NCBI GenBank assembly: GCA_001598975.1
Contig: BBXU01000609.1
Coordinates: 1 to 47,084, forward strand
Direction: 5' to 3'
Source of the DNA: Parachlorella kessleri
Lineage: Eukaryota; Chlorophyta; Trebouxiophyceae; Chlorellales; Chlorellaceae
Length of the DNA stretch: 47,084 nt
Below the pieces are notes generated by a model. The model was not told the DNA's origin. It searched no databases and saw only the letters and a program-made list of their open reading frames with translations. Both the position numbers and the translations under genes were made by a program. Shown piece by piece: positions 1 through 47,084 of the stretch (positions are counted from its first letter, which is position 1; every line of letters begins with the position of its first letter).

Positions 1-799
<799 letters not shown>

Positions 800-1029
800 G
801 CTGCCAGTACAAAGATCGTCAGGGTGAGTATGAGTCTTGAGGCAGCTAATGGGTTTCGTGTTCCTCCTTTCCTTAATCATCCCAACACAGGCAACACAGC
901 TAGATTACGATTTGCTGGCAATGGGAGGCGGGCCCCCACAGACAACACAGGGATCACACCCTCCTATGGCAGAGTAGGGTATACGGAGAGGGACATGGGA
1001 GCACGGCAGCCTAGTTCTGATTTGGGGCC
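800..1029. promoter_or_regulatory. Divergent promoter between the GT8 and GT2 genes
   Basis: The 230 bp between the start codon of the minus-strand GT8 gene (799) and the chosen start of the plus-strand GT2 gene (1030). No convincing TATA box or repeated operator was seen. The role is inferred from the head-to-head arrangement only. Confidence 0.5.
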
Positions 1030-4000
1030 ATGTTTGACTGCTGCGTGCTCATACCAGCAACATCCAGGGGTCAAGCCTCTGTGCAGGACTGCCTGGAAGA
1101 CCTGGGTCTTGTGGCCAGAGATTGTGCAGGTACACAGCAGTCCTGGTACCCAAGGGGCATTATGCTTATATCCTCCCTGGTGTCGATGGCTGCCTAGTGA
1201 TCATAGCCATGGGTTCCGGAGGGCCTGGCTTGCATGCTGTGCAGAGGTAGGCCATGTCCCGGGCTTGACTTTGTGCCTGGGAATTGATGAGGATGACCCA
1301 CTGGTGGACTGTGCCGCCTCACTGGCTGAGCGCTTCAAGCCTCTGAGAGTAAGGGTGCAGAGGAAGCAGCTGCTTACTCCACCTCACGAGCATGTCACAG
1401 CTGCGCCGGCCCTCGGAGACATCTGCTGCTGCCCTGCTGGCTGTGCTGCAGCAGCATTCGGAGCCGCATCTGGTTTCCCCCACTGGCAGTCAAGCACAGA
1501 ACAACTGCTTGACTTGTACCCATCACTCCTAGGAGGACAGAGCCAGCCAAGGCAAGCCGGTGTGGCACGGCTCCTGCAGGTGCATGTTGAGGTCTTTCCA
1601 CTGGGAGAGCTGGCACCACGAAGGCAGCGTGGGGCCCCTATCTGCTGGATGTGGGGTCAGCTTATGCAGGCAGCCAAAAGGGTGTTCGAGTCTGACTGGA
1701 CATTGCTGTTGGGCGACGATGTCAGAGTGGAGCCTACTGACTGGCCTACTAAGCTGGCAGGTGAGGCTCTAAGACCTGCCCACGGGCAGTGCTGCATGCT
1801 CTGGCTGCCATGGCCATGGCCAGCTGTGGCGAGAGACAGGGTCAGCAGACCGGTGTGCATGAGGGAAAGGCCCCTCATGGGCGTGAATGGATACCTGCTG
1901 GCGATGCCAGTCTGGACTGCTCAACCATAGGGTGTCTTACTTGTTAAACACTAACACCCCGGTTCGTGTGCAGGCTTTGCTGCAGACAACCCTCACCTGC
2001 GGTGCATAGCTCTGCTTGACAAAGCTGACCCCGGCTTCCCTTCCTTCCTGGCGCTCCACACAAGCCACCTGGACGCCTTTGGGGGCCGGCTGCTCCCTGA
2101 TCAGTTCATCAACCAAGGCGGGGACCCCTTCCTATTTGAGCTGTACAGGAGCTTTGGCCTGGCAAGGCTGTGCTCGGAGGTCAGCCTGACAAACGGCAAA
2201 GGTAGCTGCAACGCCCCATTTGCATACTTTGGATGCTTGTAGGTGGTTGCGTGTGTTGATGTGCTCAATGTTGGCGTCCGTAACACGGTGGAGTGCAAAG
2301 GTCAGGACTGCGTGCTGCATCCAAGTGGGTTCACTTGGTCCGAACATCAACCAGCACATCCAACACTGTGGTGAACAACGACGTTGGCATATCACTGCTT
2401 GTAGGCGGCATGGAAGGGTCTATCTTCAGGAGCCGCCCAGCTCGGCCGCGCTACCACAGGCTGCCACTGGACAGCCGCACCTGGCTGGACCTCCTCAGAG
2501 CTGACAAGCGGTGCCTGGCACAGTGGCTGGACCAAGAACCCACCCTGCAGGTGATAGCTATCATGCCTTTGCACTTTCTCACCAAGTCTTGATGGAGCTG
2601 CACATCCCACAACAGGCTACGACTGGGTCTTCTGCAGCCACTTGCATGTATGCCGTGATCAACCTGCTCCAGAGTAGCCCGCTTTCACAGCACCTGCGAC
2701 TGCCACGTGCAGGTTGCTGTGCTGGTTCCAACCTACCGGGCATCCCCTGCTGCACTGGCCCCAATTTTGGAATCCTGCCGCACATGCCACAAAGCGGTGG
2801 ATGTTAGGCAAGTACGGTGCAGTGTTGTTTGCGCACGCATTTCGCACAGCTTCTGGTGATGCTGCTTGCATTCCTCCGTGACTTGCCCAAGGCTGCTTGG
2901 AGCCTGTCTACACCTGCTGCTGCTGTCCCCTTGTCCGCAGGCTTTTCATCCAGGTGGACAACGCCTCCACCACAGAGACTGCTTGTTCGTCCTCCAAGGC
3001 CTGCCCAAGCCGCGGTAATGCCGCTTACAGCTGCGCCTTGCTGTCACCTTGTCCGCAGGTGTTTAATCCAGGTGGACAACCCCTCCACTCCAGAGGCTGC
3101 TCTGCACTGGCTGCGCCGGCAGCAACTCAATTTGGGTGGGAAGCTGCGCGTGCGCATGAACAGCACCAACTTGGTGAGCGGGCGAGGCCCAGCTAGTCTA
3201 GCCAAGCCTTACAGCCTTCCGTGACCCTTGTGGGTTTGCAACAGTCTTGTTGCGCCTTGGAACTACTCTCTTAAAAGTCTGCTGCTAGGTAGGCGGGTGG
3301 AGGCCCAGCTTGCAGCGCAAGTTTGGCATGAGCTCTGGGCTGTGCAGTCTGTCAGCACCATATCAACACTCAACCCCTGGAGCAGTAAAGACAATCACCT
3401 GTGGCCAGGCTGCCTCAGTTCCATCCGCTTAGTTAACTTGTGATATGCATGCTTTGGGCTACGCTGCGCAGGGTGCTTCCAAAACCAGGAACCGGCTGCT
3501 GGGGATGAGGCAGTGGGTTCTGACTACATTATTTTCTGGGACGATGACGTCATCCCCACACCCTCATGCATTGACGCTTACGTGGCGGCTTTCCTGAGGC
3601 ACCCTGACTGCCAAGCATTTGCAGTTAAGGGCCAGGTCAAGTGTGCCCACACTCTGGCTGCTCTTCATCCCATATGGGCATGCATGGAGAAGTAATATAC
3701 GCAGATGACAGAACTGCATGCTTGCCATGCCCTGCCAGAGAAAGCTGCTTGGCGTGCATGATGCCAAATATAGCAAGGCCAGCCTGGCTCAGTCGGCACC
3801 ACTGGACCACGTCTGTCATTCTGCAGGCCCCTCCGTGCTGCCGGTACAGCCGCACAGCCTGCTGCCCTCGGCCATTCACATTTCTGATGTCAGCTTCTTT
3901 TGGGAAGCCCCCAGGACGATGGCTGCAGCCTGGGGAGGTGTGATACCCTGGGCAGTGACCGCCAACATGGCGGCCAAGTATAACTTAGCAAGGTTTGGGG

Positions 4001-5683
4001 ACGGCTTCCCGCTGGGAGGTGAGTAGTGGTTGTTAAAAGGCTTGCTGTCTGGCTATCAGGCAAAGTAAACTCATTACCAGCACAGCCATGACCGTCAGGC
4101 CCTGGGGTCAGACCCAACCAATGCTGATGAGATCTGCACTTGTGTTGTTATGTAACCCTCATCGTGCCAAGATGTTCCCCGCCTGCTGCACAGGGATGTG
4201 TAGGCTGATGGCTGGCACCATGCAGGTGGTGGGGAAGACATCGACTATTGCCTCAAGTTGGGAGGCAAGCTGCGGGCGGTGCCAGACGCGGCAGTCACCC
4301 ACCTCTGGTGGCCTGAGGGCCGGCCCTGGGTAAGAGAAGGAAAGGCATTCCTGATACGTTCTCTTACTACAGCTGCCCTTGCATACACCGTACCGCCTTC
4401 TAGTCCTGTAACAGAAGCCACTCATGCTAAACTGCTATCAATGCGCCTGCGCCTGCGCCTGCTACATGCTGCATACCCCACAGCCACCTGATGGAGCCCC
4501 GGCAGCAGTGACAACAAGAGGAGCTTTCGAATGCAAAGGAGGAGCCACAGCCTGCCTTACAGTCTGGTGTAGTATGGTTCAGTCCAGTCTGCCCTTCACA
4601 CTTTGCAGATCTACTGGCGCTTCTGCCGTTGGGCCCTGGGGGACGGCAGGCTGCTGGACTTGTGGCCGGCATACACCTACTGGAGAGCGCCCAACCTGCC
4701 AGAGCTGTGCTTGTTGATGGGCTCTGTGCTGCTGGTGCTGTGCGCATTCGGGTGCGTTTGCTTGCGCTCATGGGTCGACTGGCAGCGAGCTACAGTCCCA
4801 AGCCTGCCAGCGAGTTGGCTGATGGGCTGGGTGGCCTTGTGGCTGGCTGGATGACATCCGAGACAAGGTTTTGGAAGGCTACCGCCTGAATGACTCTGTC
4901 TTAGGCCAGCTGCAGTTCAGTCACTGGATTGCAAGCTGAGTGTAACTCCTGCTTATGGCATTGCTTCCGCATTTCATGCTTTGCAGCGCTGCCTGCAACG
5001 AGTAGCCTGCATCCATATACTGTCCTTTGCAGGGCCGCCACCCTGCCGCGGCTAGCCGCCGCCCTGGCAGGGCTCTTGCTAGGCGACCTGTCCTTAGACC
5101 TTGCCTACAACTGCATGTGGCCTCCCAGGGTGCACCAGCACCCCTGCAACCCCCGCCTCCGCCCCGTGGCTGCTGCTGAGGCCTGTCTGATCAAGGCGTG
5201 CTCCGAGGCTGGGCGGCTATGGGGGCACCTGGCAAGGGGGCGCTGGGGCAACCTATGCCGCAGCTTCGACTGGTTCTGTGGCTTGGACCCGGGTGAGATG
5301 GTCCCATGCATGCGTTCTTCTAGCCTGTGCCTGCCTTCTGGATGGATGTTGCTGTGCACGTGTTGCCGGGTGCTAGCGGGGCTGCAGATGTTGAGCAGAG
5401 AAGACCGACCAAGGTGGTCTTCCTTGTAGGTGTTATGGAGCATACATATCATGACCAGGCACACAATCCATGCACCTCATCCTCATGCTACCACCAGTAC
5501 AAAGGGCATAGGTCGTATCTATCGCTGCGCTCATGTTTGGGGGTTCACCAGCAGGAGTCGCGAGACCTGACATTGCTGTGCGGTCTGCCTGTAGGTGTTT
5601 TGGCGAGGGAGCAGCTCTGGGCTGCTGGCCGCTGTGCTCTGCTGTGCACCACAGCACTGCTGTCCATCGGGTTTCTTTCATAA
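1030..5683 (+). CDS. Membrane-associated glycosyltransferase with tandem GT2-like domains; probable frameshift
   Basis: Fifteen exons: 1030-1129, 1245-1348, 1580-1760, 1974-2179, 2243-2300, 2405-2550, 2713-2807, 3059-3173, 3472-3635, 3850-4018, 4226-4329, 4609-4838, 5033-5292, 5388-5429, 5595-5683. The first half resembles a degenerate GT2-like domain (GIDEDDPLVD; LLLGDDVRVEP as a DxD-like site; DQFINQGGDPFLFELYRSFG). The second half is a fuller GT2-A domain: VAVLVPTYRAS, QVDNPST, GASKTRNRLL, YIIFWDDDVIP (DxD), GGGEDIDYCLKLGGKL, HLWWPEGRPW. Two hydrophobic stretches follow (GSVLLVLCAFGCVCL; LAAALAGLLLGDL), then a hydrophobic C-terminus, which suggests an endomembrane location. The intron after 2807 has a GC donor (AG|GCAAGT). 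Exon 9 changes frame after GASKTRNRLL; one extra G in the GGGG at 3501-3504 restores it, and only then is the total divisible by three (687 aa). The 3850 acceptor and 4838 donor are the least certain. Donor and acceptor sugars are unknown. Confidence 0.75.
2914..3100 (+). repeat. Duplicated intron-exon junction in the GT2 gene
   Basis: The acceptor and first part of the exon starting at 3059 are repeated 118 bp upstream, with the alternative acceptor at 2940/2941. Both copies share the tract CCTTGTCCGCAG and then encode R-(LF or CL)-IQVDN-(A/P)-ST in the same phase. The downstream copy continues into AALHWLRRQQLNLGGKL and leads to the next exon. The upstream copy has a GTAATG donor that would put a stop in the following exon if both were used. 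It looks like a decaying or mutually exclusive exon. Confidence 0.8.
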
Positions 5684-6382
5684 GCCTGCTCTATGCGCCT
5701 GGAAGAGCAAGTTGATGTCTCATCAACTACCACAAGATGGCTGGGGCCAGTACGGCAGTTGTACACCAGGGGACGTTGCTTGAACTACTTCACATTGTCC
5801 CTATCTAGCCACGGTGTAAGCGAGGAAGCATCAACTGACAGGAAAGCACAGCTCTGACTTCCGTGGACTTCGTGCAGTTGAATACCTGTCTGGCATCGAA
5901 AGGCGGAACTGTGCCACAAGCCACAGAATTTGTCAGGTATGGCAAACAGTGCGTCTGTAAAACTTTGGTAACTATGTCTGGCACGGTGTTGTACAGGCTG
6001 GGTTGTCTCAACAAAGTGCGCCAGGCACTAGATGACTCAATGACTGCTCAATGACCCAGCGGTAACCATGGAAGTTATAACCTGCTTCCCACCCACTCAC
6101 TTCTCCTTGTCAAAAAGCTGTAGCAGGGACCATGTATTCTAAAGCTTCAGCAAGCTCTCCGTACCCTAATGCAGGCTCCCCTTTGCCCACCGTGTGCTTT
6201 GTGATGGCAAGGTGGCTGTGCAATGGCAATCACCCATGCCTTGACGCCTGCATTGTTTGCTGCAGCGGCGCATGTACCTGAGAGCACGAGCGAGTACACG
6301 CGACATCAATGTTCACAGCACACAGAACACTGCTTAACTTAGAACCCTCGCCTTCTCAACACCGGGATGGACACCGATAGGC
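5684..6382. other. Convergent 3' region between the GT2 and MYND genes
   Basis: About 700 bp with no recognisable gene. It holds the 3' UTRs of two converging genes. A plus-strand TGTAA (the usual green-algal poly(A) signal) lies at 5815-5819, about 130 bp after the GT2 stop. No clear TGTAA was found for the MYND gene. Confidence 0.5.
5815..5819 (+). terminator. Candidate TGTAA polyadenylation signal of the GT2 gene
   Basis: TGTAA on the plus strand about 130 nt past the stop at 5683. TGTAA is the known chlorophyte poly(A) signal. A five-base match alone is weak. Confidence 0.4.
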
Positions 6383-9292
6383 TTAGTGAAAGCATTGCAC
6401 AACAATCCTAGCCAGCTCCGGCTGCACCGCCCAAAGCAGTGGCAAGAACTCCTGCCGCTCGTCAGGGCTCATGAGCAAAATCTTGTCCCTGGCCTTGCCC
6501 TCGTTCCAGCCAGCAAAGCGCAGCGACAGCTTGCAGAAACGCCGGTGGCCCGGCCATGCCTCCACCTGGCATGCCTTGCTGCAGTAAAAGAAGCGCCTGC
6601 GGCTCACAACAGAATGGGCAGCAAGGTTACTGAAACCGTCACCCACCAATGGTAGCACGGATGCCTTGAATCTTCACAGGCATTGCCTTGCACATGGCAA
6701 AGTCTTCAAATATGCCGTAAATGCAGCGGTCATGAACACCTAGCAGAATATGTTAGGCATCACATAGACTAGGTCTTGTTGGTATTCAAGCACACAGTCA
6801 CTGCACCTGCGCACGCCGGCTCGCAAACGCTCTGACGCAGATGGCACCTGCTCTTTGCCCCATACCATCACGTCAATCCATCTGAAATGCTCTGACACCG
6901 AGCCCCACACCTGGCTGGGCTAGACTTGCCTGCACCCTGTGCATTCCTTCAGCTTGGCCTGCTCCCTGCTCACGCCACACGCAGCGCAGCGCAGCGCAGC
7001 CTGGTCACGGGGCAGCACGGCAGGGAAGGGCGGCTCTGCAGTCTGGCCGGCAGCCGCTGCAACATCAGCCTGGCTTCCTGCTGCCACAGCTGCCTGTGCT
7101 GCTCCCGTGGCTCTGGAGTCGGCAAGAAGGTTGGGACCTCCAATCTCCTGGCATAGGGCGAGCAAATCCTCTTTGGTCCGGCACTGATCTAAGCGCTCCG
7201 GAGAGGCAAGCTGATGAGCGCCCAAGTAATCCTTCAGGAGTGCCTCAGGCCACAGCTCAGCTTCATGGGCCATCCTGGCCAGCGTCAGCCGCCCAACAGC
7301 TTGCACACCCTGGGTGTGCAGGGCAACGGTGTTCCCCACAGCAGCACCTCGCTTGCCAGAGCCCAGCATGCCCCCACCAGCGCCTCGCTGTCCTAGCTGG
7401 TGCCCCTGCGGTGCGGACGACGCCTGCTGCTCCTCGCGCTGTGCACGACATCGCTCCAGCTTTTCCAACAGGAGGGCACTCGCGGTGAAGAGGGCTTGGT
7501 CTTCTATGTGGCCAAGGGACGCTTTGCACCTGCACCAATAGGCTCAGCCGGGTCCACAGAGAGCTAGAGAGCCCCCAAGCAGATTACGGGCAAACACGTT
7601 GCCATGTAGACTGAGATCCACGTGGTAAACATGCAAACAAGCACACCCGCGTGCCGCAGACTGCGAGACGCCTAGGACAGGTGAGAAACCGAGGTCGGAC
7701 AGCGCCTTGAGCCATGCCTTGAATCCAGGACTGCATGGAAATCTTACGTAAGGGTGAGGGCTGATGCAAAAACGCATGCAGAGGCAGCATAAACATGCAA
7801 GCACAAACATGCAAGCACCAGCTAACGTGGTTGTAAGGCTCACATTAACGCGTGTGAGGTGTCGGCTGCAGCAAGGTCGCGAATACCAAAGTCCAGCAAT
7901 GTTCCTGTGAGTTGCGGCTTCAGTTGAGTGAGCAACAGTAGAAGCTCCGCTGCAGCGGCTGCAGTCTTGGTGCCCTCCATGGCACTGCTCCACAGCCGCC
8001 TGCAGGCTGCTAACAGTCCAGGGGTGCTGTCAACCGCCTGCACGCAACCGGGTAGCGAAACATCTCGTCCACGTGTTTCCTACAGCAGTTGGCGTGTAGC
8101 AGGCAAGCAGCAGGCACTCTGTGACGCGTGCTGGAGCCTGGCAGTGAAGAGCTGGTTGGCGGACTGAACAGACCAGCTCTCCCAACCTGAAGCAGGCGAG
8201 TCTTCACTGCATGTACTTGCTGCGGGGACCAGCCGTCAGCCACCCGTCCAAAGTGGGAGGTGGGCTCGTGTTGAGGCGATGCTCCACTACCGGAAGCCAC
8301 CGCGGCGGTGCACGGGGCAGATGTTCCACTGGATAACCCCGCTTCAGTAAATGCGACCTGACCCACAAGGCACGATGCGGCCAGCAGAACAACTTGCTGG
8401 AATTGTGCAATGTCAGAGTCACGTGTGCTGGCACCAACAGAGCCCAGGGAGGTGCGGCACCGCAGTAACCCCCTGAAGCAGCCGGCCTCTGCCAACCCCG
8501 CCAACAGGGCGTAATCCTACAAGGAGAAGACGGGGGTAAAATCCAGCATCTCGTCCGGGTCGTGGCCTACAACCCAGCACCTGTCACACGACCAGCCAGG
8601 GAGGCGGCGAACCAAGGAACTTCATGAGGGCTGCAATATGGAAGGCACAGATCTTAACAAGGCCATGGCACACATGTATGACTTGCTCAGCCTGTCATGC
8701 CAGGCCATGGCACACACGCCTGACTTGCTCAGCATGTCATGCCAGGCCAGGGGCCACACGACCTATGCTCACTGCAGTCTCCGCTGTCAGCAAGCTATGT
8801 AGGTGGGCAGCAGCCATCATGTACATTGGCAGCCTGCCGGTGTCTTGCTGTGGCTCCCAGCCTGACAGTATTCTCACTAGCGGCACTGCCAGTGCCAGGA
8901 GGGCTGGGGACTCCAGGCTCCGCAGCGGCACATAGTGCAGTCCTACGACGGCCGTCTCCCTGGCAGTGCAATCACTACTGTTGAGGGCTGGGATCAGCAA
9001 ACTCTGCACTTCTTTCTGGCTAACCAGGTCCAGGCAACCAGTGCCGACCACTAGTTGCCTACGAGTTGCCAACTTTCTCAGCTGCGCTACATAGGCCTGC
9101 ACGAAGTAGGGAGCTCGTCATCATATGGGGTTCAGGCCAAGATGCCCTCACTATCAGCAGTCTACGGCCCTCGTCGTGCGTCAGCAAAGCACCTACGTGA
9201 AGGGAGTCCCGAAAGTTGCTGCTGTCCTTGCCATGCTTCTCCAAGGCCCCAAGGGCCGTTTGATATGCTGCTTTCACCCTTTTCACGGACAT
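6383..9292 (-). CDS. MYND-type zinc-finger protein
   Basis: Seven exons on the minus strand: 9292-9152, 9096-8773, 8516-8217, 8037-7844, 7730-7647, 7529-6930, 6596-6383, all phases matching, 618 aa. Residues about 529-569 form a MYND finger split by the last intron: CAACG...KECTGC in exon 6 and FFYCSKACQVEAWPGHRRFC in exon 7, giving C-x2-C-x11-C-x2-C-x5-C-x3-C-x7-H-x3-C. MYND fingers bind two zinc ions and mediate protein-protein contacts. The N-terminal 500 residues are helical and Leu/Ala-rich (VVLLAASCLVGQVAF, AAELLLLLTQLKPQL), possibly an armadillo/HEAT-like scaffold, but no family is recognised. Residues 430-520 are Ala/Gln-rich. The intron after 6930 has a GC donor (AG|GCAAGT). It is divergent from the LCIB-CBM20 gene with 398 bp between start codons. 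An additional upstream 5' exon cannot be excluded. Confidence 0.82.
8661..8744. repeat. Two-copy 42-bp tandem repeat in a MYND-gene intron
   Basis: Units 8661-8702 and 8703-8744 differ at a few positions. They lie in the intron between the exons ending at 8773 and starting at 8516. No coding role is visible. Confidence 0.85.
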
Positions 9293-9690
9293 ACTTGATA
9301 CGACTCCTCCAGTAGTGTGCTGGTTCTCATGCCTGCGGTGGGACCATCAATGCTTCGATGCGCCCATGGATCCCTTGGTTGCCAGGGCACCTTGGACCTG
9401 GCCGATTTGGATCCGGTTCTCCTTTGCGCGGGCGCTTCACAAGCGCCCGAAGGACCTGAAGGTCACTATTAGAGTGTCCGCGAGTACTCCTCGCCGCGCG
9501 TATTGGGCCCCTCTTGGCTTGCAACCACCCCTGCTGCTAGTTGAGGGCACCTACTACTAGCCTTTCGCACCTCGGTTGGTGTGGTAGGGTTGGCTTCCCC
9601 TGACTGTGTAGCAGCAAAGGAGGTCCGCTCCGTTCTACAGCAGCCTATTGACGCGATAAATATCTTCAGTTGTGCTCTTTCTGGACGCTC
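9293..9690. promoter_or_regulatory. Divergent promoter between the MYND and LCIB-CBM20 genes
   Basis: 398 bp separate the two start codons. An AT-rich TATA-like stretch (GATAAATAT, 9655-9663) lies about 30 bp before the LCIB-CBM20 ATG. If it is the TATA box, the 5' UTR would be very short. No proven CO2-response element was recognised. Confidence 0.45.
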
Positions 9691-12600
9691 ATGACGGCTA
9701 GGCTTCGCTGCCATGCGCGCCAGGGCCCCTCAGCCCCGGGCCACCTCAGGCCCCGTGCAAGGCCTGTTGGCTACGGTCAGCATAAGCGCAGCAGCTTGTT
9801 CGTCGCCGCGGCAGGCAGTAGCCGCCAGGTGCCAGCGGCCAGTGCAGTCGTAGCTGAACAGGGTCCCATCCAAGACAGCTTGCCCAGCGCAGCTGGTGTT
9901 CTACCGGCAGTGGCAGTAATACCAGGCAGCACAGAGGTGCAGTACCTATCGAAGCGTGCGCAAGACGTCGAGACACATTTCCCAACAGCGTTAGGGGTGG
10001 ATGACTTCCTCCAGAGGCTGGAGGTGGCCCTGTGGAGCTTTGGTTTCAAGCACAAGAACAGTATTGGTGAGCGCAGCCAACCCAGTGCTAGGATGCCACG
10101 TTGATGTGCACTGGCCTGGCTCTGCCCAATCCTTTATTACACATGACTTCACCTGACCCTCCTACGGGCTTGCTGCTCCTGCAGCCTGTGTGAACCTTTG
10201 CCGGGACGAAGTGACCCAGACGCTTCAGCACAAAATCGAGCAGGTGAGTGCACTCTCCCTCCTGGTTGCGACCTTGTTGTGCAAGCTTGTGAAGCCCACC
10301 TCGGACGCTAAAGATTCTCATTGCTGGTGGATGCACTTACTTCCCGCTAAGGGCTGGTCTTGCTTTGCAGGTGTTTGGAGCATCCTTTGTGATCAACGGC
10401 TTGGGCGGTCTGCTCAGCTGTGGTCTGACTGGCATGGCTGCGGGGCTGAGCCACTCGCCCGCTGACGAGGTAGGTTCTAACTTGCCTTTGCCTCGGACGT
10501 AAAAGGACATGCCTGAGGGAGAGGGCAGCAGCCCCTCTGACCACAACACCCCTGCATGCTGTGCTCTGCTGGACAGTCTTCCGGTTGACTAACAGCTAAG
10601 CACCTTTGTCCTCGCTTGGCGTGCTGAAGAGCCAGAGAGCTAGGATACAGCACTGCACAGCACAACCCTGACTTGGGACAACCTTGCAGTATCATCCAAC
10701 ATGTGTCCTGACACGCGCCCTGGCACCATGTGCAGGCCTTAGGAGGGCGCGAGCGCTACATCTTCTTCAGCTTCCCTCACATTGCCATCGACTCCAGGGG
10801 TACGCTGGGTCACATCAGCCGCCCAGGCCGGCCTGGGGTGAGCTGCGCCTGTGGCGCCGTGGCCAAAGCTCTGGGGGATATCAAGCGGGATGGCCTTATC
10901 TCCAGCTGCAAGCCGCCAGGAGGTAAGCCTGGCCACCCATGGGCGTGTGCTAGCAGGTCTGCTTGCACCTTGGCCCTGGAGCTGCAGAAGGCGTGCAGGA
11001 GAGAAATAATCGTAGGGACTTTTTTCCTCCAACATGGTGTTGCCCCAATGTTGGTTCGGGGATGGGAAGCGGTCACCTTTGCATGTAGGCCATCAACATT
11101 TTGTCAGGCCTTGATACCAGCTAAATTGCACTGCAAAGCCTAGTTGCCTGCTGCCTGGCATGCAGTCCATGAGGCGGGTGACGTGGAGTTCTCCATCCTC
11201 AAGCAGCGCCTGGCCCGGCGCCTGGAGTTTGAAGGGCACACCGACGGCTCCGTGAAGACACTGACCCTGGCAGACCTCACCAAGGTGAGACAGTGGATAG
11301 AGATATTGTATCGGGAGTGCTAGGAAATGGGGGATGGCATAGGCGAACGATACCGGCTGCGGTCGCCCTCGATCTACAATATCTCTACACCAAGGTGAGG
11401 CAATGGGTAGAGATATTGTATCGGGACTGCAAAGAAGTGGAAGATGGCAGAGGCCAATGGTAATGGCCACCCACAGCCAGCTGCCTTGCTTCATCAGCCG
11501 TGTGGCCTAGTACCTTCTCTCCAGCCTGGCTAGCCGCAGTAATACAAATGTGATGGCAAGCGGCATACGTAAGAGTGAACAGTTAGGAAGTCGTCGCACC
11601 GGGGCTGTAATGGCCATGCAGGTGGCTGAGCGCACCATCAGCAAAGACCTGGAGCTCCTCATTTCGCATGCTGTGGACACCTGCACGGCCGACTATGCAG
11701 GCAAGCTTGGGAGGGAGGTTTGCAGGACTTCCACAAGTTACACTGCGTTGCAATACATGTCTTGGGTCGCTTTGGTCAGTAGAACGCGGTGCTGGTGTGG
11801 GTGGGTTCATCATACCTGAACTCCTTGACAGGTGCTGCCTAGATGCCACACAGGGGTGCCGTGGCCACACAGGCACGACTCAAATAATGTGCCCTACGGC
11901 TGAACCATATATGTTCCTGCTCTCATTGCAACTCACCACAGCACTCTCCTGCACGTCCGCTCTCATCCCTTGCCCACCGTGTGCCTGCATTTGGCCGTGC
12001 CTGCTGCAGTGGTGACAGGCGTCCAGATTCACAACTGGGGGGTGGATTTCGACGACCCCGAGCCCAATCTGGAGTTTGTGGCCCCCGTCAATGTTTATGC
12101 GGTAGTCAACGGCAAGCAAACCTACCTGGACCTGGGCAGGCTGCCTGTGAGTGGGCTGCCAGCTGGAAAAATGGGCGGCTTTCCGTGTGTGTGTGTGGCA
12201 ACGTGTGTCGTACAACTAGCTAGTGTAAAAAGGCCCTTACAGCCTCCGTGTTGCTGTTGCCCTGGCTGGGGTACCATCTGCCCATGTGCTTGGCTGGGTA
12301 GACAGGATTGTTGGCATCAAACAGTGTCATTTGAAAGATGGGGCGCTTGCCTCTTTTGTCATGCTGATGTAGCAGGACGTTCAGCAATTGGCTCCGGGTA
12401 CACTGATGTACCATGGAAGGTGAGGGTGCCGCGGCTAGGTGCAGCTGCTAATGTCCGCCCTTCCCGTTCTTCCGCTCCGCAGGGGTTGACTCCTCGACAG
12501 ATCCGGGTGCTGGCAGAGCAGACCAAAGCAGCGTCACTCAATGGGAAGGCCACAGCCGACACCCAGTCAGCCTCGAGGCTTCAGGAGCTGAACCCTGTGC

Positions 12601-14496
12601 GGAGTGCCAAGAGGTATGTGCGATCAACGACTGGGGTTCCATAGGTAGCGGTGCTGCTACCCTGGCTTGAGGTCCTGGGAGACAAAAGACATGGTGGAGT
12701 GAATGCCTAGCTAGCCGCTGGGCAGCAGCAGTGAGCAGCTGGTTGTGGTGGGCAGTTACAGGCAGTTTTACTTCCATAGTACCAGGCCACATCTTTGGGT
12801 GCACTCTCAGTGTAGCCAGCGGCGTCCATACCTCTGGCTGGCCTTTGCTGCTGCAGAGCCAAGGAGGCCTCAGGGGTCGATGGCACCCTACTGAACGGCA
12901 CCAGCCACAATGGAGCGGCACCCCTGGTGCAGCCCTCCAGCGCGCACAACAGCACTGCAGGCACCAGCAATGGTGCGGCGCCTCCAGGAGAGCTGCATGA
13001 ATCCAGCGTTTCTGCACCAGCCACCAATCCCACCGAGCCACTGCTTGAAGACCAAGCACAGCAGGAGCAGCAGCAGCCTCCTGCGGAGCTCGAGGGCAAC
13101 AGCACCTCTGGTGGCACTGGTGTGTGGTCGGTGCACTTTGCGGTGCAGTGCGGTGTGGGATTTGGCGACAGCCTGGCAGTGGTGGGGTCGGGCCCAGAGC
13201 TGGGGGCCTGGGATGCCCAGGCAGGGCTGCAGCTGGTGTGGGGGGAGGGAGATGTGTGGACAGGCGCAGTGGACCTACCCATGACCGTGGAGGGAATCAG
13301 CGCGGAGTTCAAGGTAAGGGACTGCCGACCAAAGCAACCCCTTGAGCAGGCTGGCCGCTGGCTGCTGGTTAGAATTGTTCTAAGGGCTGCATGGTACTCC
13401 AATCAACAGGCTGCCCTGCACCGTGCCTACATAGTATGGCAGCCAACCCTGCACACAGCTTGCTTGCTTCTGCACCCATGCGCTGACCACCACATGCTTC
13501 AACGCAGCTTCAAGGATGTACCACCCATGCTGGTGTCCTCATGTATTCGGGGAACTGTGTATATGTCCCCTGGCTGGCTTTCTACACATGCAGGTGGTCA
13601 AGCTCCTTGCCAGCGGGGCTGCCGAGTGGGAGGTGGGTGATAACCGCCTGCTGGAACTTTCACCCAGCCACGCCACCGCGGCTGACGTGGCAGTCAGTTG
13701 CTGCTTCGGAAAGCACGAGTCCCTGCGAGTGAGTGTGCTGGAACGGGGGGAGGAGCCGCAACTGGAGGATGGCGGCAGGCAGGCTGATGTACCGGAGCAG
13801 CTCCCGCAGCACACCCCCCAGCCGCAGCAGCAGGAGCCGGGACAAGAACTGGAAGAGGCAGCGTCAGTGGCGGTGCTGGCGACCTCTGGAACGATGGAGC
13901 TGTCTGAGTCGCCCCAGGAGCAGCCGCAGCTGCTGGAGCGGCTTGCAGAGCAGGAGCATGCGGAAGGCGACGCAGCAGCGGTGGCGGCACAGCAGCAGGG
14001 GCCAGATGCCCTGAGAACACAAGATTTGGATGCGCTGCTGGCGCAGCTACGCAGGGCCAAAGCCAAGATCCTCGCCGCGACCAAGGCCAAGCAGCAGCAG
14101 CTGGAGTCAGCCCCAGCACCCCAGGCGCAAACAAAAGTTGACGAGGCACTACAGCACTCTGTTGCCCACCTCCAGAACGGTCACCATGCCGTGGCAACAG
14201 CTCAGGCAGCCCCCTCGCCACCAGCCCTCATGCTGCATCCTGAGGCTGAAAATGCTCCTCAGCAGCAGGCGCCTCAGCCCCAAGCCCAGCAGCATGTTGT
14301 GGCAGAGCAGCAGGCAGGTCTGGAGGGCGCTGGCCAGCTGGCGGATTCAAATGGTTCGAGTTCGCACATGACAGGCCAGGGCAGTGACAGCTCGCAGCCA
14401 GAGCGGCAGCTTGGCCCAGAAGCTTTGACCAGCCTGGAGCGGCTGGAAGTGGAGGACGATGGCACCATCACGTTCTGCTTCAGGTCAGGCAGCTGA
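9691..14496 (+). CDS. LCIB: LCIB/LCIC-like theta-carbonic anhydrase fused to a CBM20 starch-binding domain
   Basis: Ten exons: 9691-10066, 10185-10243, 10371-10469, 10736-10922, 11166-11284, 11622-11700, 12010-12146, 12483-12613, 12857-13313, 13594-14496. All phases agree, giving 848 aa. Residues 1-45 resemble a chloroplast transit peptide (Arg/Ala/Ser-rich). Residues about 95-395 are the LCIB domain: LGVDDFLQRLEVAL, ACVNLCRDEVTQTL, VFGASFVINGLGGLLSCGL, FFSFPHIAIDS, GRPGVSCACGA, VAERTISKDLELLISHAVD, VTGVQIHNWGVDF, LTPRQIRVLAEQ. Candidate zinc ligands are C162, H193 and C215 or C217. After a Ser/Asn/Gln-rich linker, residues about 484-585 form a CBM20: VVGSGPELGAWDAQ, LVWGEGDVW, AEWEVGDNRLLELS. 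A Q/A-rich tail follows, with a helix near 690-725 (LDALLAQLRRAKAKILAATK). The CBM20 exon has no upstream in-frame ATG and joins exon 8 with matching phase, so it is not a separate gene. The intron after 11700 has a GC donor. The proposed role, CO2 recapture or bicarbonate conversion at pyrenoid starch, is inference. Confidence 0.9.
11278..11455 (+). repeat. Duplicated 5' splice junction with an internal inverted copy in LCIB-CBM20 intron 5
   Basis: The exon-5 end and donor (CACCAAGGTGAG, from 11278) with about 60 bp of following intron recur 110 bp downstream, from 11388. Between them lies an inverted copy of TAGAGATATTGTA (reverse complement at about 11373-11387). Using the second donor would insert 110 nt and shift the frame, so 11284 is kept as the exon end. 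Confidence 0.8.
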
Positions 14497-15300
14497 CAGG
14501 CAGCTGAGGCTTGCCTTGTTGGGCTGGCAGGTGGGCACACAGGCTGTGGCTGGCTGCCTGAGAGGAGATGAGGTTTGATTGACGCTGCCAATAGTTTGTA
14601 GACTGCACACATTTGTATACTGGATGACGCTTTGCATTGGACTGATAGGTGATGCGTGCCACGGTGCCACGCATATCTTGCATGACTTGGGGTTGGAACC
14701 TGCTTGAAGGCAGGGCAGGGTAACAATCTGCATACATTCACTGGGTAGCTTCTGCATTGACTGTACTGGGCGCTGAACTTGCTGTTGTAGTTCCTTGCCG
14801 GCTATGTATATAACCCATGTCTGCATGATGTCGTAGTCCAACTTGCCTCGGTTTTGGGCACATTGTACATATGACCGGGGGTTTCTGACATGGTCTGGTG
14901 TGTGACCGTTCCGTATTTGAAGGGCTGCTGGTCACTCTGAAGCTATATCTTTGAAACAATGCAAGCAGCATGTGGTCTCGAGCAACAGCAGAAGCTAGCA
15001 AGACAGAGTGACACAAACTCAAGTACAGCCTGGAACAATTGTACGGTGCTATTGGCTACTGCCGACACTAAGAGGACACTGTTCAGCCATAGCGTGCAGC
15101 AAGAGGCGGGACAGGAAGGAAATAATGTAACAGTAAGGTGTATTACACAGTCCTGCAACATGCATTTTCTGGCCAACTACCGACCATGTTTCCTTCCATG
15201 GCGTGGCAGCAAACATAAGCAAGAAGGAAGCGAGGTTGGTGTCACGCAAGAGAATAATCCCGATGATGCTGGCTCCTTGATCAGCAACTTAACAAACTTC
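14497..15300. other. Convergent 3' region between LCIB-CBM20 and secreted-protein gene 1
   Basis: About 800 bp of 3' UTR-like sequence with no supported gene. Plus-strand TGTAA at 15126-15130 could end the LCIB-CBM20 transcript (long 3' UTR). Minus-strand TGTAA at 15147-15143 lies about 155 bp past the stop of the converging gene. The two signals are only 12 bp apart, so the transcripts would meet there. Confidence 0.45.
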
Positions 15301-16922
15301 TCAGCACATCGCTAGTGCATTGGCGATGGCGGTGGCTACAGCCTGCTGTGTGTCCTGCGGCCACGAAAGCAACGCAGCAAAAATGTTAGCCCAGGGCCAT
15401 TCGCACAACCATGAGTCGTGCTTGTTAAGCCAGGGCAGGTTGTGTTGGAACCATGTGCGGTTGCTAAGTTGTCACAGTGTGCTGCCAGAGCCGCTCACAA
15501 GCCAATGACATGGGTAAGGCACAGCCGACACTCACCCGTGCAATGTTCTCCTGGACACAGGAACTTTGGCCCACACCATTGTTTAGGTAGGCCTGGCACT
15601 CTGCAGAGAAGGAGGAAGGCAAGGGGTCGGGTGCGTAGGAAGCCAGGTGCACCCCCATCCTATTACTGCTGCGGCTGCTGTTGTGCTGGGCTGGGCTGCT
15701 GCTGTGACAGCAAGGAGGTCAGGCTGCCTTAGCACTCCCCCCGCTCAGTTCGGGCAGGCTGCCTTAGCATTCTCACCGCCCAGCTTGCCAGGCCCAGGTA
15801 GCTGGGCATGGGTGTCATGCATGAGCTTTTTGCCATACTGCAGACCAGAGCTTGCTGTCAGCTGACCTGACGAGGCGACGGCTTTGGCGACGGCAGTCTC
15901 TGTAGCCTTGGTGGCCATGTCTGCGATGGGGTTGCCCTGCTTGCAGCCTGCCTTCGCTGCTGCTGTCGCAAATGCCTGCAGGTTGGGGTGTAGTTATGTC
16001 ATGCAGCGTGCTCACTATGGAGCGGGGCAACCAAACCTCGTGTCAAGTCTCGCACTGGAATCGTGGGCATGGGCGAGCGCTCCAGCAACTATGACAATGT
16101 CTAGGAAGCAGATGCCGTCAACTCACATTTGCGACCGCTGTGGAAATAGCCTCGGCGTGGGCAGAGCCAGAAGAGGAGGCCGTGCAGCCGGCTGCAAACG
16201 GTGCACAGGACGAGCTTTGCTGATGTGTGAGTGCACGAGCCACACCCTTCTCAGCGATTCGTGGCTGAGTTATGCAGGACGTGGTGATAGGCACGTTAGT
16301 GGAAAGCAACACAATCAACCAACATGCGCCCATAAAGCAGGACATGGTGTAGGTGGCAGCTAGAAGAGAACGGTGGCTGCGAGACTTACATCCGCCAGAC
16401 ACAGTGCCTGTGACTTTTGTCACAGCCTCCGCGACCGCCTGCGCAACGGCCTGCAGCAGACAAACAGTGACCCTGTGGCCCTGGCTACTATGAAGTGATT
16501 GCAGGCGATGCCTAACACAGTGCGCTGCTGTGCACAGGCAAACCATAGTACACGGGCTTGCATTATAGGGTTCAAGGTCAAGGTTCCTTTCATAGATGAC
16601 ACGCTGGAAGTGCCACACTCCCTCCTGGCGATGCAATGCGGCTGGTGGTGCCTGCTCGCCACCTTACCTTAGCCTGGGCCTCTGCAATGGCGTCACAGCT
16701 TTGGCTTGGGTCCATCTGAGAGCAGTCGGAGAACGCCTGCTGCACTGCATTTGCTGTTGCCTGGTCAAAGCTGGTTGCACTTGCGTAAGCTGTGCCTATG
16801 GAGGTACACTTGAGGGCCCGAGAGTGCTGGAGGAAGGCGAGGTCCCTGGCATGGGCTGTGCTGGCAGCTGCTAGTAGCAGGTCGAGAAGGCACATATGCA
16901 TAGCAAACTTTGCAGAAACCAT
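15301..16922 (-). CDS. Secreted eight-cysteine Ala/Ser-rich protein, tandem copy 1
   Basis: Six exons: 16922-16668, 16450-16390, 16191-16127, 15975-15867, 15600-15536, 15354-15301, phases consistent, 202 aa. A signal peptide is evident (MVSAKFAMHMCLLDLLLAAA, ending near STAHA) followed by RDLAFLQHSRALKC. The mature chain is rich in Ala, Ser, Gln and Thr and probably helical. It has eight cysteines at positions shared with the two paralogues at 18430-20150 and 21779-23471: three in exon 1, one each in exons 3 and 4, two in exon 5 (ECQAYLNNGVGQSSC) and one as the final residue (LAMC). Four disulfides are therefore possible. Exon sizes after exon 1 (61, 65, 109, 65, 54 nt) are identical in all three copies. 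I do not recognise the family. A cell-wall or extracellular role is only inferred from the signal peptide. This copy is the most diverged. Confidence 0.8.
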
Positions 16923-17070
16923 GCTGGATTACGGGGTAGATACGAGTGGGGGGAGGGGGTGGGGCACCTAGGACACGGTAGTGTTGCTGCAGGACACGGG
17001 GAAAGTTTGATGCTGAGCGAGTTGTGCTGAAGGACGCACCCAGGCAGCTGAAGTGTTGCTCCATGAGCCG

Positions 17071-17103
17071 CGTGTGCTGGGCATGCTGTGTTGCTTGGAC
17101 GCG
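17071..17103 (-). promoter_or_regulatory. Conserved upstream element of secreted-protein copy 1
   Basis: A 33-bp block about 150 bp before the start codon resembles blocks upstream of copies 2 and 3. The plus-strand core is GTGCTGGGCATGCTGTG, with the palindrome GCATGC. This copy has several mismatches in the CGACATGGACGCG half. Confidence 0.55.
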
Positions 17104-17242
17104 GTGAAGGGCCGGGAACAACCCTGCTGCAGGACCTTGCTGCATCCTTTTGGAGATGCAACACCCATGCAGACCTGCAGCCGAGGGCCTGAGTTGTTAG
17201 GCACCGGGTCTCACCGACTGCATGGGCAGAGTGCTTGGAGGC

Positions 17243-17306
17243 CCACCACCACCACCACCACACAACGACAACAACAGCAGCAGCAACAACAACAACAACA
17301 ACAATA
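17243..17306. repeat. Compound (CCA)n/(CAA)n/(CAG)n microsatellite
   Basis: Runs of CAC-CAC followed by ACAACAGCAG and repeated CAA units, upstream of the copy-1 promoter block, in non-coding DNA. Confidence 0.9.
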
Positions 17307-18429
17307 ACCCTAGACGTCTAGACGGTCGACCGTCTGCATGATCATATTGATGCATGGTATGTCATGAAGCGCTCCAAGGTGCTAGCAGCAGCTGCACTAA
17401 ATATACTGCATGGCCGTCCACTGGCCCATGGATGATATCCTAGTGCCACACCGGGTGTAGGCTCCACAAGCAACGTTGGCCCAGTTGGGCCTCCCAGGAC
17501 ACTGATGGCAAAGAGTGCTGCTAGCAATCGTGCAGCGGCCTGGCAGAAGCTGCTCACGAGTGCACACAAAAGGCCTCTACAAGAGATAGGGTCAAGACGG
17601 TCTTAAAGGCAGCGGTGGCACCCACCAGCCTATTGGTGGTTTTGGAGGCTAAAAGGAACCGGGCGCCTGTTTCCTACCGCCAGGGGCGGTATCGAGCTCG
17701 AGCAGGCCTAGAATTTGATGAGGTTGTGTAGCTGTCGCAGCACTGCAAGGGAGGTCAGCCCTGCATGGCCCCGCATTCCAGCAAACAAGGGACATACACT
17801 AGACTCTTGCCACTTGCAACAGGGCTTGAGCAAGTAAATGTGTCACAGCTCACGGTGCGCTGGACGCAAGCTTATCACAGCACCTTCAAATGCTGTGGAC
17901 CAGGGGACGAGCACCACTCGCATTGTTACATTTCTGTGTGAGCAGCATCCAGGACAGTGGCGCCTAAGCACCAACTCACACCTAAACACACCTAAACACT
18001 CTGTGCAGCAGTAGCTCAGTCACAATGCCAAATTTGCAGGGTAACAGCAAGGAAGTCAGTGTGAAATAGCGGTGTCCAAACAGCTGAAGTTGCAGTGGCT
18101 AATGTACAATCACAACCAATGAAAGCATCTACTGGCTCAAGACACTTATGGGAACCCCAGTGGGCAGATGGCAACTCTAACACCATCAACACTGAAGGTG
18201 CGAATGTAGCCTTCCCGCCAACTAACCACTACTGACTTGACTAATATGGCGGGCTTGTAGAGCCCTATCCAGGCTCCAGGTCCTGCGCTATTAATTCAAC
18301 CATACATATCCTGTCGCACTGCCTGCCGCCCCCAACCAGCTGGTTTGCCTTCGCAACTGGGGGGACGTCTGTCCTGTGAGCACCCTTTGCGCCCTCCAGG
18401 ACCCTACTCCCGCTCTGACCTCTTGAGGC

Positions 18430-20150
18430 CTAGCACATGGCGCGAGCCTGGGAGATGGCCGTAGCCACAGCCAGCTGGACTTCCTGCAGCCAAGAGACAC
18501 CACACGTTGCTGCTAACGGGCCAACGAGCGACCAGTCTGCCACTTGGGCCAAACAGAGATGCTGGTGGCGGGGACCGGGTCACCTACCGAGGCTGTCATT
18601 GTAGCAGCTGCTGCTTGGGGGAAGTGGCTGCTGACAGGCCTGGCCAAATTTAGGGTTCACATGCTGTCCTTACTGCACTCACCCGTGCGATGTTCTCCTG
18701 CACACACGAGCTCTGCCCCGCTCCGTTGTTCAGATAGGCTGTGCACTCTGCACGCAAACAGGCAGAGGTCTCATGACGTGAGGACTTATACCAGGCTGGC
18801 TGCTAGGAAAACCCCTGGGACCCTCCCACCAATACCACCTGCAGCTGCTGCTGCTGCTGCTGCTGCTGCTGGCCATGTAATTACACGTACAAACTATCAA
18901 GCGCGTGTCCTCCTTGAGAAGCTCGGCCATGCAGCGGGATGTCGCGCCTGGAGCCTACTTGCCCACTGCTGTAGTGCCGCAATGGTCGCTCTGCCTGCAG
19001 TATGTTTCATGCCCAGCAAGACCATGGTCACAACCCACCTGATGATGCCTGAGCCTTGGCGATGGCGGTGTCCGTAGCTTGGTTAGCTTGATTCGCAATG
19101 GTGCTGGCCTGCTGGCAGCCTGCCTTGGCTGCCGCTGACGCAAATGCCTGCACACCAGGGTGGGGTTCGCTATAAGGCGCTGCGTGGTACAGGGGACAAG
19201 GTGCCTGCCGTTCATCCCAGGGACCATGCAAGAGGGCATCCGGCATCCGTGCTGCCTGAGTCACCAAAGCAGATCCATCACAAGCACCATGTTGCCTACA
19301 AGAAACTGCAGATCTTCATGACGAACTGCGCTGACTCACATTGGCCACGGCCTTTGCCATTGAGTCAGCACTGGCTGACCCGGACGAAGAACCGGAGCAG
19401 CTAGCTGCACATGGAGAACAAGCGGCTCTGTGAGAACGGATTTTGCTGCCGGAGAGTCTGTGCTGCCAAGACGTCTGGACAAAGGAAGCAAGTGATGTCA
19501 GGAGCCGCAGGATGACAGTTTGGCGCACATCCCTGGACGGTGTGCACAGCCCCTGGGGACAGTATGGCGTGTGCAGCGGTGTCCATGTTGCTCAATGTTA
19601 TTAGCTCTAACATACATATCTACAGTTGCACACTTACATCCTCCAGACACGGTGCCGGTAACTTTAGTCATTGCGTCCGCAACTGCTTGGGCAACTGCCT
19701 GCAGCCAGCAAGGCCAGGGAGAGTCAGCCCCCATGCTTCAGTGCGCTTGCAAGGCAGTCTCAGGGTGCAACTCAGTAGTCAGGATTTCACAACTGGAAAT
19801 GGCAGATCGACCAGGCAGTGCATGCCTGGTGTCAGCGTCCCTGGCCATGCAGGCCCTGAGAGCACCCTGAGCTGCCTCCTTACCTTGGCTTGGGCATCTG
19901 CAACCGCATTGCAGCTCTGGCTTGCGCCCGACTGGAAGCACTGAGCAAACGTCTCCTGGATGGCGTTGGCTATCGTGGCCTCAGCGCCGCTGCCAGATGA
20001 GCTTGCGGAACCTGATGCAGTGCCTGATGAGGTGCAGTCCTTGAGGGCCCTGGAGTGCTGGAGGAACACCAGGTCCCTGGCATGGATTGTGCCGGCGACA
20101 GCTATTAGCAGGAGGGCTAGCAAGCATGTGGCAGCCTTGGTGGGAGCCAT
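18430..20150 (-). CDS. Secreted eight-cysteine Ala/Ser-rich protein, tandem copy 2
   Basis: Six exons: 20150-19884, 19698-19638, 19404-19340, 19147-19039, 18747-18683, 18483-18430, phases consistent, 206 aa. The signal peptide (MAPTKAATCLLALLLIAVAG, cleavage likely after HA) is followed by RDLVFLQHSRALKDC. Later segments include AVAQAVADAMTKVTG, SSCSGSSSGSASADSMAKAV, AFASAAAKAGCQQASTIANQ, ECTAYLNNGAGQSSCVQENI and VQLAVATAISQARAMC at the terminus. Cysteine spacing, intron phases and exon sizes match copy 3 closely, so the pair is a recent tandem duplication. Intron 4 carries a (CTG)9 run. Function is unknown. The mature protein is probably extracellular and disulfide-bonded. Confidence 0.85.
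18845..18871. repeat. (CTG)9 trinucleotide repeat
   Basis: Nine CTG units inside intron 4 of secreted-protein copy 2, so non-coding for that gene. Confidence 0.95.
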
Positions 20151-21778
20151 GCTACTACTAACTTAGTAAGGGGCCGGGTTGTCAGGGGTTTGGGCGTTTG
20201 ATGAGTTGCCAACAGGGCGTTCTGTGTGTCCAGGTGTATGCGTCTACTCTTGATTTGATTTGGGGCCGGACTACTGCGGCTAAAATAGCCTTGGTTGCAG
20301 CTATGGCAGCGCGTGGTACCGGTGCTGGGCATGCTGTGCGACATGGACGCGCAGAATCATTGGGAAACTCTTCAATCCTGCTGCACCGTAGTCGCTCAGG
20401 AATGTGAAATATTGTACACACTCGTCACAGGAACATGGATCCATGGTGACCATGTCCATGGCTCCGAAGTTGCAGCACAAGGTCAGCTGATGGAGTTTCA
20501 TGATTATGACTAAAAGGACTGCAGGGGTGAAGTCCTGGGCTCCACAAGTCCTTATCAAAGGCCTTTTGCAGGATGCATGTTATGCCTTGGAACCGCTGCT
20601 GCACCATGGGACTGCACAGCCTGTCAGGTGGTCTTGCCAAAATCATCTGTGGCACTGTACAGTCGCAACATGTTGGCCTAGGGCCTGAGAAGAAAGGCAA
20701 AGCAGGACATTGCAAACACACAAGCAATTTTTGACCTGGCCAGTAGCTGCTCCTGCCAGAGGGTGCAAATCCCATCGCTGCAGCTGCCAGCAGGAGGCGG
20801 GCCCAAGTGTAATGATGGCGTTTCGAAGCCTCTCATGCTGTGACCTGCTGCCGGGGTGGCCACGGCCATAGCGGCTATGCAGGAGTCAGCACCTTGATCT
20901 TGCTCCCACAGCTAAGGCACAGCAAGTCCGAACAAAGGGGCATGCGTCCCTCGCGCTGTCCAGCAACACCCTGACAAGGCCTTGGCATGCTGGCTTGAAT
21001 ACCGCTAGCCTTGGCCTGGCCAGCAGCTGCTAGGGCAGGCCTGCATGAGCACGATGCTGGCAGACACTGAGGAAACATGGGAACGCAATCCTAAAAGCCA
21101 ACGGCCCCCCAAAGCGGCTCAAACCCAGGTGTGCAAACCCCAGCAGCGCCTTGCCGGCTTGCAGGGTGAAGTCAGTCACTGTGACTGCAGCCTGTTCGTC
21201 CCACCCACTGGTCTGTCTGGCTCTGCCCTTGGGTGGTGGAACAGTATGATGCTTTGTCAAGGACCTGGCAGGTAAGTGCTAGTTGAGTCCATTGGCTGTT
21301 CAATGGTCCAGATACTGTCACCAACGGCTTGGGCTCCTTCCCTTGATAATGTGTTAGCGGACAGTGCTTGCATGCCTCCCTAAGCGTCGCATGAAGCCTT
21401 GTTGCAAGCCCATGTCCGAAGCAGTACGAGTGGTTCCTACTGCAGCTCCCACATGCCCAGTTAAGTTACACTTGGCGATCGTCAGAACTGTCAGTTAGTG
21501 GTAACATAATGAAAACCAGTCACCAGAGTGAAATAGTAATATGCATGCACAAGTACAACTGGCCCTGGGGAACCGTACTAGATTAGGCACTCAGGCAGCT
21601 CCCCCGCACTAGCTGATAGATTCCTGACTGCTGCCTGGGACGCTCCGGCAGGCTCTAGAGCACACCTGGCGTCTATTCCAGTTCACTGCTATGCCTTCCT
21701 GGCCCGCACTGTCGGCTCCCTGGGGCCAGGGGTGCCTTCACGCCCTCCAGGACCCCAAGCATTTAGCAGCTTCACATC
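20151..21778. other. Promoter of copy 2 and 3' region of copy 3
   Basis: About 1.6 kb with no supported gene. It holds the copy-2 promoter block at 20281-20352 and a minus-strand TGTAA at 21470-21466, about 310 bp after the copy-3 stop. Open frames in the middle look like chance: no family motifs, no consistent splice sites. Confidence 0.45.
20281..20352 (-). promoter_or_regulatory. Conserved upstream element and AT-rich box of copy 2
   Basis: The conserved block lies at 20320-20352 (plus-strand core GGGCATGCTGTGCGACATGG), about 170 bp before the ATG. About 30 bp closer to the gene is an AT-rich box, minus-strand GGCTATTTTA (20290-20281), which could act as the TATA element. The same spacing holds in copy 3. 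Confidence 0.6.
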
Positions 21779-23471
21779 CTAGCACATGGCACGCGCCTGG
21801 GAGATGGCCGTGGCTACAGCCAGCTGGACCTCCTGCAGCAAAGAGGGGTCCCACATTGGTGACAGCAGGCCAGAAGTTACCCAACACCGAATCGGTTTGA
21901 TCAAACATCCAAAAACATGGGTGTCGCAGCTGTTGAGGCACAGCGCTGGTTGAGTCGCGGCTTCAGCTCGCACCAAGTGGCTGCTGCTAGGTCTAGCAAC
22001 TGCTTACAGGCCATCCTGTGCATGCACTGACAGGCCGGCTTCCCTGTGCACTCACCCGTGCGATGTTCTCCTGCACACACGAGCTCTGCCCCTCTCCATT
22101 GTTCAGGAAGGCCGTGCACTCTGCAAGCAAGCAGGGAGAAACCGCAAGACGTAAGTACTAATACCAAGCCCGATGCGGTGCACAACCCTGGGACCCAGCC
22201 CATCACCACCCTATGCTGTTGCTAGGCTACCCAGTTGCTGACTCAACCTGCTAAGGCATGCGTCCTCCCTCGGGACAGGCTTCCGCCAAAGCTCACTTCT
22301 CCATGGTGGTACTGAGGTTAGCTTGCAGGATGTCGCCCTCCCAAACCGAGTTGGCCACCAACCTGAGGATGCCTGAGCCTTGGCGATGGCGGTGTCAGTG
22401 GCTTGGTTGGCCTGGTTCGCAATGGTGCTGCCCTGCTGGCAGCCGGCCTTGGCTGCCGCTGATGCGAATGCCTGCATGCCAGAACAGGGTCCAACTTCAG
22501 CCTTGCTTCTGGAGGAGTGTCTAGTGCCTTCATCCATTTGCACAAGACCATGCAACACGGTGTTAGGCACATGTGCTGTCCGTACCACCTTTCAGATGGC
22601 GCTTTCATGCTCCCCAGAATCTACAAAGTATGTTTCATGGAAATTACGCTGACTCACATTGGCCACGGCCTTTGCCATCGATGCACCACTAGCTGTCCCG
22701 GAGGAGGAGCCTGAGCAGCTAGCTGCACAGAGCAAACATTTGCACTATGAGTAAAGATTGTGCTGTTGGCCAGCCCGTGCTGAGATGGATATCGGGACGT
22801 GCGAAGGCATGCCACACTCATAGCAGGGTTGGATGACAGCTGAGGCCAACGCTCAAGGCTGAGCGCACAAACAACCGGCGTAAAACAGGGACTGTTGTGT
22901 GCACCACAGATCCCCATGTTGCGCAATGCTGCTGTCTCTACGGCACATGTCAACATTTAGCACTTACATCCTCCAGACACAGTGCCGGTGACCTTGGTCA
23001 TTGCCTCCGCAACTGCTTGGGCAACTGCCTGCAGCCATCAAGGTCCTGTGAGTCAGCCGCCTGTTTACAGCGTTTTTCAAGACATACATGTTCTTGAGAT
23101 CCCGCAGTGAAAGCCTTCACCATGGGGAAATGGGAGACCAACAATGTATGCCTGGTGCCAGCGTGCCTGGCCATGAGCACCCTGGGCTGCCCCCTTACCT
23201 TGGCCTGAGCGTCCGCAACGGCATCACAGCCCTGGCTTGCGCCCGACTGGAAGCACTGAGCAAATGTCTGCTGGATGGCGTTAGCTATTGTGGCATCAGC
23301 AGCGCTGTCGCTGCTAGAAGAGCTCGACGAAGCTGTAGCAGTGCCTGATGAGGTGCAGTCCTTTAGGGCCCTGGAGTGCTGGAGGAACACCAGGTCCCTG
23401 CCATGGGTTGTGCCGGCTGCTGCTGCTAGCAGGAGGGCCAGCAGGCATGTGGCAGCCTTGATGGAAGCCAT
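21779..23471 (-). CDS. Secreted eight-cysteine Ala/Ser-rich protein, tandem copy 3
   Basis: Six exons: 23471-23199, 23028-22968, 22722-22658, 22471-22363, 22120-22056, 21832-21779, phases consistent, 208 aa. The signal peptide (MASIKAATCLLALLLAAAAG) is followed by RDLVFLQHSRALKDC, then a Ser run slightly longer than in copy 2. The eight cysteines, exon sizes and C-terminal VQLAVATAISQARAMC match copy 2. All later exon lengths (61, 65, 109, 65, 54 nt) are unchanged, so purifying selection on the protein is likely. Family not recognised. Confidence 0.85.
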
Positions 23472-24016
23472 CTGGTAGGCTTGTCGGGGGGGTGTTCGAG
23501 ATACTGTGTTAGAGGAGCTGTGCTTTTGGTCAGTGGCAGAATGCTTGATCTAGCTGTGATTTTGGCAAAGAAACGGGTTGCGCGGCTTTTATCGTCTGCT
23601 GGGTACGTCGCCGCTCTGGCACCGCGTGGTGCTGAGCATGCTGTGCGACATGGACGCGCTCTCATGAGGACATGCACCGTTAAGGCAACGTCTGTCAACG
23701 GGACAACACATTTATTCAGACACACAATGGAAAGAGGAGCTGCAACCTAATGTCCAAGGAGGCTTGCAAGTAGTCAATAAGACGCAGAGGTATGACCTTG
23801 GGTGGCCCAGTAAGGGACGTATGCAGCTGCAGCTTCTTGTGACAGCAAGGTCTGCCATGCCGGAGCAAAGAACCAGCTCCAGTCCTAAGGGCAGACCTGT
23901 TGGGTGCCTGACCTTCAAATGGTCCTCGGTCCTGGCCATTGTTGCCGTGCATCTAGCGAGCGCAGAGCCTCCATGCACAACCCCTGTTGCAAACACAACC
24001 CGCCTGCACCAGCAGC
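23472..24016. other. Promoter of copy 3 and 3' region of the FHA gene
   Basis: 545 bp with no gene seen. It contains the copy-3 promoter block. No clear TGTAA for the upstream minus-strand FHA gene was found in this stretch. Confidence 0.4.
23586..23659 (-). promoter_or_regulatory. Conserved upstream element and TATA-like box of copy 3
   Basis: The conserved block is at 23627-23659 (plus-strand core GAGCATGCTGTGCGACATGG), about 155 bp before the ATG. A TATA-like ATAAAAG on the minus strand (23592-23586) lies about 35 bp nearer the gene and about 115 bp before the ATG. Confidence 0.62.
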
Positions 24017-27000
24017 TCACTTGCCGCCGGTGGCGTCATCTCTCAGGAGGATGTACTCCCTGCTGCTGTTCCCAAAGCGCAGCATGTCCTGCATGACAGC
24101 ACTTAATCTGGGCTCAGACTCTCTTGTAGGTAGCAGTAGCCCTCTTGCGTAGTGCTTTTTAATGAGGCGCCTATTGCATGGCTTGTGCTGGCAGGCGCAT
24201 GAGCGCCGCAGTCAGCTGCCAGGCCAAGGAATGATGGACTGCACCCTTAATTATCCCAGCTAACGAGCCTGACAACTGCTCTTGCTATTCCCCTGCCAAA
24301 TGTAGCAGCAGTCCTGACACCGTCATGTTTATCATGGAACCGCAGCTGTTACCTAGCCAAACATGTCTTGGTTTGCCTGCAACGCAGGTCACTCACCCCA
24401 CCAGCCACCAGGGCACCCACCCCGCCTAGTAGAGCGGAGCTCACAGGTGCGCCCAACTCTGAATGATAGTCGCTACAATTGTGATTCATGTCCCAATGGC
24501 GCCAGACAGCAATCCACACAGACCCTCCACCCCGCCCACACTGCCACAGCAGCACACCTGGTTGAGCAGCTCGTAGTACCGCTGCGACTCGATGCGCTCG
24601 TTGTTGACGTAGGTGCCGTTGGTGCTGCCCAGGTCCATGATGTAAGGCCTCACCGCCGACTGCATCATGCCGTCGGGGCCCTCCTTCTCTGTGAGCCTGC
24701 AGCAAACACACGCGCGACTTGAAAGGGGGTAGTTGAGCGGCTGGCGTCCATCATGCCATTGGAGCCCTCCCTCCCTATGAGCCTGCTGGCCAACAATGAC
24801 GTCATGTAACTTGGTGTGACAAATGTAATTTGACAGTGCAGGTGAGCGAGAGCAGCGAGCGCCAATGCCTGTTACCTGGTCCATGGCTGTGCGCACCTGT
24901 ACTGCATGACTGCATGCTGCTTACTGCAGGAGGGGTGGTCGGTCGGCACGTCCGCGATGCGCCGCTCCCGCCCAAACAGATAGCTACTCTGCCTGCAGCG
25001 GCATCGGACCGACCTGGGGCATCTAGTGCATGCACCTCCTGATGTAACAAGCGGCAACAGTAGGTGCAGGCCAGCCGTAGCCCCGCTGGGCTAGCAGCTT
25101 GCCAGCGACCACGCATCTGGCAACCACTCGTAACACAGCAAATGGGACGGGTAGTCAGGGCTGACCGCTCTGGCCCTCTAATTTTACACATTGAGAACTA
25201 TTCACTACACCCTCCACCAATGGCAGCTCCTGACTGGAGCACCCACCTGTGTATGTGCAGGGGGTCACCGAAGGGCTCCCCCTTCTTGAACACGTACAAC
25301 CGCCAGCGCTGGGCAGGTTTCCTGGCTTCAGGGGGCTCCGTGTGCACCAGCACCACACCACTGCACAAGCAGTGAGGCACCCCCATGAGGGTGAACAAAC
25401 CCAATGGGACAACCACGTGCAAGGCCATGGACCGAGCCAGTTGAGCATAGACCCGGACTGCCTGCTGTGAAGGGTCTCCAGTAAGGGCTTGGTGAGAGGA
25501 GGCTACCAAAAGACTTCGTGAGTGATTCCGTTGCTAAACATCCCCCGACCCGGCCGTCTATCGGCCAAAGCGCTGAAGGCCAGCAGCGCCACTCCCCCGC
25601 TCACTCACTTGACTTTGTTGGCCTCCGCTGCCAGGGCTCCCGACAGCCCAAACTCCGGCTCGACCTCCTTGTCAGGCTGCGCCTCCTCCTCCTGCAAGGA
25701 TAATCGAGCAATTGCAAGCACCGCTGCCAGCCGCAAGCTTACCCCAGCTGCAACCTCGAGAGCAGGCCTTGGTCACGTGTACACCAGGCAGAGCTGTCGT
25801 TTGCTCCTGAGCCAGCCAACCCTGGGTTGCACCAAGCAGGTAGCATCCCCTGCGTGCCAGACTTTGAATGCAACAAGCAAGATGAAGCAGCCACACAACC
25901 AGCGAGAAGCCACATTGTCAGCTGCCGAGGGTGGCCGGCCTCCCGGCCGGGTCAGGGTAGGACCAGCCCAATACACTGGGAGATATGCTTGAAATCGCTC
26001 TGCTATTACAAACCCCCATGTAGTGCACCAAGTAGCATCTCATAGACGCACACAGGGAGGAGCCCTAGGATTGAATGGGCGCAAAGCTATCTTTCAACGG
26101 ACTCACACAGGAGCATGCGGCAGGGAGGGAGGTCCACCTTTACAACAAACCCTGTGCAGCCTGCCAGTGCCAGGCACTTCTCTACTCTTTCACCCCTGCT
26201 CTCCGCCCCCGCAACAAACCCCACAAGCACAGCCACCCCTACCTCCTGCCGCCGGACATCTTCGTTGCCCCACTGCATCCGCCCTTCGCCCTCATCGTCG
26301 CCTCTCCTGCCCCTGCCCCTGCCCCGGCCCCTGCCACCGCCGCCGCCCCGCCCGCCCTCGTGCCGCTGCCCTCGCCCCCCTCGCTCGCCACCGTCTTCGT
26401 GGAACTTGGGAGGCGGCCGCTGCCAGCCTCTGTCCTGCTCTGCTGCCTCCTGCTGCTGCCTGTGAGGCCGCGGGGGGCCGTAGTCACCACCACGCCTGTC
26501 ATCTTGGCCCCTGCAGCGGGTAGAGTGTCACTAAGAGAGGAGGAGAAGACCGGGATGCAGGGTAGCTGATGTAGCAGCCAAGCCCGTCTCTGCCGTCAAG
26601 CATACTGCATGCTTAAATATCAGCAAGGCGTAAGAGCATTGCGGCGGGTTTCGCAAGTGCCATCCCAGGCACTGGCCTAGCCACCGTTCGCAGTATCTAG
26701 TCACCAACCTATCCCTTGGAGGGGGTGACCGTCTCCGGTCATCTCTTTCCCTGTCTCGTGGTGGGGGAGACTGCCGCCGCCGTTCATCAAGCTGCCGCCT
26801 GCCATCATCTCGCCGCCTCCCTCGCTCTTCAACGTCTGCCCGCCGCCGCCGCTGCTCCTGGGGGCTTCTGCTGCGCCCCTGCCTGCTGCGGCCGTCCCTT
26901 GGGGGGGACACATCTCGTCGTCTTGGAGGTGGGGAGCCTCTCCTGCGCCTTGAGGGGGACGCATCCCGGTCGCCCCTGGGACTCCTGCTGCGGCTCCTGC

Positions 27001-27090
27001 GGTCATGTGTGAAGTCATGAACAAAAGCAGAAGGCAGTATAACACCTAACGGTACTATTAAGGCATTTTGACGCACCTGTCCCTGCCCAT
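24017..27090 (-). CDS. DDL: RS/RG-rich FHA-domain protein, DAWDLE/SNIP1 family
   Basis: Eight exons: 27090-27077, 26996-26709, 26510-26243, 25691-25609, 25360-25247, 24992-24897, 24696-24558, 24088-24017, phases consistent, 357 aa. Residues 1-100 are an Arg/Ser/Asp/Pro-rich RS-like region (starting MGRDRSRSRSPRG). Residues 101-190 end in an RG/GR-repeat block. The C-terminal half is the FHA module: FGLSGALAAEANKV, GVVLVHTEPPEARKP, RWRLYVFKKGEP, SSYLFGRERRIADVPTDHPS, CSKQHAVMQYR, YIMDLGSTNGTYVNNERI, MLRFGNSSREYILL. In plants DDL binds DICER-LIKE1 and supports small-RNA production; SNIP1 is a spliceosome-associated factor. The FHA phosphothreonine-binding residues (Arg in GRERR, Ser in CSKQH, Asn in TNG) are present. 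A nuclear role is expected. The start exon has only 14 nt but gives a clean ATG, donor and frame. Confidence 0.92.
24661..24787 (-). repeat. Decayed duplicate of an acceptor and exon start in the FHA gene
   Basis: The acceptor and first codons of the exon starting at 24696 (encoding RLTEKEGPDGMMQ) recur about 86 bp upstream in the same intron, at about 24749-24787, as a diverged copy encoding RLIGREGSNGMMD. The copy loses similarity afterwards and has no matching donor, so it appears to be a non-functional exon duplicate. Confidence 0.7.
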
Positions 27091-27345
27091 CAGACGGTAC
27101 CTGTCCACACGCCTACAGGGAACTGCACGTCATACTGTACGATTGACTGCAAGTGCATGATTCAAACATCCATTCAATGGTAGGCATTGTAGGGACGTTT
27201 GTGTCGATTGTCTTCTCAAGTGCTCTGGCTCCAGCTCAGCATGGGCATGTTCTCACCTTGCTCAAATGAACAAATGGTAACCACATCGCTAGGTCATAGC
27301 GATAATGAAACTGTTAAATAAGCTGGCGGAAATCATCACAAAGTG
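27091..27345. promoter_or_regulatory. Divergent promoter between the FHA and isochorismatase genes
   Basis: 255 bp between the start codons at 27090 (minus) and 27346 (plus). It is more AT-rich than its surroundings near 27290-27340. No specific element is recognised. Confidence 0.45.
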
Positions 27346-29528
27346 ATGGCTTACTACCGACCCGACCCTGCCAGGAGGCAGGTGCCCTTACAGCCCCAGC
27401 AGGCGGCCCTGCTGTTCATCGACGTACAGAACTACAACTGCAGCAAGCAGGGAGCTATCTACAGGTCTCTTAGCCCGGAGCAGCAGCAGGTGGAGTGCAG
27501 GGGAGACCCTGGGTTTCCAGCGCACGGCTAGCTGGCAAGTGCCCTGGTTCTTTGCTAAATGCTAGCAGCCCGCCAGCACGGCACGTGGCACGTAGGCAAA
27601 ATACGAATACGTGCTAAGGGTCCTGGTATCGTCTCGCTGCAAAGGAGGGGTCCTAAATGCCTTGCAGGATGCTTCGGTTCAGTACTTCTTTGACCGGGTG
27701 GCCACCATCCTACCCAACTGGCAACGGCTCCAGCAGGGCTGCAGGTAAGGCGTGAGCTGAACCTCATCAAGGGAGAGTAGGCCCCCTTCGAAAGTCCAGG
27801 ATGCGCAATGGGCATTCTGCGGGCGGGATTATCTGTGGCCCACAGATCATCATAACCATGCAACCCGCAGGGTCCATCCTGGTTAGGAGGGCCCAAGCCC
27901 ATCTTGAGGCAGGCTTATCAGGGCGGGCGGTGGAGTGAGGGAACCTTTTCTGGCGAACTTGAAGTTGAAAGGGAGGGCCATGCAACTGCAGGGGACCCGG
28001 TTTCCTTTGGTCATGATGTCAGCAAGCTTCGCATTACTGGAGACGATGTGTGGTTTCTATCAGGCCATGGGCTCACCCCCTACAGGACTGCCGGGGTTGA
28101 GGTGATGTACACCGTGATACAGTCCCTCACAAGCGATGGGCGGGACCGCTCTCTAGACTACAAGATATCGGGCTTCCATGTTTCCCCGGGCAGCTTTGAT
28201 GCGCAGGTCTGGCTTGATGTAGGTGGGTGGGTGACGGGGTGTGCGGTGTTCTGACACAGGTAGGGGCCATGTTCTGCTATCCTTTGGCAGCCGCCTCTTG
28301 AAGGGAGTGCCTTGCAACTACCAATGCTGCACATCTGGACGCTTTTGAGGCCTGAGATTGGAACTATACACTGGCTAATGGTGCAACAATCGCAACAAGA
28401 TGCCGTGGCCGAAGCCGGTGTTGCATATCCTCCAAAGGTTGCCTTATAGTTGCTTCCATGCATGGTGCAACTCTAACTGGTGTACACGGCGGCTGTGCAC
28501 CTTACAGATGCTGGATTCCCTCCTACCTGCTGCGGATGAGATAGTGCTGCCGAAAACAAGCAGCTCAGTCTTCCAGTCCACAAACCTGGACTACATATTA
28601 CGTAACCTGGGGGTGCAGCAACTGATACTGTGCGGCTGCGTGACTGACCAGTAAGCTTCAAGCGGCGATGGTGTGTGGTCTGAGGGGAGAAAGGATTGTA
28701 CAAGCTAGCATCACTATGCCTGAACAAATGAGCTGGGCCTGTCTCAAAGTTCACTGGTTAAACCCCCTTGCCAGCATAATCCCTACTCTCATAAGTTCGA
28801 ACTGGTGGTTACCATATGAATAAGCAGCACCTGTCAGACCGCACAGATCTGACCGGCCTGCAACAGGGCCAATACATTACTTTCTGCCCCTGCCCAAGGG
28901 CATTATCAGGGCTCTTTCCCCGCCTGCTGTGCATGCAGGTGTGTTGAACATGCTGTGCGGGATGCCTGCGACCTTGGCTACCTAGTGACTCTAGTGCCAG
29001 GTAGGCTCTAAGCTGTTGCGTAAGCATGCCAGGTGTTGCTAACAGAGGAGAGGTAGGGATGCACTGTGTTCACCGGGCTGGAGGCGGCTACTAGTAAGGG
29101 TGGCAGGGAGTGCGAGCAGGGAGCGAGAAGAGAGCTGGACTGACAGGGCTGGATGCAGAATGTTATGCTCTGTGGGTGTCTTCTTGGAGGAGCACCTGGG
29201 CTGAGGACGACCCTGGGACCAAGGGCATGCTTCCTTGAACGCTCCTAACCTCACGATGCGCTGGGACATTAGCCACCTCTTCAAAAGTACCGCCGCTGCC
29301 TTGGTCAAGGCGCTCACAGGCAAACAGGATGCCTACGTGCGTGGCCCTTCACTGAACAGCCCTTATGAGCTGCGCCTCATTGGTGCAGAAGCATGCGCTA
29401 CCTACTCTCAGGAGCGGCACGACAGCTCCCTGCGGGCAGTGGCTGGCTACTGCCGCCAGCGCAGCATTGAAGAGGTGCTTGACGAGCTTACTAGCTTGGC
29501 TGAGGGCAGCATGAAAACGCAAATGTAA
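27346..29528 (+). CDS. Isochorismatase-family cysteine hydrolase
   Basis: Six exons: 27346-27489, 27668-27744, 28086-28218, 28508-28650, 28939-29000, 29389-29528, phases consistent, 232 aa. Strand 1 carries ALLFIDVQNY with the catalytic Asp at residue 26. Then come MYTVIQSLTSDGRDRSLDYK, DEIVLPKTSSSVFQSTNLDY with the catalytic Lys at 134, LGVQQLILCGCVTDQ and CVEHAVRDACDLGYLVTLV, with the nucleophile Cys at 167. The D-K-C triad and the usual length (about 200-230 aa) support an active enzyme. The family cleaves C-N or vinyl-ether bonds (isochorismate, nicotinamide, ureidoacrylate, carbamoylated amines). The substrate cannot be assigned here. No targeting peptide is obvious, so the enzyme is probably cytosolic. 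The ATG at 27346 follows an in-frame GTG and is the first ATG of the conserved exon. Confidence 0.9.
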
Positions 29529-29819
29529 AGGACGGACTAACCCGCTCTGTACCCAAACGCATACATCTTTACACAACCAGGTAGATATGTAGCCTTGGCT
29601 GAGCTACGCTGACTGACAAGGCAGCGGCATTGGACCTACATGCAATCTTTTGGCAGTTCACAGCCAACCCCACATGTTATGGCGAGGTAACATCTCCACT
29701 TGACCTAATGGTAAGCATGCAGCTGAAAGCGCTACCCTGTTTTGAAACAGCTCCGCTATCTCTGGCCTGCAGCTTGATCCCAGCCGTGCCGCCTTCACTT
29801 AGGAGAGCAACGATCATGA
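29529..29819. other. Convergent 3' region, isochorismatase and SEM1 genes
   Basis: 291 bp between two converging stop codons. A minus-strand TGTAA at 29573-29569 lies about 250 bp after the SEM1 stop and could end that transcript. Confidence 0.45.
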
Positions 29820-30728
29820 CTATTGCTGTTTTGCTAGCTCCTGCATCCAGCAGAGGGAAGAGCTTGAACGCATAGCGCAAACATACATGGCTGGAAAGTT
29901 GCCCAGCAATCGCTCGAACAGATTTGGTAAAACACTAAGCGACTTGGTTGTCCACGCTTGGAGGACTCGCACAAGAGCCAGACAGGGAGCCACCCAAGCA
30001 AGGCCATGAATGCGCAGCCTACCTAACAGTGCAGCAAAATGCTGATAAAAGCTGGCTAGGCCCCAGGCTAAGAGCTGGCACAAATACTACACTTTGCTGC
30101 CCGGCAGGCCGCTGCCACACTAGTAGACGGCTGGGTACTCTGGCGCCTTCCATATGCCTGTTACCTACTTCCTCACCACGATACCTTCATAGGATTCCAA
30201 TACAGCCAACAGGGAGGATTGCATCCCCACCGCCTCACCTGCTTGAGCCGCACTGCAAAGTCATCTCCCATGCCGTCATCGTCCCAGTCCAGCTCCCACA
30301 GTTGTGCGTTTTGTGGCTCCTCCTGGGTCCGGTCCCAATCTGCGCAGAGGTACCAGCCCTAGGACATATGCACAGAGGCCCATCAGGAATGCATACGCGA
30401 TGCGTATTGGTCCTGACATTTGCGGTCTGAGCGTTACTGACGCAGCGTGCCATCTTGGGAGGTGTGCGAGCCTGCCAGAGGTGCTTGGGAGCGAAGGCAG
30501 CAGGTAGCACCTCACAAGCTTTCCCAGTGCTCACACGAGGTGCGGGTGCACAAGTGCACTTAGCGAAGTCCTAATAGGCTGCCAACAAGTCGGCCAACAG
30601 AGCAGGGTGGTGACAGTCTGCACGGGTCTGCACTTGCCTTCTGTCTCAAACTCCTCAAACTCGTCCTCCTCCTCCAGGTGTCCCACTGCTCTTTGTTTGC
30701 TGGCCTCTTGCTGTTTAGTTTCACTCAT
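29820..30728 (-). CDS. SEM1: SEM1/DSS1, small acidic subunit of the 26S proteasome lid (also TREX-2/BRCA2 partner)
   Basis: Three exons: 30728-30638, 30339-30239, 29840-29820, giving exactly 70 aa, the usual size. The two acidic/aromatic blocks typical of the family are EEEDEFEEFETE and LWELDWDDDGMGDDFAVRLK, followed by the short tail QELAKQQ. SEM1 is a largely disordered protein that stabilises the proteasome lid and binds other partners through these blocks. The first intron uses a GC donor (AG|GCAAGT); the last exon has only 21 nt. The gene is divergent from the GSK3 gene and convergent with the isochorismatase gene. Confidence 0.95.
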
Positions 30729-31012
30729 TGGACTGGCCCAGCTGTCTGATCAGCGCCTTGATGGAGATCGGTAAGCCTGCCGGGGGTTTGCCCGTCCCTC
30801 CTGGCAGCCAAAGCAGCCTGCAATATCTATCAAAGTGTATAGCGATTAAGGCCCCCCCTTCTTGGTTTTGTTGGGCTATGGCAGAGTTCCCGCCGCATAA
30901 TTTCGTGTCAAGTTAAGGCAACCTCGCTTGCATTGTGCTGTAAGGGTAAACGTTGGTCACTCTCGAGCCTGTGACAGCGAGGCATCTGACAGAAGTATGA
31001 CTGGTCTCTGGA
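30729..31012. promoter_or_regulatory. Divergent promoter between SEM1 and GSK3
   Basis: 284 bp between the SEM1 start (30728) and the proposed GSK3 start (31013). No clear TATA box or repeated site is seen. Confidence 0.45.
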
Positions 31013-35511
<4,499 letters not shown>

Positions 35512-36812
35512 AGACTTAGCCGGGATGGTGGACACTAAGTTCGTGATCGGGCCGGTGGTTGGCTGCCTCCGCGGGAGGGAGGCGGCAACTAATAGCAGGC
35601 TTTCTAAGGCAATGCCGCCAGCCACCACCCGAGGCGCCATGCTTCTGCTGATCAGCTGGTGGGTAGCTTGGTAGTGGAAACAGCGGGCTTGCGCAGAGCC
35701 CAGCGCATCCACCTTTTCTTTTCCCGTGTGCGTTAGTGCGCTTGTAGGGCCATGGTCATCAGTTTTCAAAAGCCTCCTACCTGTAGACCGACCAACTACC
35801 TGGAAGCCAGTTGTGGGCACATTATACCTGGCATGACCCAGTTAGGAGTCTAGGCTAGGCTGGACCTGTTTCTGCAGTAGCAGGACGACAGGGCGGCGTA
35901 CTTGCGGACGCAGTGCTTTAGGCGGTATGCCTCTGGCAGCTGAGGGCAATCTTCCATTCTTTTCTTGCCTGCAAGTGTACCAGCTGTAAGCTACAAAGTA
36001 GTCTGGAGAGTGCGTCATCAAACCCCATTTTGTCCTGTCTCTCATGTGCGGGCAGGGGCTCTAGCTCTAGCCTGCCGTGTCTGCGGAGCTACGGAGATTG
36101 CTGCAAGTTCCTCGGCTTACCTTTGACTGGAAATGACTGCCAGCTGTATGCAATCGAAGCTGGTATCGAGTATGCCCTTGTAACTGATGGTCTTGCTATG
36201 GAAGCAGCTGCCGAAAGTGTGGGTGTGTCAATTGGTCCCCCAACCATGCAGAAAGCAGTTGAGGCACACTGTGCTGTATAGCTCTCTGAAAGGGTGTACA
36301 CCAGCCGAACTTCTGCATGCCCTGCCATTTCACCAGAGACCGGCGCCTCTCACGCTCATGGGGAATGATGTACATGTTGTTTGATCAAATTAACGTACCA
36401 GGATGGGCTGCATAGGCAAGAGAACCCTGATTAGAAAAGGATATGCATCGTAAAGCGTGTTCGAAGAACAGGTTCTGCAAAGGGTGGAGGCTTCCATTGT
36501 AAGATGCTGGCAAATAACTGTATGAAGAAGAGATATGAAGAAGCTTGACAGTTCAAAGAATATGGGGCTTCACACACTCATGGGTACACGAAAAATAAGA
36601 TGCAAGGGAGTTACTGACATGCATGCAAAAGCATTCCTAATTGGCGATCAGCTGAAAAGCCGACAAATCTCCACTGCTCCGTCAGGCCGCCCACCGAAGT
36701 GAACAGACTGAACCTAATCCCCCGCTGGCTGCACGGTGCCGAGGACCCTGCATGAAAAACCCAGCAATGTCACCACGCTGCCGCTGCTGTTGCCACTCCC
36801 TTAACCACAACC
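35512..36812. other. Convergent 3' region between GSK3 and the DUF3754 gene
   Basis: 1.3 kb with no supported gene. Several open frames exist, but none shows a family motif. A plus-strand TGTAA at 35985-35989 may end the GSK3 transcript, giving a long 3' UTR of about 480 nt. Confidence 0.45.
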
Positions 36813-39800
36813 TTAAGGCCGCTCGACATAAAAGCCATGGCCTGGAGAGTAGGAGTGGAAGATGCGGCTGCCAATGCGGGGAGAGCTGTGCGTGTCCCTG
36901 GCCAAGGCAGCACTGGCTGTCCGAGGAGAGGCGGTGGAGGTGGCTCCCCTCGCTGCAGGTTCTGCCAGTGTTTCAGCCTCGGTGCTGAATGCATCCCTGG
37001 AGGCCTCATCAGCGCTGCTGCTCCTACTGTGCCGCCTGTGTGCCCGCTTGGCTGCAAGCTCTGTCCTCAGGCGCAGAAGCTTGAGCAGGGCTGCCCTGCC
37101 TGCCCCACTCCCCGGGCTGAGGGGAGGGCTGTGGTGGCTGCCAGCACTCACAGGGGACCCCCTGGGGCTGTATGATCCCCTGGCATCCAGCACCAAGGCT
37201 GAACCGTCTATATGCGATCGCTGCTGCTGGCTGGACATCGCATCTTCCCCTAACGGCCAGTCCAGCGGGCTGCGCAGCACCACAAAGCCTGGGCCTGCAT
37301 CGCTGGAGCTCCTACGGATGGTGACAAGTGTACCAGGCAACTTCGAGCTGCTTTGGAGCTCAGCAGACTGCATGTGCGCAGCATGACTGTGGTGGTGGTG
37401 CACTGGTGAAGCTGGCATTGCAGCGCGTGGACTGCCAACCCGGGGCTGCCTCCACGGCTCCTCGGGTTCCTCTTTGTCGGGGGCACCTTCATACTCCATG
37501 TTCCACTCACTTGCTGGCTGGCGGTGTGAGAGAGCGTACCCCGTAGGACTGGAGGGCCTGCTGAGCCTGCCAGCAAGCGCAGATGAGCTGCGCCGTCCTT
37601 CCACAGAGAGCCACCCAACGCTGCCGCTGCTGTATCCCAGGCTACGCCGCACCGGCAGATTCGCACTGTATGGTCGGCCCTGGCTCTTGCTGCCCTGAAG
37701 CAAGCCATCTTGCTCTGCAAACCTGGAGTGATCCGCATACCAGTCCACTTCCTCACTGCTGGATACACTGTCTCCAACAGGGGCATCTGCGGCGCTGGAC
37801 GCCTCTCGGTCCCACTCTGTACAAGCCTCCTCCTCCCAGTGGGCAGAGTACTGCTGCCGCTCCCAGGGAGGAGACCGTGCTGCATGGACCCCACCAACCA
37901 CACGCTGGCGTGCTGGCAACTGTCCCAGCGAGCGCAGCGCATACGCAGGTCCCGCACTGGAAGGGCGGACCTGCGGTGCTGCCTGCGGCTTGGGGGAGGG
38001 TGGCAGGGAGCTGCTTCTCACGCGCTGCTCCCACATGCCCCGGACCTGGGCCACCTGGCGGCTGGAGGGCCTGCTACTGGAGCGCTGCAAGGGTGAGCCA
38101 CCATGCGAGGAAGTGGCTCCAGGGCTGACAGCCCTGACAGAGCCCGCAGTTGGACTGGCAGTTGTGGTGTCTCCTGCTGCTGCACCTGCACTGTCAAGCG
38201 CAGCATCTGCACTGCCATGGCTCTCAGGAGAGCTACTCTTAGGAGTGTTGCTACCAGGGGATGTAGCAGGGGGCGCTGCATGGAACTGTGGAGTAAAGTC
38301 CTGGCAAATGGGCTTTGCCCAGGGCGAGGGAGGATGGCAAGTGCTCAAATGGTATTGAGCTGGGAGGAGGGAGGCGCCAGCTTGTGGTATAATCCCAGAT
38401 CCAAGCAGCAGGCCCTCCCTGCTCTCATCGGCTGCCAGCCACACAGCATCCTCACTCTCAGTGTGGGCGATATCCACCTGGGGCCCTCGGCCACTGTTGG
38501 TCTCGCTTTCGGATTGGCTGCGCCTGCCGGAGCCCTCTCCCTGCTCCCACTGACTCCAAGCATGCTGCGCAGGGCTCTGGGCGCCCACCTGTGCTTGGCC
38601 CATGCTTGGCTGCCTGCCCTCCTCACTGCTTACCGCTGCTATGCCCACAAGCGGTTCTTGCACAGCTTCTTCCCACGTCTCCCCCATGTGCATCTCAGCA
38701 GGCAAGGCGCTGCCTCCCTCGTGGTTCAGAGCCAGCTCTGTCAGCTGAGCCGATGCTTCTACTTCGGGCGCCAATGTCTGGTGCTGCTCCACTAACCCAG
38801 CCTCGCCCTGCCATTGCGGCTCCTCCTCCTCCACTTGCTGCTGTGGCGTTGACAGCTGTGGATTCCAAGGCTCCTGGCGATTACCCTGCCCACTGGGCAT
38901 CAGCTGCTCTGCATTAAATTCTTCACAGAAAGCTGCACCAGTGTCACCCGCTGTCAGGCCGGCAGTAGTGAAAGGGGCCAAGCCCCCACTGAAACTTCCT
39001 TCTAAGGCCTCCCTGCTCTCCTCTGCTGGGATGAGGGCTTCCTCGTCCACGGAGACCCATGCTGGTTTCTGCAACCCTTCAGCATTGCCGCCCGTTGCCT
39101 CATGCCACTGGAGCTTAGGCTGGCAGGGTGAGGAGACCTGGCCATATGTGCTGCCAGGGATCAAGGCGGCCGCTGCTCTGGGCCTTACTGGGGTGAGGTT
39201 TGGCCCATGCTGCAGGCCGCCCACGTCAGCATTTAACTGCTGCCACGCTGCCTCAGCAAGACATGGCCGCCCTGGCTGTGCGGAGCTTGCAAAGGGTGAA
39301 GGCTGTGCAATTGAAGTGTATTGCAACTGCTCCACAACTGCCGTCCCAGCAGCAACTGGACTGTTTTCAATGCTTGGACCGGTGCTACTGCCCTGTTGGC
39401 TGCTTGCGCTGCCATGGTGGCTGTGGTGCCTGTCGCTGCTGCCACTTGCCATGGAGCGGTGGTGGGCTGACCCAACAGGGTCGGCGCTGCCTGGCTCTCC
39501 AGACAGGAGTTTGATGTCAAGCCTGGAGGTTGCCGGGACTGCTTGCTGAAGTGGCTCAGCAGCATCTGAAGGCACTTCGGTGTCCTGTAGCCAGGCGGGA
39601 CACAAGCTAGAAGCAAACCGTCACGAAGCCCGCTTATGAGCTCTTGTTGGTGATTTGCCATGGTTGCTTTATACATGTTCTGTCAACGCGCTGCTGCCCT
39701 CGCCACTTACAGGTGCCTAATAACATGGTGACTGCATCTCAGCTCATTGCTATGCTCCCGAGTGGCCATGATCATGCGTTGCCTGCCAATGGACATAAGC

Positions 39801-42800
39801 CTAACTTACCATGGCTTCTCCTAGACCCCACGCTCACCTTGGAACCGTTGTGGAAGTCAAAGACGCTGTCCCAGGCCTTGTCCAGCATGACCAGTGCCTG
39901 ATCCAGGGGCAGCGCCAGCAGATCCCCCTGCTCCTCCTCCTCGACAGCTGTATGCTCCGCCCTCAGACTGGCACTGCCGCTGCCCTCCCGGCTCAGGCCA
40001 GAGAGGCGACGCCCCAGCACGGACGGGGCTTTGGGGCTAACCCTTGGGCTACCGCTGGGACTGGTATGGATGTTGTTGTTACCATCTGCAAGGCAAGGAC
40101 GCAAGGACGTTGAGTGTCCTGTGAGGTGTTGCTTGACATGTCTCAAGTGCTCATGGCAGGTACAGCCAGAAGAGCATGAAACTCTGTAACAGACCAAGAG
40201 GTACATTGCTTGCACCTGCATGTACTGCTTGAAATGCCCTGAAATTCTCTCTGTGCCCCAAATCTTGATCTCTCAGTGCCCCAATTCGTGAGCAAGCAAA
40301 GCATCTGCGACAAACCCCCTTCCTCCGGGCCCCGCAAGCCAGGGACAGCCATGCTATCAGTCAGTTTGACAGCACATCTGACAGCTGGGTCATGGTACAC
40401 CATTTACGTAAATGAAACACCTACCTGGCAAGTTGCTGTCAGCCTTCACTTTCACTCGCTGCAGCCCCCTGCCAATGGTGGCTGCAGAGGCCTTGCCCCG
40501 CCCTTGTGCTGCCGCCGCCACAGCCGCCCGCATCCTGCCGGCTCCTGCTTTCTCAGTGGGGGCCGCTGGTAGGGCTTGTGGCTCTCCTGCCTGGGACAGC
40601 ACCTGCTGCTTTGCCTGCTTTGCGGCTGGCTGGCGCTGCACCAGGCCCCAGTCCAGCAGGGCGGGGATTGCCTCCTCGGCTGTGAAGTCGATGCGCAAGC
40701 CAAAGTGCTTGCGCAGCAGCCGCTCGCAGCGCCGGTCCAGCTCCTCATCTGCAAAGCGGAGGTGTCAGGATCACACAAACGAGTTTCCACACGTCCCAGC
40801 TATGCGCCCTCCATGGAGAGTCGACGACCTCAGCTCCTCATCTGCCAACCTTGTTGAACAACCTTGAGCCGGCAGGCATGTGGAATATTGTCAGAGGTCA
40901 TCGTCTAAGCATGGCCAACCTATTGACAAACGAGGTGTGCCTTAAGACACAACACCATCCACCTGTGAGACGGTTGGAGTGGCAGCAGCGTAACCGCGTT
41001 CACAAAACCCATGCACGCCTGCGCACTGCCTGTGTAGGACCTACAATAAGCTGCAGCACCGTTGTACCTGGCGACCTTGCCCACCACCCACCTGAGAGGG
41101 CGCGCCCCGCCAGCAGCAGCACGCAGTAGCAGACAAAGAGCTCGCGGATGCGCTGGCGGGTCATCTCCTCTGTCAGCGTGTGAAGCACAGCCTCCTGGGA
41201 TGCAGCGGTGCGGTCAAACAGCAGCTGCAGCAGGCAGACAATTAAACAGGGCAATGACTGTCAGGCTGCTAACATGCGCCAGGTCACATACCACCCACGA
41301 TACTCTGCGGTGGGAAGGCATTGCTGAGCATCAAACCAGAGAGTCTCCACAAGCAGGGCGGCCTCTCCCAAAAAAATGAGCAGCACAAAAATGGAGCCTT
41401 GGGTGTGCCCACACTAAACAGGTCTAGTCTAGTCTAGTCTTACAGCTTTCCACCACCCTTGCGGGTCAGTCACAATCTTGTCACACCTAGAAATGAATCT
41501 CAACCAGGCTGCTACTAGGCAGGCAGTCACTACCGTTTGCTGCCGGCTGAACCACTGGATTCCCACCACAATGGAACGACCTTGGGTCTTGAAATCACAG
41601 CTAGGATTGACACACTGACAGTGACCGGTTTAATGGCATGCACCACTCGAGCGCTGCTAGCTGGCCGCCACCCCTTCATCACATGGCTCGCTAGCCCTCG
41701 CTTTCATGGATATGGAGGCTTGAATCCTCAACTTGGGCGCCTTAACTCCAAGCCGCCCAGCTAGTATATCGGCCGGGGTTCGATCTGGGGCTGGGGTGCA
41801 TGGGTGTCAGACGGGAAACTCCCAAAACCCGTCCAACCAGTGCACATGGGGATTGGGATTAGGGAGCCCCAGTGCACACAGGAGGAGTAAACTCAACTCG
41901 CTCCCAGCACCACACAGTCCATAACCAGTCGTGTTTAAGGTCCACGACCACGACCACTAAACAGGTGGCAGGCATTGGAAATGATTTGGCTGGAAGGGCA
42001 TCCCCGGCATACCTTGTTCATTTCCCGCTCGATCTCAGAGCGCTCGCTCTGCGCCTGAAGGTACACCTGCATAGCACAACAGAATGGCCATATAAGCAAA
42101 AGCAGATGCAGGTACCAGTGCGAGTCCCCTTTGTGACACAGGACTCTGCAAAGCCTGGGGCCCGCAATGCATTAGCTCATCAACCGCAGTTCCCCAGTAA
42201 AATATCAGGGCGGCTTCCCCTTTGTTAGGGAAAGTTCCCCGACTGGCTGGCTGCCCAAATAGTCCATGGAAGTCCTGCTCGTACTCGCTCCCTGCTGGTC
42301 AACGTGTGAGCTGTCAAGGCTCACTGCCCCAGCAGAATGTCCAACGACCCACCTGACTGGCTCGCGTGAACAGCAGCACTACAGCAGAGCCCAGCACCCC
42401 CCAGCTGGGCCCGCCCTCTGCGCTTGCCAGCGTCCACACCAGGCCGCCAATGGCAACCACCACCGCCACCGCCAACTGCAGGACAAGAGAGCTCATAACG
42501 TGTTGCTGTCGTGTGGAGAACAGCTTGTCAGGGAGGCCAGTTTGCAACCTCTGGGCGCGTGCCTGCCACATTAGGCGTTTGAAAAAGGAGGCCTTGTAGG
42601 CAGGCAGTCACCCACCGCTGATGGTTCTTCTCGTATGGCAGTTTCCAGAACGGCAGTTCAGGACAAGTATTGCAGGGCCTGCTGACCCTCTGAGGGACTT
42701 CTTGAAAACCGCATCCCTAGCGCCGCATGTGCACAACCCAACTGTCAATACCCACCTGCAGGAAAACGGAGGGCGGCACGTAGATGTGCTTCTCAGGCAT

Positions 42801-45800
42801 CACCATCTCCAGGTCAGCCAGTGGGATCTTCTTGAAGTGCTTGATGTGGATGTTGTGGGCCTGGGCAGCCTGCGGACAATGGTGGGAGAAGGAGGTAGGC
42901 TCCGCCCACTGGGGTGTGCTAAAAAGGCAGTACTGAGGAAGGACAGCCAGCAGCACCTGGGGCCACAGTGGGAAGCGCGGTAGGGGCTAGGGTACAGCCT
43001 TCCAAAACAAGTAGAGCCCTAGTAAAGGTTGGTACGTGATAGCCCGTAAAGACTGCACATAAGACCACACAAGGTGTTATTTTTAGCAGCTTCCACCTTG
43101 CATACCCCACACCTGCTCCAGCTCTTGCGCCTTGCGCCCGCCACTGCCCTCACTGCCCTTCTCAGACTCCACCTTTCGGCGGAACAGCACCACAGTGTCT
43201 GTAAAGCAGGCTTCCTGCAAATCACATCAGGAGAATTGGAGTTTGATGACGATTCGGTGCCCTGCAGGCAAAGTGCCAATAAGTCGAGGGTTGCTGTGCA
43301 CACCAGGTACATGGGTACTGCATGTTGGTAGTAGATGGTACTAACCCCAGGTTGCATGCTTTTTAATCCTGACCTGCAGCTCCACCTTCTTGAAGAGCTT
43401 CCTCAGCACGGCTCGGCCATTGGGGAAGGCCCTGCAGCACGGCCAGTGCCAGCCATACTGAGTGAGTGCGCAGGCAGGAAAGGCGGAGCAGGCACCAAGA
43501 CCAAACAGGCTGACAGGACTTGCCAAAGACTGTGCATGGAAGGTTACGCAAGTCATGAAGTAAAGCTGCACCAGCGGACGTTGCCAAGCTCAGCACCTAT
43601 TGAGCGTCCTCCTCTCCACAATGATGGCAGCATCATGGGTCAAGGAGGTCTCCAGCACCACACCCTGCACCATATGCAAACCAGCAGGCAGTCTAGCGCA
43701 CAAGTGCACCAGCACAAGACATGACGGCACCATTGGGAGTTGACCGTGCACTCGCAAGCGAGACTGTGACACTGGGAGACATGGTGGCTGGACAATCCCC
43801 AGATGGGGGCATCGCCATGACCTTTGCTGACTGCCTCTGAATAGGCCCCTGCTCTTCGTGCGCCAAGCCAAGTCGACACAAGTACAGCAGTTTCAGAGCC
43901 TGACCTGTCGCGCTGAGGCGGCAGCTGCTGCCTTGCGGAGCCTCATGGCTGCTTTGGTCACGGTCCCAATGCTGTGGAAGGTCCTGGGCGCCTGGGCCTG
44001 CTTCTCTGGCTGTGCAGGCTGGGCGCTGGGGAACAGCCAAGAGGGAGCCTGGAGGCCCAGCTGCAGCAGGACAGACAGGGTAAACAACAAGCGGTCAGAC
44101 ACTGGCATAGCCAGCATATTACACTGGCCGACGCTCATGCCTAAGTTTCTCATGGTTGCCAAAAGCTGACCAATGGGCACCTTGCATAGCCTGCCAAAGC
44201 TCTCACTCTACTGCCACACTGTGCTGTCAGATGTGGAAGACCTGGCCACTCCCACACACTGCACACTGCCCATCACCATGCTCAGCAGCCACGCCAAGCC
44301 CGCCCAGAGTGGCTTCAGCAGGTAGAAGGAGATGAGCAGCTGCATCTTGGTCCACAGGTACAGCCCCTGCATCTTGGCCTGCAATTTGCAGAGATAAAAC
44401 AACCTTTTCCAGCGGCCGCAGGCAACTCCGCGTGTGGCTACCTAACGAACAAAGCCTTGGCAGTAGCAAGCAGATGCTGGAGACATCTCAGCAACTCACC
44501 ACGTCCACGCCCCGGTGGAAGATGAGGATCCTGTCAGCCAGGTCCGGCAGCGCAGCACGCTCCTGGGCCCGCCCGCCCGCCCAGTGCCGGCGCAGCATGA
44601 AGTCGTCCAGCGCATCCCAGTCCACCGTCACCGGCAAGGTGAACTGCAGGTGCCATGTGGTGACCATATTTTGTGACTGCCTCAACGGGTTGGAACTGTA
44701 CCAATCTCACGAAGACAAAGCGTTAACTAAGGGGTGCTTGGTCGGTTGAAAACCGACTGGGAAGGTGCTTCCCCAGGCAAGCCCAACCGTCTCCCTGGCT
44801 AATATATTTACATCTGCTCCTCCCACAACGTTCTGTATATCAGGCCACCACTTCCCACAAGAGTCTATAACATAACACCCACCAGGAACTCTTCGCTCTG
44901 TGCGGCGTCCCACACTTCTCCACCCAGCAGCCGGTAGTGGGCAGAGGCCATCAACCGGCAGAAGTCGTGCAGGAAACGAGATTCCTGCTCTGACAGCCGA
45001 GTCTCCTGGTCCAAGCCTGCAACGAGGGCTCCACGGTCAGGGACATCGCCTTGACTCCCAGTGGGCAAACTCGGTTCATAGCGCACAGAGCACACGTTTT
45101 CGTTTCCAAGCGCATAACAGGGGTGCACCTCCCCACAGAAACCAAAAACTGCGTTGATGTTCTAGTCAGATAGCGCGTCGTGCATTCGTATCGTAAGTTT
45201 GGGTGCATGTACGTAAGCAGACAAAAGCCAAGCATCATATGCTGGTGCTGAGCTACTGCAGCTGTGTTCAGCAATGCAAGCCTAGAGTCAGCCTTTGTAA
45301 GATCTTGAGAGCATAATACATGACAAGCCCCTATACAACACCAGCACAGCGAATGCAACTGGGCCGCACTTCTTGCAATACGGTCGGCGTCCCCTGTTGC
45401 TGCGGCCGAGAAGTAGGCGAAATCGCCTTCCAGATGCCTGGGAAGAAGCATGATATGACAAAGGTCAAGCATGAGCTAGCTGCTTCACTTGTTGCGAACT
45501 TGGGCAGTCCAGGCAGGCTTAGGCGGGGGAAGGACACAGACAAGCAGGAGGATGTGCCGATGCTCACCTGCGCATGCCTGTAAAGTCATGCCCAGTGATG
45601 CCCTCCAGGAGCTGGTAGAGCGCAGAGAGTTGGGAGCCCTGCCTGGCGCCAAGAACCCCTGCAGCGGCACGCCAGCAGCCTCAGCACACTTGCACATGTG
45701 ATGGCTTCTAATCCACAGGGCTGATCCCACCTTGAAAGTACTCCAGCAGTCTATCATCTTGCACCTTTATGAACCGGTCAGGCGGGCCTGCACATAATAG

Positions 45801-46252
45801 AGCGACTGTCAAGCAGCTGGTTGTCAAGTTGCTAAGTGCCAGGGGGCGCGCAGACCAGAAGTGCACGGTTTCAGGGCCTGCCTCACTTACTAACAACACG
45901 ATCACGCGTCACTTGTAAGCCGTGGCTAGCCATCTGTATTACATCGTCGGCCCCGCTTAAACTGCAGTGTCACAGCTGTGGGCAGCTGAGGACAAAACCA
46001 ACCTTTGCGAAAGTATGCATACGAGGAGGATTCAACTTCCCATTCTCCATCGTATACACAACCTGTAGCGGGATCTACCTGTAGATCTACATTGCATGGA
46101 GCCTTGCCCACGTGGCTCCAGCTCATCATTGGAACAACGGGGTGCTCCGACTTTCGTCGGAGCCCCGATACTGCTGCCAACAGCCAGATGTGAAGTGTGA
46201 ATGCAATACTCTTGTGAAGTTTATTCCTGTGGATGTGCTGCAGCACCGTCAT
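36813..46252 (-). CDS. DUF3754/TMEM143-like membrane protein with a 923-residue low-complexity C-terminal extension
   Basis: Eighteen exons: 46252-46003, 45787-45731, 45658-45568, 45437-45370, 45016-44883, 44643-44500, 44378-44265, 44060-43905, 43664-43597, 43431-43374, 43214-43113, 42869-42756, 42475-42353, 42066-42013, 41224-41092, 40748-40425, 40085-39838, 39584-36813. All phases agree, about 1669 aa. DUF3754 signatures: DRFIKVQDDRLLEYF, LPVTVDWDALDDFMLRRHW, RILIFHRGVDV, TDTVVLFRRKV, IHIKHFKKIPLADLEMVMPE (residues about 420-440) and KHFGLRIDFTAEEAIPALLD. Hydrophobic segments lie at about 262-285 and 453-490. TMEM143-type proteins are organelle membrane proteins of unknown function. Residues 747-1669, one 2772-nt exon, are Ser/Pro/Gln/His-rich and probably disordered. 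This exon has no ATG near its start and follows the previous exon in phase 0, which supports one gene. The 44265 donor and the choice of start ATG (46252 or a later Met in exon 1) are uncertain. Confidence 0.82.
41423..41525. repeat. Dispersed intronic repeat with a (TCTAG)n head, shared with about 3190-3300
   Basis: This stretch of a long DUF3754-gene intron starts with several TCTAG units and resembles the GT2 intron at about 3190-3300: both contain TCTAG, TTACAGC(T/C)TTCC, ACCCTTG(C/T)GGGT, TCTTGT and CTGCT(A/G)CTAGG(C/T)AGGC in the same order. A shorter related piece (AGGCAGGCAGTCAC) recurs near 42598. It may be an old mobile element fragment; no ends were defined. Confidence 0.55.
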
Positions 46253-47084
46253 GCAGTGATGGCAAGTCGAAGGTGGTAAACCCGCCGGCTATGCAGATGT
46301 CGGCACGACCAAGTAGCATCTCACTTGTATTGGCAACTATGCAAGCTATGGCGGAATAGGGTCGGAGGAGGATGCACTGTGCCAGCTATGCCATAACAGT
46401 GCGGTTTCACCTCTTTTAAGCACTGCGTGCTTGCTTTGGGGGACTCTGAGAACACGGGATATCAAAAAGGATGGTGGCCTTAGGGTGGGATGCTTGAACC
46501 ACACCGCTTTTAACTTAAAGGACTGCAGTGCAGCCGCAGGTGGGGTTGATGGAGCCGCGGGTGCGCCTGCAAACGCGCATCTCAGCGCTGCAGTGCAGGT
46601 GCGTGTGCCTGTATAGCGGGCGTTTGCTGGATGCTTCACGGCAGGTCTGCGGGCGTTGATAAAGCTGGTGGGGTGTCGAACCTCTCACTGAGGCTCAGTA
46701 GGCTGAAATTGGACCCTGGTGAAGCGAGCAAAAGTGTGCGTATTGTGATGTATCTGCCTCGTTTGCCGCGGTGGTGGGCCAGTTGTGCGGGGCTCGCTGG
46801 GTTGAACAACATTATACCGTCCCAAGAGTTGCGTCTGCGCAGCTGGCAAGGTTGGGAGGTCTGTCTGGAGGCCACTGCCTTCTTACCTAGCGCAATCCCC
46901 GCATGCATGCACCGACGGACGGGTGTTGGCTTGCTGCTGCAGTGCTGGGGCACGTTGGAATGGGCGCACTGGCTTGAACCTTGCCTCTCCACATCCCAAG
47001 GCATGAGTTATGTCAGCAGGCAAGGAGGCAAGACTTGTTGCCACCGCTCTGGATGCGCAGCCCAGCACACTGGCTTGTGCATGA
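46253..47084. other. Region upstream of the DUF3754 gene, no gene recognised
   Basis: About 830 bp to the window edge. It should hold the promoter and 5' UTR of the minus-strand DUF3754 gene. Open frames on both strands here have no recognisable motif and no supporting splice pattern. Confidence 0.4.

Follow-up and report, generated by a model that had tools for sequence, protein, structure and literature searches.

LCIB proteins and starch-binding proteins in described systems

In Chlamydomonas, the location of LCIB depends on the starch sheath and on anchors that are given no names (PMC8825250), and CBM20 domains are carried by separate proteins, SAGA1/SAGA2 and LCI9, situated at pyrenoid starch and not described there as carbonic anhydrases (PMC10473226, PMC13167743); this agrees with the background on which the original prediction relied. 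The same sources describe the SAGAs as CBM proteins of coiled-coil type that carry Rubisco-binding motifs (PMC10473226, PMC13167743). Chlamydomonas LCIB and LCIC (PDB 5k5w, 5b5x) have no starch-binding domain. Outside the algae, the enzyme laforin and the tether STBD1 are both held on a polyglucan, although in this case it is glycogen, in animals, and no carbonic anhydrase is involved.

The window analyzed here (47,084 nt of Parachlorella kessleri contig BBXU01000609.1) contains a gene in which an LCIB domain is followed by a CBM20 domain in one spliced frame. Its features, all on the + strand, are:

9691..14496, +, whole LCIB-CBM20 fusion gene: ATG 9691, stop 14494-14496, 10 exons, 9 introns, 848 aa
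9691-10066, 10185-10243, 10371-10469, 10736-10922, 11166-11284, +, exons 1-5
11622-11700, 12010-12146, 12483-12613, 12857-13313, 13594-14496, +, exons 6-10
9691..9912, +, Ala/Arg-rich N-terminal stretch, residues 1-74 (by composition)
9988..12104, +, LCIB carbonic anhydrase domain, residues 100-338, exons 1-7 (by Pfam and predicted fold)
10199..10852, +, active-site region (residues kept in aligned LCIB proteins)
10199-10207, +, C131, R132 and D133 of that region
10452-10454 and 10778-10780, +, H173 and H193 of that region
10820-10822 and 10850-10852, +, R207 and C217 of that region
11701..12009, +, intron 6 with a GC donor (GC-AG), read alike in the deposited protein P0001
12105..13115, +, residues 339-482, end of the LCIB part, then low-complexity linker
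12614..12856, +, intron 8, phase 2, junction of the LCIB and CBM20 parts
13116..13707, +, CBM20 domain, residues 483-586, split by intron 9 (by Pfam and fold match)
13314-13593, +, intron 9, phase 0, splitting the CBM20 after K548
13708..14493, +, Ala/Gln/Glu-rich tail, residues 587-848

The 848-residue model is open throughout, and both domains named from the letters match Pfam above cut-off; the predicted position of intron 8 was exact to the base. Spliced alignment of P0001, a deposited protein from another assembly, reproduced the exon borders, with 100 % identity over 848 aa. Additionally, a coding score trained on four gene/own-protein pairs was highest in the gene's own frame for the linker, CBM20 and tail exons and negative in all frames for introns 8 and 9; as a contrary control, exon 1 of the LCIB part scored -0.11 in its own frame, which was still its best. 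Identity and coding scores together indicate that the fusion gene is more than a chance reading, and we consider the observation confirmed. Misassembly was ruled out because the other assembly, in a 1.15 Mb contig, yields the same 848 letters; judging by the locus tag and by contig statistics (PMC4724957), both assemblies may derive from strain NIES-2152, so that they are not assured to be independent isolates.

Domains, linker and tail

The LCIB part matches the Pfam profile LCIB_C_CA (PF18599; described by Pfam as beta carbonic anhydrases) with 235.6 bits (cut-off 25, E 5.4e-70, positions 1-222 of 223). By sequence it matches the Chlamydomonas LCIB/LCIC structures with 335 and 317 bits, and its predicted fold superimposes on these crystals with TM 0.91-0.93 (for 5k5w chain B, TM 0.91 normalized by target, with 54 % identity). 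Residues C131, R132, D133, H173, H193, R207 and C217 are each common to the 26 aligned LCIB proteins, and the checked active-site residues are the same in C. incerta LCIB. We take Cys-His-Cys to be the zinc set of the LCIB active site, with C131, D133, H193 and C217 as presumed zinc or active-site residues. H173 and R207 are counterparts of His162 and Arg194, residues named in PMC5876011. These signature residues fit an LCIB-family protein, a predicted zinc-type carbonic anhydrase. It departs from the family consensus slightly more than the median row: changes affect 4 out of 102 and 5 out of 99 near-invariant positions, against row medians of 2 and 3.

The CBM20 matches its Pfam profile (CBM_20) with 50.7 bits (cut-off 23.3, positions 3-93 of 97). 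Its pLDDT was below 50 in the first structure model, which speaks neither for nor against the fold, since the 25 other rows of that alignment were all LCIB proteins lacking a CBM20. A second model was rebuilt with CBM20 rows, and most of its LCIB part was poor for the same reason. The predicted structure contains a CBM20 beta-sandwich with a fold match at residues 483-586, within one residue of the limits originally proposed (484-585), and matches STBD1 (8x8k) and 4rkk, which we take to be laforin. The expected Trp and Asn/Arg positions are present (W514, W530, W560, N565/R566). With the starch sites as defined in PMC9920598, the Trp-Lys-Trp of site one is kept (W514, K548, W560) and site two (Tyr527, Tyr556, Trp563) appears kept in part (F498, an alignment gap near W524, W530); the same source reports site two as variable among CBM20s. 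The domain is a putative starch binder.

The first 60 residues carry a net charge of +8 and stretch 1-74 is mostly below pLDDT 50; from its composition, this stretch is probably a chloroplast transit peptide. Between the domains, a helix is predicted up to residue 371, and from 373 the linker is mostly below pLDDT 50. The predicted Q/A-rich tail was also found, with 16 % Ala, 14 % Gln and a net charge of -24 over residues 577-848; the model has two helices there (661-680, 691-719) and, at its end, a beta hairpin (829-844). The pattern [D/N]W[R/K]xx[L/I/V/A], which we take to be the Chlamydomonas-type Rubisco-binding motif of SAGA-type starch tethers, has no match in the 848 aa, even without its first residue; a Chlamydomonas motif may not apply in this class of alga. 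Weak tail matches on contigs C1197 (E 0.06) and C711 (E 0.125) look chance-like. By eye, the ends of the reading frames on contigs C1340 and C1341 resemble the C-terminal end of the fusion. A loose hairpin pattern gave five matches in 4 of 144 proteins (P0003 twice, P0004, P0009, P0022); the idea of the C-terminal hairpin as a shared targeting motif was set aside.

Relatives and origin of the fusion

Among the 144 relatives scanned for domains, only the fusion contains a CBM20, and the draft P. kessleri genome has seven further LCIB gene places with no CBM20 match on their contigs. The sister rows in the tree (98/94) are the paralogs P0056 and P0057 (N2152v2_006045 and _001635); P0056 is 72 % identical over 57 % of the query, and P0057 is 64 % identical over 62 % of it. 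They are 405 and 404 aa long and lack a CBM20, but their tail intron coincides with intron 8 of the fusion in place and phase, being followed by a last coding exon of only 16 and 13 bases; this comparison used four genes paired with their own proteins, and L033, L035 and L036 were left out because the query was the protein of another gene. The branch of the fusion is longer (1.03 vs. 0.23 and 0.30), with its row trimmed to the domain and those of its sisters untrimmed. Other lone LCIB fusions among the relatives involve PP2C, Cpn10 and a protease. Bestrophin-LCIB fusions were seen in other green algae, and no title among the literature matches listed describes them.

The nearest of 13 other CBM20 first exons compared are from P. 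kessleri genes on C1341 and C1340, contigs without an LCIB match; the C1341 gene shares 30 of 52 residues in the first exon and 27 of 59 in the second (the composition of the genes on C1341, C628 and C1152 was judged by eye). In both, GT comes directly after FK where it does in the fusion, and a second exon lies further on. GT directly after FK occurs at this point in 9 of 19 CBM20 exon matches, window included (22 less L003, L007 and L008, on the wrong strand). GT after FK could also start a Val codon, but the intron is supported by second-exon matches further on (L020, L021, L025, L026, L028; weak for L020 and L021, E 0.25 and 2.8). From exon 9 to the 3′ end, only 57 bases align (81 %, with C1341) among 19 loci; on this comparison, an origin by recent duplication of DNA from one of the other CBM20 genes was rejected, and the module is read as old or fast-changing. 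A comparison of residues 347-724 with proteins of about 208-661 aa (E <= 0.01), among the 7995 candidates sharing most words, gave no separate copy or fragment, a weak test given the low-complexity query tail. The fusion is known from one species, probably from one strain. The literature searched (titles and starts of abstracts, with subscription papers mostly outside) contained no report of it, in line with the novelty originally proposed, although the sequence was already deposited as a hypothetical protein.

Proposed role and alternatives

The spliced open model, the signature residues of both domains, the folds predicted for them and a junction that coincides with the tail intron of the paralogs lead us to read the locus as one gene for an LCIB-family zinc-type carbonic anhydrase extended at its C-terminus by a CBM20. 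We give this reading, jointly with a relationship of the CBM20 module to the alga's other CBM20 genes and with the role proposed next, a probability of roughly 0.6. The protein would be made and enter the chloroplast, where its LCIB part would form assemblies of its own or together with ordinary LCIB paralogs, and the CBM20, on a flexible linker of roughly 110-150 residues, would keep these assemblies attached to starch. Where a cell has a starch sheath around its pyrenoid, the enzyme would be sited at the point of CO2 leakage and would return the CO2 to bicarbonate; the anchor that Chlamydomonas LCIB borrows would be built into the enzyme in Parachlorella. PMC4867602 describes a nutrient-replete P. 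kessleri cell without starch granules, so the CBM20 may at times have no target. More tentatively, one CBM20-bearing subunit could co-assemble with ordinary paralogs and fix the entire layer that recaptures CO2 on the starch sheath of the pyrenoid.

The same domains could instead form a starch-bound, non-catalytic structural layer, or a tether subunit fixing active paralogs, like the proposed LCIB/LCIC barrier. Purified recombinant Chlamydomonas homologs lacked enzyme activity and a non-catalytic barrier was proposed (PMC5876011), and the seven CBM20-free gene places would supply partners to be fixed; nevertheless, all checked active-site residues are kept and the changes at near-invariant positions barely exceed the medians, and we regard this alternative as unlikely. 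Binding to storage starch in the stroma, with a role in balancing pH or bicarbonate where starch is growing, appears unlikely as well: a CBM20 alone would not discriminate sheath from storage starch, the Rubisco-binding motif of another class of alga has no match, and starch grains are reported among the thylakoids of P. kessleri (PMC9821113), but Chlamydomonas LCIB acts around the pyrenoid in a place that depends on the sheath (PMC8825250). Still less probable is a sensor in which soluble malto-oligosaccharides alter the enzyme or its assembly without anchoring; we consider it highly improbable, and know of no CBM20 sensor in the LCIB family. Site one is kept with site two apparently lost in part, and maltoheptaose is also among the ligands of the CBM20 domains of SAGAs (PMC13167743), whereas a linker this long and flexible speaks against tight coupling.

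It is very unlikely that adjoining LCIB and CBM20 genes were read as one, or fused by rare read-through only. In favor of such an artefact, the deposited and present models are both predictions, the PP2C, Cpn10 and protease fusions may be similar model errors, and, if intron 8 were retained, a stop would follow after nine further residues and leave the LCIB part intact. Against it, the exons are just 243 bases apart, the tail intron of the paralogs agrees with this intron in position and phase, and no in-frame ATG that could open a separate CBM20 gene was found from the stop before 12816 to a Met inside the domain, although a short first exon could lie inside the intron. TGTAA, presumably the green-algal poly(A) signal, is absent from the 243-base intron and occurs at least once within 1.2 kb past the stop in 5 of 5 genes checked, a pattern of little weight at a background of 0.62 per kb in the window.

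On the preferred reading of a starch-held carbonic anhydrase, its own starch-binding domain could keep the enzyme at the starch layer that surrounds the compartment of CO2 fixation, and how LCIB-type enzymes stay in place becomes testable in a single molecule, by deleting one domain. For pyrenoid engineering, the fusion may also be a ready-made part that sites carbonic anhydrase on starch. If the pinning of a whole recapture layer holds true, then, together with the bestrophin-LCIB fusions, gene fusions would identify starch and the bestrophin channel of the thylakoid as the two natural partners that anchor LCIB.

Gene model, domains and C-terminal hairpin

The window, one complete contig of 47,084 bases in a genome of 50.9 Mb and 1642 contigs, contains the following features:

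9691–14496, + strand: gene of the fusion, 10 exons
11701–12009, + strand: intron with GC-AG borders
12614–12856, + strand: intron 8, between the LCIB part and the CBM20 part
13314–13593, + strand: intron 9, inside CBM20
14434–14481, + strand: predicted beta hairpin (residues 829–844) in which the fusion terminates
6920–7543, − strand, upstream of the fusion on the opposite strand: reading frame containing a Cys-rich segment, CAACGVSREQAKLKECTGC, which we take to resemble a MYND zinc finger

The splice model yields a stop-free protein of 848 residues, in which Pfam places LCIB_C_CA at residues 100–338 (235.6 bits, E 5.4e-70) and CBM_20 at residues 487–576 (50.7 bits, E 1.6e-13), with no third Pfam domain up to E 1. 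The original prediction of an LCIB domain followed by CBM20 in one spliced frame is thus borne out. A deposited protein (P0001, 'hypothetical protein N2152v2_000217 [Parachlorella kessleri]', encoded on a 1,146,684-base contig) is identical across all 848 residues, and its spliced alignment to the window gives identical exon borders. A second GC donor was seen by spliced alignment in the paralog N2152v2_001635 (P0057).

Of the solved structures, Chlamydomonas LCIB (E 7e-99) is closest in sequence to the first part, followed by LCIC (E 2e-93), and the predicted structure of this part superimposes on these crystals with TM 0.91–0.93, normalised by crystal chain. Residues C131, R132, D133, E134, H173, H193, R207, R210 and C217 are the same in 26/26 aligned LCIB proteins; the zinc set is presumably Cys-His-Cys. 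H173 and R207 align with His162 and Arg194 of a Chlamydomonas incerta protein (P0127, 448 residues), numbers given as important for the family in PMC5876011. At positions conserved in at least 90 % of rows, the fusion departs from consensus at 4/102 and 5/99 in two alignments, slightly above the row medians of 2 and 3; rows with as many departures or more, itself counted, are 25/75 and 26/70. For the second part, the closest solved structure by sequence is a glucoamylase starch-binding domain (E 5e-4 with a long query, improving to 6e-5 with residues 483–590). This part matches the CBM20 profile, retains starch site one (W514/K548/W560) and has the expected fold in the model, and the Tyr527/Tyr556/Trp563 type site (site two) appears partly lost. 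Judged by sequence and predicted fold, the protein is a member of the LCIB family with CBM20 added.

The region of the C-terminal hairpin (residues 831–848) has pLDDT block means of 89 and 80 in the predicted structure. By eye, two other CBM20 reading frames of the genome (contigs C1340 and C1341, loci L025 and L026) have similar C-terminal ends, and loose counterparts lie N-terminal to LCIB in four proteins from Chlorellaceae; the hairpin is possibly a shared targeting or binding motif.

The junction between the LCIB part and CBM20

The principal doubt about the fusion concerns this junction. For comparison, tail introns were mapped in four LCIB paralogs of P. kessleri whose proteins are deposited (P0056, P0057, P0058 and P0062). 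These paralogs have a phase-0 intron just ahead of (A/G)LTPRQ and, 182–185 bases on, one of phase 2 within the tail of LCIB, with these junctions:

NAKQRMQN^FTKLL
RSKERLES^YSHL
RSKQREQI^FGKLAG
RAKSRMES^FARLAS

P0057 has an extra intron inside the 182–185-base stretch, and in P0062 one further intron follows, making the phase-2 intron the last but one. Since intron 8 (NPVRSAKR^AKEASG) holds the corresponding place, also in phase 2, CBM20 sits past a tail intron common to the paralogs; the preceding exon has only 131 bases, as some of the LCIB tail is missing. In splice matrices derived from 36 introns of the four LCIB paralogs, the intron 8 donor score is equalled or beaten by 10 of the 265 GT sites of the gene, and the acceptor score by 2 of the 392 AG sites, itself included in both cases; some sites scoring as high are other real splice sites of the gene. 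Intron 8 agrees to the base with the intron that had been proposed.

Codon scores peak in the gene's own frame in the linker (0.21), both CBM20 exon parts (0.27 and 0.31) and the tail (0.12), and are negative in every frame of introns 8 and 9; LCIB exon 1, as a control, scored −0.11 in its own frame, yet this was the best of its frames. For a separate CBM20 gene, no in-frame start codon was found ahead of the domain in its reading frame. We put the probability that the fusion is genuine at a little over nine in ten. Retention of intron 8 would yield LCIB without CBM20, the protein ending nine residues later, so a mixture of fused and CBM20-less forms is possible.

Origin and rarity of the fusion

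Genome searches gave at least 18 matches to the LCIB exons, at no fewer than 8 places on at least 7 contigs, and at least 22 to CBM20, on at least 19 contigs, these counts being lower bounds because only the best candidates were scored; among the contigs matched, the two occur together only on that of the window. The LCIB places lie on contigs C194 (two, ca. 12 kb apart), C250, C269, C328, C362, C1486 and C1574. At least eight LCIB gene places in P. kessleri contrast with the three homologs of C. reinhardtii named in PMC5876011, and with LCIB, LCIC, LCID and LCIE named in PMC8320531.

A tree built from 38 LCIB rows places the fusion, on a long branch, with the paralogs P0056 (N2152v2_006045) and P0057 (98/94). 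This group is nested in a clade that comprises eight rows from P. kessleri plus one database protein (100/99), and the LCIB part of the fusion therefore looks like a lineage-specific duplicate. Among 13 other CBM20 first exons compared, the closest is on C1341 (30/52 residues; second exon 27/59), followed by that on C1340 (27/59), and all three domains share a break after FK. From this likeness and the tree grouping, both halves look to be derived from the alga's own genome. By eye, loci L027 (contig C628) and L028 (C1152) have CBM20 exons and, after them, long coiled-coil-like frames rich in Ala, Glu and Gln, a layout resembling that of SAGA proteins; these genes are candidate SAGA-like starch tethers.

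Two protein searches, each scoring ca. 8000 candidates sharing most words (274–1484 aa), gave 55 matches and the best 120 of 181, in all 144 distinct proteins. A domain scan up to E 1 found LCIB_C_CA in 144/144 of these and CBM20 in one, the fusion itself; the proposed search for co-occurrence thus identified a single species among the matches listed. No fragment of the fusion was found elsewhere among the database candidates scored. The view that the fusion was undescribed stands in that we found no description in open-licence literature, although its sequence was already deposited as hypothetical and both domains are known; the novelty is the addition of CBM20 to a known family.

Other LCIB architectures were also observed. 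A Bestrophin channel precedes LCIB in P0047, P0048 and P0022 (Bestrophin_2 in 3/75 proteins scanned, best E 2.4e-84), and repeated LCIB domains were seen by eye in five proteins:

Bestrophin-LCIB: Dunaliella salina, 981 aa
Bestrophin-LCIB: 3548-base JGI contig, 875 aa, with 4 member sequences
Bestrophin-LCIB: Micractinium conductrix, 929 aa, which may be two merged genes
Three LCIB: P0002
Two LCIB: P0003 (Micractinium), P0004 (Chlorella ohadii), P0005 (pedinophyte), P0006 (tag Mesvir)

Some of the repeated-LCIB proteins may be merged neighbours. LCIB/LCIC is reported to interact with BST3 (PMC8825250), and the Bestrophin fusion therefore points to the same partner.

A proposed role in starch anchoring

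Every functional step past the presence of the domains is one that we infer. According to PMC8825250, very low CO2 makes Chlamydomonas LCIB relocate to the edge of the pyrenoid, for which LCIC and the starch sheath are needed, and the authors of that paper argue that soluble LCIB/LCIC could need some anchoring. Other papers cite SAGA1, with a putative starch-binding domain, as a suggested requirement for this relocation (PMC10473226), describe SAGA CBM20 domains as starch-binding (PMC13167743), and picture a pyrenoid with starch sheath in P. kessleri (PMC9821113).

Against such a role count the recombinant Chlamydomonas homologs without enzyme activity (PMC5876011) and a nutrient-replete P. 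kessleri cell without starch granules (PMC4867602), together with the single species and the lack of fragments elsewhere among candidates scored. The long tree branch, slight excess of consensus departures and apparent partial loss of site two weaken it as well. With a flexible linker tying it to LCIB, CBM20 would be a covalent substitute for partners needed elsewhere; the fusion is probably anchored on starch, and the chances that it acts in pyrenoid CO2 recapture would be about even.
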